Part shown: one piece after another, positions 1 through 64,000 of the stretch
Layout of the letters: the number at the start of each line of letters is the position of its first letter
Numbering within the stretch: position 1 is the first letter of the stretch
NCBI GenBank assembly: GCA_943789005.1
Contig: CALSSL010000001.1
Coordinates: 380,511 to 444,510 of the forward strand
DNA: 64,000 bases
Direction: 5' to 3'
Origin: an uncultured SAR86 cluster bacterium
GTDB lineage: Bacteria > Pseudomonadota > Gammaproteobacteria > Magnimaribacterales > D2472
The notes under the pieces: generated by a model
Seen by the model: the letters and a program-made list of their open reading frames with translations, nothing else
What the model was told of the DNA's origin: nothing
The model's database searches: none
Position numbers and translations under genes: made by a program

Positions 1-42
1 GCTGAGTTGATTAAAGATGGGATTATTGAGGATTTTTCATGA
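1..42 (+). CDS. 3' end of an upstream gene (partial)
   Basis: Frame 1 reads 13 residues ending in ...GIIEDFS and a TGA stop. The stop overlaps the ATG of the dehalogenase (ATGA), which suggests the two are translationally coupled in one operon. Too little is left to assign a family. Confidence 0.6.
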   Translation, partial: AELIKDGIIEDFS

Positions 43-1103
43 AAGTTTTAAGAACACCTGATAAATATTTTGAAAGTATTAAAGATTATCCATTTGAGCC
101 TGTTTATACAAATATAGAAACTAAAGATGGAACTATTTAAGAATTCATCATATTGATGAGGGCCCAAAAGATGGCCCTATTTTGCTTGCTATGCATGGTC
201 AACCTGTTTGGAGCTATCTTTACACTAAAATGATTCCAATTTTAACTGAAGCAGGAATAAGGGTTATTGCTCCTGATTTAGTTGGGTATGGAAAATCAGA
301 TAAACCAGCTGCTAGAGAAGACTATTCTTATCAAAATCAAGTTGATTGGATGGGAGAATGGTTAAAGAAAAATGATTTCAAAAATTTAACTTTCTTTGGA
401 CAAGATTGGGGAGGTTTAATTGGCTTAAGGATGGTTGCAGCAGATCCAGATAGATTTATAAAAATTGCTATGGGAAATACAGGGCTTCCTTATAATCCAA
501 ACACACCTCAGGAAGTTATTGATGAAGTAAAAGCTTTTAAAACATCCATAAAAAAATTACTCTATTTTCAATGTCAAATGAAATGAAAAAAATGGATGAA
601 CGAAAGTCACCCTGCAACAAAATTTATGTATTGGCAAAAGTACACCTGGGATACAAAAAATCTTCCGATTGGTATGATTAATTCAATGCAAATGGAGCGA
701 GCTTTTAAATCAAAATTTGCAAGCTTTGTTCATTACCTATTACAAAGCATTGGGCTTGAAAAAATATCACCCTTTTATACTGATTTAATGAAAGCGTATG
801 AAGCTCCCTTTCCTGATCGCATCATATAAAATGGGTCCAAGAGCAATGCCTAGCCAGGTTCCAATGATTCCTGATCAGTCTTTAGACGCTCAAAAAAAAG
901 CTAGAGAATTTTTTAAAACATCGGATAAACCATTTTTATCTATTTTTGCTGGTGATGATCCTGTAACAAATGGAATTGAAAAAGATGTTCTTAGGATGGC
1001 TCCAAATGCAATAAGTGCCCCACAAATAGGTGGAGGACATTTTTTTCAGTGGACAAGGCCCAAACAACTATCTAAGGTATTAGTGGATTTTATTAAAGAG
1101 TAA
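39..1103 (+). pseudogene. Haloalkane dehalogenase, frameshifted
   Basis: An alpha/beta-hydrolase of the haloalkane dehalogenase family, which hydrolyses carbon-halogen bonds to alcohol plus halide. Seen once frames are joined: an N-terminus starting MKVLRTPDKYFESI, as in DhlA-type enzymes; the oxyanion/halide motif [10 protein letters not shown]; the nucleophile elbow GQDWGG with the adjacent Trp; a likely catalytic acid in FAGDDPVTNG; and the catalytic His in GGGHFFQWTRP. Reading frame breaks near 138 (one base missing in a T-run), about 550, about 598 and about 828, all returning to conserved sequence. The joined length, about 354 codons, exceeds the roughly 310 of DhlA, with the extra length in the cap region. 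Heads a same-strand cluster with GST genes. The breaks look like sequencing errors, but a recent pseudogene cannot be excluded. Confidence 0.8.
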
Positions 1104-1108
1104 TTTTT

Positions 1109-1790
1109 ATGATTCACTTATATACAGCATCTACACCCAATGGACACAAAGTATCTTGCACGCTAGAGGCGCTTGAAATGCCTTATGAAGTTCATTCGGT
1201 CAATCTTGCAGAAGATGAACAAAAAAAACCTGATTTCTTAAAAATCAGTCCTAACGGCAGAATTCCTGCAATTATAGACACAGATAATGATCTTTCTATT
1301 TTTGAATCAGGTGCAATTATGCTTTATTTGGCAGATAAGGCTGGGAAACTTATACCAGATGATGTTGTAGGAAGAGCAAAAGTTACAGAATGGTTAATGT
1401 TTCAAATGGGTGGCATTGGTCCGATGATGGGTCAAGCAAACGTTTTCTTTAGATACTTTCCTGAGAAACTTCAACCTGCTATTGATAGATATCAAAATGA
1501 ATCGAGGCGTCTTTTTGAAGTTCTTAGATACTCATTTATCAAAGAATGAATGGCTTGCAGGAGAATACTCAATAGCTGATATAGCTAATTGGTGTTGGGT
1601 TAGAACTCATAATTGGTCTGGGGTCTCGCTAGATGGATTAACTCATTTAGAAAAGTGGAAAGACAAAATGTATGAACAGCCAGGCATGATTAAAGGAACT
1701 AAAGTACCTGTAGATAGGGAAAGTATATTAAAAGATGATAAAGACAAAGAAGAATTTATAAAAAATGCACAAAAAATGGTAAAAAAATAA
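1109..1790 (+). CDS. Glutathione S-transferase, YfcG/YghU (Nu-class) like, one frameshift
   Basis: A cytosolic GST-fold protein. The N-terminal thioredoxin-like domain reads [17 protein letters not shown] and then [12 protein letters not shown], the glutathione gamma-Glu binding turn. The C-terminal helical domain includes [18 protein letters not shown], typical of YfcG-type proteins, which act as glutathione-dependent disulfide reductases. One extra base near 1530 splits it: the span is 682 nt, one more than a multiple of three, and the sequence continues as ...[16 protein letters not shown]. Starts 5 bp after the dehalogenase stop and precedes another GST by 13 bp, so it is probably co-transcribed. 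Substrate is unknown. The indel is most likely a sequence error. Confidence 0.85.
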
Positions 1791-1803
1791 TAGGAGATTA
1801 TTT

Positions 1804-2418
1804 ATGTTAAAGGTTCATTTTACTGCTGGCACCAGAGCTGGAAGAGTTGTTTGGCTTCTCGAAGAATTGGGATTGGAATATGAAGTAAATATCATGCCGT
1901 TTACCAAGGAAGGACTAAAGTCGCCTGAACATAGATCTAGACATGCACTAGGAAGAGTCCCAGTACTTGAGGATGGTGATATTTCTATATTCGAATCTGG
2001 AGCCATTATTCAATATATCCTTGAGCGTCATAAAGACGGTGGTCTTAAACCCGACTCTAATTCTGAAGAGTTCCCATATTATCTTCAATGGTTTCATTAT
2101 TGTGAAGGGATGGTTATGCCTCCAATGAATCAAGTTGTTGTTCAAACAATTTTATTGCCGCCTGATAGAAGAGATGAAAATGTTTTAAGACAAGCGCAAA
2201 ATCTGATAGCCAAATCTCTTGTGCCAGTTAACGACAATCTTGCAGATAAAGATTACTTAGTTGGGGATTTCTCAGCAGCCGATCTTATGCTTGGGCATTC
2301 ATGTTTTATGGCTAATAGACTGGGGTGTGTTTCAGATGATATGGAGCATATTAAAAACTATGTAGCTAGAATTGAAGCCAGGCCAGCGTTTCAAAAAGCT
2401 ATAACATTAGGAGAATAA
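1804..2418 (+). CDS. Glutathione S-transferase family protein
   Basis: An intact 204-residue GST. The N-terminal domain (about 1-80) has TAGTRAGRVVWLLEELGLEYEV and the FESGAIIQYILE glutathione-binding turn with the Glu-Ser pair. The helical C-terminal domain includes the N-capping box region DFSAADLMLG. A good Shine-Dalgarno (taggag) lies upstream of the ATG. It sits between the YfcG-like GST and DUF1330 with gaps of 13 and 2 bp, so it is in the same operon. GSTs in such clusters conjugate or reductively remove leaving groups such as halide from electrophiles. The substrate here is inference only. Confidence 0.9.
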   Translation: MLKVHFTAGTRAGRVVWLLEELGLEYEVNIMPFTKEGLKSPEHRSRHALGRVPVLEDGDISIFESGAIIQYILERHKDGGLKPDSNSEEFPYYLQWFHYCEGMVMPPMNQVVVQTILLPPDRRDENVLRQAQNLIAKSLVPVNDNLADKDYLVGDFSAADLMLGHSCFMANRLGCVSDDMEHIKNYVARIEARPAFQKAITLGE

Positions 2419-2420
2419 TT

Positions 2421-2825
2421 ATGGAATTTAACAACAGTGTTCATCCCACTAAAGAACAAATGGAAGGATTTCTTGAAGGTGATACTGATACTCCAATTGC
2501 TATGGTTAACCTTTTAAAGTTTAAAGAAAAAGCTGAATACGAAGATGGAAGAGATAGCGATCTCACAGGCGAAGAAGCCTATGCTATATATGGCAAGGAA
2601 GTCCTTGAACACTTAAAAAAAGTTGGCGGCGAATGGTCTTTTGGTGGCTCTATAAGTCGCTTGATGCTTGGAGAGGTGGAAGAGCTTTGGGATAAAGTTG
2701 CTATTGCAAGATATCCAAGTAGAAAGGCAATGCTCAAAATGGTAACAGATCCTGATTACTTAGAAAGTAACAAACATAGAGTAGCAGGACTAGCTGGACA
2801 GCTTAATATAGAAGTTAAAGAATAA
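2421..2825 (+). CDS. DUF1330 domain protein
   Basis: A 134-residue protein of the DUF1330 group, small ferredoxin-like/dimeric alpha-beta barrel proteins of unknown function. Recognisable features are the AMVNLLKFKEKA strand near the N-terminus, the GEEAYAIYGKEV helix and the late segment WDKVAIARYPSRKAMLKMVTD. It starts 2 bp after the preceding GST with a clear aggag ribosome-binding site. Its place inside a GST/dehalogenase cluster suggests an accessory role in the same pathway, but no catalytic role can be assigned. Confidence 0.85.
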   Translation: MEFNNSVHPTKEQMEGFLEGDTDTPIAMVNLLKFKEKAEYEDGRDSDLTGEEAYAIYGKEVLEHLKKVGGEWSFGGSISRLMLGEVEELWDKVAIARYPSRKAMLKMVTDPDYLESNKHRVAGLAGQLNIEVKE

Positions 2826-2830
2826 TAATT

Positions 2831-3930
2831 TTGAAGCAATTACAAACATTTAAAAATGATCTTTCAAAAACAAGGATTATTCAGACACAAAGCTTAGAAA
2901 TTGAAGAAGGAGAAATCTCGGTATCAATAGAAAGTTTTGCGTTTACATCAAACAATGTTACTTATGGTGTAGCTGGCGACACTATAGGTTATTGGCAATT
3001 CTTTAAAGCAACGGAAGATAAAAATGATGATTGGGGCTGCATACCAGTATGGGGATTTGCCAAGGTTATCAAATCAAATGTAGAGGAAGTGGTTGTTGGA
3101 GAGAGGTTATTTGGATATTTCCCACCAGGCGATATTCTAAATTTAAATCCGGTTAAAGTTACTAATCAAGGATTTGCTGACGGCAAGGAACATCGTAAAG
3201 ATCTCCCGGCCGTATATAACAATTATTTAAGATTGTCTGGGGATATAAATTACGATAACTCTATAGATGACATTAGATCATTATTATTTCCCTTACATAT
3301 AACATCTTTTTGTATATGCGATGCATTGAAGATGAGGCCTATTTGAGGCAGAACAAATTATTATAGTTAGCGCATCTAGTAAAACTGCAATTGGTCTTGC
3401 TCAAGGGCTTCAAGAAGATTCTAATGCCCCATCAGTAATTGGTCTTACTTCTCAAAAGAATATAGATTTTGTTGAATAACTTAGATTGTTATGATGAGGT
3501 GATTACATATGATCACCTATCAAATGTAAATTTTAATCTTAAATCTGTAATGGTTGATATGGCAGGAAGTCGTGAGATTCTAGGAACTCTTCATGGCTCG
3601 CTTGGACATAAATGCTCAAATGTCTTACAGTTGGAATGACTCATTGGGATAATGAAGTTACTGCAGAAGATGCACTTGGTCAGGCCATGCTTAGAGAAAG
3701 AACAGAATTCTTTTTTGCTCCAGCTCATATTCAAAAACGAGTTAAAGATTGGGGCTATGAAGGCTATAACCAAAAGACAAATGAATTTATGAAAGCAAGA
3801 TCTAATCAAAGTAAAGACTGGATGCAGTGTTATTGAAATTGATTGGTATTGAAAATTTTATAGAAACCTATAATCAAATTTGTAGTTGGTAGATATAAAT
3901 CCCAATGAAGGAATAATTGTAAAAATATAG
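2831..3930 (+). pseudogene. DUF2855 family protein, multiply frameshifted
   Basis: Joined fragments give a DUF2855 protein (about 360 residues, quinone-oxidoreductase-like fold, unknown activity). It starts at TTG 2831. The N-terminal part carries SIESFAFTSNNVTYGVAGD and VWGFAKV. A middle segment SASSKTAIGLAQGL resembles the nucleotide-binding region, and the C-terminal part has VGMTHWDNE and a final IPNEGIIVKI-like tail ending at the TAG of 3928-3930. Frame breaks are seen near 3340, 3477, 3630, 3833, 3850 and 3893. All pieces match one family in the correct order, so this is one gene damaged by indels rather than several genes. Confidence 0.7.
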
Positions 3931-3939
3931 GTATAGATG

Positions 3940-4979
3940 ATGTCTAAAAGATAATTAAGATTTTTGGTGCAACAGCCTCACCTTATACTCAAAAAATGAT
4001 ATCCATCTTGAGATATCGTCATATTGCTTATGAAGTTTTTATGGGTGATGTTCCAGGAAGATTAAGCAAACTAGAAGGTATAGAGCCTCCAAAGCCTATT
4101 TTACTGCCTACTCTTCTTTTAAAAGATGATAGTGGTGAATTAAAAGCAACTACCGATCACTACACCTATTATTAAAAGATTTGAAAATGAGTATCCTGAT
4201 AGAAAATTGTTACCAGAAGACCCCGCTCTATCTTTTATAAACTATTTATTAGAAGATTTTGGTGATGAATGGGTTACAAAATATATGTTTCATTACAGGT
4301 GGTATTTTGACGAGGATGCTGATAATGCATCAACCGTCCTTCCTTTAAGTGATCTTGCTGTAAATATGGCTGCTGACACATTAAAAGAAGTAAAAAAATA
4401 TATCTATGATAGACAGCATGGAAGGTTATGGGTTGTAGGGTCAAATGATACAACTGCAGCTTTGATAGATAGCAGTTATAAAAGATTTGTAAATTAATGG
4501 ATAATCATTTATCTGTCAGCAAGTTTTTATTTGGAGAAAAACCTTCCTCTGCTGACTTTGCTATATATGGACAATTAACACAGCTCATCAATTTCGATCC
4601 TACATCAAGAAAAATTACATATGATAGATCGTTAAGGCTTGTTTCTTGGCTTGATATCATGACTGACCTTTCGGGTCATGATGTTGATAATAGTAATTGG
4701 ACTTCCCTTGAAGACAGCCCTGACTCCCTTAAAGAAATTATGAAGGAGTTTGGCAAAATGTATGTTCCAGCATTGCTTGCTAATGCAAGAGCAATTATCG
4801 AAGGTGAAGAAACATGGGAGACTGAAATCGATGGATCTCTATGGAAACAAAAAACATTCCCTTATCAAGCTAAATGTTTAAATTGGATTAAAGAAGAATT
4901 TGATAAATTAAATGCAGATGACAAATCAAGAGTTAGGGCTTTTCTTGATGGAACAGGTTGTGAACAAATATTAGGATAA
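3940..4979 (+). pseudogene. Long glutathione S-transferase family protein, frameshifted
   Basis: A GST-fold protein of about 345 codons. The N-terminal thioredoxin-like domain begins IKIFGATASPYTQKMISILRYRHIAYEV (SPYTQKM is the equivalent of the active-site SPYSRKV motif), and ends at TTDSTPIIKRFENEYPDR. A long helical C-terminal domain includes EKPSSADFAIYGQLTQL. Breaks near 3952, 4160 and 4490 return to the same family each time, so the gene is probably intact in the organism. It is longer than classical GSTs (about 200-220) because of an extended C-terminal part. It ends 4 bp before the SDR gene, in the same operon. Confidence 0.75.
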
Positions 4980-4983
4980 AGAT

Positions 4984-5796
4984 ATGAAAATTAAAGATAA
5001 AAGAGTTGTGGTCACAGGTGCTGCCAGTGGAATTGGATTGGCATTATGTGAAGAATTTCATGCAAGTGGAGCTCAGTCTATTGTATGCGTAGATATGAAT
5101 GAAAGTGGTGCTAAGGAAATTGCAGAAAAAGTTAACGGACTTGCTGTGACCGCTGATGTGTCTAATGAACAAGATATTATTAATGTAATTGAAAAAGCAA
5201 ACGAATATTCAGGGGGGATTGATATATTTTGTTCTAATGCTGGAATCGGTGGTACTCCTATGCTTTTAGAAACTACATCTGAAGAATGGAATAATACTTG
5301 GGGCGTCAATGTAATGTCTCATGTTCATGCGGCAAGGCATGTCTTGCCCCAAATGCTTGAAAGAGGTGAGGGTTATTTAATGAATACAGCATCAGCTGCA
5401 GGACTGTTATCCCAAATAGGCGCCGCCCAATATGCTGTTACTAAATCGGCGGCGGTAAGTTTTGCCGAATGGGTAAAAATTACTTATGGTCAAAAAGGAA
5501 TTGGCGTTTCATGTCTTTGCCCACAAGCCGTAAGAACTGCTATGACTGCTCAAGGTGCTGGAGTCGCTGGAGTGGATGGAATGCTTGAGCCCGATGTCGT
5601 TGCAAAAGATGTTTTAGACGCAATTGAAAATGAAAGCTTCTTAGTGCTACCTCACAAAGAAGTTGGTGAATATGTTCAAAGAAAAGGCAACGATAGAGAT
5701 AGATGGATATCTGGAATGCAAAGATTGCAAAAACAATTTGAAGAATTTTATCAAAGTTTGGCTGATCAAAATAAAGGAGAGAATAATGAAAACTAA
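4984..5796 (+). CDS. Short-chain dehydrogenase/reductase (SDR)
   Basis: An intact 270-residue classical SDR that oxidises or reduces a hydroxyl/carbonyl group with NAD(P). Seen: cofactor motif TGAASGIG (residues 11-18), NAG (85-87), catalytic Ser137, Tyr150 and Lys154 (S-13-YxxxK spacing). An acidic residue at the end of the second strand (VDMNE) favours NAD(H). It overlaps the start of the next gene by 11 bp, so translation is probably coupled. In this cluster it could oxidise the alcohol released by the dehalogenase; that is inference from context. Confidence 0.9.
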   Translation: MKIKDKRVVVTGAASGIGLALCEEFHASGAQSIVCVDMNESGAKEIAEKVNGLAVTADVSNEQDIINVIEKANEYSGGIDIFCSNAGIGGTPMLLETTSEEWNNTWGVNVMSHVHAARHVLPQMLERGEGYLMNTASAAGLLSQIGAAQYAVTKSAAVSFAEWVKITYGQKGIGVSCLCPQAVRTAMTAQGAGVAGVDGMLEPDVVAKDVLDAIENESFLVLPHKEVGEYVQRKGNDRDRWISGMQRLQKQFEEFYQSLADQNKGENNEN

Positions 5797-6754
5797 AATA
5801 ACAGAACTATTTGGAATTGAGCACCCTATTATTCAAGGTGGTATGCATCATGTAGGATTTGCTGAGCTTGCTGCAGCTGTCTCTAATGCTGGTGGACTTG
5901 GAACTATTACAGGCTTAACTCAGGGTACTCCTGAAAAATTAGCTAATGAAATAGCTCGATGCAAAGAAATGACTGACAAACCTTTTGCAGTAAATTTAAC
6001 TTTTCTACCCTCTTTAACTCCGCCAGATTATCCAGGTCTTATAAAAGAAATTATTGATGCTGGAGTACCTGTTGTTGAAACTGCTGGAAGAAATCCTGCA
6101 GAATATCTTCCAGCCCTTAAAGAAGCAGGAATAAAAATAATTCATAAATGCACTTCAGTCAGACACTCTTTAAAAGCACAAGATATTGGTTGTGATGCTG
6201 TTTCAGTAGATGGTTTTGAATGCGGAGGTCATCCGGGTGAAGACGATATTCCTAACTTTATTCTTCTGCCTAGAGCTGCGGATGAATTAGAAATACCTTT
6301 TGTTGCCTCAGGTGGTATGGCGGATGGAAGAAGTTTAGTTGGAGCTATGGCGCTTGGAGCCGAGGGCATGAATATGGGCACTAGATTTATTGCCACACAA
6401 GACGCTCCCGTTCATCAAAATGTTAAAGAGGCTATCGTCAATGCATCTGAATTAGATACTAGACTTGTTATGAGATCATTAAGAAATACTGAAAGAGTTC
6501 TCAATAACGAGGCTGTTGAGCGCTTAATGGAAAAAGAAAAAGCACTGGGTGCTGATCTAAAGTTCGAAGATATTATTGATGAAGTAGCCGGCGTCTATCC
6601 AAAGATTATGCATGAGGGTACTATGGAAGCAGGAGCTTGGTCGTGCGGAATGGTTGCTGGATTAGTCAATGATATTCCAACAGTCCAGGACTTAATTGAT
6701 GGAATTATGTCCCAGGCTGATGAAATTATTAATTCAAGACTTAAGAATTTTTAA
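5786..6754 (+). CDS. Nitronate monooxygenase (2-nitropropane dioxygenase family)
   Basis: A 322-residue FMN-dependent TIM-barrel enzyme that oxidises alkyl nitronates to carbonyl compounds and nitrite. Start chosen at ATG 5786, just after the aaaggagag ribosome-binding site; the frame is open further upstream but only as a shadow of the SDR. Seen: IEHPIIQGGMHHVG at the N-terminus, the NAGGLGTI turn, the VDGFECGGHPGEDD loop carrying the family His, and the FMN phosphate site ASGGMADGRSLVGAMALGAEGMNMGTRF. Last gene of the same-strand cluster; it converges on formate dehydrogenase with a 4-bp gap. The substrate is not shown by sequence. Confidence 0.9.
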   Translation: MKTKITELFGIEHPIIQGGMHHVGFAELAAAVSNAGGLGTITGLTQGTPEKLANEIARCKEMTDKPFAVNLTFLPSLTPPDYPGLIKEIIDAGVPVVETAGRNPAEYLPALKEAGIKIIHKCTSVRHSLKAQDIGCDAVSVDGFECGGHPGEDDIPNFILLPRAADELEIPFVASGGMADGRSLVGAMALGAEGMNMGTRFIATQDAPVHQNVKEAIVNASELDTRLVMRSLRNTERVLNNEAVERLMEKEKALGADLKFEDIIDEVAGVYPKIMHEGTMEAGAWSCGMVAGLVNDIPTVQDLIDGIMSQADEIINSRLKNF

Positions 6755-6758
6755 AGTT

Positions 6759-7955
6759 TTACTTTTTGTATTCTGCAGCCTCTTCTGAACCATCGGTGGC
6801 GGTACCCTTTGTATATGAATGAGCTCCCATTCCTGCAAGATCGCCATTTTGAACAATTAAATATGGTTCTCTTATGGGCTCGCCTGCAAAGAAGCATTCT
6901 AGAATCTCTCTAACGCCTGCAGCATATCTTGCTTGAGCAGATAAAGAAGTTCCTGATGTGTGAGGAGTCATTCCATGATTGGGCATTGTTCTCCAAACAT
7001 GATCATTTGGTGCCGGTTGAGGAAACCAAACATCTCCAGCGTATCCACTTAATTGACCAGATTCTAAAGCTCTAGCTATAGCATCTTTATCACAGATTTT
7101 TCCTCTTGCAGTATTAACAATATATGCACCACGCTTCATCTTGTTGATCATGTCATCATTAAATAAATGTTCTGTCTTTGGATGTAATGGGCAACTAATA
7201 TTTACGACATCACAAACAGCAACCAATGACTCTACAGAATCATGATAAGTAAGATTTAACTCTGCTTCGACTTCATCAGAAAGTTTATGAATGTCAAAGT
7301 AATGAAGATGAACATCAAAAGGTTTCATCTTTCTTAACATATCAATACCAATTCTTCCCGCAGCTACAGTTCCAACATGCATGCCCTCAACGTCGTAAGA
7401 TCTTTGAACTGCATCAGCTATATTCCAACCACCTTCGTTCACAATCCTATGTTGGTTATGGTAATCCCTAACCATTGAAAGAATCATCATCACAATGTGT
7501 TCAGCAACTGATCTTGAGTTACAGTAGGTAACTTCAACCACATCTATGTTGTGATCCATAGCACCTTGAAGATCAACATGGTCTGATCCAATTCCAGCTG
7601 TAATTGCCATTTTTAAATTAGGTGCAGTCTCCATTTTTTCTTTAGTTAGATAGTAAGGAAAGAATGGTTGTGAAATAACAATATCTGCGTCAACTAATTC
7701 CCTGTCTGCCTCACATCCCTCGCCATCTTTATCGGATGTAACAACCAAGGTGTGTCCAGCATCTTCTAAAAATTTTCTAAGGCCAAGCTCGCCGGAAACA
7801 CAACCCAATAACTCTCCGGGAGTAAAATCAATTGCCTTAGGTGAGGGCAATGTCATGCCATCTGGATATTTTTCAATTTTTGGTAAGTCGTCTCTTGCAT
7901 ACTTTTCTGGCATGCCTGTTTTTGGATCATCGTATAAAACGCATAGTATCTTCAT
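6759..7955 (-). CDS. fdh: NAD-dependent formate dehydrogenase
   Basis: A 398-residue D-2-hydroxyacid-dehydrogenase-fold enzyme that oxidises formate to CO2 with NAD, with no metal or selenium. It aligns in register with the well-known Pseudomonas sp. 101 enzyme: Asn146 (in CNS), Arg284 (in NTARGK), Asp308, Gln313 (FPQPAP) and His332 (PHTSGT) fall at the same residue numbers. The NAD-binding loop is VGTVAAGRIG (194-203), and the C-terminal tail AHSYTKGTATDGSEEAAEYKK is also of that type. A strong gggggag ribosome-binding site precedes the ATG. Its presence implies formate is an energy or NADH source, perhaps from C1 or haloalkane breakdown. Confidence 0.95.
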   Translation of the reverse strand: MKILCVLYDDPKTGMPEKYARDDLPKIEKYPDGMTLPSPKAIDFTPGELLGCVSGELGLRKFLEDAGHTLVVTSDKDGEGCEADRELVDADIVISQPFFPYYLTKEKMETAPNLKMAITAGIGSDHVDLQGAMDHNIDVVEVTYCNSRSVAEHIVMMILSMVRDYHNQHRIVNEGGWNIADAVQRSYDVEGMHVGTVAAGRIGIDMLRKMKPFDVHLHYFDIHKLSDEVEAELNLTYHDSVESLVAVCDVVNISCPLHPKTEHLFNDDMINKMKRGAYIVNTARGKICDKDAIARALESGQLSGYAGDVWFPQPAPNDHVWRTMPNHGMTPHTSGTSLSAQARYAAGVREILECFFAGEPIREPYLIVQNGDLAGMGAHSYTKGTATDGSEEAAEYKK

Positions 7956-8033
7956 AATCTCCCCCGTTATGTAAATAAATCATCTTTTACTAGAACAGAA
8001 TTTATTTAAAAAAACAAGAAAAATAATATAAAG

Positions 8034-8930
8034 TTAGCGTTTTATAAGAGGGTTGTATTTAACACTTTCGGGTATATCTTCAGCTCCTGGAACCTCTCTC
8101 GCAATTAGAAATGGTTTTAGTGCTTCAATAGCCTTAGGCTCATCATAATGACCAATTCCTGGATGAAGGTGATGAACAAAATGAAGTTGCATTGAATGGT
8201 TTAGGTACCTAGGCATCCAATGACTCCAGAACTTAGTATCTTTATACCTTCCAATATCTGCTTGGTAATGCGGGTACCAGCTAAAAAAAGTTGAAAGATA
8301 AATTATTCCAAACTTACTTGGCAACCACCATAACAATAGTGTTTCTAGAGGAAACATTACAACAAGAGTCAAAAGAATGACTCTATACATCATCCCTATA
8401 ATCACTCCTTTATTAAAAGATTTCATAAATGCATTGTCATTTTTAAAAATTTCAGCAATTGATTCATATTTCTTTATGCCTACCTGAGTGGCAGTGATAA
8501 CTTCCCATAATGACTTTGCAGATGCAGTATCATAATCTGGGTCTTTCTCAGGATTATTAGTGTAAGCGTGATGCTTCATATGGGTACATCTCATTAAATC
8601 ATGAGGAAACATTATTGTGATTAAGGTGAAGTGGCTTACAAAAGAGTCAATCCAACGCCTCTTTGGATTTCCTCTAGAATAATTACCGTGCTGAGCTTCG
8701 TGTGAAGGCAAGTATGCAAAGCAAGCACAAATAGTTGCAATTAATGATCCAAAAAATAAAGAAATATATCCATTAATAACTAACGGCCATAAAGATAGCC
8801 AAACAGTAGCTTGACCAACTCCAATCAAAATCATTTCCCATTGAAAGCGCTTTGAAAAGCTTCTAGCTATTTCTTTTTCTTTTTCAAAGGAAAATTCTTC
8901 TGGTATGTTTTTTATATCTTCCATAGCCAA
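8034..8930 (-). CDS. Membrane fatty-acid desaturase / hydroxylase family protein
   Basis: A 298-residue integral membrane di-iron enzyme. Three His clusters are visible: SHEAQHGNY, MKHHAYTNNPEKDPD and HFVHHLHPGIGHY. Hydrophobic segments lie before the first cluster and between the second and third. The family inserts double bonds or hydroxyls into lipid or carotenoid substrates using O2. The second-box context (HHAYTNNPEKDPD) also recalls carotenoid hydroxylases, so the substrate is open. The start may be the second Met at 8924. Its 5' end overlaps the small membrane ORF by 19 bp. Confidence 0.85.
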   Translation of the reverse strand: MAMEDIKNIPEEFSFEKEKEIARSFSKRFQWEMILIGVGQATVWLSLWPLVINGYISLFFGSLIATICACFAYLPSHEAQHGNYSRGNPKRRWIDSFVSHFTLITIMFPHDLMRCTHMKHHAYTNNPEKDPDYDTASAKSLWEVITATQVGIKKYESIAEIFKNDNAFMKSFNKGVIIGMMYRVILLTLVVMFPLETLLLWWLPSKFGIIYLSTFFSWYPHYQADIGRYKDTKFWSHWMPRYLNHSMQLHFVHHLHPGIGHYDEPKAIEALKPFLIAREVPGAEDIPESVKYNPLIKR

Positions 8931-9112
8931 GTTCCTCTAATTTTTGCGACAACCCCCAGTAAAAAACCAAACAAATAACAAAATATTGAATTGTTATTTA
9001 CTAAATAAAGCTCTGCTATAGCATTAATGACGCTTCCCCAAAAAATAAGGCCGAACCAAACCATATTCCAATTAGAAATATGATTTGTAAGAATTTCGTT
9101 AAATTTATCCAT
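8912..9112 (-). CDS. Small membrane protein, unknown function
   Basis: A 66-residue ORF with two hydrophobic stretches (about 19-36 and 43-58) ending in KIRGTWLWKI. It overlaps the desaturase start by 19 bp in another frame, the usual layout for translationally coupled genes. A perfect TATAAT -10 hexamer lies at 9145-9150 on the minus strand, about 32 bp upstream, without a convincing -35. Possibly an accessory subunit of the desaturase; no family recognised. Confidence 0.55.
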   Translation of the reverse strand: MDKFNEILTNHISNWNMVWFGLIFWGSVINAIAELYLVNNNSIFCYLFGFLLGVVAKIRGTWLWKI

Positions 9113-9215
9113 TTTGATAATTGATTAATATCTTATCTTAAAAGATTATACAAGATAGTCGATAGTTCAATTAAGCATCATCAAGATATGATAAAAATCG
9201 CACAAATGTGTAGAA

Positions 9216-10052
9216 TTAACTAAAAGTAGATAAATTTTTCTTTAAAAAGCTAATATTAAGAGTTTTTTCATCATATTTTGTTGTTTCTATGAGGCATATT
9301 CTCCATATATAGTCTAAAAAGTAGGTAAATTTAGTCCAATTTCTTAATTTTTCTGTGTTGAGGTGATTATTTTTGTTGTATCCACTTAATAAATGAACAA
9401 TTTCATTATTATTTAAATTGTAAGAAGAAATTATTGACGCTAAATCAAAATATGGACTATTCAAAGATGCGTACTCCCAGTCAATAAAAAAACATTTCTT
9501 ATTCCATAAGATATTTCCAAGAGTTAAATCATTGTGAGAAAAAATTTTAAATTCATTTTCATATGAAAGAGAATCAAAAATTTGAAAACCTTGATATAGG
9601 AAATAATCGTTTTTAATTTTATTTTTTAGAATTGATCTGTAATTTTCTACAATATCGTTGAAGTCATTAACTAAAAAATTATCTGTTTCTATTTGATGGA
9701 CTTTTTTAATTTCTTTACCCAAAGAAAATAAATTTTCTTTTTTTTTAATTTCGTCATCTAAGATTTTTTTTCCTTCATGAAATTCCCTAATGAGAATCCC
9801 GTTGTCAGAATCATGATACAAAATATTTTGATCTTGCCTTTTGTCTTTTAAAAAATTTAATATTTGAAATTCTGAATACCTTTGATTTTGTAACCAATTT
9901 GGTAAATCAAAATCAACTCTTAAGACAGATTTGATATCGTTAAAAGTGCAAAGAAAAATTTCAGAAATAAGATCAGTTTTTAATGGTGAAATAATTTTAA
10001 TTTCCCCATCGATTGATGAGATTTTTTTTTCAACTTTTCTGACTAATTTCAT
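9216..10052 (-). CDS. APH-fold kinase, probable thiamine (ThiK-like) kinase
   Basis: A 278-residue choline/aminoglycoside-phosphotransferase-fold protein. The catalytic loop is SHNDLTLGNILW (Brenner motif HNDxxxxN) followed by the metal-binding DWEYA. It is the last gene of an operon with a TonB receptor and a PnuC-family transporter under a TPP riboswitch, overlapping pnuT by 23 bp. The family includes bacterial thiamine kinase ThiK (thiamine to thiamine phosphate) as well as choline kinases. The thiamine substrate is inferred from the operon; low sequence conservation means a related pyrimidine or thiazole alcohol is also possible. Confidence 0.7.
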   Translation of the reverse strand: MKLVRKVEKKISSIDGEIKIISPLKTDLISEIFLCTFNDIKSVLRVDFDLPNWLQNQRYSEFQILNFLKDKRQDQNILYHDSDNGILIREFHEGKKILDDEIKKKENLFSLGKEIKKVHQIETDNFLVNDFNDIVENYRSILKNKIKNDYFLYQGFQIFDSLSYENEFKIFSHNDLTLGNILWNKKCFFIDWEYASLNSPYFDLASIISSYNLNNNEIVHLLSGYNKNNHLNTEKLRNWTKFTYFLDYIWRICLIETTKYDEKTLNISFLKKNLSTFS

Positions 10053-10623
10053 CTTTCATTTGAGTCCATGATTTGTAGCCAAAATAAATAATTATTAAAT
10101 ATACTAAAAATAGTATTGAGGTCAAAATTAGTCCTCTTGAGTAAAATAAAAACACAGAAATTGTATCTATTACAAACCAGTAGATCCAATTTTCTAAAAG
10201 CCTTTTAGCAACCATATAGGTGGTAACAATGGCTCCCCATGTTGTCAAGGAATCAAGAAAAGGCAGGGCAGCATTTGTAAATTTTTCAAGAGCCCAGCCC
10301 GAGACTATCGCTAATAAAATGATTAATAATATTGCCTTAATGTGTTGATCTCTATTCCATGTTTTTACAAGAAATTTTGAGTTTCCTGGCAAAGTAATTC
10401 GCCACTGTGTCCACCCATAAACAGCCATAATGCAATAAAATATTTGCAATCCTGCTTCCATATAAAGCCCTGCAGAATACATAACAAAAAAATATAAAAG
10501 AGAGCTAAAAAACGCCGCAAACCAACAACTTATATTCTGTTTTATAGCTAATAATAAATATGCTATTGCAAGAATCACTGCTGTTGGTTCTATCCAACTA
10601 GAACCAATAATATTAGAAATCAT
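10030..10623 (-). CDS. pnuT: PnuC-family transporter, probable thiamine transporter PnuT
   Basis: A 197-residue integral membrane protein of the PnuC family (facilitated uptake of vitamin precursors trapped by phosphorylation). Seen: N-terminal helices with AIAYLLLAIKQNISCWFAAFF, the conserved MAVYGWTQW motif, and the C-terminal ENWIYWFVID motif typical of the family. Most PnuC proteins carry nicotinamide riboside, but members under TPP riboswitches (PnuT) carry thiamine. It overlaps the receptor gene by 11 bp and the kinase by 23 bp, so uptake and trapping are likely coupled. Confidence 0.85.
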   Translation of the reverse strand: MISNIIGSSWIEPTAVILAIAYLLLAIKQNISCWFAAFFSSLLYFFVMYSAGLYMEAGLQIFYCIMAVYGWTQWRITLPGNSKFLVKTWNRDQHIKAILLIILLAIVSGWALEKFTNAALPFLDSLTTWGAIVTTYMVAKRLLENWIYWFVIDTISVFLFYSRGLILTSILFLVYLIIIYFGYKSWTQMKDEISQKS

Positions 10624-12712
10624 ATCTCACTGTAACACCCATATGTCTTGGGTCGCCATGTCTTTCATAGAGTGTATCAATAAAATTTGGAGCCTCATTT
10701 CCAAAGTAAAAACCTCTTGTTGAATAATACTCGTCGAAAATATTTCTTCCCCAAATAGAGTAAGTCCACTGACCGCTAAAATAGCTATAGCTTAGATTTG
10801 TTAAGAAGTATGATTTTGATCTATTGTTATGCGAATCAGAATAATAAAAACTACTTTTCCCCACCACATCAAATGATAGATTTGATTGCTCTGTTAGATT
10901 CCAATTAAATCCAATTGCATAACTTTTTTCAGGGGCATGAGCCTGAGCTCTGCCTTGAAGATCTGGTCTAGATTTCCAATTTTTAATCTGGGTTTTAAGT
11001 AGCCCAAAATTAATAAATATATCTAGGTTATCAGATAGCTGAAAATCTATTTCTAATTCAATTCCATTGTTTGTTCCCTCGGCTGCATTTTGGGTTAAAA
11101 ATGTAAAAGTATTTGGGTCGGTTGGGTCGACCTGAGTTGAAATTAAAACCTGTTGATCTTTTCTGTCAGAGTGAAAAATCACAGCAGCTAGATTCATATT
11201 TAAATTTACAATTTTTGAATTTAGTCCAAGCTCATAATTGGTTAAAAATTCTGGATCATAGTAAAGATTGCTATTTATTGAATTTGGATCGAGACCAAGA
11301 TTTAAATTAAAACCACCTTGGTTATATCCTCTTGCAATACTAATAAAAATATTAGTATCTTGTTTTAAAATTTTGTTAATTGATAATTTTCCGCCTGAAA
11401 TTTTATCCGATGGATTAAACGACTCTCCAAATGAATCTGAATAAGTTGACTCTGAATCTTCCCAGCGAGCACCCAAGCTAAATGTGGTTGAATCATTTAT
11501 CAGATAATTTAAATTTCCAAAGATAGAAAAATTATCAACGGAGAATTTACTTGTTGATGAACTTTCACTTATATAAGGACCATATGGATCCAGGGGATCG
11601 CCATAAATACCATCATCATTTTTTAAGTTTGTCTCTTTGGACTCAAAAAAATGTAGTCCAAGTACCCATTCAGACCTTTTATTTACATCTAAATCAGCTA
11701 AATTTGATAAAAATCTAAATTCTTGGCTAAAAGTCTCCCTTTTTCTTTGTGTTTCAGAGAAATAATCATAAATATATGGCGCGTGGGTGGCAGAATTACC
11801 CCAATCCGCATCATAGCTCAATACAACATTGGTATCTGTCACACTTGTTAAGCTTTGAAATTCAAAATTATCTGTTTCGTGAAAAAATTTTATACCATAA
11901 GCATCTGTTTTTTGAGAATCCATGCCCGGTCTATCGGATAGAGTATTTAGACTTCCATCGATGGTCCATATATCTGCAGGGTCATCAAGATCGATTTGTG
12001 TCATTAAAAATTTAATAGTTGATTCTGAGTTTATTTCCCAATTTGCCTTAAGCCTAAAAGTTGATTCATCTTTTTTTGAAGCGTCTGATCTACCTGAATA
12101 TAGATTCTTTCTAAAACCGTCAGAGTAGTCTTTTCTTAAAGCTATTCTGTATGTAAAGTCTTCATTATCATCTTGTGCCGATCCACCAAAAGCTATACCA
12201 ACATTTCTAGTTCCATATGCTCCAGTCGTTATTTCACTAACTCCCTCAAATTCTTTTGTTGGTTCTTTGGTTTTTATATAAATTAGCCCAGCCATAGCGC
12301 TTGATCCGATTCTAGAGCCCTGTGGCCCTCTATGGACTTCAATTTGATCAACATCAAAAGTCGTTGCAATTCCTCCTTGTCCAGAATAATCAATATCATC
12401 TACTAAAAATCCAACTGCTGAATTAGGTGTCCTTTCATACCCGGATCTTTCACCGATACCTCTAATTTGAAAATGTCTAGCTCGTGAGTCGCTAGCTGCA
12501 AAATTCAAGTTTGGTATCAAATAAGATAAGTTTTCAAAATGTTTAATTGGAGCCGACTGAGTTTCTTTTGAGCTCAAAACTAATACGCTTGAGTCTTCTT
12601 CAATGAGCCTCGTCTCTCTCCAATTACCTTGAACTATAACCTCTTCAATATCTTCTGATATTAAATTTATTGAAAAGAAAAAAAGAAAAAAATAAGTTTT
12701 AATGGGTTTCAT
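10613..12712 (-). CDS. TonB-dependent receptor, probable thiamine receptor
   Basis: A 699-residue outer-membrane active transporter. Signal peptide about 1-19; TonB-box-like EEVIVQG just after it; a plug domain with RHFQIRGIGER and QIEVHRGPQGS; and a beta-barrel ending in the terminal aromatic signature (MGVTVRYDF). Translation is controlled by the TPP riboswitch immediately upstream, which makes thiamine or a thiamine precursor the likely ligand, delivered to the PnuT transporter encoded next. The energy-coupling genes tonB/exbB/exbD are not in this window. Confidence 0.9.
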   Translation of the reverse strand: MKPIKTYFFLFFFSINLISEDIEEVIVQGNWRETRLIEEDSSVLVLSSKETQSAPIKHFENLSYLIPNLNFAASDSRARHFQIRGIGERSGYERTPNSAVGFLVDDIDYSGQGGIATTFDVDQIEVHRGPQGSRIGSSAMAGLIYIKTKEPTKEFEGVSEITTGAYGTRNVGIAFGGSAQDDNEDFTYRIALRKDYSDGFRKNLYSGRSDASKKDESTFRLKANWEINSESTIKFLMTQIDLDDPADIWTIDGSLNTLSDRPGMDSQKTDAYGIKFFHETDNFEFQSLTSVTDTNVVLSYDADWGNSATHAPYIYDYFSETQRKRETFSQEFRFLSNLADLDVNKRSEWVLGLHFFESKETNLKNDDGIYGDPLDPYGPYISESSSTSKFSVDNFSIFGNLNYLINDSTTFSLGARWEDSESTYSDSFGESFNPSDKISGGKLSINKILKQDTNIFISIARGYNQGGFNLNLGLDPNSINSNLYYDPEFLTNYELGLNSKIVNLNMNLAAVIFHSDRKDQQVLISTQVDPTDPNTFTFLTQNAAEGTNNGIELEIDFQLSDNLDIFINFGLLKTQIKNWKSRPDLQGRAQAHAPEKSYAIGFNWNLTEQSNLSFDVVGKSSFYYSDSHNNRSKSYFLTNLSYSYFSGQWTYSIWGRNIFDEYYSTRGFYFGNEAPNFIDTLYERHGDPRHMGVTVRYDF

Positions 12713-12793
12713 GCAATTCCTCCGCCATTATTGTATGGATCAGGTTCAAAGGGTTTCTGTAAAGATCTCAGGCAATAAAGCCACCCCTTTGCA
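12712..12793 (-). promoter_or_regulatory. TPP (THI-box) riboswitch
   Basis: The minus strand shows the conserved THI-box elements in order: GGGGTGG, CTGAGA, ACCCTTTGAACCTGATC and GCGGAGGA. Stem P1 is formed by TGCAA (12793-12789) and TTGCA (12716-12712), whose last base is the A of the receptor's ATG. The conserved GGAGGA at the 3' side is also the Shine-Dalgarno of the receptor gene, 5 bases before the ATG. Ligand binding should therefore hide the ribosome-binding site directly, with no separate expression platform. Regulates the downstream receptor-pnuT-kinase operon. Confidence 0.95.
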
Positions 12794-12835
12794 GTTAGAT
12801 TAGATGATATTATTTTTTGTGATTCTTAGCTAGAT

Positions 12836-14170
12836 TTAATTGGGCAAATCTTCATTTAAATCATTTTGAAAGGTTTCAGTTAAAAATAAAACTGATAACA
12901 AAGTCAAAAATGAAGCAAATGCTATGTAGACCGAGACCCAAATAATTCCATAATCATTCCAAAGAAGTGCTGCAATCGTTGGAGCAAATGCGCCACCTAA
13001 AATCGCACCGAACTGATAGCCTAATGTGGCTCCCGAATATCTAACTTCAGTGCTAAATAACTCAGTGAAAAAAGCAGCTTGTGGCCCATACATCATAGAG
13101 ACGAATACTAATCCACCGGTTATAGCCAAGACTATCAACCAAAAATTTCCAGTATCAACAAGCGGGAAAATAGCAAAAGCCCATAAACCAGTTAAAACTG
13201 CACCTAGCATGAAAATACCCTTTCTGCCGTGTCTGTCCGAGTATGAGGAAAAAAAGAACTGAAAAGGTATCATGATTGCAGAAGCTATTAACACTGCCAC
13301 CAACATATCATCTCTAGTAATATCAGCACTTGCTACACCGTATGCTAATAAGAATGCTATCAATATATAAAACGTTACTTGTATTGAAAGGAATGCTCCA
13401 GCAGCTAGAGCAATTTTTGTTGGGTACTTTGTTATTGCCTCTATGATTGGTGATCTTGTTATCTTTACTGCATTACCAGTTTGTCTTGATGCTTGAAGTT
13501 CTTTAAATGCTTTTGTATCTTCTAAATTTAACTGAATATACATACTGATACCTATTAATATTGCGCTTGCTAAGAAAGGTATCCGCCAGCCCCACGAAAA
13601 GAAAGCTTCCTCAGAAACTAGAGCTCCAGTAATTATAAATGCAAGATTTGCAAGGATCACGCCTACCGGTACTCCTGCTTGAGCAAAGGCTCCGTAATAG
13701 CCTCTTTGATTAGATGGAGCGCTTTCTGTTACAAGTAGCATTGCCCCTCCCCACTGACCACCTATTGCTAGGCCTTGAGCAAAGCGCAAAGAAGTTAATA
13801 AAATTGGTGCAGTGACTCCAATCATGGCATAAGTTGGAAGTAGGCCAATTAGTGTTGATGAGACACCCATTAAGATTAATGCCATTATCAATGTTTTTTT
13901 TCTACCAACCTTGTCGCCAAAGTGGCCAAAAATTATTCCACCTATTGGTCTTGCTATAAACCCAGCTGCGAAAGTAAGCAAAGACAAAATTAATGCTGTG
14001 GAAGTTGAAGCCTCACCAAAAAATACTGTTGGGAATATTAATGCGGCTGAAGCGCCGTAAAGAAAAAAATCATACCACTCGATACTTGTCCCCGCTAAAG
14101 AAGTGAGTGCAACTTTTTGCATATTAGATTCTGAGTTAATGCTCTTTTCCATAATAAACAAGTATGCCAA
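12836..14170 (-). CDS. MFS transporter, metabolite:H+ symporter (ProP/MHS) type
   Basis: A 444-residue 12-helix permease. It shows GTSIEWYDFFLYG at helix 1, typical of the MHS (proline/betaine, citrate, dicarboxylate) subfamily; RPIGGIIFGHFGDKVGRKKTL between helices 2 and 3 (MFS motif A); and the second-half loop SDRHGRKGIF. The substrate cannot be read from sequence; organic acids or compatible solutes are usual. The start could be the internal Met at 14152; neither start has a clear Shine-Dalgarno. It lies upstream of the thiamine operon on the same strand but is separated by the riboswitch region. Confidence 0.9.
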   Translation of the reverse strand: MAYLFIMEKSINSESNMQKVALTSLAGTSIEWYDFFLYGASAALIFPTVFFGEASTSTALILSLLTFAAGFIARPIGGIIFGHFGDKVGRKKTLIMALILMGVSSTLIGLLPTYAMIGVTAPILLTSLRFAQGLAIGGQWGGAMLLVTESAPSNQRGYYGAFAQAGVPVGVILANLAFIITGALVSEEAFFSWGWRIPFLASAILIGISMYIQLNLEDTKAFKELQASRQTGNAVKITRSPIIEAITKYPTKIALAAGAFLSIQVTFYILIAFLLAYGVASADITRDDMLVAVLIASAIMIPFQFFFSSYSDRHGRKGIFMLGAVLTGLWAFAIFPLVDTGNFWLIVLAITGGLVFVSMMYGPQAAFFTELFSTEVRYSGATLGYQFGAILGGAFAPTIAALLWNDYGIIWVSVYIAFASFLTLLSVLFLTETFQNDLNEDLPN

Positions 14171-14209
14171 ATATTTAATAAAGTGAAAGAAGTATGATAG
14201 TTTTAAAGA

Positions 14210-14809
14210 ATGTCATTTGAAGAAATAAGATATATAGCTATTGTTTATGCAAGTTCAATTATTCCAATTCTTATTTTAATAAAATATCGCTACGAGCTTC
14301 CAAAATGGGTGCCTGCTATTTATCTAGGTTCTTTTATTGTGTGCGCTCTTGGTTGGGAGATATGGTTCACTTATGGATTAATAGATGGCGAATCTGTTAT
14401 TGAAAGAAGATCTGAAGTTTTAAATCAATGGATACCTCTTCATATCAATTGGATTGTAAACTCGCTGGCTGATGCGGGCACAGTTTGCCTTGGTGGTCTA
14501 TGGTTGATTTGGGTGATGGGTAATAAGAAAAATTATATATTTAATAATTGGAGATGGGGTTCTTTTTTTATATTGACTATATGGTGTATTGGACAAAACA
14601 TATTTGTTGAGCTTTTCCTTTATTATGATCAACTTAGTGAGGGTAAAAATTTATCATGGGCTCCTCTAATTCCAACGGGAAATATATTTAATCCAGTATT
14701 ATTTGAAATTAATGGGAGGTCTTTAATGTTTCAGACACAACTTCCATGGATAATATTGCCGCCACTACTATATTTAGCTGTTATTAGATTAACTAAAAAA
14801 TTTGATTAG
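14210..14809 (+). CDS. Membrane protein of unknown function
   Basis: A 199-residue protein with about five hydrophobic segments (roughly 8-24, 36-56, 82-104, 116-134 and 174-192), rich in Trp and with an acidic loop after the second helix. No family recognised. It is divergent from the MFS gene (39-bp gap) and its stop overlaps the convergent GFA gene by 4 bp. The length, clean frame and transmembrane pattern support a real gene. Confidence 0.75.
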   Translation: MSFEEIRYIAIVYASSIIPILILIKYRYELPKWVPAIYLGSFIVCALGWEIWFTYGLIDGESVIERRSEVLNQWIPLHINWIVNSLADAGTVCLGGLWLIWVMGNKKNYIFNNWRWGSFFILTIWCIGQNIFVELFLYYDQLSEGKNLSWAPLIPTGNIFNPVLFEINGRSLMFQTQLPWIILPPLLYLAVIRLTKKFD

Positions 14810-15171
14810 ATTTTTTGGATGCTATCCTCAAAATTTATTCCATCAAAATCAATGACTTTTTCAATCTTTGGCGGGCTTTTAACACAACGCAGGTTGACAC
14901 TGTACATATCTGGATGAGATCTTGGTTGATAGAAACTTTTTATTCCACATAATTTACAAAAAAAATGCTTGGCATTTTTAGTTCCAAAAGTATATGAAGA
15001 AATTTGGTCATCACCATTAATAAGAGTTAAATCCTCATGTTTTATGAAAAGATGCTCATAATCATAAGCATTACATATTGAGCAATTACACTTCCAAATA
15101 TCAACCCTTTCATTTGATTGAAATTTAAAACTTACTGCTCCGCAATGGCAGCCTCCATAATATTCTTTCAT
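14806..15171 (-). CDS. GFA/CENP-V family zinc protein
   Basis: A 121-residue protein with the GFA (glutathione-dependent formaldehyde-activating enzyme/CENP-V) zinc fold. Cysteine clusters are GGCHCGAVSF near residue 9, KCNCSICNAYD near 30 and FFCKLCGIKSFY near 73. The family is annotated for formaldehyde-glutathione adduct chemistry, but few members have proven activity. A link to the formate dehydrogenase upstream is possible, though the two are not adjacent. Confidence 0.85.
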   Translation of the reverse strand: MKEYYGGCHCGAVSFKFQSNERVDIWKCNCSICNAYDYEHLFIKHEDLTLINGDDQISSYTFGTKNAKHFFCKLCGIKSFYQPRSHPDMYSVNLRCVKSPPKIEKVIDFDGINFEDSIQKI

Positions 15172-15251
15172 ATTGAAATATTACATGAAAATATATATAT
15201 TTTTAAATAAGCTTTACAATGCAAGAAACCAATCAAACCTAAGAGATCAAA

Positions 15252-17387
15252 ATGTTAAAAATAATATTACTCATCATATTTATAACTAATTCATTTTTAT
15301 ATGCTGATGAGGGCATGTGGGAGCCTTATCAGATGAAGGGCCTAAAAAAAGAACTAAGAACTAGTGGATATAATAGAAATGTATCCAATGTAAGTGATTT
15401 ATTTAAACATCCTATGAGTGCTATCGTAAGCCTTGGGGGATGCTCAGCAGCATTTGTTTCGGATGAAGGTTTAATAGCTACAAATTACCATTGCATTGAA
15501 AGAGGTTTTTTGCAATTTAATTCAAATTCAGAAACTGATTTATTTGAGACAGGTTTTGTGGCGAGAACAAAAAATGCTGAAAAAAGGTCTGCACCTGGAT
15601 CTAGAGTATATGTAACGCTTGAAAGCACAGAAATCACTGAACAAGTATTAAAGAATCTTAATGATGAAACCCAAGATATTGAAAGAGCTAAAATTATTGA
15701 AAAAAATATAAAAGAAATAATAAGTATGTGTGAAACCTCTGATGAAATTGAATGCAGGGTTAGATCTTTTTTCAGTGGAGAAACATATAAACTTGAAAAA
15801 GTTTTAAAGATAAAAGATGTACGATTAGTTTATGCTCCACCTGCCCATATCGGTGAGTATGGAGGAGAGATTGATAACTGGATGTATCCTCGACATACAG
15901 GAGATTTTGCACTTCTAAGGGCCTACACTTCAAAAGATGGTTCAAGCAAAGAATTTAATAAAGATAATGTTCCTTATAAATCTAATTCTTTTTTAAAAAT
16001 ATCTGCAAAAGGTGTGGATGAGGGTGATTTTGTCATGGTGGTTGGTTATCCCGGCAGGACTAATAGGCTACTTACCTTTAATGAAATTAAATATGATCTA
16101 GAAATAGGCTTCCATGAAACTGTTGAATTTCTAAAAAGAGGTATAGAGCTAATAGATAAAAATACTAATGATGCTGATGGTTCAGGGTTGAAATATAGGG
16201 GTTTAAAAAGCGGCTATGAGAATTACTTCAAAAAAATATCTGGACAAATAGATGGTGCTGAGAATTTTAAACTTCTTATATCAGAGGAATCTAATTGGAA
16301 AAGTTTTTTAAAATTTGTTGAAAAAGAAGCTTCTAAAAATGAAAAAGATTATTTAGATGCATTGTTAAATTTGGTCGATGAGCAACAAAAAGAAAGTCTT
16401 GCAAGATCTTACTATGGAAATTCAGTTTTAATTTCACAAGCAAAAAGATTGTATAGAAATGCAGTTGAAAAAGAGAAAATAGACTCTGAAAGAAAGCCTG
16501 GCTATCAAGAGCGTGACCAAGAAAAAATTATGAATCGAATAAAATCACTTGATTATTCGTTTGATTTAAAAGTAGACAAAGCGATTTTTACAGATAGGTT
16601 ATCGGTATATGCAAAAATAGAGCCCTCTTTAAGAAGGCCTACTTATAGTAAATTATTAAAACTTGATAGCGGCCTTAATGAAATGAATCAAGCCGTAGAT
16701 GAAATATATTCCTCTCAATATAAAGACTCAGAGAGTTTTCTCAAGATGATGGAATTTAGTCTAGACGAACTTAATGACTCAACTGATCCTCTTATAGTAT
16801 TCGCAAAAAAAACATACGAAGAGTCACTGGAATACGAAAAAAAATATGAGGCAACTGGTGCAAGGAGACAATTATTAAAATCTAAATTTATTGGGTTATT
16901 AAAAAATTATTATGAGTCATCTAATAGGCAACTTTATGCAGATGCTAATGGCACTCTTAGGGTTACGTATGGAAATGTTGCTGGAGTTTCCTTGGAAGAT
17001 GGCGTTCGATATGAGCCATTTACAAGATTAGAAGGAATTGTTCAAAAACATACAAATGAAGAGCCTTTTGATGCAAGTGATAAGTTATTAAAACTTATTA
17101 ATAATAAAGATTATGGTAAATATTTCTATGAGCCAATTAATTCTGTTCCAGTAAATTTTCTATCAACCCTAGATATAACAAATGGTAATTCTGGTTCAGC
17201 TACCATTAACTCGAAATTTGAATTAGTTGGGCTTGCATTTGATGGAATGCTGGAGACAATCATTGCAGACTACAAATATATCCCTCAGGCTAGGACAATT
17301 TCAGTGGACTCTAGATATCTTTTATGGACGTTAGAGAAATTAGAAAAGGCAGATAATATTCTTGAAGAACTTACCATAGTCAACTAA
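15252..17387 (+). CDS. S46 family dipeptidyl-peptidase (DPP7/DPP11 type)
   Basis: A 711-residue secreted serine peptidase. Signal peptide about 1-18. Chymotrypsin-like residues: His in GLIATNYHC (near 76), Asp in RHTGDFALLRAY (near 222) and Ser in TNGNSGSATIN (near 653). S46 enzymes remove dipeptides from the N-terminus in the periplasm. The residue after AFD is Gly; in characterised members Gly at this position goes with hydrophobic specificity (DPP7) and Arg with acidic specificity (DPP11), so DPP7-like use is suggested. With the S9 peptidase nearby it points to peptide feeding. The 3' end nearly touches the tRNA gene on the other strand. Confidence 0.93.
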   Translation: MLKIILLIIFITNSFLYADEGMWEPYQMKGLKKELRTSGYNRNVSNVSDLFKHPMSAIVSLGGCSAAFVSDEGLIATNYHCIERGFLQFNSNSETDLFETGFVARTKNAEKRSAPGSRVYVTLESTEITEQVLKNLNDETQDIERAKIIEKNIKEIISMCETSDEIECRVRSFFSGETYKLEKVLKIKDVRLVYAPPAHIGEYGGEIDNWMYPRHTGDFALLRAYTSKDGSSKEFNKDNVPYKSNSFLKISAKGVDEGDFVMVVGYPGRTNRLLTFNEIKYDLEIGFHETVEFLKRGIELIDKNTNDADGSGLKYRGLKSGYENYFKKISGQIDGAENFKLLISEESNWKSFLKFVEKEASKNEKDYLDALLNLVDEQQKESLARSYYGNSVLISQAKRLYRNAVEKEKIDSERKPGYQERDQEKIMNRIKSLDYSFDLKVDKAIFTDRLSVYAKIEPSLRRPTYSKLLKLDSGLNEMNQAVDEIYSSQYKDSESFLKMMEFSLDELNDSTDPLIVFAKKTYEESLEYEKKYEATGARRQLLKSKFIGLLKNYYESSNRQLYADANGTLRVTYGNVAGVSLEDGVRYEPFTRLEGIVQKHTNEEPFDASDKLLKLINNKDYGKYFYEPINSVPVNFLSTLDITNGNSGSATINSKFELVGLAFDGMLETIIADYKYIPQARTISVDSRYLLWTLEKLEKADNILEELTIVN

Positions 17388-17388
17388 A

Positions 17389-17466
<78 letters not shown>

Positions 17467-17490
17467 GTTTAAAACGGAAACGCATTTTAA

Positions 17491-17513
17491 CTTTTATCTA
17501 TCAAAGATAAAAG
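17491..17513 (-). terminator. AT-rich stem-loop, possible terminator
   Basis: A perfect 9-bp inverted repeat (CTTTTATCT / AGATAAAAG, 5-nt loop) lies 20 bp beyond the stop of the membrane gene at 17533 and 25 bp upstream of the tRNA. The downstream T-run is weak on both strands, so it is at best a poor intrinsic terminator. Confidence 0.35.
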
Positions 17514-17532
17514 AGATAAGAAGACCTAATTT

Positions 17533-18204
17533 TTATTGATTTTTTTGAGACTGATAAAGACTGTAATAAACATAAACCCAGGGAATAATTATCACGTATT
17601 CAAAAATACCCAAAATTATTAACTGGATAATCCCTTGATCTAATAATAAAGAAAATATTCCTGATGGTATCGTGGTTAACAATATAAAAAGTAATGTTAA
17701 GCCAAATAATGTTCCGCCATGCTCATCAGTCTTTTCCCAAGATAATTTTAAAGAATCTATGACACCTTTGTTCTCAAGCATTATAAAAGAGGGAAACAGG
17801 GCCAATCTCGCACCAACATAGATTCCTGGCAAAATTAATAATAAAAGACCAAAAACTACAGCGATAATACTTAAAATATATGCACCAAATAGTGGAAAGA
17901 ATTTTTGTATTCCGCCAAGTAAAGCACTCATGGGTTCTAATTCTGAACTAGAACTTTTAGCATTAAAGGCTAAATAAAGACCGCCCAGAAAACCAACGCT
18001 TAAAACCGTACCGACTGCACTTAGAATTCCAACAAAAAATACATTATCTCCAAAAAAATCACCAATATCTTCAGGTGAAATATTTTCAAGAGGCATTAAA
18101 AGGTGTGCAATTGAAATTTCAATAGCGCAAACAGGAGCAGCAAGAACAGCGAAATACTGCCAGTTATTAAAATAAAAACTCCATGCATTATTAAATTGGT
18201 TCAT
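17533..18204 (-). CDS. Polytopic membrane protein, YciC/UPF0259-like
   Basis: A 223-residue protein with about six hydrophobic segments. The central sequence LILPGIYVGARLALFPSFIMLENKGVIDSLKLSW is characteristic of YciC-like membrane proteins (a helix ending LPG, then a conserved amphipathic stretch with DSLKLSW). Function unknown. Divergent from the S9 peptidase gene, with a 19-bp gap that must contain both start regions. Confidence 0.75.
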   Translation of the reverse strand: MNQFNNAWSFYFNNWQYFAVLAAPVCAIEISIAHLLMPLENISPEDIGDFFGDNVFFVGILSAVGTVLSVGFLGGLYLAFNAKSSSSELEPMSALLGGIQKFFPLFGAYILSIIAVVFGLLLLILPGIYVGARLALFPSFIMLENKGVIDSLKLSWEKTDEHGGTLFGLTLLFILLTTIPSGIFSLLLDQGIIQLIILGIFEYVIIIPWVYVYYSLYQSQKNQ

Positions 18205-18223
18205 TTATCCATTGTAAAGTATT

Positions 18224-20338
18224 ATGAAGTTTATGAATAATAAAATACTTGCAAATTTAGTAATAATTTTTTTACTAGTTAGTTGTTCTAATGACATATC
18301 AGATTTCTCATATCCAGACTCAAAGAAAGTCGATTTTAGTGAAACAATTCATGGTTATGAAATTGAAGACTCTTACAGATGGCTTGAAGATTTTACTAGT
18401 GAAGAATCTAGGGAGTGGGTCAAAAGACAGAATCAATTTACACAACAGTTTATTGGCAAAGATAAATATAAAAAATCAATAAATAACCATCTAAATAAAA
18501 CTTGGGAAACTGAATCTTTAAGCACCCCATACAAAATTGAGGGCAAAATTTTTTATTATTTTAATGATGGTTCGTGGCAACAGAGCAAGTTGATGATAAA
18601 AGATTGTGAAGATTGTGAAGAACGCGTTCTCTTAGACCCTAATAAGTTTTCTACTGACGGAACTATATCCCTTGGCGGCACTAGTGTTAGCAATGATGCA
18701 TCATTGCTGGCTTATTCCATTTCTGACGGAGGCTCTGATTGGAGAACTTGGAGGGTTATGAATATTAATTCAGGTGAAATTCTTTCAGATGAAATTAATT
18801 GGGCAAAATTTTCAAATGCTTCGTGGGAAAATGATAATTCTGGTTTTTACTATCAGAAATATGAAGAACCCAAGGATGAACTTTTAAGAGAGGTTAATAC
18901 AGCACCAAAATTAATGTTTCATAAATTAGGAACACCACAGTCAGAAGACCAAATAATATATGAAAATCCAGATCAACCAAGATGGGGTTGGGGAATCAAT
19001 GTCTTAAAAGATACAGAAGTTAGATTTCTATCTATTTCTAATGGAACAGATGAAAGAAATAGACTATACGTTCAATTAAAAAAAGGTGGAGCATTTTTGC
19101 CGCTAGTAGATGAGCTCATTGGAGCATATCAATATTTGGATCATAAAGATGATACCTATTGGTTTTATTCAACAGAAAATGCAAAAAATGGAAAAGTGTC
19201 TTCTTTACAGATTAAAAATGGTTCTTTTGTTTGGAATGACTTGGTTAAAGAGACTTCTAACTCAATAAGAGGTGTAAATTTAATTAATGACTCCATTGCG
19301 GTTACATACTTAATAGATACATTTTCAGAAGTTCATTTCTATTCGCTGGATGGAACATTCTTAAAAACACTTGCCATGACAGAAAAAGGAACTATCGCAG
19401 GTTTTGGCGGTGGCCTGGAAGATACTACAACATATTTTTCTTATACCAATTTTGTAACGCCTAAGAAGATATATGAAATAGATCTAGTTAACATGTCTAA
19501 GAAAATATTTTGGGAAGAAAAACTAAAGGATTTTAATACAAATGATTACATTTCTGATTTTAGATTTTATGAATCTAAAGATGGCACCAAAATACCAATT
19601 CATATAAGTTATAAAAAATCATTAAATATCAATGAAACTACTCCCGTTCTAATTTATGGTTATGGAGGTTTTAATATCTCAATTCTTCCTGGCTTTAGTA
19701 AAAGGTTCTTATCTTGGATGAATCAAGATGGTGTTGTTGCTGTTGCTAATTTAAGAGGTGGAGGAGAATACGGCGATATATGGCACGAAGATGGAATGCT
19801 CTTTAATAAACAAAATGTCTTCGATGATTTTGCATATGCTGCAAAATATCTCCATCAGAAAAAAATTGGATCTCCAGAATCAACTGCTATTCAAGGTGGT
19901 TCAAATGGAGGACTTTTGGTTGCAGCTACAATGCTACAAAACCCCTCTTTATTTAAAGTTGCTATCCCTCAAGTAGGCGTCCTGGATATGCTTAGATTTC
20001 ATAAATTTACTATTGGTTGGGCATGGGAAAGTGACTATGGATCGCCTGATGATAAAAAAGAATTTGAAAATCTTCTTGCTTATTCTCCACTTCATAATAT
20101 TAAAAAAGGTGAGTGCTATCCATCTACTTTGATAACAACTGCGGAAAGAGATGATAGAGTTGTTCCCTCTCACTCTTTTAAATTTGCTGCCAAGCTTCAA
20201 GAATATCAAGGATGTAATAAACCAATTTTAATTAGGATTGAGGACAGGGCTGGACATGGGGCAGGAACACCAAAAGACAAACAAATAAATCAAATAGCAG
20301 AAATATATGGATATGCTTTATCTGTAATTAATGAATAA
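18224..20338 (+). CDS. Prolyl oligopeptidase family (S9A) lipoprotein
   Basis: A 704-residue serine peptidase cleaving short peptides after proline (or basic residues in the oligopeptidase B branch). A lipoprotein signal ends in LLVSCSN (lipobox Cys near 20), so it is anchored in the envelope. An N-terminal beta-propeller (about 80-430) is followed by an alpha/beta-hydrolase domain with nucleophile GGSNGGLL (near 560), Asp in TAERDDRVVPSHSF and His in RAGHGAGTP. The start may be the second ATG at 18233, which gives the more typical signal peptide. Its stop abuts the convergent FKBP gene with no gap. Confidence 0.92.
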   Translation: MKFMNNKILANLVIIFLLVSCSNDISDFSYPDSKKVDFSETIHGYEIEDSYRWLEDFTSEESREWVKRQNQFTQQFIGKDKYKKSINNHLNKTWETESLSTPYKIEGKIFYYFNDGSWQQSKLMIKDCEDCEERVLLDPNKFSTDGTISLGGTSVSNDASLLAYSISDGGSDWRTWRVMNINSGEILSDEINWAKFSNASWENDNSGFYYQKYEEPKDELLREVNTAPKLMFHKLGTPQSEDQIIYENPDQPRWGWGINVLKDTEVRFLSISNGTDERNRLYVQLKKGGAFLPLVDELIGAYQYLDHKDDTYWFYSTENAKNGKVSSLQIKNGSFVWNDLVKETSNSIRGVNLINDSIAVTYLIDTFSEVHFYSLDGTFLKTLAMTEKGTIAGFGGGLEDTTTYFSYTNFVTPKKIYEIDLVNMSKKIFWEEKLKDFNTNDYISDFRFYESKDGTKIPIHISYKKSLNINETTPVLIYGYGGFNISILPGFSKRFLSWMNQDGVVAVANLRGGGEYGDIWHEDGMLFNKQNVFDDFAYAAKYLHQKKIGSPESTAIQGGSNGGLLVAATMLQNPSLFKVAIPQVGVLDMLRFHKFTIGWAWESDYGSPDDKKEFENLLAYSPLHNIKKGECYPSTLITTAERDDRVVPSHSFKFAAKLQEYQGCNKPILIRIEDRAGHGAGTPKDKQINQIAEIYGYALSVINE

Positions 20339-20794
20339 TTAGTAGAAATCTAATAACTCAATATCAAAAATTAGAATTGAATTTGGGGGAATGCCAGGTC
20401 TACCCTCATCTCCATATGCCATACTTGGATCAATATATACACGCCACTTATCATTCTTTTTCATCATAGAAATGACTTTTTGGCATCCCTCGATAAGATC
20501 AGATAGTTGAATAGTTAATGGTTCATCGGATTCAACAGAGCTCCAAAATACAGTTCCGTCTGTAAGCTTGCCATGAAAATGTGCGGTAATAGTATCTGAT
20601 AGTTGAGGTGATTTAGAATTAGCATCTCCACTATTTAAAACAGCGTATTGAAGACCTTTCTCAATAACATTTATACCCTCGTATCCTTGATTTTCAATAA
20701 AAAATTTTAAATTTGATATCTGTTTTACATTAGGACTATCTTGAACACAACCAACTAAGATAAATAGAATTGAAGCACTAATTAACTTATTCAT
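20339..20794 (-). CDS. FKBP-type peptidyl-prolyl cis-trans isomerase, lipoprotein
   Basis: A 151-residue protein. Lipoprotein signal with ILFILVGCVQ (Cys near 16). The FKBP domain fills the rest: SDTITAHFHGKLTDGTVFWSS (VxVHYxGxLxDGxxFDSS-like), a substituted catalytic pocket, and YGDEGRPGIPPNSILIFDIELL at the end. It assists folding of envelope proteins. The start overlaps the tyrS stop by 1 bp, so it is co-transcribed with tyrS. Confidence 0.9.
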   Translation of the reverse strand: MNKLISASILFILVGCVQDSPNVKQISNLKFFIENQGYEGINVIEKGLQYAVLNSGDANSKSPQLSDTITAHFHGKLTDGTVFWSSVESDEPLTIQLSDLIEGCQKVISMMKKNDKWRVYIDPSMAYGDEGRPGIPPNSILIFDIELLDFY

Positions 20795-21984
20795 TATAAG
20801 GTTCTTATTTTTAAAAACTTTCTTTTGCCAACCTGGTAAACAGCCTCAGAGCCTTTTTGTATTTCTTTTTTTGGATCTAATACTTTTTCTGAATCTATTT
20901 TTACACCACCTTGTTTTATTAGTCTCATAGCCTCAGAGGTGCTTGAAGTCATGTCAGCATTTTTTAATAAGTTTGTTAATGGGATTGAATCCGAATCTAA
21001 GTTTATTGAAATTTCTTTAATGTCATCCGGCAAGCTACCTTTTTGAAATCTTTGCAAAAATGATTCTCTGCATGATGCTCCCTGGCCTGTCTCATGAAAT
21101 CTATCAACCAACTCTTCAGCAAGGAGAAATTTTATATCTCTAGGGTTGGTGCCCTCATCTACTTGTTGCCTTAAATTATTTATTTCTTTCTCGGATATAA
21201 AACTTAATAATTCAAACCATCTCCACATCAATTCATCTGAAATAGACATAATTTTTCCAAACATCTCTTCTGGACTCTCATCGATACCAATAAAATTATT
21301 TAAAGATTTAGACATTTTATTTGTGCCATCTAGACCTTCTAGAATAGGCACAGTTAATACAACTTGAGGTTCTTGGTTATAAGCTCTTTGAAGTTCTCTT
21401 CCAACCAGCAAGTTAAATTTTTGATCGGTTCCCCCACACTCAACATCTGCATCTAAAGCAACCGAATCATATCCCTGAACCAACGGATATAAGAATTCAT
21501 GAACCGCAATACTTTGATTAGAGTTATAACGCTTATTAAAGTCATCGCGCTCCAACATTCTTGCTACATTATATTTTGAAGCTAAGCGTATCAGGCCAGC
21601 CGCACCAAGATCATTACACCACTCTGAGTTAAATCTTACTTCAGTCAACTCTTTCTTAAGAATTTTAAAAACCTGCTTCTCGTATGTTTTTGCATTTTCT
21701 ATAAGCTCATCAGAGCCAAGGGTTGGCCTTGTCTTATTTTTGCCAGAGGGATCACCTATTTGTCCAGTGAAATCACCAATTAAAAATATGACCTTATGTC
21801 CTAAATCCTGAAAATGTCTTAGCTTATTTAAAAGTACGGTATGGCCTAGATGTAAATCTGGAGCTGTTGGATCAAAGCCAGCCTTTATGATTAATTGCTT
21901 CCCAGATTCTAATTTCTTTTTAAGATCAGATTCCGTAAGAATCTCATCTGTTCCTCTTTTAATTAATGATAGGGCTTCCTTCAT
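20794..21984 (-). CDS. tyrS: Tyrosyl-tRNA synthetase
   Basis: A 396-residue class I aminoacyl-tRNA synthetase charging tRNA-Tyr. Seen: the HIGH-type motif DLHLGHTV (near 43), [40 protein letters not shown] and the KMSKS loop NKMSKSLNN (near 230), plus a C-terminal S4 RNA-binding domain ([15 protein letters not shown]). Divergent from putA with a 77-bp gap. A TATGAT hexamer sits 6 bp upstream of the ATG and there is no Shine-Dalgarno, which suggests a leaderless transcript. Confidence 0.97.
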
Positions 21985-22027
21985 ATGCCTATCATAGTAT
22001 TTTTAATCAATTAATAGAATGAGTATG

Positions 22028-22055
22028 TTGCTACTTAGTGCTATAAGATTAAAAT
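22028..22055 (+). promoter_or_regulatory. Candidate putA promoter, leaderless
   Basis: TTGCTA (22028-22033), a 16-bp spacer and TAAAAT (22050-22055). The ATG of putA starts 7 bases after the -10, about where transcription would begin. An alternative -10 TATAAG is at 22042-22047. Pattern match only. Confidence 0.45.
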
Positions 22056-22061
22056 ATTCAT

Positions 22062-25000
22062 ATGTCACTTTTCAAAAGCAAATTCATTTCTGAGGCAATA
22101 ATTGTCCCTAAGCTTCTAAAAGAGACAGAGTTCTTGAATGATCCTTCTATTTCTATTAATGCAAAAAAGATTATTGATGCATGCAGAGAAAATAAAAAGG
22201 AAAGAACTAAATTAGATGCTTTCTTAAGCGAATACGGACTAGATAACCAAGAAGGGGTCGCCCTGATGTGTCTTGCTGAGTCAATCCTCAGAATACCAGA
22301 TAGCAAAACAAGAGACTTAATAATTTCAGAAAGATTGTCTGAAGGCAGATGGATAGAGCATTTAAATAAAGCTGATAGTTTGTTTGTAAATGCTTCTACT
22401 TGGGGTCTCTTATTAGCAGGTAAGGTAGTGAAAACACCATCTGAGTGGTATCAAAATCCAAATAAATTTTTACGATCAATAATTTCAAAATCTGGAGAAT
22501 TTCCAATTAGAAATGCTGTTGTTGCTGCAATGCATATTCTTAGTCAAGAATTTGTTATGGGTAGAGACTTCAAAGATATTAATAAAATATCCAATATAAG
22601 TGAATCCATATATTCATTTGATATGCTTGGCGAGGCTGCAAGAAATAAAAAACAGGCAGATATTTATTATTCTTCTTATGAAAATGCTATCGAAGAGGTT
22701 GGCAAAATAAATCTTATACAAAATACAAACAATGGGGTTTCAATTAAAATTTCTGCTCTTTGTCCTAGTTATGAGATGAGAAAACATGAGGATATTAAAA
22801 CCAAACTTATTCCAAAACTTATATCTCTTACTGAGCTTGGAAGATCTAAAGATGTAGAAATTACTATTGATGCCGAAGAACAAGATAGGCTGAGTATAAG
22901 CTTAGAGATAGTTAAAATTTTGGCTCAATCAAAAATAATAAAAGATTGGCCCGGGTTTGGTATTGCTCTTCAAGCATACGGCAAAAGATCTATGGATTCA
23001 GTAAATTGGTTTGAGGAACTTCTTAAAACAAGATCTCCGATGCATCTTAGGCTTGTAAAAGGAGCTTACTGGGATTATGAAATAAAACATTCACAAGTTC
23101 ATAGTCATGATAATTATTCTGTATTTACTAAAAAATCAATTACTGATCTATCTTACCTTGCTTGCGCAAAAAGAATTTTTGAAATTGAATCAATTTATCC
23201 AAAATTTGCTACTCATAATGCCCATACACTTTCAGCTATAAACTATTTAGGTGAAGGCAAAAATTATGAATTTCAAAGACTTTTTGGAATGGGAGAGCTT
23301 TTATATAAGTGTGCTGATAAAGTTTTAGAAAAATCTAATACAACATCTATTTATGCGCCTATTGGTAAATATAAAGACCTGTTACCATATCTAGTGAGAA
23401 GACTTCTTGAAAATGGCGCTAACAGTTCTTTTATTAATAGGCTGCTTGATCCAGAAACAGATTCTTCATGGCTGGCTGCAGGACCGCATCTAAAAATTGA
23501 AAGTGAAAAAAAAGATATACCTCTGCCAAAGGACATTTTTAGGAATAGGAAAAACTCAAAAGGGATAGATATATCAGAAATGGAAAACCTTGAATTAATT
23601 AATAAAAAAATTAATGAGTATAAAAATAAAAGTATTCATGCTGTATCAATTTATGGCAATAGATCTGAAGATAAAACATCCAAGCATGTAGTTAACTCCA
23701 TTGCGGACAATTCTGAAATTGGATCTGTAGCTTTTGATGATATTGATATGCTTTTAAAAAATATTGACTCTAATTGTAGTTCTGATTGGAAAAATATAAG
23801 TGTAAAAAATAGAGCTGATATCTTAATTAATATTTCTAATCAAATTGAATCAGATCCCTATGAACTAATCTACTACTTAATGAATGAAGCAGGTAAAACA
23901 ATCCAAAACTCTATTGATGAGATTAGGGAAGCTATTGATTTTTTGAGATATTACTCCAACCAAATGATTGGCATTGAAGAAGATGAATGTGAATTAGAAG
24001 GACCGACAGGCGAATCAAATAAACTTTCCTATTCAGCCAAAGGACATTTTTTGTGCATAAGTCCATGGAACTTTCCTGTTGCAATATTAATAGGCCAAAT
24101 AAGTGCTGCGCTAATAACAGGAAATAAGGTAACTGTTAAGCCGTCTGAACATACTTCTATATTAGGCTATATCGTAGTTAAAAAATTTCATGAAAACGGT
24201 ATACCTTTAGATGCTCTTCAGCTGGTTCTTGGTGATGGCAAGTATGGAGATGCTCTTTCTCGGATTAGGCATCTTAATGGTGTGGCATTTACAGGCTCTT
24301 TGCCTACTGCAAAAAAAATACAAAATAATCTTAATCAAAACCAAAAAGAAATTCTTCCGCTTATAGCAGAAACTGGCGGAATTAATGCAATGATTGTTGA
24401 TTCAAGTGCGCTTTTAGAACAGGCCACTGATGATATTGTAAGATCTGCATTTGATAGCTCGGGCCAAAGATGCTCAGCCTTAAGAGTTCTTTGCATTCAA
24501 GATGAGATTTATGATGACTTACTTGAAATGATAAAAGGCAATATGGAAGAGCTTAAAATTGGTAATCCTGAAAATCTTGATACAGATATTGGTCCAATAA
24601 TTAATTTAGCATCTAAAACTAAGCTTGATAAATATGTTACAGATAGTGTTGATAAAGGTTTCAGTGTTTATCAATCCGAACCCAGTATTCTCGAAAGTTT
24701 TGTATCTCCAACTATAATTGAAATTAATAAATTAAATGATTTAAGTGAAGAGCAGTTTGGTCCAATCTTGCATGTTCTAAAATTTAAATCTTCAAAAATT
24801 AGCGATCTCATTTCAGAGATTAATGATACTGGATATGGTTTAACTATGGGTATTCATTCAAGGATTGAATCAAGAGCAGATCTATTTAGCCAAGAATGCA
24901 ACGTTGGAAATATTTATATAAATAGAGACATGGTAGGCGCTGTTGTTGGCTCTCAACCTTTTGGTGGTCGTGGCCTTTCAGGAAGTGGCTATAAGGCAGG

Positions 25001-25103
25001 TGGACCAAATTACCTTATACAATTCCTCAATGAAAAAGTTATCTCAAAAAATTCTGTTGCTTTTGGTGGGAATGCAGAATTGCTAAACATTCAAGAAGAT
25101 TAG
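22062..25103 (+). CDS. putA: Bifunctional proline dehydrogenase / P5C dehydrogenase PutA
   Basis: A 1013-residue enzyme oxidising proline to glutamate. The FAD-dependent proline dehydrogenase barrel (about 150-480) shows GIALQAYGKRS, RLVKGAYWDYEIKH and FATHNAHT. The aldehyde dehydrogenase half (about 560-1000) has SPWNFPVAILIGQ, FTGSLPTAKKI, ETGGINAM and the catalytic Cys in SSGQRCSALRV. It lacks the N-terminal ribbon-helix-helix DNA-binding domain of the E. coli 1320-residue protein, so it is a minimal type that does not repress its own gene. Divergent from tyrS. The stop shares one base (TAGTG) with the GTG start of the next gene. Confidence 0.96.
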   Translation: MSLFKSKFISEAIIVPKLLKETEFLNDPSISINAKKIIDACRENKKERTKLDAFLSEYGLDNQEGVALMCLAESILRIPDSKTRDLIISERLSEGRWIEHLNKADSLFVNASTWGLLLAGKVVKTPSEWYQNPNKFLRSIISKSGEFPIRNAVVAAMHILSQEFVMGRDFKDINKISNISESIYSFDMLGEAARNKKQADIYYSSYENAIEEVGKINLIQNTNNGVSIKISALCPSYEMRKHEDIKTKLIPKLISLTELGRSKDVEITIDAEEQDRLSISLEIVKILAQSKIIKDWPGFGIALQAYGKRSMDSVNWFEELLKTRSPMHLRLVKGAYWDYEIKHSQVHSHDNYSVFTKKSITDLSYLACAKRIFEIESIYPKFATHNAHTLSAINYLGEGKNYEFQRLFGMGELLYKCADKVLEKSNTTSIYAPIGKYKDLLPYLVRRLLENGANSSFINRLLDPETDSSWLAAGPHLKIESEKKDIPLPKDIFRNRKNSKGIDISEMENLELINKKINEYKNKSIHAVSIYGNRSEDKTSKHVVNSIADNSEIGSVAFDDIDMLLKNIDSNCSSDWKNISVKNRADILINISNQIESDPYELIYYLMNEAGKTIQNSIDEIREAIDFLRYYSNQMIGIEEDECELEGPTGESNKLSYSAKGHFLCISPWNFPVAILIGQISAALITGNKVTVKPSEHTSILGYIVVKKFHENGIPLDALQLVLGDGKYGDALSRIRHLNGVAFTGSLPTAKKIQNNLNQNQKEILPLIAETGGINAMIVDSSALLEQATDDIVRSAFDSSGQRCSALRVLCIQDEIYDDLLEMIKGNMEELKIGNPENLDTDIGPIINLASKTKLDKYVTDSVDKGFSVYQSEPSILESFVSPTIIEINKLNDLSEEQFGPILHVLKFKSSKISDLISEINDTGYGLTMGIHSRIESRADLFSQECNVGNIYINRDMVGAVVGSQPFGGRGLSGSGYKAGGPNYLIQFLNEKVISKNSVAFGGNAELLNIQED

Positions 25104-26363
25104 TGGTTGGATTTAAGAAAGTGCCTGCAAAGAGTGTTCTGATTACATTTTTCTTATCTATTTTTTTAATCATGCTTTTGTATGCAGATTTTGTTACTGA
25201 TGATTCCTTGCCTGAAGAAAGAATTGACAAGTAAGTGAGAAATTAAATGAGCAAGTTTCTGAGGTTTTCTCTTACAGAGATCCATGAGGTTTTAAGATGG
25301 TGAAAATCTATCGATTATATTTGAAGACTTCCGTCCTGCCTTTAAATACTGCATATAAAATTTTTAGGCTTGATAAAAATAATCTTCTCTCTAAGATAAA
25401 GCCAGGTGATGAGATGAAGTTCACTTACCTTGGCAACGACATTACAAGCATTGAGATTACTAAGGACAGTATAAACTCCATACTTATTGAAATCTGCAAA
25501 TGACATCTCTATTAAAAAAATATCTAAAGATGTTGAGCTAATCAAATCATTTAAAAGTGGAGTTATAAAAACATCATTTTATGAAGCTGCCCTTGATGCT
25601 GATATCCCAGATTCAATTATTATGGATTTTGCATATATTCTTGGGTGGGATATTGATTTTGTCTTTGATATTCGCGAAGGGGATTCCTTCTATGTGATAT
25701 ATGAAACTCCTTATTCTAGTGGAGAACAAATTCAAAATGGCGATATAGTTGCTGCAAAATTTATAAACAAAGGAAAAACTCTATTCAGCTAACAGATTCT
25801 TTACAGATAAAAATAAAAAAGAGTTTTTTGATAATGATGGTAACAATATGCAAAAAGCTTTCTTAAGAGCGCCTTTAGATTTTGCTTATATTAGTTCGCA
25901 TTTTAATCCTAATAGAATGCATCCTGTTCTGCACACTATTAGAGCTCATAATGGAGTTGATTATGCTGCCAAAAGAGGTTCGCCAGTCAGAAGCACCGGA
26001 GATGGCACCGTTCAGTTTGTTGGAAGAAAAAATGGTTGTGGTAATGAGATAGTTATAAAACATTCAAACGATATTTCTACAAGATATTGTCACTTAGAGG
26101 GTTTTGCATCTAGCATTAGAAAAGCAAAAAAAGTCAATCAGGGTGATACCATAGGTTTCGTTGGCAGTACTGGTCTTGCAACAGGCCCACATCTTCACTA
26201 CGAATTTAAAATTGGAGGCAAAAATATTGATCCGATAAAAGTTAAACTCCCTTCTGCGGAACCAATTTCTAAAGAGTTTAAGTCGAGCTTTGATACACTA
26301 GTTGAAGATAATAAATTGTTACTATCCAGGTTCGAATACCTTTACCCTAAAGAATATGATTAA
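25103..26363 (+). pseudogene. M23 family metallopeptidase (MepM-like), frameshifted
   Basis: A cell-wall endopeptidase cutting peptidoglycan cross-links. GTG start at 25103 overlapping the putA stop, followed by a single membrane anchor (SVLITFFLSIFLIMLLYA). Joined fragments then give an OapA/LysM-like segment (DGENLSIIFED), the second domain, and an M23 domain with zinc ligands in RAHNGVDYA (HxxxD) and TGPHLHYEF (HxH). Frame breaks near 25232, 25290, 25340, 25490 and 25790. All pieces fall in the family's order, so this is one gene with sequence errors more likely than a decayed one. Overlaps anmK by 8 bp. Confidence 0.8.
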
Positions 26364-27454
26364 AAAATATTATATCGGAGCAATGTCAGGTACAAGTTTT
26401 GACGCTATTGATGTTTCTGTTATTCGGATTAAAGAATGGCATTAGTCTTGAGTGTTTTCATTCAAAAAAAATTCCAAGTCAGGTAAAGTCCAAAATTCGA
26501 ACTCTAATAAATGGAAAGAATGTTACTTTGTCTGAGCTTGGTATCCTCGATAAACAAATTGGCTCCTTGTTCTCAACATCAGTTCAAGAGTGTATTAATA
26601 AAAATAAATTACATAAATCTAATATTGGTGGTATTGCAATCTCAGGACAGACTATTCGTCATGAAGTTAATAAAAAAAATTCATTTTCTATGCAAATTGG
26701 CGATCCAAATATAATAGCAACTGAAACTCAGCTTCCTATAATTTATGATTTTAGAAATATGCATATTGCTCTAGGTGGAGAAGGTGCCCCTCTTGTACCT
26801 GAGTTTCATAATGAACTTTTTTATAAAAAAGGAAGCCCTAGAATTATACTTAATCTTGGAGGTATAGCTAATTATACCTATGTTTCAAATAGAAAAAATT
26901 TATGGGGTTCCGACGTGGGTCCTGGTAATGCACTTCTAGATGCATATTGCCAGAAATTTCTTGATAAGCCATTTGATAAAGATGGAAGGATTGCTTCAAA
27001 GGGAAAAATTTATAAGCCTGAATTGCAAAAACTTTTATCAAATAAATTTTTTAAAAAATCATTCCCAAAATCTACTGGAAAAGAATTATTTAATTTAAGC
27101 ATGCTATCAAGAAAATTTATTAAAGAATCATCTGAAGATGTTCTTGCGACTCTCACGGAATTTACAGCCTTATGTGTGGCTAATGCAATTAAACAAAATA
27201 ATCATAAATTTGATGAAATAATCATTTGTGGCGGTGGTGGAAATAATAAGTTTCTTTTAAAAAGAATTTCAAATTTAATTCAAAGAGACGCTGCACTTTC
27301 ATCTAACCTTGGTTACAACATTCAAGCCATTGAATCTATGGCATTTGCTTGGCTAGGATTTAAAAGATTAGCCAACCAGCCTTTAAGAATTCAATTAGGT
27401 AAAGATAAGTTTAATAGAGGTTTATTAGGGTCTATAGCTAAATCTAAACAGTAA
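26356..27454 (+). CDS. anmK: Anhydro-N-acetylmuramic acid kinase, one frameshift
   Basis: Recycles anhydroMurNAc from the cell wall to MurNAc-6-phosphate. The N-terminus at ATG 26356 reads MIKKYYIGAMSGTSFDAIDV (phosphate-binding MSGTS). After one extra base near 26420-26427 the frame continues with GQTIRHE, QIGDPNIIA, NLGGIANYT, DVGPGNALLDAYC and the C-terminal CGGGGNNKFLL. The span is 1099 nt, one over a multiple of three. It follows the M23 endopeptidase with an 8-bp overlap, so wall cleavage and recycling are co-transcribed. It converges on erpA with an 11-bp overlap. Confidence 0.9.
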
Positions 27455-27782
27455 ACGACTCACCACAACCACATGTGGTCTTTGCATTTGGATTTTCAAT
27501 AACAAATTTTGCTCCAGAAAGGTCCTCAACAAAATCAAGAGTTGATCCATGCAGATATGGATATGACATAGAATCAATTAAAACTTTAAATTCTCCAAAA
27601 TCAATCACATCATCATCAAATGCCTCGTCATCATCAAATTTGAAGCCATATTGAAAACCTGAACAGCCTCCTCCAGTTACATATACTCTGAATTTTGAGC
27701 GCTCACCTTCTTTTAAAACATTAGTAATTCTGCCCAATGCAGAATTAGTAAGTTCAATTGAGCGGTCTTGATTGGTTTCCAT
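27444..27782 (-). CDS. erpA: Iron-sulfur cluster insertion protein ErpA
   Basis: A 112-residue A-type carrier that delivers Fe-S clusters to apo-enzymes. The three cluster ligands are present: Cys in GGGCSGFQYGF and the CGC of TTCGCGESFTV at the C-terminus. Length and the N-terminal IELTNSALGRI match ErpA rather than IscA. Its 3' end overlaps anmK by 11 bp. Confidence 0.95.
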   Translation of the reverse strand: METNQDRSIELTNSALGRITNVLKEGERSKFRVYVTGGGCSGFQYGFKFDDDEAFDDDVIDFGEFKVLIDSMSYPYLHGSTLDFVEDLSGAKFVIENPNAKTTCGCGESFTV

Positions 27783-27977
27783 AATTATTTAATTTTGATT
27801 CTAATATTATTTTTTTTCAATTATTCATTATATAACTATTCTAATAGCCATATGTAAGTTGTTAAATCGGTATTTATTCAAATTTTCTAAATATGCTAGA
27901 TAAAAAATTAGAGCTGCTATCAATTATTATCAATAACAATATAAAATATAAGGGTTCATTCAAAAAATTATGCACTA

Positions 27978-28499
27978 ATGAAATCAACTCTTATTATATT
28001 TTCTTCAACTGATGGGCAGACACAAAAAATTTGCAAAAGAATAATGGAATTCGAAAAAAATAAAAATGACTCTCAAATAGTATCAATTTCTGAGGCTAGA
28101 AATACTGATTTATCTCAATTCCAAAGGATAATCATTGGTGCTAGCATAAGATATGGGAAACATAAACCTGATCTGTATAACTTCATAGAATCTAATATTG
28201 ACGAAATTTCTAATAAAGAAAATGCTTTTTTTTCAGTTAATGTTGTAGCAAGAAAGCCTGAAAAAAATACACCTAATACGAACCCTTATATGAAAAAATT
28301 TTTATTTAAAACTTCTTGGAAACCAAAATCATTAGCTGTTTTTGCTGGAAAAATTGATTACCCAAAATATAATTTTATTGACAAGCACATGATCAGATTT
28401 ATTATGTGGATGACGAAAGGACCAACGGATACAAAAAATACTTATGAATTTACTGATTGGAGTAAAGTTGATAGCTTTGCTGTTAAGGTAATTTCATAA
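27978..28499 (+). CDS. hemG: Protoporphyrinogen IX oxidase, quinone-dependent (HemG)
   Basis: A 173-residue flavodoxin-fold enzyme that oxidises protoporphyrinogen to protoporphyrin, passing electrons to membrane quinones. Seen: the FMN phosphate loop FSSTDGQTQKI, GASIRYGKHKPDLYNFI, the HemG-specific FFSVNVVARKPEKNTPNTNPYMKKFL loop, and YTDW-like FTDWSKVDSFA at the end. Followed 60 bp later by hemL, so heme genes are grouped. The 195-bp gap upstream, towards erpA, holds no ORF; it is AT-rich and presumably carries both promoters. Confidence 0.95.
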   Translation: MKSTLIIFSSTDGQTQKICKRIMEFEKNKNDSQIVSISEARNTDLSQFQRIIIGASIRYGKHKPDLYNFIESNIDEISNKENAFFSVNVVARKPEKNTPNTNPYMKKFLFKTSWKPKSLAVFAGKIDYPKYNFIDKHMIRFIMWMTKGPTDTKNTYEFTDWSKVDSFAVKVIS

Positions 28500-28559
28500 A
28501 AGTATTAAATTCTTGATATCATATATTCCTTTAATTTCATATCACTATAAATTATTAAA

Positions 28560-29858
28560 TTGCACAATATAGAAAAATCAATAGCTTTGTTTGATAGAGC
28601 TAAATCATTAATGCCAGGAGGAGTAAACTCTCCTGTTAGAGCGTTCAAAAATATTAATGGTAATCCTATTTTCTTTGAGAAAGCTAAAGGAGCTTACCTG
28701 TTCGATGCAGATGGAAATGAGTATATTGATTATATAGGTTCTTGGGGACCAATGATTATGGGTCACTCACACCCAGAAGTTGTTAATGCAATTAAAAATC
28801 AAGCTGATTTAGGAACTAGTTATGGAGCTCCAACTGGGCTTGAGTCTGACGTAGCCTCACTAATAATTCAGTGCATTCCATCCATTGAAAAGATAAGGAT
28901 GGTCAATTCTGGCACTGAAGCAACTATGAGCACCATAAGACTTGCAAGAGGCTATACAAACAAGAATAAAATAATTAAATTTGATGGCTGCTATCACGGT
29001 CACGTTGACTCACTTTTAATTAAAGCGGGTTCGGGGGTTTCTACGTTTGGTCTTCCGGACTCTCCAGGAATTCCAAAAGATTTAGCAAAACATACTATTA
29101 CATGTCCATATAATGATGTTGAAGCTTTTGAAAAAATATTTCATGAGATTAAAGATGATCTAGCAGCTGTTATTGTGGAACCTGTTGCAGGCAACATGGG
29201 CTTTGTTCCAGGCACAAAAAAATTTTTAGAGACATTAAGAGAAAAAACTAGTTCTTCAAATTCATTACTAATCTTCGATGAGGTTATGAGTGGCTTTAGA
29301 GTGTCTCTAGGTGGAGCTCAAGAAATTTATAATATAAAGCCTGATCTAACAGCACTGGGCAAGGTGATTGGCGGCGGGCTTCCCGTAGGAGCCTTTGGTG
29401 GTAAAAAAGATATCATGGATTATCTTGCTCCAATTGGTCCTGTATACCAAGCAGGCACACTGTCTGGCAATCCACTGGCTATGGCAGCGGGATCAACTTT
29501 GTTAAATTTAATAATTAAAGAAAATCCTTTTGAACTTCTAGAAGCTAATGCAAAAGAGTTATTGGGTGGCATGAAAAATATTATGGATACAGCTGGCATT
29601 CCTTTTTCAACAAACCAAATAGGAGGAATGTTTGGTTTTTTCTTCTCTGAAAAATTACCAAACAATATTACTGATGTTTCGGCTTCGGATGACAATATCT
29701 TTGCTTTATTTCTTAATGCATGTATTAGAAATGGAATATACTTTGCCCCATCAAAATTTGAAGCTGGTTTTATATCAACTAAACATGGAAATAATGAAAT
29801 ACATAAAACGCTTGAAATTATAGAAAATATTATAAAAGTTGGAGTAACTAAAAAATGA
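28560..29858 (+). CDS. hemL: Glutamate-1-semialdehyde 2,1-aminomutase
   Basis: A 432-residue PLP enzyme making 5-aminolevulinate in the C5 tetrapyrrole pathway. Motifs: LMPGGVNSPVRAF at the N-terminus, NSGTEATMSTIRLARG, FDGCYHGHVDSLL, and the PLP lysine in TALGKVIGGGLPVGAFGG. TTG start at 28560, the only one giving the full N-terminus. The stop overlaps the next start (ATGA). Confidence 0.97.
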   Translation: MHNIEKSIALFDRAKSLMPGGVNSPVRAFKNINGNPIFFEKAKGAYLFDADGNEYIDYIGSWGPMIMGHSHPEVVNAIKNQADLGTSYGAPTGLESDVASLIIQCIPSIEKIRMVNSGTEATMSTIRLARGYTNKNKIIKFDGCYHGHVDSLLIKAGSGVSTFGLPDSPGIPKDLAKHTITCPYNDVEAFEKIFHEIKDDLAAVIVEPVAGNMGFVPGTKKFLETLREKTSSSNSLLIFDEVMSGFRVSLGGAQEIYNIKPDLTALGKVIGGGLPVGAFGGKKDIMDYLAPIGPVYQAGTLSGNPLAMAAGSTLLNLIIKENPFELLEANAKELLGGMKNIMDTAGIPFSTNQIGGMFGFFFSEKLPNNITDVSASDDNIFALFLNACIRNGIYFAPSKFEAGFISTKHGNNEIHKTLEIIENIIKVGVTKK

Positions 29859-30856
29859 AATACGATATCAGTGCACTTGGAAACGCCTTAGTAGATACGC
29901 AATATAAAGTCAGTCATGATTTCTTAGCAAGTGTAGGGCTTGAGGCAGATTCAATGACTTTAGCAACATCAGAAGAGCAAGCACCCATAATTAATAAATT
30001 AATAGAAATGGGTTCTGAGTCAATGTCTGATTGTGGCGGTTCTGCTACAAATTCTTTGGTGGCTGCTGCAAATTATGGATCTAAATGTCATCATGTATGC
30101 AGAGTTGCTGATGATGCTGATGGTAAAAAATATCTTGATAGTCTTCGCTCTGCCGGGGTAGAACACATTGGAATAAGTTCTGAAAATACAGATATGCCCA
30201 CAGGAAAGTGTTTGATTCTAGTTACCCCTGATGCAAAAAGAACAATGAGCAGTATGTTAGGAGTTAGCGCGTATCTAGGAGCTTCTGATATAAATTATGA
30301 AGTGGTTGAAAATTCTAAAATCTTTTATATAGAAGGCTATATGGTTACCAGTGATGATAATTTTAACGCTGTCATCTCTGTTTTAGAGCACTTAAAGGGA
30401 AAAGGTACAATTAAGGCATTATCGCTTTCAGATGCCGGAATTGTTCATGGCTTTAGGGATAAGTTTGAACTAATAGAATCTTATGGAATTGATATGGTTT
30501 TTTGCAATGACGATGAAGCTGTTGCCTTTTCAAACCAACAGGACATCAACGAAGCTGAAGAGTTTTATAAATCTAAGTCTTATATGACAATTATTACCAA
30601 GGGATCAGAGGGAAGCGTGGTTATAGAAAATGGGGTAAAGCATTTAGCTGAGGCAGAAAAAATAACTCCGGTTGATACCAACGGAGCTGGAGACATGTTT
30701 GCTGGATCTTTTATGCACGCATATCTTGAGGGCAACGATATAACAGAATGTGCAAAATTTAGTAACTATGCTTCTTCTAAGGTAGTGGAGACATTTGGAC
30801 CAAGACTCGATTCAAATGGCTATGCTGAAGTTTTAAATAAATTAAAAAAAAGCTAG
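29855..30856 (+). CDS. PfkB family carbohydrate/adenosine kinase
   Basis: A 333-residue ribokinase-fold kinase. It shows the N-terminal GNALVDTQYKV, GGSATNSLVAAANYG substrate-binding turn, ITKGSEGSVV, and the catalytic anion-hole signature DTNGAGDMFAGSF. The overall form resembles adenosine-kinase-like members of the family. It overlaps hemL by 4 bp although no functional link to heme is obvious. The exact sugar or nucleoside is not determined. Confidence 0.9.
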   Translation: MKYDISALGNALVDTQYKVSHDFLASVGLEADSMTLATSEEQAPIINKLIEMGSESMSDCGGSATNSLVAAANYGSKCHHVCRVADDADGKKYLDSLRSAGVEHIGISSENTDMPTGKCLILVTPDAKRTMSSMLGVSAYLGASDINYEVVENSKIFYIEGYMVTSDDNFNAVISVLEHLKGKGTIKALSLSDAGIVHGFRDKFELIESYGIDMVFCNDDEAVAFSNQQDINEAEEFYKSKSYMTIITKGSEGSVVIENGVKHLAEAEKITPVDTNGAGDMFAGSFMHAYLEGNDITECAKFSNYASSKVVETFGPRLDSNGYAEVLNKLKKS

Positions 30857-30917
30857 CTAATTTGTTCAGTATCTGATATTTTCTCCACCCTAAAAACTCT
30901 TATTAAATCCGTAATTA

Positions 30918-31455
30918 ATGGCAAAAACAAAAACTGTAGCAGCAAAGAAAACAACTAAAAAAGCACCAGCTAAAAAAGTCGTGAGCTAAAAAGGCTCCAG
31001 CTAAAAAAGTCGTAGCTAAAAAGGCTCCCCAAAAAATTGCTAATAATAAATCTAAAATTGCTGCATATAAATCTAAAAAAAATGAAAAGTATATGAGCGC
31101 TGCTATGAAAAGACATTTTGTAGCTGTATTACTTTTATGGAAAGAGCACCTTTTAGATGAAATGCAAAAAACTTTTGATCATCTTAAGACAAAAGGTGAA
31201 ACCTACGCTGATCCAGTTGACAGAGCCTCTCAAGAGGAAGAGTTTGCATTTGAGCTAAGAACTAGAGATAGAGAAAGAAAGCTTATTAGCAAGATAGCAG
31301 TATCGCTAGAAAAGATAAAACAAGATGATTACGGTTGGTGTGATTCATGCGGGGACGAGATTGGAATTAAAAGGCTAGAAGCTAGACCAACTGCTACTCA
31401 TTGTATTGATTGTAAAACCTTGGATGAAATTAAAGAAAAACAACTCAATGGATAA
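30918..31455 (+). CDS. dksA: RNA polymerase-binding factor DksA with Lys/Ala-rich N-terminal extension, one frameshift
   Basis: Binds the RNA polymerase secondary channel and works with ppGpp in the stringent response. The C-terminal part is canonical: a coiled coil with DPVDRASQEEEFAFELRTRDRERKL and a four-Cys zinc finger (CDSCGDE and THCIDCKTL). The N-terminus from ATG 30918 is a basic tail of AKKAPAKKVV-type repeats (about 50 residues), resembling histone H1 tails. One extra G near 30983 breaks the frame inside the tandem repeat. The next repeat copy lacks the extra base, so the error is visible internally. Upstream of pcnB, as in many gammaproteobacteria. Confidence 0.92.
30963..31028 (+). 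repeat. Tandem ~30-bp repeat coding for the DksA basic tail
   Basis: Two near-identical units: 30963-30993 (31 bp) and 30994-31023 (30 bp), then a partial third. They differ by one substitution and by the extra base (gtcgtgagct versus gtcgtagct) that shifts the dksA frame. Confidence 0.85.
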
Positions 31456-31481
31456 CATTTGTAGATAACTCGTGATGACAC

Positions 31482-32717
31482 TTGATTGATAATAAAAAAA
31501 TAAGCAAGTTCGCTATATCTGTAATACAAGATCTTCAAAATCATAATTTTCAAGCATATCTAGTTGGTGGATGTGTTAGAGACGCCCTTTCTGGAATAGA
31601 ACCTAAAGACTTTGATATAGCAACTAGTGCAACCCCAGAACAAGTAAGAAAGATTTTTAAAGCCTCTAGAATTATTGGAAAAAGATTTAAGCTCGTCCAT
31701 GTTTTTAATAGATCTGAGCTACTTGAGGTTGCTACTTTTAGATCTGGCAATAATCAAACCAATGACGATGCAAATCTAATTAAAGATGAAGCAGGAAAAA
31801 TCTTAAGGGACAATGTTTGGGGAACACTAGATCAAGATTGTTATAGAAGAGATTTCACAGTTAATGCTTTATATTACTGTCCCATTTCAAAAACAATAGA
31901 AGATAAAAGTGATGGCCTTAAACATATTCATAAGAAAGTTATTGTATCTATTGGCGATCCTCAAAGAAGATTTGAAGAAGATCCAGTAAGAAGTCTTAGA
32001 GCAATAAGATTTAGCAACAAGCTTGGTTTTAAAATTGATAATAATGTAAAAGAAGCTATCTATGATAAGGGGCATCTTTTATCTAGTATTTCAAATGCTA
32101 GGCTTTTTGATGAGTTCTGTAAAATATTTCTTGGCGGTATGGGTGAGAAAAATTTTATTAAGCTTTGCTCATTCAATCTCAATAAGTATCTTATTCTTAC
32201 AGATCCTAATAAAAGTGATTTTTCTAACGACATTATGATTCGAGCATTAAGAAATACTGATGATCGAATTAGAAACAATCAATCTGTAACTCCTGGTTTT
32301 TTAATTGCTGCCCTCTTATGGCCAATCCTTATCTCCAAATGCTCAAAAGATGGTGAAATAAATATTAGAAAATTTTTTAGGTCCATGGATGGTGTGCTTA
32401 GGGAGCAGCAAAAACTAACAGCAGTACCAAGAAAATTTAATAGCTATATAAAAGATATATGGGTTTTACAGCTAAAGCTGCATAGCAGAATAAAAAGTCA
32501 ACCCTACAAAACTATAAGACATCCAAGATTTAGAGCTGCCTATGATTTTTTACTGGTTAGAGAAAGCGCTTCTAGAGATAAAAACGGTTTAGGCAAATGG
32601 TGGACTGATTTCCAGAAAAATGATGATTCTTTGAGAGGCTCATTAATATCAAGGATGAATGAAAAAAGTGATGAAGAATCATCTAAAATATTTGGTTTCT
32701 ACAACGAGTTGAGATAA
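31482..32717 (+). CDS. pcnB: Poly(A) polymerase I
   Basis: A 411-residue nucleotidyltransferase adding 3' poly(A) tails that mark RNA for decay. The N-terminal class II nucleotidyltransferase domain shows YLVGGCVRDALSG, DFDIATSA (catalytic Asp pair), RDFTVNALYY and the RRFEEDPVRSLRAIRFS helix. The C-terminal basic region is shorter than in E. coli (about 450). TTG start at 31482, preceded by an in-frame stop. Follows dksA by 26 bp; the gluQ and folK genes often found around it are absent. Confidence 0.93.
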   Translation: MIDNKKISKFAISVIQDLQNHNFQAYLVGGCVRDALSGIEPKDFDIATSATPEQVRKIFKASRIIGKRFKLVHVFNRSELLEVATFRSGNNQTNDDANLIKDEAGKILRDNVWGTLDQDCYRRDFTVNALYYCPISKTIEDKSDGLKHIHKKVIVSIGDPQRRFEEDPVRSLRAIRFSNKLGFKIDNNVKEAIYDKGHLLSSISNARLFDEFCKIFLGGMGEKNFIKLCSFNLNKYLILTDPNKSDFSNDIMIRALRNTDDRIRNNQSVTPGFLIAALLWPILISKCSKDGEINIRKFFRSMDGVLREQQKLTAVPRKFNSYIKDIWVLQLKLHSRIKSQPYKTIRHPRFRAAYDFLLVRESASRDKNGLGKWWTDFQKNDDSLRGSLISRMNEKSDEESSKIFGFYNELR

Positions 32718-32743
32718 TCTAGAGTAAAACTTATATGTAAAAA

Positions 32744-33409
32744 ATGAAGCCAGCTATTAAAGAAGTACCACTTCCTAAATACATCGCCATTGAGGGTCCT
32801 ATTGGCGTAGGGAAAACAACACTTGCAAACAAAATAGCGAATACCTTTAACTATGATGCTTTTCTTGAACAGCCTGCTGAAAATCCATTCCTTAAAAATT
32901 TTTATAGAAACCCAAGTCAGTCAGCATTAGCAACTCAGCTATTCTTTTTATTTCAAAGAATGCAACAGATACAAGATTTAAAACAAAGAAGTCTTTTTGA
33001 AACCGTAAGAGTGGCTGATTTTCTAATAGAGAAGGATAGACTTTTTGCAGAAGTTACCTTATCTAATGAAGAAATGGATCTTTACGATAAAGTTTATGAT
33101 CATATTACTCTTGATGCCCCTTCTCCAGATCTAGTAATTTATCTCCAAGCACCAATTGATGTTCTCAAAGATAGGATTACCAAAAGAGGTAATATTAATG
33201 AACAATATTTAACACTTGAGTACTTAGAAAGACTTAATGATGCTTATTCAAGATTCTTTCTAGATTATAACGATGCCCCATTGTTAATTATTAATGCTGC
33301 TGATATAAATTTAGAATCTAATGAAAATGACTACGAGTCATTAATAACCAAAATCATGTCTAATCCAAAAGGCAAAAACTTTATAAACCCGCAGCCATCG
33401 ATTTTATAG
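32744..33409 (+). CDS. Deoxynucleoside kinase
   Basis: A 221-residue P-loop kinase phosphorylating deoxynucleosides for dNTP salvage. Walker A GPIGVGKTTLANKIA (near 18-32), the substrate motif FLEQPAENPF, VRVADFLIEKDRLFAE, and the lid arginines in DRITKRG. It matches the deoxyadenosine/deoxyguanosine kinase group often placed near pcnB-folK in gammaproteobacteria; here it follows pcnB directly and is 9 bp from acs. Confidence 0.9.
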   Translation: MKPAIKEVPLPKYIAIEGPIGVGKTTLANKIANTFNYDAFLEQPAENPFLKNFYRNPSQSALATQLFFLFQRMQQIQDLKQRSLFETVRVADFLIEKDRLFAEVTLSNEEMDLYDKVYDHITLDAPSPDLVIYLQAPIDVLKDRITKRGNINEQYLTLEYLERLNDAYSRFFLDYNDAPLLIINAADINLESNENDYESLITKIMSNPKGKNFINPQPSIL

Positions 33410-33418
33410 GTATTTAAT

Positions 33419-35344
33419 ATGTCTAGTAATTTATATCACCCAGACGAAGGCTCTAATATACATATAAAAAATATTGACGAGTATAATAAACTTTACCAAC
33501 AATCTATAAACAACCCCTCTAAATTTTTTGCCAATCTTGCAGAAGAAAATTTATCTTGGATGGAAGAGTTTGTCTCAGTTCATAATGGAGAGTTCGCAAA
33601 TACAAAATGGTTTGAGGGTGGAAAAATCAATATCAGCGTGAATTGTATTGATAGGCACCTTAAAAATAATGCAAACAAAACAGCTTTAATTTGGGAGGGT
33701 GACGATCCAAATGATTCCAAAGAGCTATCTTTTCAAGAGCTGCATGATGAAGTTTGTAAATTTGCAAATGTCTTAAAGAGTTTGGGTGTAAAAAAAGGAT
33801 CAAGGGTCTGTATATATATGCCAATGATTTTAGAAGTAGCATTTGCGATGCTTGCATGCACAAGAATTGGAGCAATTCATTCAGTTGTCTTTGGCGGGTT
33901 TTCACCAGAATCTTTAAAAGATAGAATTCTAGATGCAGATTGTGAATTAGTTATTACTGCTGATGAAGGATTGCGAGGTGGGAAGACAGTTCCCCTTAAA
34001 TCAAACGTCGATGAAGCATTAAATAACTGCCCTAATGTTAAAAATGCTCTTGTTATTAAAAGAACTGGGGGAGATATAGCCTGGAATGATTCTCGAGATG
34101 TATGGTATGAAGAATTATCTACAAATGCATCAACCATATGCCACCCCGAACCCATGGATTCAGAAGATCCATTGTTTATTTTATATACCTCCGGCTCAAC
34201 AGGAAAACCAAAAGGTGTCTTACACACTACAGCTGGCTATCTTTTGGGGGCTCATATAAGTTTTAAATACCTTTTTGGTATTAGGCCTGAGGATAAGTAT
34301 TGGTGTACTGCTGATGTAGGTTGGATCACTGGTCATACCTATATCCTATATGGTCCTCTTTCTAATGGAGCAACTTCACTGATGTTTGAGGGTGTTCCAA
34401 CCTATCCCACAGCATCGAGATGCTGGGAAATTTGTGATAAACATGACATAAGTATTTTTTATACTGCTCCAACTGCTATAAGAGCCTTAATGGCTCAAGG
34501 CAATGATCCTGTTACTAAAACTAATAGAAATAGTCTAAGAATTCTTGGGACAGTCGGTGAGCCAATAAATCCTGAGGCTTGGGACTGGTATTACAGTGTT
34601 GTAGGGAAATCTAAATGCGAAGTTATAGATACATGGTGGCAGACTGAAACTGGCTCTGTCTTGATTTCACCTATTGCAGGCATCACACCTACGAAGCCCG
34701 GATCCGCCACACTTCCATTCTTTGGAGTAAAAGCAGCTTTATATGATGAGACGGGAAAGTCCTTAGAGGGAAGTAATTCAGGAAATTTAGTTATAGAACA
34801 ATCATGGCCAAGTCAAATAAGAAGTGTCTATGGCGATCATCAAAGAATGATAGATACTTATTTCAACATGTATAAAGATATATATTTTACAGGTGATGGA
34901 GCCAGAAGAGATGAAGATGGTTATTATTGGATAACTGGCAGAGTCGATGATGTTCTAAATGTTTCTGGGCATAGACTAGGCACAGCTGAAATTGAAAGCG
35001 CCCTAGTTCTTCATCCTAAGATAGCTGAAGCTGCTGTTGTGGGGTTTGATCATCCGATTAAAGGACAAGGAATTTATGCATTTGTAACTCTAATGATTGG
35101 AGAATTATTTTCTGAAGAATTCAGTGCTGAAATAAGACAATTTGTTGCAAAAGAAATTGGAGCTATTGCTAAGCCTGATCTCATTCAAAATGCTCCAGGG
35201 CTTCCAAAAACTCGGTCAGGCAAAATAATGAGAAGAATACTAAGGAAAATAGCAGAAGGCGACCTATCAAACTTAGGAGATACAACAACTCTTGCAGATC
35301 CTTCAGTTGTTGAGTCTTTAATTGAAAACAAGCAAAGCCTATGA
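33419..35344 (+). CDS. acs: Acetyl-CoA synthetase
   Basis: A 641-residue adenylate-forming enzyme converting acetate, ATP and CoA to acetyl-CoA. Motifs: ATP-binding [12 protein letters not shown] (near 260), [25 protein letters not shown] (near 410), [23 protein letters not shown], and the regulatory/catalytic Lys in [10 protein letters not shown] near the C-terminus, a site of acetylation control in known enzymes. Near the usual 650-residue length. The stop overlaps the lipoprotein start by 4 bp. Confidence 0.96.
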
Positions 35345-35730
35345 CAAGACTTCTAATGCCATTGCTGGTATTTGTAATCTTTAGTTGTTCGTTATCTCAA
35401 GAAAAGTTAGAAGAATACAATGATGATGATAACTTTTATTCTCCTGCTCAAACCATTAAATGCATGCAGATGCCCCAACCACAACAACCTCATCCAATTA
35501 ACAAAAAAGGTGAAACACTAGAAATATATGATCAGAGTGATTGTTATGATGACACCCTTTCAAAAAATATAAGAAGTTTAGAAATAGAGTTTGGTGAATC
35601 TCAGATAACTCTTAAAAATGAAGATACCAAAAAAACATCTAATTCCAAAGATAGCTCTATCAATAGTATTGAAGTTGATATAGATGCTATAGAAGAAAAA
35701 GTACTTCAAAAGAAACCAAAAAAAGATTAA
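35341..35730 (+). CDS. Putative lipoprotein, unknown function
   Basis: A 129-residue protein with a lipoprotein signal ([17 protein letters not shown], Cys16), then a Pro/Gln-rich stretch, two further cysteines (about 41 and 63) and a Lys/Ser-rich C-terminal tail. No family recognised. It overlaps acs by 4 bp (translation coupling) and the convergent MBL gene by 4 bp. Confidence 0.7.
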
Positions 35731-36524
35731 ATTCTTGAGAAGATACCATTATCTTCTTTAACTACTCCCTCTTTGATTAATTTTATTAAATGAGCCTCAA
35801 GACTGAATTTGGCAATAATATGTAATTGCGGTGAGACATCGTCATACACAAGACTTGTTAATTTTTCTAGATCACTGCTATAAACTTCTTCCAATCTTCT
35901 TATAACCTTGTTCTCTCTAGAAAGTCTGTGTCTAGTTATAGACTCAATAATTTTTTTGGGTTCATGCATGTAATTTCCATGTCCTGGAGCAAGAGAATCT
36001 ATTTTATAACTATGAAGCTTATCTAAAGATTCTAGATAATCTTGCATACTCCCATCAGGTGGGCCTATAACAACAGTAGATCCTTCCATAATATGATCTC
36101 CTGTTAAAAGACAATTTAGTTCCTTGATAAGAAAACATAAGTGATTTGAAGCATGTCCCGGAGTATGAATTACCTCTAATGTATATTCATTTGTTTCAAT
36201 CAGATCGCCATCATTTAATACAACATCAGGAATAAAAGTTTCATCCTCCCATGAAGATTCACCATCAACAAGTCTCCCATACATAGGCACCTTTAAAACT
36301 TTTGAAATTGGTAAGGCTGCTGGAGAATGGTCTGTGTGTGTATGAGTAACTAATATTCTTTGAATCTTCCCTTGAGCTACTTGAATTATTTTATCAATGT
36401 GTTCTTTAATATTTGGTCCGGGATCTACCAAAGTTAAGTCTTCTTTACCAATTAAATAAGTATTGGTTCCTTCTCCTGTAAAGACTCCTGAATTAGGTGC
36501 TGTTATTTTTTTTATCAAATCCAT
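35727..36524 (-). CDS. MBL-fold metallo-hydrolase (LACTB2-like)
   Basis: A 265-residue metallo-beta-lactamase-fold hydrolase. Metal motif THTHTDHSPAA (near 62), the His in HTPGHASNHLCF, the Asp in LTGDHIMEG and the late His in APGHGNY. A C-terminal winged-helix-like segment (IAKFSLEAHLIKLIKEGVV) is typical of the LACTB2/hydroxyacylglutathione-hydrolase-like group. Substrate unknown. It is followed 10 bp later (reading right to left) by its operon neighbour, the Nudix gene. Confidence 0.88.
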   Translation of the reverse strand: MDLIKKITAPNSGVFTGEGTNTYLIGKEDLTLVDPGPNIKEHIDKIIQVAQGKIQRILVTHTHTDHSPAALPISKVLKVPMYGRLVDGESSWEDETFIPDVVLNDGDLIETNEYTLEVIHTPGHASNHLCFLIKELNCLLTGDHIMEGSTVVIGPPDGSMQDYLESLDKLHSYKIDSLAPGHGNYMHEPKKIIESITRHRLSRENKVIRRLEEVYSSDLEKLTSLVYDDVSPQLHIIAKFSLEAHLIKLIKEGVVKEDNGIFSRI

Positions 36525-36533
36525 AAATATATT

Positions 36534-37327
36534 CTAATAGTTTTCATAATCATCATCACCTGGAAGAAGTCCATGCCATTTCCCTTCTTTTTTGAAGAAC
36601 TTAGGTAAGATTGGTGGTATGTCACTGCTTCTGCGTCGTTGTTGATATTTAAGAAGTTCTTCGCCTGAATTATGATTTGCACATTCCTGAAGATTCTTAA
36701 TTGTTGGCATTATCATAGGCATTTCTCCATTAAAAGCTTTTTCTAAAGCCTTTTTAGGATTAATCCATATGCTATGAGTAAGCTCAGTTCCGTCGTGTTT
36801 TTCAATTTGATTTTTAGGTAAATAAGCTATAAAAAATCTTGTATCGAACCTTTTAATTTCAATATCAGGAGTTATCCAATGAGAGAAAGGGGCAATATTA
36901 GAAGTGGTTAGTTTAAGATTTTCTTTAATGCAAATATCATAAAGTGTTATTTTATTTTTGATTAACTTATCTCTATATTCATCATATTTTTCTTTTTCAG
37001 AACCGGTAGGTCTAGGTCTTCACCATTATTCTTCTTTGCAAACAAGATACCAACTTCTTCAAAGCACTCCCTAATACATGCCACCCAATAACTTAATCCA
37101 GCATGACTTATGCCAAGTTTGATAGAGGCTTCTTTATCGTCGAGGCCATTACATAAATTAAAAATATTTATATTTCTATCTGCTTCATCAATTTTGCCAC
37201 CTGGAAATACAAATAGATTTTCAAAAGGTGGTCTTTTTGACCTTTTTACCATTAATACTTCTATTCCATCTTTCGTATCTCTCAAAACAAGAACAGTTGC
37301 TGCGGGTATAAGAGGAAGTTTATTCAT
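36534..37327 (-). CDS. Nudix hydrolase, NUDT19-like, one frameshift
   Basis: A nucleoside-diphosphate-linked hydrolase of about 264 codons once a missing base near 36985 is restored (span 794 nt, one short of a multiple of three). The N-terminal half has FVFPGGKIDEAD and RECFEEVGILF: the two halves of the Nudix box are separated by an insertion of about 35 residues, as in NUDT19-type CoA-diphosphatase-like proteins. The second half continues FSHWITPDIEIKRFDTRFFIAYLP and WINPKKALEKAFNGE. Probably co-transcribed with the MBL hydrolase. Substrate uncertain. Confidence 0.85.
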
Positions 37328-37353
37328 AATTTTATTTTATATAGCTTAGAATA

Positions 37354-38250
37354 ATGCTTATGCAAATAACTAACAACGTAAATCTAGATATTGAACATGC
37401 TCCAAAATGGTTTAAAGATGCAATTAAATTGCAGCCCACTGATGAGGTTTTAGAGAATCCTTTGGGGAATATCTCATATTCCAAATGGGACTCCATTAAT
37501 AATTCCGAAAACCTAATGATTTTTATTCATGGTACTGGTGCGCATAAAAAATGGTGGGATCCTATTGCTCCACAATTTTTAGAAAATTCAAATGTTATTG
37601 CAGTAGATCTTCCCGGAATGGGAGAATCTGAATTTAGAGATAAATATGGTATTAAGGATTTTGGCGACTGTATAGCCTCTATTATTGAAAAAGAAAAATT
37701 AAATTCTAATGTTAAAAATGTTTATATCATAGGCCATTCTTTGGGAGGTCAAGTAGCAGGATATGTTGCTTCTGAAAAGCAAGATCTCATTGATAACATA
37801 ATCATAATCGATACCTTTATAAGGCCTCCGAACTACAATCCTGCGGAACATCAGGGAGGTCCCTTAAGAATGATTAAACACTATCCCGATAAAATTACTA
37901 TATTAAATAGATTTAGATTGATGCCTAAACAGGATTGTGAAAATGATTGGTATGTACGCTATATTGCAGAGCACTCTGTTAAAGAAATTGAGGCGGGTTG
38001 GAGGTGGCGGTTTGATGATGTAATGTTTACAAGCCTTGAGAGATTATTTGGTTATAAGTTTTCTTTTAGCTGTCCTGCATTATTTGTTCATGGACAAAAT
38101 AGCTTATTAACCTCAGGCGACTTTCTTACAAATATTAAATCAACCTATTCAGATACAATGGACTTTATTGAAGTCGCTGGAGCTGCTCACCATGTTCCGT
38201 TGGACAAGCCTCTTGAAATAGTTAATATAATTAAAGAACGTTTATTTTAA
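37354..38250 (+). CDS. Alpha/beta hydrolase
   Basis: A 298-residue hydrolase: oxyanion loop FIHGTGAHKKWWDP, VDLPGMGES, nucleophile GHSLGGQVAGY (Ser near 130), a late acidic residue and His in AAHHVPLDKP. An Arg/Trp-rich cap lies in the middle. The substrate class (ester, lactone or epoxide) is not readable. Divergent from the Nudix gene (26-bp gap) and 11 bp before the next gene. The start could be Met3. Confidence 0.85.
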   Translation: MLMQITNNVNLDIEHAPKWFKDAIKLQPTDEVLENPLGNISYSKWDSINNSENLMIFIHGTGAHKKWWDPIAPQFLENSNVIAVDLPGMGESEFRDKYGIKDFGDCIASIIEKEKLNSNVKNVYIIGHSLGGQVAGYVASEKQDLIDNIIIIDTFIRPPNYNPAEHQGGPLRMIKHYPDKITILNRFRLMPKQDCENDWYVRYIAEHSVKEIEAGWRWRFDDVMFTSLERLFGYKFSFSCPALFVHGQNSLLTSGDFLTNIKSTYSDTMDFIEVAGAAHHVPLDKPLEIVNIIKERLF

Positions 38251-38261
38251 ATCTTTTATTT

Positions 38262-39638
38262 ATGAACTATTTCTATTTTTTCTTTTTCTTGTTCCTTTCA
38301 GCTTTGATATGGGTTAAACCACTCATGGTTTATATCTGTGAAAAGGTGCAAGAAGCAAAAAGCTTAAATGTTTTGGGTTCAATAACTTTCCTTATTGGTT
38401 CAGCATTAGTAATTTTCTTTATTCAATATGATGACTGGTCAGAAAGATTATGGACTTTTGTTACAGTGATTCTTGGTTTTCTTTTATGTTTAAGAGGATT
38501 GGTTATAATTTTTTACCTTGATTTAATAAAAAAATTATTGCCTTTATATATTAAAAATTATTATAAATTCACTTTTTCAATATCTTTGATATTAATTTCT
38601 TTAAGTTTTTTTATAGTTTCTTCTGATTATATTGGGGAGCAAAAAGATATTAGCGATTGTAAATCTGATGGTGTTGTAAACGTTGTTTGTGATATATCAA
38701 ACCCAGAAGATATTGTTATTACACCTGATCAAAAATTTCTTTTAATCTCAGAGTTTGGGGGTATTAGCCCCTACCAAGAAACAAGGTCTGGCGGTTTTGC
38801 TTTACTAAGAATTTCTGATAATAAAAAAATAAAACCTAAAATAACTTTTGGAAAAAATATATGGGGTAACTCTTCATGTACTGCATCTAAAAACAAGTCC
38901 TTTGGGCCACATGGAATAGATTTGATAGAAAGGATAGATGGCCGCTTTCAATTTGGTGTGATTAACCATTATCCTAATGAATCTATAGAAATGTTTGAAT
39001 TGGTATCATCCAATATTTCTGAAGGATGGGACCTTATATGGAGAGGGTGCATTGATGTGCCAAATGAATTTTACTTTAATGATATTGCGCTAAATAGTGA
39101 TGGAAGTTTCTATGCATCTCATATGTATTCTCGAAATATAACTATGAGAGAATGGTTGATGACTTCATTGTTTAAAAGCAATTCAGGATATATTGTTAAG
39201 TGGTTGGATAACGACTTTAATAAAGTCCCAAGCTCAGATGGTAGTGGTCCAAATGGCATAACGCATGACGCTTCATCCAACATGCTATTTATAAGCTATA
39301 ACCAAGGAGATGAAATAGTAAAGTTTGACCTTTCAATTAATAAAAAAGTTAACAGGTATTTTGTTCAATCTCCTGATAATATTTTTTTAGATAAAGGCTC
39401 AGCATGGTTCACTTCTCTTGATTTTCAGCCAAGTGATGCAGGTAACTGCATAGAAAAGAAGGCTTGCTCACTGCCCTTTTCAATATATGAAATTGATCAA
39501 GATTCATTTCAGCTAAAAAGTGAATACTCTTTTAATAAAACAGTATTTGGTCTTCCCACGATAGCAGTGCCAATTAGCAATAAAGTCTATATGGGATCTT
39601 TTCACTCTGATAGGTTGGGATATTTTATAAAAAAATAA
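38262..39638 (+). CDS. Membrane-anchored beta-propeller protein (SMP-30/paraoxonase-like)
   Basis: A 458-residue protein in two parts. The first 130 residues have four hydrophobic helices (about 3-22, 37-56, 64-88, 101-122). The rest is exported-looking sequence with propeller-type repeats: NPEDIVITPDQKFLLISEFGG, GPHGIDLIERIDGRFQFGVINHYPNESIEMFEL, FNDIALNSDGSFYASHMY, GPNGITHDASSNMLFISYN and a final MGSFHSDRLGYF. These resemble arylesterase/paraoxonase and SMP-30 lactonases. The combination is unusual; enzymatic activity is not established. Confidence 0.7.
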   Translation: MNYFYFFFFLFLSALIWVKPLMVYICEKVQEAKSLNVLGSITFLIGSALVIFFIQYDDWSERLWTFVTVILGFLLCLRGLVIIFYLDLIKKLLPLYIKNYYKFTFSISLILISLSFFIVSSDYIGEQKDISDCKSDGVVNVVCDISNPEDIVITPDQKFLLISEFGGISPYQETRSGGFALLRISDNKKIKPKITFGKNIWGNSSCTASKNKSFGPHGIDLIERIDGRFQFGVINHYPNESIEMFELVSSNISEGWDLIWRGCIDVPNEFYFNDIALNSDGSFYASHMYSRNITMREWLMTSLFKSNSGYIVKWLDNDFNKVPSSDGSGPNGITHDASSNMLFISYNQGDEIVKFDLSINKKVNRYFVQSPDNIFLDKGSAWFTSLDFQPSDAGNCIEKKACSLPFSIYEIDQDSFQLKSEYSFNKTVFGLPTIAVPISNKVYMGSFHSDRLGYFIKK

Positions 39639-39642
39639 TTTT

Positions 39643-40467
39643 ATGGCTGAGAGTTTTAGTTTAAATAGCTTAGATATTATATTGCCAAAGCGAAAGGATA
39701 ATTCGCATAAAGGTTTTTATGGCAGAGTTGCTGTCATTGCCGGCTCAAAAGGTATGGGTGGCGCTGGAATTCTTGCATCTGAGGCAAGTCTTTTTTGCGG
39801 ATCCGGTCTAGTTAATCTCTTTACCCATATTTCAAACGTCCAAGCATCTCTTGAGAGAAATCCAGAAGTCATGGCTATTGGAATAGAAAGTCATAAAGAT
39901 ATCTCAGGGAATTTTGATATAGGTTTGATTGGTCCGGGCTTTAAAGATGATGATTGGTCTAAAGAGGTGTATAGATATATTACTCTTAATTATAGTGGCG
40001 TTTTAATTATTGATGCTGGAGCCCTGCGTTTGTTAGAAAAAAAACAGGTATACGATAAAAAAGAATTAATTTTAACACCTCATCCGGGTGAGGCAGGTGC
40101 CTTACTAAACATCTCAACTGATGAAATTCAACAAAATAGAGAGGAATGCGCTAAAGCTATTGCAAATAAATATGATGCAGCTGCCGTGGTTCTCAAAGGT
40201 TACAATACTCTAGTACATATTAAAGACGAAGATAAAACATTTTTATGCAAAAATGGAGGTCCTGTGCTTGCTACTGGTGGCACGGGAGATGTTTTGGCAG
40301 GAGTTATATGCGCTCTACTAGCACAAAAATTATCTTTAAAAGATTCTTGTTTGTTGGGAGTTGCTGCTCATGCAAAAGCGGGTGAGAGCTTTGTTGAAGA
40401 TATTGGTGAAATTGGGTTAAATGCATCTGCATTAATACCCATAATTAGAAAAATATTGAATAAATGA
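39643..40467 (+). CDS. nnrD: ADP/ATP-dependent NAD(P)H-hydrate dehydratase
   Basis: A 274-residue ribokinase-fold repair enzyme that dehydrates damaged NAD(P)HX back to NAD(P)H. Motifs: HKGFYGRVAVIAGSKGMGGAGILAS, LILTPHPGEAGALL, and GGTGDVLAGVICALLAQ. It corresponds to the C-terminal half of E. coli YjeF; the epimerase (NnrE) half is missing from this protein and from the window. The next gene, tsaE, overlaps by 4 bp, preserving the common yjeF-tsaE-amiB order. Confidence 0.93.
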   Translation: MAESFSLNSLDIILPKRKDNSHKGFYGRVAVIAGSKGMGGAGILASEASLFCGSGLVNLFTHISNVQASLERNPEVMAIGIESHKDISGNFDIGLIGPGFKDDDWSKEVYRYITLNYSGVLIIDAGALRLLEKKQVYDKKELILTPHPGEAGALLNISTDEIQQNREECAKAIANKYDAAAVVLKGYNTLVHIKDEDKTFLCKNGGPVLATGGTGDVLAGVICALLAQKLSLKDSCLLGVAAHAKAGESFVEDIGEIGLNASALIPIIRKILNK

Positions 40468-40925
40468 AAGAGTTAATCTTACAAAATGATGATGATACTA
40501 ATAGGCTTGGTAAAGATATTGCAAAAGAACTTAAGGCTGCTGAAATCTCATCAATAGAAATACATTTAGAGGGAGATCTTGGTGCTGGCAAAACATTTTT
40601 ATCTAGATCTATTATTAAGAGCTTCGGATGGAAAGATCTAGTGAAAAGCCCTACTTATACTTTATGTGAAGAATATGATCTTGATAACTGTCTCTTTTTA
40701 CATATTGATCTGTATAGAACAAATGAGGCTCAGGATATTGATATATTTAATTTAGATAGAGAGATAGATTCAAAAAAAATTATTCTTATAGAATGGCCTG
40801 AAAGGCTTCAATATAAAAGAAAGTATGACCTAAAAATTACCTTCAATCATTTAAACAAAGGACGCAAAATAAAAATTGAGGCGGGATCTCTTTTGTTTTC
40901 TAATTGGCTAAAAAGTTATGAATAA
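40464..40925 (+). CDS. tsaE: tRNA threonylcarbamoyladenosine biosynthesis ATPase TsaE
   Basis: A 153-residue P-loop protein of the t6A37 tRNA-modification complex. Walker A GDLGAGKTFLSRSI (near 36), the switch-like SPTYTLCEEY, FLHIDLYR and ILIEWPERL. It overlaps nnrD by 4 bp and the amidase by 8 bp. Confidence 0.95.
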   Translation: MKELILQNDDDTNRLGKDIAKELKAAEISSIEIHLEGDLGAGKTFLSRSIIKSFGWKDLVKSPTYTLCEEYDLDNCLFLHIDLYRTNEAQDIDIFNLDREIDSKKIILIEWPERLQYKRKYDLKITFNHLNKGRKIKIEAGSLLFSNWLKSYE

Positions 40926-42168
40926 GTTTCTTTTGTTACTACTATTATCATTATCAGCTCAATCTAATGAGTTGGTCTTCAAAGGAATAGAAGAAACAGA
41001 AGACGAAATAATAAATATTGAATTCAAATTAGACAAAGTTTCATATATTAATTCATACAACCTCAAGAACCCCTCAAGGTTAGTTTATGAGGTTAATCAA
41101 TCAACCATTGAGAATCCAATTAATGAGATATACAACTACCCGATTAAAAAAATAAGAGCCTCAAAGGATGAGAATAAAACAAGAATAGTTATTGATTTAT
41201 ATGATTCTGTGTATTGGTGGAAGCCAACCCAAAAACAAATAGATGATGATGTATTGGTTAGTCTAAAACTAAAAAAAGATAAAAACCTTGCTATAAGCAC
41301 TAGAGATATTGTTGTTGCAATAGATGCTGGGCACGGAGGCAAATATCCTGGGGCTGTTGGTCCAAATAATATATTAGAAAAAGATGTAACTCTTCTTATT
41401 GCTAAGGAGCTTGAAAGAACCCTCAGGGATACTGATGGCTATCAACCAGTTATGATACGGAGTGGAGATGAGACTATTAGTCTTAATGATAGATATCAGA
41501 ATGCACGAAAATTAGGAGCTGATATTTTTATTTCAATTCATGCTGATGGCTTCAGACTATCATCTGTTAAAGGCGCTTCTGTTTTCATATGGTCTGAGGA
41601 GGCTTCGAGTACGGTAGCTAGAAATCTGTCTGAAAAACAAAGGAAAAGAATTCAAGCAGATATAAAAAATTTAAAGCCAAGTGATTTTAATGAAGATTTA
41701 GCAAGAGAGCTCTATCCAGATATTTATAAAGATAAGATAAGCCAAAGCAAAAAACTGGGAACAAAAATTTTAGATCAGCTAAAAAGAGACCCTTATACAA
41801 AAATTCATAAAAAGGATGTTGAGTTTGCAGATTTTCGAGTCCTTAAATCTATTGATATACCATCAGTTCTTGTTGAGTCTGGTTTTATAACAAACCCTGA
41901 AGATGCTGAAAGACTTAAGGGGAAGCCTGGAAGAAGGATGATAGCAAGATCTATTTTTTTAGGCGTGCATAATTATTTTTTAGAAAACCCTATAAACGGC
42001 ACCATGGTTGAAAATAACAATGAGTTCTTATCATATAAAATCCAAAAAGGTGATGTCTTGTCTGAAATAGCTATTAGATTTGGTGTCTCGGTGGAATCTA
42101 TAAATGAGAATAATAAGTTAAATAATAAGCCGATATATCCTGGACAAATTATAAAGATTTATATTTAA
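40918..42168 (+). CDS. amiB: N-acetylmuramoyl-L-alanine amidase, AmiB/AmiC type with LysM
   Basis: A 416-residue periplasmic amidase that splits septal peptidoglycan. Signal peptide 1-16; an AMIN domain (about 20-115) with RIVIDL; an Amidase_3 domain with zinc ligands in VAIDAGHGGKYPG (His), the Glu of NNILEKDVTL, FISIHADG (His) and the catalytic Glu in VLVESGFITN; and a C-terminal LysM domain (YKIQKGDVLSEIAIRFGVSVESI). Last gene of the nnrD-tsaE-amidase operon, converging on priA with a 4-bp overlap. Confidence 0.94.
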   Translation: MNKFLLLLLLSLSAQSNELVFKGIEETEDEIINIEFKLDKVSYINSYNLKNPSRLVYEVNQSTIENPINEIYNYPIKKIRASKDENKTRIVIDLYDSVYWWKPTQKQIDDDVLVSLKLKKDKNLAISTRDIVVAIDAGHGGKYPGAVGPNNILEKDVTLLIAKELERTLRDTDGYQPVMIRSGDETISLNDRYQNARKLGADIFISIHADGFRLSSVKGASVFIWSEEASSTVARNLSEKQRKRIQADIKNLKPSDFNEDLARELYPDIYKDKISQSKKLGTKILDQLKRDPYTKIHKKDVEFADFRVLKSIDIPSVLVESGFITNPEDAERLKGKPGRRMIARSIFLGVHNYFLENPINGTMVENNNEFLSYKIQKGDVLSEIAIRFGVSVESINENNKLNNKPIYPGQIIKIYI

Positions 42169-44159
42169 TTTATATTCATTGGATCTATGTCAAAAGACCA
42201 TTTTATTTTTTTTGTTTCTGGCCATTTTTGAAATTCATTTGTTAAGTACTTCAATACTTTATTTAAATAAGGTTTAGAAGAAGTCTGAATGAATAGATGA
42301 TGTCTATAGCTTCCCTTGGACTTAGAAATTAAAGAAGGTAATGGTCCAATAACATTAATTTCTTTCCTATTTGATAAAATAGAGAGTGCTCTTTCAAGAA
42401 AGATATTGTTACTGATCTGTGTTGGCGAAGAGCATCTTAAAAGACAAATAGTTGAGAATGGGGGAAGGTTCAATTTGGCATTGGTTGTAAGGCACTGGTT
42501 TGCGAAATTCATATAATCACCAGTCTTAATTTTATTCAGATTAATATCCTCAGGGTATCTGGTTTGTATGATAACTTTAGCGAGATTATTATTTCTTCCG
42601 GCTCTTCCTGAAACCTGAATTAATAACTGAGAGAGCTTTTCCAAGGCATTTATTTCTGGGCTAACAAGACCATTGTCTGCATTTAATATTACACTTAGTG
42701 TTACTTTTGGAAAATCATGACCTTTGGCTAACATTTGAGTGCCAACAAGTATTGCTGAATCTGAAGAATGAATTTTTTCAATTATGGCTTGTATCGACCC
42801 AACTTTTTTAGTTGTGTCATGATCAACTCTTATTATTGGCGTCTTTGAAAAGCTGCTTTGTAATACCTCTTCAACCCTTTCCGTGCCAGACCCATGAAGA
42901 TAAAAATCTTCGGATTCACATACAGGGCATGATTTATTGACTGCATAAGCGGATTCACATCTGTGGCATATCAGTCTCTGTCTAGAATGATGGTATACAA
43001 GATTAGAGTCGCAAGAGTTACAATCGGCTACCCATCCACATGATCCACATTGATACAGGGGAGCAAAACCCCTTCTGTTTATAAAAATAAGTACTTGCTC
43101 GCCTTTTTTAATAACTGACTCAATCGCACTTAATGTTTCAATTGCAACTCCTCCAATTAGAGGGGTATTGTTTATATCCATAACAATAAGCTTGGGAGGC
43201 TTTCTTCCATCCACTCTACTTAAAATATCTACTTGATTAAATTTATTTTCTTTCACCAACCTTAGAGTTTGAAGAGATGGGGTGGCTGAACCAAGAATAA
43301 TTGGTATTTTTTCTTCTTGAGCTCTTTTAATAGCAACATCTCTAGCTGAAAACTTAAAGCCCTCTGACTGTCTAAATGATTGATCATGTTCTTCATCAAT
43401 AATAATAAGACCTATATTTTTTATAGGCATTAAGACTGATGATCTGGTACCAATGACTATTCTTATGTCTCCAAACTTGGCTTTAAGCCAAATCTTAAGT
43501 CTTTTTAATGGAGTTTGTTTTGAATGATATAAACCTATTTCGCCTTTAAATCTTGATTCAAATCTAAATAATAATTGAGGCGTTAGATTAATTTCTGGGA
43601 CAAGGATAAGAACTGATTTACCCTCCTTGATAAACTTTTCTGTGAGTTGTAAGTAAACCTCTGTTTTCCCAGACCCTGTTACGCCATAAAGCAACGATGG
43701 ATTAAATCCGGTTGCATTTGATAGCTTCTTAACCGCCTTGTCTTGGTCTTTAGTTAGGTTAAATCTTTTATCATCTTCGTTTACTAAAATATCTGGATTG
43801 GTATCTAATTCCAAAGGAGCTATACACTTATCATTAATTTTTCTTAGCTCAGTTGGAATAAAGGAATGAAATACTTCGCCTATAGGATGATGGTAATAGT
43901 CTGAGGCCCATAAAATGGTATTAAATATTGAGCTATCAAAAATAGAATATTCATCCAACACAGAAATAATACTTTTTATAACACCGTTTTTATTTAATAT
44001 TTCAGGATTGTTAATTTTTTTTATAACCACCCCAATAACTTTTCTTTTGCCAAAAGGTACTGATACTCGCAACCCTTTTTTGATTTTTATTACTGATTTA
44101 TATGTAAAACATTGCCTTAAAGGTAGTGAAACTGCTATTTCATAGTAAAAAATATTCAT
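42165..44159 (-). CDS. priA: Primosomal replication helicase PriA
   Basis: A 664-residue 3'-5' DNA helicase that restarts stalled forks. The start is placed at ATG 44159 ([15 protein letters not shown]), which fits the family N-terminus; the frame runs 15 codons further upstream without support. Seen: the 3'-end-binding domain, Walker [21 protein letters not shown] box, and the zinc cluster [13 protein letters not shown]...CHRCES...CPVCES. Divergent from rpmE2, 59 bp away. Confidence 0.95.
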
Positions 44160-44218
44160 TTTTTGTTTGTAAAGAAGTTGTTTTTTGTTATAGTTCTCAT
44201 CCAAATTTTGATTTTATT

Positions 44219-44467
44219 ATGAAAAAAGATATACATCCCGAATACAGAGAAGTTTTATTCCATGATGCTAGTGCGGAGAAGTTTTTCCTCATTCGTTCAA
44301 CATTAGAAACAACTCAAACAAAAGAATGGGAAGATGGTAAAACTTATCCATACTACCCCCTTGATATCTCATCTGCGTCTCATCCTTTTTATACTGGTAA
44401 GCAGAAGATTATTGATACAGGTGGAAGAGTACAGAAATTTGAAGAAAGATTTGGTAAGAAAAAATAA
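44219..44467 (+). CDS. rpmE2: Ribosomal protein L31 type B
   Basis: An 82-residue large-subunit protein. The start is at ATG 44219 ([16 protein letters not shown]), the family N-terminus; the frame is open 31 codons upstream only by chance. It has the [25 protein letters not shown]-terminal signature. It lacks the CxxC zinc ligands of type A L31, so it is the zinc-independent form. No Zur-like operator was recognised upstream. Ends 5 bp from the convergent dut gene. Confidence 0.96.
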
Positions 44468-44472
44468 ATTAA

Positions 44473-44928
44473 TCAATTTATACCAGAGCTTCCAAAACCC
44501 TTATCACCTCTCAAAGTTTCTTCAAAACTATCTACTATATTAAATCTAGCTTGGACAACTGGCACAATAATCATTTGTGCTATTCTGTCTCCAGGATTAA
44601 TTTCAAAATCTTTTTCAGATCTATTCCAAGCTGGAACCATTAACTCTCCCTGATAATCAGAATCAATTAATCCGACTAAATTACCCAAAACAATTCCATG
44701 TTTAGAACCAAGACCTGATCTTGGAACAACTAAAGCTGCAAGGGTTGGATCTTCTAGATACATTGCAAAACCAATTGGAATTAATTGTGACATTCCAGCC
44801 TCAAGAATTGATTTTTCTTCAAGACAAGCCCTTAAATCTAAACCTGCTGAGCCATCAGTTTCATATTCTGGCAATGGAATGGAGTCACCCATTAAAGGGT
44901 TTATAATTTTTATTTTAATGTCTTTCAA
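44473..44928 (-). CDS. dut: dUTP diphosphatase
   Basis: A 151-residue trimeric dUTPase that keeps uracil out of DNA and makes dUMP. The five family motifs are visible: [51 protein letters not shown] and [10 protein letters not shown] at the C-terminus. It overlaps the upstream sixA-like gene by 4 bp. Confidence 0.97.
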
Positions 44929-45419
44929 AATTTTAGATCCTTTGGCTTAATAAAAGATTTTAACTCACAATTTTTTAATGGTAAGTCTTTCCATGAATTT
45001 TCTGTGCAAATTTGTGCTAACCCGCATGTTGAAAAGTTATTTAAAGTTTTGCCCGTTAATTCTTCTAAAAAAAATTGCATAGTGGGATTGTGCCCAACAA
45101 CTAATACTGAAGAAAATTTTTCATTCAGGCTTTTAATTAAATCAACTAAAGTATCAACTGTCCCGAAATATAATTCTTCTAAATAAGTAGCTTTTTCAAT
45201 TTTAAAATTAAAGCTGTCTGCACACAAATCAAAAGTCTCTTTAGTTCTTTGAGCGGTACTGCAAAAAACCATATCGATCGAATAACCCATATCTTGAATA
45301 TATTGTGCTATTAGCAGCGCATCACTTACGCCTCTTTTTGCAAGAGGCCTATCAAAATCCTTCTGCCCCATAGTGCTCCAATCAGACTTGGCATGTCTTA
45401 ATAAAAAAATTTGTTTCAT
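44925..45419 (-). CDS. sixA: Histidine phosphatase, SixA type
   Basis: A 164-residue branch-2-like histidine phosphatase. Catalytic LLRHAKSDW at the N-terminus, RPLAKRG, the [11 protein letters not shown] arginine motif, the acid in YLEELYFG and the second His in [11 protein letters not shown]. SixA removes phosphate from His-phosphorylated signalling or PTS proteins. The start region is divergent from rpmB (43 bp apart), and dut follows with a 4-bp overlap. Confidence 0.88.
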
Positions 45420-45424
45420 AATAG

Positions 45425-45453
45425 TTGCTAAGTGCTTCAGTGTTCTATAAAAT
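45425..45453 (+). promoter_or_regulatory. Candidate rpmB promoter
   Basis: TTGCTA (45425-45430), 17-bp spacer, TAAAAT (45448-45453). The rpmB ATG begins 10 bases after the -10, leaving a leader of only a few bases and no Shine-Dalgarno. Confidence 0.5.
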
Positions 45454-45462
45454 CGCGGTTCT

Positions 45463-45699
45463 ATGAGTAAAATATGTCAAGTAACAGGTAAGATACCACA
45501 GTCTGGGAATAATGTTTCTCATGCCAAAAATAGAACTAAAAGAAAGTTCTTTCCCAACCTGCATACACACAAATTCTGGGTTGAATCAGAAAATAGATTT
45601 GTCAATTTAAAAGTGTCTGCTAAAGGCATGCGTATCATTGATAAAAAAGGTATAAGCGTTGTACTCAAAGAACTTAGAGCCAAAGGTCAAAAAGTTTAA
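45463..45699 (+). CDS. rpmB: Ribosomal protein L28
   Basis: A 78-residue large-subunit protein. Seen: [28 protein letters not shown], characteristic of bacterial L28, and [27 protein letters not shown]28 is usually followed by rpmG (L33); here the next base starts the opposite-strand ubi gene, so the partner lies elsewhere. Confidence 0.97.
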
Positions 45700-46863
45700 C
45701 TAAAATTTATTTAATCCAGAAGCGTGCCTCATGAAGAACGCTTTTAAAAATTTTGTCTTGTTTACTGAGTTTAATCCAAAATTCCTTAAGAGTATTATGT
45801 AAAGGTTTTTGCTACTAAAAAAATCTACAAAAAAGTCCATAGACTTAAGCATTAACAAATTCATACCCTTTCTTCTTATTTCGTATTTTTTTAAAATGGC
45901 TTTATTATTTATTTTGAATCCTTTGTTGTAAGCATCAATAAGTTCTTCACAGAAAATATCAGCATCAGCAAGGCCAAGATTAATACCTTGTCCGGCTAAA
46001 GGGTGAATAGAATGAGCTGCATCACCAATAAGAACAACCGAGTCTTTAATGTAATTCTTAAAATGATGATTGGATAACTTAAAATTTAAAATCTCTGAAT
46101 TTACTTCTATTTTTATATTCAACTTTGATTCAAAAAAAGATAGATTATTTTTTACATACTCCGTTGGAGATATATTTTGAAGTATAGAGTTATCAATAGA
46201 CCAAACAATAGTGTGTCTATTCTTTTTTGAACCTTTGTTTGGCATTGGCATTAAAGCAAAAATTCCTTTCTCTGAAAAAGCCTGGTGAGCAATTAGGCTA
46301 TTGTCATTATTTGTAACATGTCCAATAAAAGTAATAGCTGTCTGCTTATATTCATAATATTCATTTGGTAGCCCTGTGATCTTGGCAATATTTGAATTTC
46401 TTCCATCGCACCCAGCTATTATTTGTGCATGGAGAGAATCTCCATCTCCAAGAATAGCTTCACTTGTGTCCTCTGAGTTAAATTTTTGAATAGAATTGAT
46501 TTCATTATTAAATAAAGTTTTATCTTTGCATAATTCAGTAAGTCTATTTTTTAGATCATTAAACATAACAACATGAGATAGATAGCTTTCATTTATATCA
46601 TCAGCCAGGAATTGTATTTTACCAGTCCCCTCTCCATCCAGAGCATTGATTTCATTAATTGGGGCTGATTCTATGTCAATGCCTTCTGCTTTTAATAATG
46701 ACATTGAATGATTGTTGAGAGTCAGAGTCCTGATTCCTTCAGACATATCGGGCATGTAATCAGATTTTTCTATTATTAGAGAATCAATATTATTTCTTTT
46801 AAGTCTCAAAGAAATATAGTTCCCAATAATTCCACCCCCCGAAATAGCAACAGGAACATTCAT
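45700..46863 (-). CDS. Ubiquinone biosynthesis FAD-dependent hydroxylase (UbiH/UbiF/VisC family)
   Basis: A 387-residue flavoprotein monooxygenase that hydroxylates the ubiquinone ring. Dinucleotide motif AISGGGIIGNYISLRLK, the middle GCDGRNS motif, and the FAD ribityl motif VVLIGDAAHSIHPLAGQGINLGLADA. Which ring position it acts on (C1, C5 or C6) cannot be told. Located 4 bp downstream of pepP, as in the E. coli pepP-ubiH-visC order, though only one hydroxylase follows. Confidence 0.9.
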   Translation of the reverse strand: MNVPVAISGGGIIGNYISLRLKRNNIDSLIIEKSDYMPDMSEGIRTLTLNNHSMSLLKAEGIDIESAPINEINALDGEGTGKIQFLADDINESYLSHVVMFNDLKNRLTELCKDKTLFNNEINSIQKFNSEDTSEAILGDGDSLHAQIIAGCDGRNSNIAKITGLPNEYYEYKQTAITFIGHVTNNDNSLIAHQAFSEKGIFALMPMPNKGSKKNRHTIVWSIDNSILQNISPTEYVKNNLSFFESKLNIKIEVNSEILNFKLSNHHFKNYIKDSVVLIGDAAHSIHPLAGQGINLGLADADIFCEELIDAYNKGFKINNKAILKKYEIRRKGMNLLMLKSMDFFVDFFSSKNLYIILLRNFGLNSVNKTKFLKAFFMRHASGLNKF

Positions 46864-46867
46864 ATGT

Positions 46868-48163
46868 TTATCTCATTAGAGCTTCGATTTCTTCAGGGTT
46901 TGATGGGACTTTAGAGGTTAAATTAATATTCCCAGAAGTTGTGACAAGAATGTCGTCCTCAATTCTAATGCCTATTCCTTTCCATTTCTTATCTACATCC
47001 ATTGAACTACTTATATATATACCAGGTTCAATTGTAGTAATCATTCCAGGCTTGAATTTCATGTAATCGCCATCTTCCATATAATCACCAACATCATGAA
47101 CATCAAGACCAAGCCAATGACCAATCTTGTGCATATAAAAATCTTTAAAAGCTCCATCTTTATGAAGCTCTTCAGGATCTCCGGATAAGATTCCAAGCTC
47201 TACCAATCCCTTGGTAATTACTTTTTCTGATATTACTTGAGGCTCCATAACGCTATTGCCAGGTTTAACAGCGTCTATTGCTGCCTGATTTGCAGCTAAA
47301 ACTACTTTATATATAGCCAACTGTTCATCTGAGAATTTGCCACTGACTGGAAATGTTCTAGTAATATCTGAGGCATACATCTTATATTCACATCCAGCAT
47401 CAACCAGTATAAGATCAGACCCCTCAAGCTCTTTATTATTTTCAATATAATGGAGGACGCACGCATTCTCACCCCCGGCAACTATTGGGGTGTATGCTGG
47501 AAAACGACCGCCCTTTTTACCAAATTCATATAAAAATTGATTTTCTATTAATTGCTCATTATCGCCAGGCTTTATTGACTTCATTACTTCTATATAAGCT
47601 TCTGCTGAAATCTCACATGCGCGTTTCATGATTTCTATTTCGTGATCATCTTTAATGAGTCTCATATTACCTACCATAGAAGATCCATCCATAATATCTA
47701 TAGATTGTGAGTGTCTGTCTTTTGAGTTAGCTGCACAAGTCCAATCAATAACTTTCTGATCAAACCCACTTTTCTTTCCAATTGGGTAAAAAACTTTCTT
47801 AACTCCATTGAGTAATTCAGGCATTAGCTCATCAATCTTATTATTTTCAAAAGCTTGATCAAAAAGATAATCATCTATAGCACCTAAAGGTCCTGCCCTA
47901 TAACCATCCCATATCTCTTTTAATTTATCTTTAGGGGGTACGAATGCAATTGAATTAACTTCTTTGCCATTATTTATAATAATCATAAGAGAAGAAGGCT
48001 CACAAAAACCAGAAAGATAATAGAAACTACTTTCCTGCCTTAGTGCGTATGAGGAATCTGAATTCCTATACTGCAAGTCTGCGCCTGGCAATATTAAGGC
48101 ACAATTCTCAGGCAGATACTTTTTAAGCGATTCACGTCTTTTTTTATATATGTTGTTTTCCAT
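46868..48163 (-). CDS. pepP: Xaa-Pro aminopeptidase
   Basis: A 431-residue M24B metallopeptidase releasing N-terminal residues before proline. N-terminal creatinase-like domain (RRESLKKYLPENCALILPG, YYLSGFCEP). Catalytic domain metal ligands: Asp pair in DAGCEYKMYASDITRTFP, His in HKIGHWLGLDVHDVG, Glu in TTIEPGIYI and Glu in GIRIEDDILVT. Divergent from the zapA operon with a 64-bp gap. Confidence 0.95.
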   Translation of the reverse strand: MENNIYKKRRESLKKYLPENCALILPGADLQYRNSDSSYALRQESSFYYLSGFCEPSSLMIIINNGKEVNSIAFVPPKDKLKEIWDGYRAGPLGAIDDYLFDQAFENNKIDELMPELLNGVKKVFYPIGKKSGFDQKVIDWTCAANSKDRHSQSIDIMDGSSMVGNMRLIKDDHEIEIMKRACEISAEAYIEVMKSIKPGDNEQLIENQFLYEFGKKGGRFPAYTPIVAGGENACVLHYIENNKELEGSDLILVDAGCEYKMYASDITRTFPVSGKFSDEQLAIYKVVLAANQAAIDAVKPGNSVMEPQVISEKVITKGLVELGILSGDPEELHKDGAFKDFYMHKIGHWLGLDVHDVGDYMEDGDYMKFKPGMITTIEPGIYISSSMDVDKKWKGIGIRIEDDILVTTSGNINLTSKVPSNPEEIEALMR

Positions 48164-48227
48164 AGTTTATTTTACTCTTTTATATAACAAACTTTCCAAT
48201 TCATTGATGTGCAATTAAACTTACAAC

Positions 48228-48425
48228 ATGACAGAAAAAAATTATTCATCTCTTGAAAACCTTGAGCAAAGAATAGACCTCCTTGTAAAACGGTTTGAGG
48301 AGCAAAAGGGAATAATTGATTCCTATGTTCAAAGAGAAAGAGATTGGAAGAAGAATAAAATTCTTCTTACAAAAGAAATATCGGCCTTAGAAAAGAAATT
48401 AAATAAAGAGAAAAATAATGAGTGA
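48228..48425 (+). CDS. Small coiled-coil protein upstream of zapA (TIGR02449-like)
   Basis: A 65-residue, highly charged, almost entirely helical protein with heptad-like spacing (LENLEQRIDLLVKRFEEQ ... LTKEISALEKKL). It resembles the short ZapB-like proteins encoded next to zapA in many gammaproteobacteria. It overlaps zapA by 8 bp. A role with ZapA in cell division is inferred from position. Confidence 0.75.
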   Translation: MTEKNYSSLENLEQRIDLLVKRFEEQKGIIDSYVQRERDWKKNKILLTKEISALEKKLNKEKNNE

Positions 48426-48684
48426 AATGGATACCCTTTCTTTAAGAATATTTGGGAGAGATCTTACATTAGCATGCCCTCCTGAGGAAAAAGATCAATT
48501 AATTGAGGCTGCTAATCTCTTAAATACAGAGCTGGATTCAATTAGTGATAAAAATAATGCGTTGATAATTGCCGGTTTAACTCTAGCAAACAAACTGTTA
48601 TCCAGCCCTGATGTTACTCATTCGAATTCTGATATTGATCTTTCAAATATTATTAAAAAAATTGACTTAGTATTAGATAAATAG
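48418..48684 (+). CDS. zapA: Cell division protein ZapA
   Basis: An 88-residue FtsZ-ring stabiliser. N-terminal SLRIFGRDLTLACPPEEKDQLIEAANLLNTEL is the family's head domain, followed by the helix NNALIIAGLTLANKLL. Slightly short at the coiled-coil end. It sits before the 6S RNA and the 5-formyl-THF cycloligase gene, the conserved gammaproteobacterial order. Confidence 0.93.
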   Translation: MSEMDTLSLRIFGRDLTLACPPEEKDQLIEAANLLNTELDSISDKNNALIIAGLTLANKLLSSPDVTHSNSDIDLSNIIKKIDLVLDK

Positions 48685-48687
48685 TCT

Positions 48688-48715
48688 TTCACTTAACAAA
48701 TTTATATCCTATACT
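48688..48715 (+). promoter_or_regulatory. Candidate 6S RNA promoter
   Basis: TTCACT (48688-48693), 16-bp spacer, TATACT (48710-48715), placing the start near 48722. Pattern match, in the expected position for ssrS. Confidence 0.5.
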
Positions 48716-48721
48716 TTTATG

Positions 48722-48905
48722 ACATTCTGGTTCATTCGCTAATGTGTTGTTAAATTTGAACCGATACAATTAAATAGGTGATATTCCACTATCATTGTTG
48801 AGCAGTACCTTTACAGGGAAGCCTGATTTGATAAGAAATTCACCACCTGACCTTTCGGTTCAGGTAAAACACATGGCGGTGATTTGGTTTGTTAGCCTCG
48901 GCACA
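48722..48905 (+). ncRNA. ssrS: 6S RNA
   Basis: A non-coding stretch between zapA and the cycloligase gene, the usual ssrS site. The 3' half carries the recognisable 6S element: a small hairpin CCTGACC-TTTC-GGTTCAGG followed by ACACATGGCGGTG, comparable with the E. coli CCTTGAACC...GGTTCAAGG hairpin and GCGGC stretch. Outer arms GCTAA (48738) and TTAGC (48892) can close the long rod. About 184 nt, close to E. coli's 183. It binds sigma70-RNA polymerase in stationary phase. Ends are estimates. Confidence 0.75.
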
Positions 48906-48909
48906 ATTT

Positions 48910-49482
48910 ATGGTGAAAAATAAAATTCGAAAATCACTTCTTGAGCAGGGGCACATTCTTTCTAGCAAAGAAACCGCTAGACTCAACACCAAAATCCAAA
49001 ATAATATACTAAATAGTTTTGACCTTTCAAAAAAGAAAAATGTATTACTTTATTTTCCCTATAGAAAAGAGATTACTTTAGAGCTAATAAAAAATGAATT
49101 AAATAAATTCTCACATGATATTTATATGCCAAAAATATTTCCTAGAAATCAAATGAGATTTAATTTATACACAAATGGAGTTGCTTTGATTAAAAATAAA
49201 TTCGGAATACCAGAGGTTGATAATACACAGTACTTAGATCCTCATTTATTTGATGTCATGTTCATACCTTTTGTTGGCGTTGATATAGATGGTTTTAGAA
49301 TAGGATATGGCGGTGGTTATTTCGATAGAGCCCTGTCCAGCCTTATACACAAAAAAGACAAAAAGCCACTTATTATTGGTCTTGGCTATGACTATCAAAT
49401 ACTAGATAAAAAACTTTCTGAACCTCATGATCTTAAATATGATCTTGTTGCCACAGAGTCTCGTATACTTTCGTATAGCTGA
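48910..49482 (+). CDS. fau: 5-formyltetrahydrofolate cyclo-ligase
   Basis: A 190-residue enzyme turning 5-formyl-THF into 5,10-methenyl-THF with ATP. The start is set at ATG 48910 (VKNKIRKSLLEQG), which begins after the 6S RNA; the frame is open 7 codons further but into the RNA. Motifs: YFPYRKEITLELI, and the ATP-binding GFRIGYGGGYFDRAL, then GLGYDYQ. In E. coli this gene (ygfA/fau) is co-transcribed with ssrS. Confidence 0.93.
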   Translation: MVKNKIRKSLLEQGHILSSKETARLNTKIQNNILNSFDLSKKKNVLLYFPYRKEITLELIKNELNKFSHDIYMPKIFPRNQMRFNLYTNGVALIKNKFGIPEVDNTQYLDPHLFDVMFIPFVGVDIDGFRIGYGGGYFDRALSSLIHKKDKKPLIIGLGYDYQILDKKLSEPHDLKYDLVATESRILSYS

Positions 49483-49503
49483 TATATACAATACTCATAC
49501 ATA

Positions 49504-51789
49504 ATGAGAAAGCTCCTTTTATTAACAATATTATTTATTTCTTCTGCAAAAACATTTGGAGAATCAATTATTATTGATGGTGTTTTAGATGAGCCTGAAT
49601 GGGACTAATGCATTTTCAGTAAATAAGTTCTTTCAAACCTCTCCATTTAATTTAAAAGAAACAAAAGACGATACGATTGCTTATATTTTCTCAAATCAAG
49701 ATGGCATATATGTTGGTTTTTTTAACAAGCAAAGTAATTCATCAATGCTATCCAAAAAAACACTAAGAGATGAGATGACCTCTCTTAGTGATAAAAATTC
49801 TATAAATATTGACTTTGATGGGAGTGGAAATAAGGCATATATATTAGCTGTGACATTGGGAGATTCTCTTTTTGATGCTATTAAACTTAAATCTGGTGAT
49901 TTTAAAACAGATTGGGATGGTGACTGGGTAGCAAAAACAAAAAAATATGATGGATATTGGACATCAGAATTTTATCTACCATGGGATTTAGTTTTAATGA
50001 GCCAGCCTTCAGGCTCAAAAAGAATAATAAAATATTCAGCGTTAAGATATAACGCTAAAGAACAGACATGGATTAGCAGCTCAGGCTCCATGGCAAGCAG
50101 GCCTGAATATTTTGAAAAATTAAATTCTCTAGAGATTGATAACTATACAAAATCAAAATTAAATCTATTTCCGTATATTTCATCCAACCAAAACTCTATT
50201 ACTAAATTTGATGATAATAAAGTAGGTGCAGAAATTTTCTATAACTCAGGAACTGGAAAACAAATTAATGCTACATTTAATCCAGACTTTGGTCAGGCTG
50301 AAAGTGATGATGTTGTAATAAATTTTTCTGCTCAAGAAACTTTTTATTCAGAGAAAAGAGCTTTTTTCAATGAAAATCAATCTCTGTTCAATATCAATAA
50401 TTATGATCGTTATTCGGTGATGAATACTAGAAGAATTGGCTCTGCTCCTAGCTATGAATGCGATCAAGAAAACAATAGTAATGAATGTGAAGGTGCAAAA
50501 AAGAATTATTCAGATATAGATTATGCTTTGAGGTACTCACAAAAAACTGGAAAGACAGAATTGGGTTTCTTTACAGCAAGAGAAAATGATGAATCCTTCT
50601 CTGTTGGAAGAAATTTTTATGCTATCAGATCACGAACAAATCTTGGCAACAAAACACTTGGATATATGTTGACTCACGTTGATGATAGTTTTAACAACTC
50701 TACTGCAACTGTTAATGTAATTGACTATGTAAATGTGAAATCTGATCAATTGACTTACTTTACAGACCTTCTTTTTTCAGAAAAAAATAGTGACTCAAAA
50801 TTTGGATATAGATCCCAATTCAACTATCAACCATCAAATTTTTCATATGTATCAGGAAGTATTTTATATTTTGATAAAAATTTTCAGTTAAACGATTTTG
50901 GTTATCTTAAAAGGGCCGATTGGATTCATTTTGGTCTTGGCGGAGGATTAAAAAAAATAGACTTCGCAGAGAAGTCACTGTTAAATCAAATTGATATGGG
51001 CGTTGACTTTAACTATGATTCGGACACAAATGGAAATTCTAACCCTATAAGAATTGATCAAAAAAATACAATTGTCTTCAAAGATACATCTTCATTAAGT
51101 TTGATTTTGGAATCAAAACTTCAGGAAAAAATACAACAATTACTAGAAAAAATCCTGATTTTCCATTTATAAAAATCAAAAAGAAAAAAAATATAACCTT
51201 AGATTTTGAAGCAATTAATTATAAATTCTGGACTTACGATTGGAGGATTAGTTTTGAAAAAGGAGAAAAATATCACTCTTTTAATTCTGATGGATATAAA
51301 AGAGAGTTTTATAAGATAGCAGGATCTTATTTTCCAAATGACAATCTAAAATTAAGTTTGCAGTATAGGATTAGAAAAGAAAATGAGTGGTTAATATGGA
51401 CTGAGGATAACAAGTTTGGTTTATTTGATTCTGAGCAAGACACTTTATCAATAGGCTTGAATTGGTTTCGTGGAAACAAACATGAAATAAGGTTAAAGAG
51501 TCAATTTGTCGCTCTTCAAGCAGATAATCCTAAAAGTCTAATTTCTGATAGTGGCGGCTACTTATATGATTCAAATGACTTGCTTAAGCCATTCACCCAG
51601 GGAGTTACTTCGTTTCAAATAAGGTATAAATATGAGCTAGCTCCTCTATCATATCTTTATCTAGTTTATTCAAAAGGTGGAAGAAATTATGATGAAGATG
51701 AAAATCTGTCAAAGTCAGAAATATTTGAACAGCCATGGAACAACCCTTCTGACGAAGTTTATTCAATTAAATTTCGATTAAAGTATTAG
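49504..51789 (+). pseudogene. DUF5916 family outer-membrane protein, two frameshifts
   Basis: Starts at ATG 49504 with a signal peptide (RKLLLLTILFISSAKTFG) and a carbohydrate-binding-like N-terminal domain (IIIDGVLDEPEWD ... GIYVGFFNK ... WDGDWVAKTKKYDGYWTSEFYLPW). This is followed by the long DUF5916 beta-rich region (FNPDFGQAESD, EKRAFFNENQSLF) and barrel-like alternating strands to the end (YSIKFRLKY). Frame changes near 49604 and near 51115 rejoin the same protein, about 762 codons in total. Function unknown; often found near peptidases or TonB receptors in marine bacteria. Confidence 0.8.
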
Positions 51790-53334
51790 TTATTTTAAAA
51801 AGTCTTTGTAAGCTTTGTTTGAAGTTTCTTCTATAAACAAAGTTCCTGACTTGTTAAGATGTTTTGTAAGACGATGCTTGTTTGAATTAACGTCTTCTAT
51901 TCCAATTAATATTTTTCCAAATGCGGATCCAAGATTTCTATAGTGGAATAATGATATATTCCAATCGCTCCCGAATTTCTCTAAAAATGATAAAAGTGCG
52001 CCTGGTTTTTCAGGAAATTCACCTCTAAATATTCTCTCATTATTATCACCTTTTTGATTAATTCTTCCGCCCACCATATGTCTTAAATGATCGTTTGAAA
52101 TTTCATTTCTTGTAAGATCTTTAAAAACAAAACCTAGTTTCTTTAGTTTATTTTTTAGAGTTTGATATGATTTTTCAGTTTTAGTTCTGACACCAACAAG
52201 AACATATGCATCATTTAGATCTGACTTCCTATAATTAAATTCGGTTATTGGTGAGCTACCAAATACTCTTGATAAACTTAAAAAACTTCCTGGTTTTTCT
52301 GGTATTTTTATACTGAGTATTTTTTCTCTGTTTTCGCCAAGCTCAGATCTTTCTACTATAAAGTTTAGTCTTTGGAAATTAACATTTGCCCCACTACTAA
52401 TTGCTAATAGGTTTTTACCTTTTACTTTTTTTGAATAAACTTTTAAACCCGCTAATGCTAAAGCTCCGGCTGGCTCAGAAAGAACTCTTGTGTCTTCAAA
52501 TATATCTTTAACAGCAGCGCAAACCTCATCTACATTAACTGTTATTACCTCATCTACGCATTCTTTTGCAACATCGAAATTATGTTTCCCAATCTGAGCA
52601 ACTGCCACGCCGTCAGCAAACAAACCAACCTCTTTAAGCGTCACTCTCTTGTTTGCTTTGACAGCTTCTGCAAAACATGCAGAATCTTCTACCTCAACAC
52701 CAATTACTTTTATTTTTTTATTATGTTGCGCAATCCACGATGAAACACCAGCAAGGATTCCTCCACCACCAACTGGCACAAAAACTACATCATAATCATT
52801 ATTATCATCGAGAATTTCTTTTCCAATTGTGCCCTGCCCCGCAATTGTCATTGGGTCATCAAAAGGATGAACAAAGGTCAATTTTTTTTTCTTAGAAATT
52901 TTGAGAGCTTCCTCTAAGGCAGAATTAACATTGTCACCATGCTGAACTATCTTTGCACCAAATCTTTTTACATCTTTTATTTTAATTTCTGGTGTTGTAA
53001 TTGGCATTACAATAGTGCAATTAATTTTTAGTTTTTTACATGCGCTTGCAACACCCTGAGCATGATTTCCTGCAGATGCCGCTATAACACCCCTTTTTTG
53101 TTGATCGGAGGATAAATTAACTATTTTGTTGTAAGCACCTCTATTTTTAAAAGAAAAAATAGGTTGAAGATCTTCTCTTTTTAAATATATTTTATTTTTT
53201 TCTTTTGCAGAAAGATTTGGTGCAAATGTTATAGGCGTATTTACTGCTACATCATATACAGAAGCATTTTCAATTAACTTAATATATTTTTTTGAGTTTT
53301 TAAAAGACCCAGTTTTTTTTATTTTTAATCTCAA
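51790..53334 (-). CDS. ilvA: Threonine ammonia-lyase (biosynthetic)
   Basis: A 514-residue PLP enzyme, first step of isoleucine synthesis. PLP lysine in QPIFSFKNRGAYN (near 63), ASAGNHAQGVA, the phosphate-binding PVGGGGILAGV, and two C-terminal ACT-like regulatory domains (IPEKPGSFLSL and FPEKPGALLSF) for Ile/Val feedback control. It is divergent from rpiA (39 bp) and its stop touches the DUF5916 gene with no gap. Confidence 0.96.
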   Translation of the reverse strand: MRLKIKKTGSFKNSKKYIKLIENASVYDVAVNTPITFAPNLSAKEKNKIYLKREDLQPIFSFKNRGAYNKIVNLSSDQQKRGVIAASAGNHAQGVASACKKLKINCTIVMPITTPEIKIKDVKRFGAKIVQHGDNVNSALEEALKISKKKKLTFVHPFDDPMTIAGQGTIGKEILDDNNDYDVVFVPVGGGGILAGVSSWIAQHNKKIKVIGVEVEDSACFAEAVKANKRVTLKEVGLFADGVAVAQIGKHNFDVAKECVDEVITVNVDEVCAAVKDIFEDTRVLSEPAGALALAGLKVYSKKVKGKNLLAISSGANVNFQRLNFIVERSELGENREKILSIKIPEKPGSFLSLSRVFGSSPITEFNYRKSDLNDAYVLVGVRTKTEKSYQTLKNKLKKLGFVFKDLTRNEISNDHLRHMVGGRINQKGDNNERIFRGEFPEKPGALLSFLEKFGSDWNISLFHYRNLGSAFGKILIGIEDVNSNKHRLTKHLNKSGTLFIEETSNKAYKDFLK

Positions 53335-53373
53335 GATAATTATCTATTGTTATTTTTCTTGTATTATACAGAT

Positions 53374-54012
53374 ATGAGTAGCTCAAAGATAAATGTTGCA
53401 AAACAAGCCATTGATTATATAAAAGATAAACTGCATTCTGAAATGATTTTGGGCATAGGTACTGGCTCTACTGTCAATTTTTTTATTGAGGAACTGGGTA
53501 ATTACAGGAATCTTTTTGCTGGTGCTGTTTCAAGCTCAGAAGCTTCATCAAATTTACTTAATGAAAAAGGCATTGATGTTTTTAATTTAAATGATGTTAT
53601 AGATATTGCATTCTATATTGATGGTGCCGATGAGGTTTCACCAGATAATGAATTAATAAAAGGTGGTGGAGGTGCGCATACTAGAGAAAAAATTGTTGCA
53701 TCAGCATCTAATGAATTTGTCTGTATAGTTGATGACTCGAAGTTAGTAACAAGACTTGGGGCCTTTCCTCTTCCTGTTGAGGTTATACCTGAAAGTAGAA
53801 GTCTTGTTGCTCGAAGAATTGTTTCAATGGGAGGTACGCCAATCTATAGGGCGGGTTTTGTTACAGATCAAGGAAATCATATTCTGGACATACAAGATTT
53901 AGATATTTCTAACCCAGAAGCTGTTGAGGTTTTATTAAATAATATTCCAGGGGTTGTTGATAATGGAATCTTTGCATTTAATAAGCCCAAAACTGTTTTG
54001 GTATCTAAATAA
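53374..54012 (+). CDS. rpiA: Ribose-5-phosphate isomerase A
   Basis: A 212-residue enzyme of the pentose phosphate pathway. Start at ATG 53374 (SSSKINVAKQA); the upstream in-frame codons overlap the likely promoter. Motifs: GIGTGSTVNFF, SSEAS, DGADEVSPDNELIKGGGGAHTREKIVA with the catalytic Asp, Lys and Glu. A TATTAT hexamer lies 6 bp before the ATG with no Shine-Dalgarno. Confidence 0.96.
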   Translation: MSSSKINVAKQAIDYIKDKLHSEMILGIGTGSTVNFFIEELGNYRNLFAGAVSSSEASSNLLNEKGIDVFNLNDVIDIAFYIDGADEVSPDNELIKGGGGAHTREKIVASASNEFVCIVDDSKLVTRLGAFPLPVEVIPESRSLVARRIVSMGGTPIYRAGFVTDQGNHILDIQDLDISNPEAVEVLLNNIPGVVDNGIFAFNKPKTVLVSK

Positions 54013-54014
54013 AT

Positions 54015-54542
54015 TTAAAGAATTTTTTCAATTGCAGAAATAAGCTCTTTGGAATCAGGCTTAACCCCTGATTTAAAAGTGGAAATCACTTTTCCATTTT
54101 TAGAAATAAGATATTTATTGAAATTCCAAGTTGGTTCTACTCCAGATTCCTCTTTTAATTTTTTATAAAATGGGTGTGCTTTTTTTCCGCGAACTTTTAC
54201 AGTCGAAAACATGGGAAAGTCTACTCCATATTCTGTTGAACAGAATTCGGCAACATCACTTTCATTGGAATATTCTTGAAAAAAGTCTCTGGATGGAACT
54301 CCCAATACAACAAAATCATTTTCTTTATAAGTTTCATATAATTTCTGGAGACTAGCATATTGATAGGTATAACCACATCTACTAGCTACATTTACAACAA
54401 GCAACGTCTTTCCATCATATTCACATAAATTTTGAGTCTGAGCTGAATCAAGTATTCGCATTTCAGTATTAAGTAAATCTGAACATGCAAAAGCATGATT
54501 ACATGCAGCAATACAGACAATAGATAGTAATAGTTTTTTCAT
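54015..54542 (-). CDS. Glutathione peroxidase, exported, Cys type
   Basis: A 175-residue thiol peroxidase. Signal peptide about 1-19 (LLLSIVCIAACNHAFA). The peroxidatic Cys is in NVASRCGYTYQYASL (near 56), the position taken by selenocysteine in animal enzymes; the Gln of the usual triad is replaced or shifted (VPSRDFFQEY instead of the common FPCNQF), while the Trp-Asn pair is present in TWNFNKYLI. Reduces peroxides in the envelope. A TATACT hexamer lies 8 bp upstream of the ATG. The upstream 28-residue ORF and the hairpin leader may belong to the same transcript. Confidence 0.85.
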   Translation of the reverse strand: MKKLLLSIVCIAACNHAFACSDLLNTEMRILDSAQTQNLCEYDGKTLLVVNVASRCGYTYQYASLQKLYETYKENDFVVLGVPSRDFFQEYSNESDVAEFCSTEYGVDFPMFSTVKVRGKKAHPFYKKLKEESGVEPTWNFNKYLISKNGKVISTFKSGVKPDSKELISAIEKIL

Positions 54543-54571
54543 TACTTAAAAGTATAAAGCTTGTGTCTAAT

Positions 54572-54658
54572 TTAAGCTAATGGGCCGATGGCTAGAACAG
54601 ATACTATAAATACACTGACCAGTATGAAAGTTTCAAATAATTCTTTATATTTACTCAT
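54572..54658 (-). CDS. 28-residue single-span membrane peptide
   Basis: ATG to TAA reads MSKYKELF, then a hydrophobic helix (TFILVSVFIVSVLAIGPLA). It begins 15 bases after the intrinsic terminator of the candidate small RNA and ends 29 bp before the glutathione peroxidase gene, on the same strand. There is no strong Shine-Dalgarno. The amphipathic start plus a clean transmembrane segment suggests a real small protein, but chance cannot be excluded. Confidence 0.4.
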   Translation of the reverse strand: MSKYKELFETFILVSVFIVSVLAIGPLA

Positions 54659-54673
54659 TTTTAAAAAAACCTA

Positions 54674-54750
54674 ATAAAAATGGAGGGACAGAGCCCTCCA
54701 TATGATTCCAGAGTGTCAGCAAATCTAATAGGGGGAGAGGAGTGCTGACT
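54674..54750 (-). ncRNA. Candidate small RNA or attenuated leader with C-rich loop
   Basis: The minus strand shows a 7-bp perfect stem (GTCAGCA at 54749-54743 with TGCTGAC at 54721-54715) closing a 21-nt loop that contains CTCCTCTCCCCCT, the complement of a strong Shine-Dalgarno. It is followed by an intrinsic terminator. A near-consensus promoter ends just upstream. Length about 77 nt. No Rfam family recognised. It could be a trans-acting RNA, or a leader controlling the downstream membrane peptide and glutathione peroxidase. Confidence 0.6.
54681..54700 (-). terminator. Intrinsic terminator
   Basis: Minus strand TGGAGGG-CTCTGT-CCCTCCA (7-bp stem, extendable by one A-U pair) followed directly by TTTTTATT. 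The T-run exists only on the minus strand. It is the clearest Rho-independent terminator in the window. Confidence 0.8.
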
Positions 54751-54756
54751 TGTACT

Positions 54757-54784
54757 ATTATATATACTTATATTATATTATCAA
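54757..54784 (-). promoter_or_regulatory. Sigma70-type promoter for the candidate small RNA
   Basis: Minus strand TTGATA (54784-54779), 16-bp spacer, TATAAT (54762-54757). The -10 is a full consensus match and the -35 matches 5 of 6. Predicted start near 54750, at the foot of the first hairpin. Confidence 0.65.
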
Positions 54785-54868
54785 TACTTTTTATAAATTA
54801 ATTTAATTGTTTAATAAATGTGCTATGTGTGAGCAATTAATCGTTCATAAATAAGGGTATTTTTTATG

Positions 54869-54897
54869 TATAATGCATATCTAAATTTTTTACGGAG
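54869..54897 (+). promoter_or_regulatory. -10 element and ribosome-binding site of the FadB-like gene
   Basis: TATAAT at 54869-54874 and a Shine-Dalgarno GGAG at 54894-54897, 6 bases before the TTG start. No clear -35 was found. The GGAG decides the TTG at 54904 as the start. The region 54785-54868 holds nothing else recognised. Confidence 0.5.
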
Positions 54898-54903
54898 TAT
54901 AAA

Positions 54904-57057
54904 TTGAAAGGAACAGTTCACTACGAAGTCGTTGACAGCGTCGCGCTTTTAACAGTTGATAATCCACCTGTTAATCCATTGAGTGAGGGCGTCAGGAACG
55001 GTCTTTATGAAGGTATTGCTAAAGCTGAAGCAGATGAGAGTGTTGTTGGGGTTGTTCTAACAGGAAAAGGTAGAGCTTTTATTGCTGGTGCAGATATTTC
55101 TGAATTTGGTGGAAATCCATCTGGTCATACCCTAAATGAAGTATTTAAGAGTCTTGAATACTGTAAAAAACCTCTTGTGGCCGCTATTAACGGCATTACT
55201 CTTGGTGGTGGCCTTGAAACTGCATTATGTTGCAACTATAGAATTGCTTCAAACACAGCTTTTGTTGGTCTTCCAGAAGTAAATCTTGGTCTTTTACCTG
55301 GCGGTGGCGGTACTCAAAGGCTTCCTAGGCTTGTTGGACCATCTGAGGCATTAAAAATGATGATCACAGGAAGTCATATCCCTGCTAAGAAAGCTTTAGA
55401 TATGGGCATTGTAGACCTTTTATCAGAAAATGTTGTTGAAGACTCAATAGCTTTTGCGAAAGAAAAAGCAGCAGAAGACATAAAACATCCGATGGTTAGA
55501 GATATAAATGAGAAGATAATTGAAGCTAGAGGATCAGAAAATGCATTAGTTGAAGCTCAAGCGCTTGCAGCCAAATCAAGAAAAGGGCAATTTGCACCTG
55601 GTCAAATAATAAAGTGTGTTGAAGCAGCAATAAACCTTGATGATTTTGATGAAGGAATAAAGAAAGAAGGTGAATTATTTATCGAGTGCTTATTGCATCC
55701 GCAAAGAGAAGCAATGATTCATATATTTTTTGGTGAGAGAAGTGCTTCAAAAATTTCTGACATGCCAAAAGATACGCCTGTAATGGATATTAAAAAAGCA
55801 GGAATTATTGGTTCTGGAACCATGGGTGGAGGAATAGCAATGTGTTTTGCTAATGCTGGTATTCCTGTTCATATTATTGATCAAGATGCAGATAATCTTA
55901 AAAGAGGTCTTTCTGTTATAGAAAAAAATTATGATTTTATGGTTGGCAGAGGTCGAATGACACCTGAGCAAAAAGACATGGTTTTTGGCTTGATTACTTC
56001 GAGTTTAGATTATAAAGATCTACATGATGTTGACATAGCTATTGAGGCTGTTTATGAAAATCTAGATTTAAAATTAGAAATTTTTAAAAGCCTGGATGAA
56101 CATGTGCAGGATAATGCTATTCTAGCAAGTAATACGTCTGGCTTAGATGTTGATGCTATAGCATCAGTAACGAAAAGACCTAACAAGGTAGTAGGTACTC
56201 ACTTTTTTAGTCCAGCAAACATTATGAGATTGCTAGAGGTTGTTAGAGGCGAACAAACATCGCACGAAACATTAGCAACTGTAATGAATATAAGTAAGAA
56301 GATTAAAAAGGCTGCTGTTGTATCTTTAAATGCTCCAGGATTTATAGGTAACAGAATGCTATTTAACTATACTGCTCAAGCAAATATGCTCCTCCTTGAA
56401 GGCGCCCTTCCCCATCAAATAGATCAAGCTATTGAATCGTTTGGTTTGAATATGGGTCCATTTAGGATGATGGATCTTGTTGGTCTAGATCTTGGATGGA
56501 GAGCAAGAAAACTCAGCGGCGCTGAGTCACCTCTCCACGCAAAGATAGGAGATCATCTCTGTGATAATGACAGGTTTGGTCAAAAAAATGGTAAAGGTTA
56601 TTACAATTATAACGAAGGTTCGAGAGCTCCAAATCCAGCTCCAGAGAATGAAGCAATCTATGAAAAAATATCATCAGAAAATGGATTTACTAGAAGAGAC
56701 ATATCTGACAAAGAAATCATAGATCGATGTATTTTAGCTCTTATAAATGAGGGTGCTGATATTCTTTCTGAAGGTGTTGCACAAAGAGCGGCTGATATTG
56801 ACGTAGTTTATATAAATGGCTATGGTTTCCCCATATGGAGAGGCGGTCCTATGCATCATGCAAATGCTATGGGATTGGACGTTGTTGTTGAAAAATTAAA
56901 GAAATATCATGAAATTACGGGAAATAATGCATATAAGCCAAGTGAATTGCTTGTAAAACTAGCTAAAAATGGTGAAAAGTTTAGTGAAGCGCCCTCAGGA
57001 GAGGAAAGAAAAGAAAAGCTTAATTTTGCAATGTCGTCAGTAGCTGGTAATTTCTAA
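54904..57057 (+). CDS. Multifunctional enoyl-CoA hydratase / 3-hydroxyacyl-CoA dehydrogenase (FadB/FadJ/MFE-1-like)
   Basis: A 717-residue beta-oxidation enzyme. The N-terminal hydratase/isomerase domain (about 1-280) shows AGADISEFGG, GITLGGGLETALCCNYRIA and the catalytic Glu in PEVNLGLLPGGGGTQRLP. The dehydrogenase Rossmann fold (about 295-480) has GIIGSGTMGGGIAMCFANAG and the catalytic His in VGTHFFSPANIMRLLE, followed by two C-terminal 3HCDH domains. Length and order resemble peroxisomal-type MFE-1 rather than E. coli FadB. No thiolase gene follows. TTG start backed by GGAG. Confidence 0.94.
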   Translation: MKGTVHYEVVDSVALLTVDNPPVNPLSEGVRNGLYEGIAKAEADESVVGVVLTGKGRAFIAGADISEFGGNPSGHTLNEVFKSLEYCKKPLVAAINGITLGGGLETALCCNYRIASNTAFVGLPEVNLGLLPGGGGTQRLPRLVGPSEALKMMITGSHIPAKKALDMGIVDLLSENVVEDSIAFAKEKAAEDIKHPMVRDINEKIIEARGSENALVEAQALAAKSRKGQFAPGQIIKCVEAAINLDDFDEGIKKEGELFIECLLHPQREAMIHIFFGERSASKISDMPKDTPVMDIKKAGIIGSGTMGGGIAMCFANAGIPVHIIDQDADNLKRGLSVIEKNYDFMVGRGRMTPEQKDMVFGLITSSLDYKDLHDVDIAIEAVYENLDLKLEIFKSLDEHVQDNAILASNTSGLDVDAIASVTKRPNKVVGTHFFSPANIMRLLEVVRGEQTSHETLATVMNISKKIKKAAVVSLNAPGFIGNRMLFNYTAQANMLLLEGALPHQIDQAIESFGLNMGPFRMMDLVGLDLGWRARKLSGAESPLHAKIGDHLCDNDRFGQKNGKGYYNYNEGSRAPNPAPENEAIYEKISSENGFTRRDISDKEIIDRCILALINEGADILSEGVAQRAADIDVVYINGYGFPIWRGGPMHHANAMGLDVVVEKLKKYHEITGNNAYKPSELLVKLAKNGEKFSEAPSGEERKEKLNFAMSSVAGNF

Positions 57058-57078
57058 AAAATATCTCAGAATGGGACA

Positions 57079-57618
57079 TTAGGTCTTAATAAGAACTTTT
57101 GTCCCAATTTTAACTCTGTTAAACAACTCAATAGCATCTGTATTAAACATTCTTATGCAACCATGAGATGCCTTGGACCCAATTAGACCTTCTTCATGAG
57201 TACCATGAATATAAATATATCTGTTGTAAGAATCAACTATTCCACCCTTATTTACGCCCTCTTCCTGCCCATCAAGCCACATTATCCTTGAAGTAACAAA
57301 ATCATCATCTGAATCCTCATATTCTTCTATAATTTGTGCAGATCTTCTGGTATTTATTCGAGATTTAAAAATTGTATTAATTGAAGCCCCTTCACCAATT
57401 TTCTCTTTGACTAGATGACGACCAAGAGGGGTTTTAAATGAGTTTTCAATACTTCCCTCTCCATATTTTGATGTAGATACTGGATATGAGGATTGAATGC
57501 TGTTGTTTTGAATTAAATAAAGTCTTTGCTCAGATATATCAATTTCAATAGATATATCGTTTGATGATACTTGAAATGAAAATAGTAAAAATAAAACTAT
57601 ATATGAGTTTTTCGACAT
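57079..57618 (-). CDS. L,D-transpeptidase (YkuD domain)
   Basis: A 179-residue periplasmic enzyme forming L,D cross-links in peptidoglycan or attaching lipoprotein. Signal peptide about 1-19. YkuD domain: IDISEQRLYLIQN, PVSTSKYGEGS, TPLGRH, and the catalytic HGTHEEGLIGSKASHGCIRM with the nucleophile Cys near 155. It overlaps lnt by 22 bp, so it is the last gene of the miaB-lnt operon. It converges on the FadB-like gene with a 21-bp gap. Confidence 0.93.
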   Translation of the reverse strand: MSKNSYIVLFLLFSFQVSSNDISIEIDISEQRLYLIQNNSIQSSYPVSTSKYGEGSIENSFKTPLGRHLVKEKIGEGASINTIFKSRINTRRSAQIIEEYEDSDDDFVTSRIMWLDGQEEGVNKGGIVDSYNRYIYIHGTHEEGLIGSKASHGCIRMFNTDAIELFNRVKIGTKVLIKT

Positions 57619-59072
57619 TTAAATATTATAGCTGATATGAGTACTATTAAAATTGAAAATAAATATGGAATAGAATATCCATAAATATTATAAATGCTTC
57701 TTTCTTTCTTTATATTAATACCATTATTGATAACACCTGTTATTCCCTTATCTAATTTATCAACAATTGTTCCATTATTGGTTATGATGGCTGAAAAACC
57801 ATCATTGGTTGATCTTATAATCCATTTATTATTTTCAATTGCTCGAATTCTTGTTATATCTAGGTGATGATATGGGCCGATAGAATTTCCAAACCATGTA
57901 TCATTACTTACATTGATAATAAAATCTGAACTTTTGTTGCTTTTTCTTACTGTTTCTCCGAATGCAATATCAAAACATATTAAAGGAGCAAAATTTAAAG
58001 ATCTATCATTGAATACAGCTATGTTTTGCTGATTTTTATTGCCATGCTTTACATTTGACATAGGCATATCAAAAAAGCTAATAATGCCTCTTAATGAGGC
58101 TATAAATGGAATATATTCACCAAATGGCACTAAATGCATTTTATTGTAGTTTTTGCCTGTGTTTAAGTTAATTATAGAATTGTATAAGTGTCCATCATCA
58201 TAATTCCATACTCCTGAAATAAACTCTTTATTGGATGTATCTAGGTTATTTTTAAAATTATTAAAATCTTTACTTTGCATTGAATATGGTAATTCTGCCT
58301 CAGGCATTACTATTATTTCTGATTTAGGAGATGATCTGTCTATTAGTTCTAATATATTTTTTTCAATTACATATTTATAACCATCCTGATATTTTAAAAA
58401 AGGATCAGAAGAGGGTTGAATTATAGAAACATAAATATCTCTTTTATCTCCAATTTTTTCCATAGTTGCCGGAATAAATAAAAGCAATGAGCCTAAAAAA
58501 ATTAAGTAAGAAATATTTTTATTGGTTACCCAGCACAAAGCCATTAGGCTTGCAATCATATAGATCAAAATGGAGCCCCCAGCAACTCCTAATATAGTGT
58601 AAATATATTGAATGTGGGTATCTAAAAATACACTTCCAGGTATTAGCCAAGGAACACCATTTAATAAATAATATCTTGATAATTCACTAAGAATAAAAAT
58701 GCTTGATATGTATGTCAATTCTATATACGGAGATAAATTATTTTTGCTGAATAACCTATACCTTAAAAGTGATAATGGCATGCTAAAAACAGCTGTAAGA
58801 ATTATGATTAATAAAAGAAAAATAATTAAAGACAATACTATATTGGTTTCTCCATAATAGTAAACACTCACTATTAACCATGACATCCCAAATCCCCAAT
58901 GACCAAATGACCAGAATATTATTTTTTTTAAAGAGCTATTTTCTTTATAAACTATCTCTTTAATAAGGTATGCATAGGATAGTATTATTAGGGGCTTAAT
59001 AGAGAAGGGTGAAAAAGCAAAAATTCCAATAAAACCAAAAATAAATGGAATTAAGTATTGCTTGAACTTCAT
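57597..59072 (-). CDS. lnt: Apolipoprotein N-acyltransferase
   Basis: A 491-residue inner-membrane enzyme, last step of lipoprotein maturation. About six N-terminal transmembrane helices, then a periplasmic nitrilase domain with the catalytic triad Glu (VMPEAELPY), Lys (NKMHLVPFGEYIPF) and Cys (APLICFDIAFGE), and a final C-terminal helix. It overlaps corC by 4 bp. Confidence 0.95.
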   Translation of the reverse strand: MKFKQYLIPFIFGFIGIFAFSPFSIKPLIILSYAYLIKEIVYKENSSLKKIIFWSFGHWGFGMSWLIVSVYYYGETNIVLSLIIFLLLIIILTAVFSMPLSLLRYRLFSKNNLSPYIELTYISSIFILSELSRYYLLNGVPWLIPGSVFLDTHIQYIYTILGVAGGSILIYMIASLMALCWVTNKNISYLIFLGSLLLFIPATMEKIGDKRDIYVSIIQPSSDPFLKYQDGYKYVIEKNILELIDRSSPKSEIIVMPEAELPYSMQSKDFNNFKNNLDTSNKEFISGVWNYDDGHLYNSIINLNTGKNYNKMHLVPFGEYIPFIASLRGIISFFDMPMSNVKHGNKNQQNIAVFNDRSLNFAPLICFDIAFGETVRKSNKSSDFIINVSNDTWFGNSIGPYHHLDITRIRAIENNKWIIRSTNDGFSAIITNNGTIVDKLDKGITGVINNGINIKKERSIYNIYGYSIPYLFSILIVLISAIIFKCRKTHI

Positions 59073-59926
59073 TGATTTTTTGTTATTTGAACCTTTTCAA
59101 TTTTTCTATCATCAGCATCAATTACCTTTATGGTTAGGTCTTCTATTTTGACCTTATCGCCAACTTTTGGGAGTACTCCTAATTTACTAATAATGAAACC
59201 TCCCAATGTTTCAGCATCAATTGCCAGAGGGTCAATATCAAGATTAAAAAACTCGGTGAACTCTTCTATTTCAACTTTTGCATCAGCATAAAACTTTTTA
59301 TCGGAAATTTTAATGATTTCTTCTTCATCAACATCATGCTCATCCTCTATTTCACCCACAAGCTCTTCTAAAATATCCTCAATAGTTACTAATCCTGAAA
59401 TAGTTCCATACTCATCTATTACAACAGCCATATGAGAGCGGTCTTTTTTGAATTCCTCTAACAATGAGTCAGCTTTTTTAGTTTCAGGCACCACATTAGG
59501 CTCTCTTAACATATCAGATAGGCTAAAGTTATTATTACCCTCATAAATCTTTGGTAACATATCCTTTGCAAGTAATATTCCACTTACCTCGTCTCTTTCG
59601 CTACCTAATATAGGGTATCTTGAATGTCCAGATTCTATTATTTTTTCAAGAATTACATTTATTTCATCATCTATGCCAAAAGTAACCATATCAACTTTTG
59701 GGACCATAATTTCTTTTACTGTTGTATTTCCTAATCTTATAGCCTTGTTTGCTATGGATTCGGCCTCTTTATCAATGATATTTAAATCAACTGCATCTTT
59801 AAGAAAATCTGTAACCTCTAAAACAGACTGAGTCTTTATAAAAAAAGGGTTTCTAAAGAATTTTTTAATTTTTGATATGAGTCCCGAAGGAGGGTGGTTG
59901 TCTTCGTTTTCTAACTTTTGATTCAT
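59069..59926 (-). CDS. corC: CorC/HlyC family transporter-associated CBS protein
   Basis: A 285-residue cytosolic protein with a CBS pair (about 65-190: IMVPKVDMVTFG, SGHSRYPILGSERDEVSGILLAKDML, HMAVVIDEYGTISGLVTIEDILEELVGEI) and a C-terminal CorC_HlyC domain (ETLGGFIISKLGVLPKVGD). Linked to Mg/Co efflux in E. coli. Keeps the ybeY-corC-lnt order. Confidence 0.93.
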   Translation of the reverse strand: MNQKLENEDNHPPSGLISKIKKFFRNPFFIKTQSVLEVTDFLKDAVDLNIIDKEAESIANKAIRLGNTTVKEIMVPKVDMVTFGIDDEINVILEKIIESGHSRYPILGSERDEVSGILLAKDMLPKIYEGNNNFSLSDMLREPNVVPETKKADSLLEEFKKDRSHMAVVIDEYGTISGLVTIEDILEELVGEIEDEHDVDEEEIIKISDKKFYADAKVEIEEFTEFFNLDIDPLAIDAETLGGFIISKLGVLPKVGDKVKIEDLTIKVIDADDRKIEKVQITKNQ

Positions 59927-60373
59927 CTAGTACGGGTTATTAATGTTAATTTTATTTAAAATATTTATTTCTTTGTTTTCCATGATCGCTGCCATCTCAT
60001 CATTTTCATGATCATATCCTATTATATGATATACACCATGGGCCAACATGTGAATCATATGATCTTCAAAAAATTTTCCTTCTTCTTTGGCCTCTCTTTC
60101 TACATACTCTAAGCTTATTGCAATATCGCCAATATTTTTGGTATGTATTGATGATATATCATCGTTTTGAAAAGAAAGAACGTTAGTTGCACTGTTCTTA
60201 TTTCTAAATTGATGATTTAGTTTTTTCATTTCTTTATTGTTTACTATTCTAAGGTTGATTTTTTTGTCAGCCAATCCTTCATCATTCAATATCAAAGATA
60301 CAATGCTTTGAAGCCTATCACGAAGATCTGGCTCTATTGAGATACCCTTATCTAATGTAATTATTAAGCTCAC
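59927..60373 (-). CDS. ybeY: Endoribonuclease YbeY
   Basis: A 148-residue metalloprotein in 16S rRNA 3'-end maturation and ribosome quality control. The zinc motif [18 protein letters not shown] gives three His ligands. [23 protein letters not shown] is the family core. It overlaps phoH by 4 bp and is 0 bp from corC. Confidence 0.95.
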
Positions 60374-61354
60374 CTATTTATATTAGATTCAAATTTTTTA
60401 TAAGCATCGATTATTTTTCTAACTAAAGGGTGTCGTATAACATCATGAGAAGAAAACTCTACTATTCCAATGCCGCTTATATCCTTTAAAACATGAATAA
60501 CATGGTCTAAGCCTGAAGTTATATGTTTTGGCAGATCTATTTGAGTTAAATCGCCGTTTATAACTGCTTGTGAACCATACCCGATTCGAGTTAAAACCAT
60601 TTTCATCTGCTCAACTGTAGTATTTTGACTTTCATCCATAATAATAAATGCATTATTTAGGGTTCTTCCGCGCAAGTAAGCAAGGGGTGCAACTTCAATA
60701 ACTTCTTTTTCAATTAACTTGGTTGTCCTTTCTGCACCAAGCATTTCATATAAACCATCATATAAAGGCCTAAGGTAAGGGTCTACTTTTTGTGAAAGAT
60801 CGCCTGGCAAGAAACCAAGTTTTTCTCCTGCCTCAACTGCTGGTCTGATTAGAATTATTTTTTGTACTTTTTCATTTAAAAGGGCTTCAACAGCAGCAGC
60901 CACTGCTAAATATGTTTTACCTGTACCTGCATCGCCAATACCAAAATTTATTTCAAACTTATTGATATTTTTTATATATGATTGTTGGTTGGTGCCTCTT
61001 GGTCTAATTATTTTTTTTGGCGTTCTTATTTGAATTTCAGAGTCAATTACATCTTTTTTCTTTGACAAGCTTAAGGTTCAAATGTGATTGAATTGTAAGA
61101 TGGACTGCTTCTTTACTTATTTCAATATTCTTTTTAGTTAAATTATATAGATCTAATATTGCGTCTGAAGCATGCTTGATATCTTTTTCACTTCCAGTTA
61201 TTTTTACCTCGTCTCCCTTGTGAAATATTTTTACTGAGAAGCTTTTTTCAATTAATTTTAAGTTTCCGTTAAGCTCGCCAACAAAAAGAGCAATTCTTTC
61301 AGCATTCGACGGTTTTAAGGAAATGTTTTTAAGAGCGGCTTGCGTTTCTTGCAT
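60370..61354 (-). CDS. ybeZ: PhoH-like ATPase YbeZ, one frameshift
   Basis: A P-loop protein partnering YbeY. The N-terminal KH-like part (61354 down to about 61055) and the ATPase part are in different frames; together they match E. coli YbeZ from end to end. Walker [47 protein letters not shown] and [16 protein letters not shown] are all intact. The span is 985 nt, one over a multiple of three; an extra A in the run of six near 61055 would explain it. Sequence error is most likely; two separate polypeptides are possible because a TTG at 61068 could restart translation. Confidence 0.9.
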
Positions 61355-61360
61355 TAATAT

Positions 61361-62701
61361 TTAATTTTTACCTCTTGGGTTATGCAAAGTACCTAATAGA
61401 GAATAGGATAATGCCTCAGTAACTTCTATGTCCACCAATTTTCCAATAAACCTAATATTTTCAAGATCAAAATTTATAACCCTATTACACTCTGTTCTGG
61501 CCTGAAGCTGCTCTGGACTTCTTTTGGCAAGACCGGTTACTAAGCACCTTTGAATCGAGCCAACCATGCTTGTGCTGTGTTGTTTGTGATAATGATTAAG
61601 TTGCTCTTGAAGAATTTTTAAGCGCTCCTTCTTTTCATCTTGAGGTGTGTTGTCCTCTAGCTTAGATGCTGGAGTGCCAGGTCTTTTTGAATAGATAAAA
61701 CTGAATGAAGAATCAAATTTAACCTCATTTACTAAACTCATTGTTTGCTGGAAGTCATAATCTGTTTCTCCAGGAAAACCTACAATAAAATCAGAGGAGA
61801 CACGAAGATCCGGCCTATAACTTTTGATTCTCTCAACAGCATCAAGAAATATATCTATCGTGTAGTTCCTTTTCATTTTTTCAAGAATTCTATTAGAGCC
61901 TGATTGAACTGGAAGATGAAGTTGGCTTACGAGCTGGGGGACGTATTGATAAACCTCAATCAAGTCATCGGTCATGTCTAGGGGATGAGAGGTCGTATAT
62001 CTAATTCTTTCAATGCCATCTATATGACTAATAATCTCAATAAGGTCTGATAGTCTTAAGATTCTATCTTTATAAGGCATTTTATAAGAATTAACGTTCT
62101 GACCAATAAAAGTTATTTCTGTTACTCCTTGCTCAGCAAGCCGAGCAACTTCATCAAAAATTTGCTCAGGCTTTCTACTAACTTCGTCACCTCTTGTATA
62201 TGGCACAACACAAAAAGAACAATATTTAGAGCAGCCTTCCATAATTGCCACATAACTTGAGGGGCCGCTAGTGGAAGGGTTTGGGAGTGAGTCAAACTTT
62301 TCTTCAATTGGAAAAGTTATATCTATTGCCTTGATACTCGATTTTGGGTCAATATCCAGCAAATCAGAAACTCTATGTAATGTCTGAGGTCCGTATATAA
62401 GATCTACATAAGGCGCTCTTTTTTTTATATTGCTTCCTTCTTGGGTGGCTACACATCCGCCAACACCTATTTTTAAATTGGGATTTTTTTCTTTAAGTTT
62501 ATTAAGTCTGCCTAATTCAGAATAAACTTTGGATTCTGCTTTGTCTCTTATTGAGCAAGTATTAAGCAATATTATGTCTGCCTCTTGAATATTATTGGTA
62601 AGTTCGACTCCCCTTTTTTCTTTTAAAATATCCACAGTCTTATCAGAATCATATTCATTCATTTGACAGCCATAGGTTTTAATATAAAGTTTCGTTCCCA
62701 T
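61361..62701 (-). CDS. miaB: tRNA-2-methylthio-N6-dimethylallyladenosine synthase
   Basis: A 446-residue radical-SAM methylthiotransferase modifying A37 of tRNAs. N-terminal UPF0004 domain with cysteines in KTYGCQMNEYD, LLNTCSIRDKAE and GGCVA; radical SAM motif CSKYCSFCVVPYTRG (near 155); a C-terminal TRAM domain. Leads the miaB-phoH-ybeY-corC-lnt operon. Its start is 13 bp from the divergent DUF1820 gene. Confidence 0.96.
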   Translation of the reverse strand: MGTKLYIKTYGCQMNEYDSDKTVDILKEKRGVELTNNIQEADIILLNTCSIRDKAESKVYSELGRLNKLKEKNPNLKIGVGGCVATQEGSNIKKRAPYVDLIYGPQTLHRVSDLLDIDPKSSIKAIDITFPIEEKFDSLPNPSTSGPSSYVAIMEGCSKYCSFCVVPYTRGDEVSRKPEQIFDEVARLAEQGVTEITFIGQNVNSYKMPYKDRILRLSDLIEIISHIDGIERIRYTTSHPLDMTDDLIEVYQYVPQLVSQLHLPVQSGSNRILEKMKRNYTIDIFLDAVERIKSYRPDLRVSSDFIVGFPGETDYDFQQTMSLVNEVKFDSSFSFIYSKRPGTPASKLEDNTPQDEKKERLKILQEQLNHYHKQHSTSMVGSIQRCLVTGLAKRSPEQLQARTECNRVINFDLENIRFIGKLVDIEVTEALSYSLLGTLHNPRGKN

Positions 62702-62706
62702 ATAAT
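62701..62706 (+). promoter_or_regulatory. -10 hexamer of the DUF1820 gene
   Basis: TATAAT sits 8 bp before the ATG at 62715, in a 13-bp gap between divergent genes, so any -35 lies within miaB and the leader can be only about 1-2 bases. Confidence 0.45.
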
Positions 62707-62714
62707 TAAGTATT

Positions 62715-63041
62715 ATGAAAGATAAAAAAGTTTACAAGATAATTTTTATGCAGCTTGGTGAAGTGTATGAGGTGTTTACTAATAAAATTTATCAAAGCGA
62801 TATGTACGGTTTTGTTGAGGTAGAGGATTATATATTTAATAAAGATAAACAACTAGTTCTTGATCCTACCTCTGAAAAACTTAAAAAGGAGTTTGCTAAG
62901 GTTGAGAGAAGTTATATTCCAATAAATGCAATTGTTAGAATAGATGAAGTAAAAGAATCTGGTGAAGCAAAAATTAAAAACACCAAAGGTCAAGTCAGTG
63001 CTTTCCCGCTAAATATCCAGCCACTAAATAAAAAAGATTAA
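62715..63041 (+). CDS. DUF1820 family protein
   Basis: A 108-residue conserved gammaproteobacterial protein. Typical features: VYKIIFMQLGEVYEVFTNKIYQSDMYGFVEVEDYIF, then DPTSEKLKKEFAKVERSYIPINAIVRIDEV. Function unknown. Commonly near orn or rsgA-type genes; here its stop touches orn (opposite strand) without a gap. Confidence 0.9.
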   Translation: MKDKKVYKIIFMQLGEVYEVFTNKIYQSDMYGFVEVEDYIFNKDKQLVLDPTSEKLKKEFAKVERSYIPINAIVRIDEVKESGEAKIKNTKGQVSAFPLNIQPLNKKD

Positions 63042-63593
63042 CTAGCTCTCAGGTAAAAATAGGTTTTTATAAAATTTTAATTCAGCAACAGACTCTTTAA
63101 TGTCGCCCATCGCCCTATGAGATCCTTCTTTTTCATATACCTGAGCTTCATTCATCCATCTCACAGCAGCCTCTTTGAATGAAGATACGTCTATATGCCT
63201 ATAATTAAAATAGGATTCCAATCTTGGCATGTACTTTGTTAAAAATCTTCTATCATGCGAAACGGTATTGCCACACATAGGCGACTGTTTGGAGCCAACA
63301 TATTTAGAGATAAAATCTAGAGTTTCTATCTCTGCCATCTGCTCAGTAATACTGCTTTTTTTAACGGCCTCAATTAGCCCAGAGGAACCATGCTGATTTA
63401 TGTTCCAATCATCCATCTGATCTAACAGGCTATTTGATTGGCTTATTATTATATTTGGCCCTTCAGCCAAAATATTAAGCTGAGAGTCTGTAATTAATGT
63501 TGCTATTTCGATGATTCTTTCTTTTTCTGGATCTAATCCAGTCATCTCTAAATCGATCCAAATAAGATTATCTTTTGATTGTAGGCTCTTCAT
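63042..63593 (-). CDS. orn: Oligoribonuclease
   Basis: A 183-residue DEDDh 3'-5' exoribonuclease that degrades 2-5-nt RNAs, including pGpG. Motifs: IWIDLEMTGLDPEKERIIEIATLITD (D, E), CGNTVSHDRRFLTKYMP (D) and the His/Asp of GSHRAMGDIKESVAELKFY. Divergent from rsgA (41-bp gap), the usual neighbour. Confidence 0.97.
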   Translation of the reverse strand: MKSLQSKDNLIWIDLEMTGLDPEKERIIEIATLITDSQLNILAEGPNIIISQSNSLLDQMDDWNINQHGSSGLIEAVKKSSITEQMAEIETLDFISKYVGSKQSPMCGNTVSHDRRFLTKYMPRLESYFNYRHIDVSSFKEAAVRWMNEAQVYEKEGSHRAMGDIKESVAELKFYKNLFLPES

Positions 63594-63634
63594 AACTTTT
63601 TATATTTCTTCCTTTAGTGTATTTTGTGCTTTAT

Positions 63635-64000
63635 ATGAAAAAAGTTCAAACAGGTTTTGTAATAGAGTTTTACTCTAATGCGTGTTTGGTCCGCACAAAA
63701 GATGCAGACATACCATGTATTGCCATTAAAGATATTGTTGTTGGTGATGTTGTAAAAATTGAAATAGTTCAAGACAGTAAAGAAACTAAAGGATTAATCT
63801 TATCAAAAGAGAATAGAAAATCAGCACTTCAAAAAAAAGAAGGATTAAAATCAAAAACTATTGCTGCAAATGTCACTTATGTTGGGATAATGGTTACACA
63901 AGAACCCAAGACTGCTTCTGAATTTATTGATAAATGGATACTAACAAGTCTTCTTTCAAATATTAGGCCTTTTATAATTAATAATAAGATTGATCTAGAG
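63635..64000 (+). CDS. rsgA: Small-ribosomal-subunit GTPase RsgA (N-terminal part)
   Basis: The gene runs off the window after 122 codons. An OB-fold N-terminus (VQTGFVIEFYSNACLVRTKD, IVVGDVVKIEI) leads to the circularly permuted GTPase domain, where the G4 motif NKIDL appears first, in PFIINNKIDLE at the very end of the window. RsgA matures the 30S subunit. Position next to orn supports the call. Confidence 0.9.
   Translation, partial: MKKVQTGFVIEFYSNACLVRTKDADIPCIAIKDIVVGDVVKIEIVQDSKETKGLILSKENRKSALQKKEGLKSKTIAANVTYVGIMVTQEPKTASEFIDKWILTSLLSNIRPFIINNKIDLE

Follow-up and report, generated by a model that had tools for sequence, protein, structure and literature searches.

The stretch of DNA analyzed here (the window) comprises 64,000 nt of contig CALSSL010000001.1, positions 380,511-444,510 of the forward strand, from a SAR86 bacterium of the family labeled f1. 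On its minus strand, a compact series of elements lies upstream of a co-oriented glutathione peroxidase gene, gpx (54015..54542; PF00255, E 4e-27). The series opens with the -35 hexamer TTGATA (54784-54779), identical in 64 of 64 aligned copies, which is followed at a spacing of 16 nt by the -10 hexamer TATAAT (54762-54757), likewise conserved among the aligned copies. A further element in the spacer, TATAA (54768..54772), keeps TATA in all 64 copies and its last A in 63 of them, and is a candidate part of a regulator site. With 11 of 12 consensus matches, the two hexamers rank first among 24 promoter-like sites within 5.5 kb, a number of sites no higher than in shuffled DNA.

From covariance model R1 and the fold, an sRNA of ~75 nt is predicted behind this promoter (54676..54750, minus strand), with its start inferred from the -10 spacing. 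Hairpin 1 consists of the 5' arm GTCAGCA (54749-54743) and the 3' arm TGCTGAC (54721-54715), which enclose a 21-nt loop, CTCCTCTCCCCCTATTAGATT (54722..54742), whose conserved core is a candidate target-pairing seed. The linker between hairpin 1 and the terminator hairpin reads ACTCTGGAATCAT on the minus strand and contains the stretch CTCTGGAAT (54705..54713). The terminator hairpin, ATGGAGGG-CTCTGT-CCCTCCAT (54701-54680), is of the GGAGGG/CCCTCC type, and behind it the sequence reads as a T-rich tract, TTTTATT (54673..54679), that is weak in several other genera. Between this tract and gpx lies a micro-ORF, MSKYKELFETFILVSVFIVSVLAIGPLA (54572..54658), encoding a probable one-helix membrane peptide. 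The 76-nt RNA folds into two hairpins with -22.0 kcal/mol (z = -2.5), and 5 of 200 shuffled sequences were equally stable.

An earlier note on this DNA, whose range of 54572-54784 includes the micro-ORF (54658-54572), had described a promoter, a 7-bp stem with a 21-nt loop and a terminator hairpin on this strand, and all of them were found where it had placed them. Its statement that the window has no other clear intrinsic terminator was too strong, since a rough scan gave several more compact ones, for example at 49762-, 50035-, 30664- and 16620-. The window also holds a 6S RNA (48721-48894, plus strand; RF00013, 53.9 bits) and a TPP riboswitch (12700-12798, minus strand; RF00059, 61.1 bits).

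Conservation and covariation in two SAR86 families

Each of these elements is, taken singly, common in AT-rich DNA and could have arisen by chance, so that the locus might be read as a DNA-level or chance feature, a promoter with terminator-like inverted repeats and no functional RNA. That the elements are not due to chance is shown by their conservation. The same stretch is kept in nearly all f1 genomes, whereas good conservation of the flank past the terminator is mostly confined to the genus. Thirty-four copies went into model R1, which matches 100 of the 107 f1 genomes and all 10 genera, some genomes carrying two or three copies. Alignment A3, which was fitted to the structure, has 66 distinct rows; 96.2% of its cells pair, and both sides have changed in 10 of the 15 pairs, namely 6 of 7 in hairpin 1 and 4 of 8 in the terminator hairpin, where GGAG/CTCC is invariant in f1. 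The 38 double-change cells compare with 6.5 in shuffles, none of 500 being as high, and with 1-10 in slid structures; the MAFFT alignment A2 agrees (23 versus 4.3), and RNAalifold recovers the same helices unprompted. The stems and the loop, whose conservation the earlier note had named as a check, are both kept in related genomes, with compensatory changes. These changes, the conserved loop and an element order that is fixed in more than 100 genomes speak against a DNA-level or chance feature, which the covariation refutes in practice and which we regard as barely credible.

The RNA had been called undescribed, and this stands as far as Rfam (15) is concerned: no family matched it, permissive thresholds included, and none did so at its gathering score. 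No described sRNA for SAR86 was found in the literature. At the level of sequence, the locus has a strictly conserved sigma-70-type promoter whose spacer holds a further conserved element, followed by a covarying hairpin with CUCCUCUCCCCC in its loop and by a terminator-like hairpin. The locus very probably represents a genuine new sRNA family.

Weak R1 matches recurring in a second family, f4, proved on reading to be a divergent orthologue, with the promoter TTGATA, the stem GTCAGTC/GACTGAC, the loop TCTCCTCTCCCCC and the terminator GGGGCTTCGGCCCC. This f4 loop is invariant, yet the stem end and the terminator are unlike those of f1; the terminator loop, CUCUGU in the window, is mostly UUCG in f4. 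The loop core does not differ among 20 distinct f4 copies, whereas their linkers and terminators do. Across both families, the loop core CTCCTCTCCCCC(TAT) is conserved, in contrast to the variable stems and terminators. A single exact match to CTCCTCTCCCCC is present in each of 20 of the 21 f4 genomes, and the exact core also occurs in 2 of ~37 f2 genomes; none was found in the f3 genomes, where weak model matches (L190-L195) look like gene-end terminators and were rejected. When 84,980 species genomes were scanned for the stem together with the core, 42 matches were obtained, 41 of them in SAR86 or marine proteobacterial MAGs. The remaining one, in Eremiobacterota (L202), is taken as a chance match because it lies in GC-rich sequence with neither promoter nor terminator. 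A search of viral contigs for the core pattern gave zero matches. As far as searched, the sRNA family appears to be restricted to two SAR86 families.

Gene context, duplicates and the promoter motif

Copy A lies between a divergent fadB-like gene and gpx, followed by rpiA, in ~50 f1 loci, and the f4 copy is flanked by an L,D-transpeptidase-like gene and by gpx-rpiA (gpx, pseudoazurin and AOX were named by Pfam, the other genes from their protein sequences). Since the orthologues of both families sit at gpx-rpiA, the gpx-side position is considered ancestral. In 50 gpx-linked f1 copies, the terminator is followed by an ORF of 24-33 codons that begins 11-40 nt past the hairpin, and a similar ORF is found in f4; its changes fall mostly at third codon positions (4453, 2776 and 6465 by position). 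NCBIfam offered no name for this micro-ORF or for the small ORFs that accompany pseudoazurin in the operon described below. Between the hairpin and the micro-ORF there is scarcely space for a second promoter, and several genera have a poor U-tract; transcription from the sRNA promoter therefore probably continues into the micro-ORF and gpx, and the window copy is likely the leader of a conserved micro-ORF-gpx operon.

This arrangement allows the RNA to be read as nothing other than a cis leader or attenuator of that operon, in which the hairpin ends most transcripts, read-through is regulated and the released RNA is a by-product; the C-rich loop would perhaps pair with the GGAGGG terminator arm as an anti-terminator. 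Besides the scant promoter space and the poor U-tracts, such a reading can draw on the presence of gpx after every syntenic copy in two families, a position that suggests a cis role, and on a possible duplex between loop and terminator arm, predicted at -8.8 and -10.3 kcal/mol in the two families. At -8.8 kcal/mol, however, this duplex does not reach the stability of the terminator hairpin (-12.2 kcal/mol), and loop and arm do not covary: GGAGAG and GGAGGA arms occur with an unchanged loop.

The duplicates bear on the same question. A second copy (B) in the same genome (G000:C2:160532-160644) is 76% identical from promoter through terminator; in ~12 loci it adjoins a convergent sbcB and has, in most of them, a pseudoazurin gene as its other neighbor; no co-oriented gene lies behind it. 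A third copy (C), in genome G015 (L044), is divergent from an alternative oxidase gene. These duplicates retain promoter, stem, loop and terminator and mostly lack the copy A linker CTCTGGAAT, which is kept in the gpx-linked f1 copies and missing from most extra copies; the element has been duplicated as a unit. Because the downstream neighbor of copy B is convergent, the unit counts as an sRNA gene in its own right, and the small-RNA-gene anatomy proposed in the earlier note is borne out by such copies. Its own promoter, its terminator and the stand-alone copies, all pointing to a trans-acting type, are present, whereas a cis attenuator would need a co-oriented gene after every copy, and copy B faces sbcB. 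The attenuator that had been offered as an alternative may hold for the window copy, where gpx and the micro-ORF follow in every syntenic locus examined, but not for the duplicates, since copies B and C keep all four elements with no gene placed for read-through. We therefore consider a purely cis-acting leader rather unlikely; at the window copy, sRNA and leader roles may coexist.

When the promoter weight matrix was run over the whole genome of the host, three strong sites emerged: copy A (42.8), copy B (32.3) and the promoter of a pseudoazurin operon (33.1), the next site scoring 20.3. Beside the sRNA copies, the spacer element TATAA occurs in this genome only at the pseudoazurin-operon promoter, a site that is kept in other genomes. 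The operon itself (G000:C2:159517-160341; L002 ~480-1310) includes small membrane ORFs, adjoins copy B and carries the sRNA-type promoter motif. The occurrence of the motif at the sRNA copies and at this operon could reflect either one regulator acting on all of them or their origin by duplication, and the candidate regulator-binding DNA at the sRNA promoter is TTGATAATNNATTATAA. Because the motif is common to sRNA and pseudoazurin, a redox or metal condition is suggested as the signal. Control by Fur, whose gene is present in the genome, gains no support from the motif, which is not a recognizable Fur box: the element at the promoter is spaced by 2 bp and differs from the Fur-like boxes TGAGAATnATTCTCA that occur elsewhere in the genome, ahead of a receptor gene. 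In the same genome, near-identical genes are found on contigs C4 (L116) and C1 (g1314/g0705 and g1304/g0716), and C4 may represent either a variant of some region of C1 or a real duplication.

Candidate targets and a proposed mode of action

The complement of the loop is AUAGGGGGAGAGGAG, and sites of this kind were sought at ribosome-binding sites (RBSs), with start codons chosen by rule, not experimentally. In the host genome, GGGG is present at the RBS of 7 of 11 TonB-dependent receptor genes versus 49 of 1158 ATG-start genes (p 5e-8). Predicted pairings at likely starts reach 11 bp for g0199, 10 bp for g1151 and 9 bp for the receptor gene g0061. In one receptor family, GGGG stands at the site in all 24 f1 orthologues read, and a receptor RBS in genome G023 offers a perfect 14-nt complement to the loop of that same genome.

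Families f2 and f3 served as a control. GGGG at receptor RBSs is not significantly more frequent in f1 (31 of 57) than in f2/f3, where the sRNA was not detected (12 of 30; p 0.26), and since f2/f3 also show GGGG, the G-rich receptor sites are not due to the sRNA alone. Receptor genes of all four SAR86 families, including those with no detected sRNA, often have GGGG RBSs. The longer UAGGGG, largely limited to families with the sRNA, is found at 14 of 57 receptor RBSs in f1, 3 of 13 in f4 and 1 of 30 in f2/f3 (f1 versus f2/f3, p 0.015). Summed over genomes at least 90% complete, among which related genomes are not independent, ATAGGGG-N3-9-ATG and its reversed control stand at 191:97 in 19 f1 genomes versus 138:150 in 17 f2/f3 genomes (p 1e-5), whereas the Shine-Dalgarno-like AAAGGGG differs less, with 236:87 in f1 and 255:121 in f2/f3 (p 0.14); between these two contrasts the difference amounts to z 2.1. 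A loop-swap test on receptor RBSs was not significant (own 6.57 versus swapped 6.30; 153 of 2000), and in a genome-wide ranking of duplex energies, shuffled C-rich loops gave duplexes as strong as the real loop did. An anti-Shine-Dalgarno action of the loop is plausible from these counts, and the evidence for TonB-dependent receptors as a target class is suggestive.

Candidate protein partners were searched for as well. Within the order, no genome exceeded the cut-off for Hfq (PF17209; 61 genomes searched) or for ProQ (PF04352; 40 searched), with positive controls in both searches, and CsrA was not found in the host genome by tblastn. An enterobacterial-type sRNA dependent on Hfq or ProQ is not supported, as neither protein was detected in these genomes of the order. 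The RNA might also be a sponge that titrates a protein through its C-rich loop or GGA motifs and pairs with no mRNA. The ultraconserved loop core of both families, the linker CUCUGGAAU kept in gpx-linked copies and the presence of two or three copies in some genomes would fit such a role, but none of CsrA, Hfq and ProQ was found within the scope of these searches, and we know of no protein partner for such a C-rich loop; we judge a sponge improbable.

Pairing of the loop at G-rich RBSs is the mode of action that we favor as probable. Transcription from the sRNA promoter would yield an RNA of ~75 nt, in which hairpin 1 would present CUCCUCUCCCCC, single-stranded, in its loop. The C-rich loop would pair with G-rich RBSs such as AUAGGGGG and block ribosome entry on several mRNAs, those of TonB-dependent receptors included, with neither Hfq nor ProQ involved. 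At the window locus, some transcription would pass the hairpin into the micro-ORF and gpx, one promoter serving both the sRNA and the operon. More tentatively, a dual RNA is possible, one that is at once the attenuated leader of micro-ORF-gpx and a trans-acting, Hfq/ProQ-free repressor of SAR86 TonB-dependent receptors, controlled by a single redox- or metal-sensing regulator that also acts on the pseudoazurin operon, and turned by duplication into an sRNA alone.

SAR86 bacteria are among the most abundant bacteria of the surface ocean, have very small genomes and rely on TonB-dependent receptors to obtain substrates. A conserved sRNA family in an order with no detectable Hfq or ProQ would offer a natural example of RNA regulation without chaperones, and it would hint at how SAR86 cells retune uptake without many transcription factors.

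Comparison with known regulatory RNAs

Like 5' UTR attenuators and leader-derived sRNAs, the SAR86 unit places a hairpin and a terminator directly ahead of the micro-ORF and gpx; unlike them, it also occurs with no co-oriented genes downstream, in copies B and C. FsrA of Bacillus, which is Fur-controlled, and RsaE/RoxS of Gram-positive bacteria use C-rich single-stranded seeds to block the Shine-Dalgarno sequences of several mRNAs. No Rfam relation to these RNAs was found, and, in contrast to FsrA, the SAR86 sRNA has a promoter with no recognizable Fur box.

RepG of Helicobacter pylori pairs via a C/U-rich seed in its terminator loop, whereas the C-rich loop of the SAR86 RNA sits in the 5' hairpin. 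RepG is a trans-acting sRNA that acts on G-rich stretches of 5' UTRs in a host without Hfq and ProQ, and its target is a length-variable G-repeat upstream of tlpB (PMC8322730). G-rich 5' UTR sites are likewise proposed for the SAR86 RNA in an order in which Hfq and ProQ were undetected, but the proposed sites are short RBSs of G4-G5.

In the Rhizobiales, NfeR1/alpha-r14 RNAs carry a C-rich anti-Shine-Dalgarno motif in hairpin loops, are Hfq-independent, have predicted targets that are mostly transport mRNAs at the translation start and possess conserved sequence ahead of the promoter; CCUCCUCCC recurs in each of the three alpha-r14 hairpins, and the length of NfeR1 is 123 nt (PMC10746234). The proposed action of the SAR86 RNA resembles theirs in the absence of Hfq and in the candidate transport targets. 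Unlike them, the SAR86 RNA has one C-rich hairpin with CUCCUCUCCCCC, is ~75 nt long and is tied to the micro-ORF-gpx operon. Because it lacks defining features of each, we do not assign it to NfeR1/alpha-r14 or to RepG, the two whose action its own proposed one most resembles. Among the features that it shares with NfeR1/alpha-r14 is a C-rich anti-Shine-Dalgarno motif in a loop that, according to the fold and the covariation of hairpin 1, would be unpaired.
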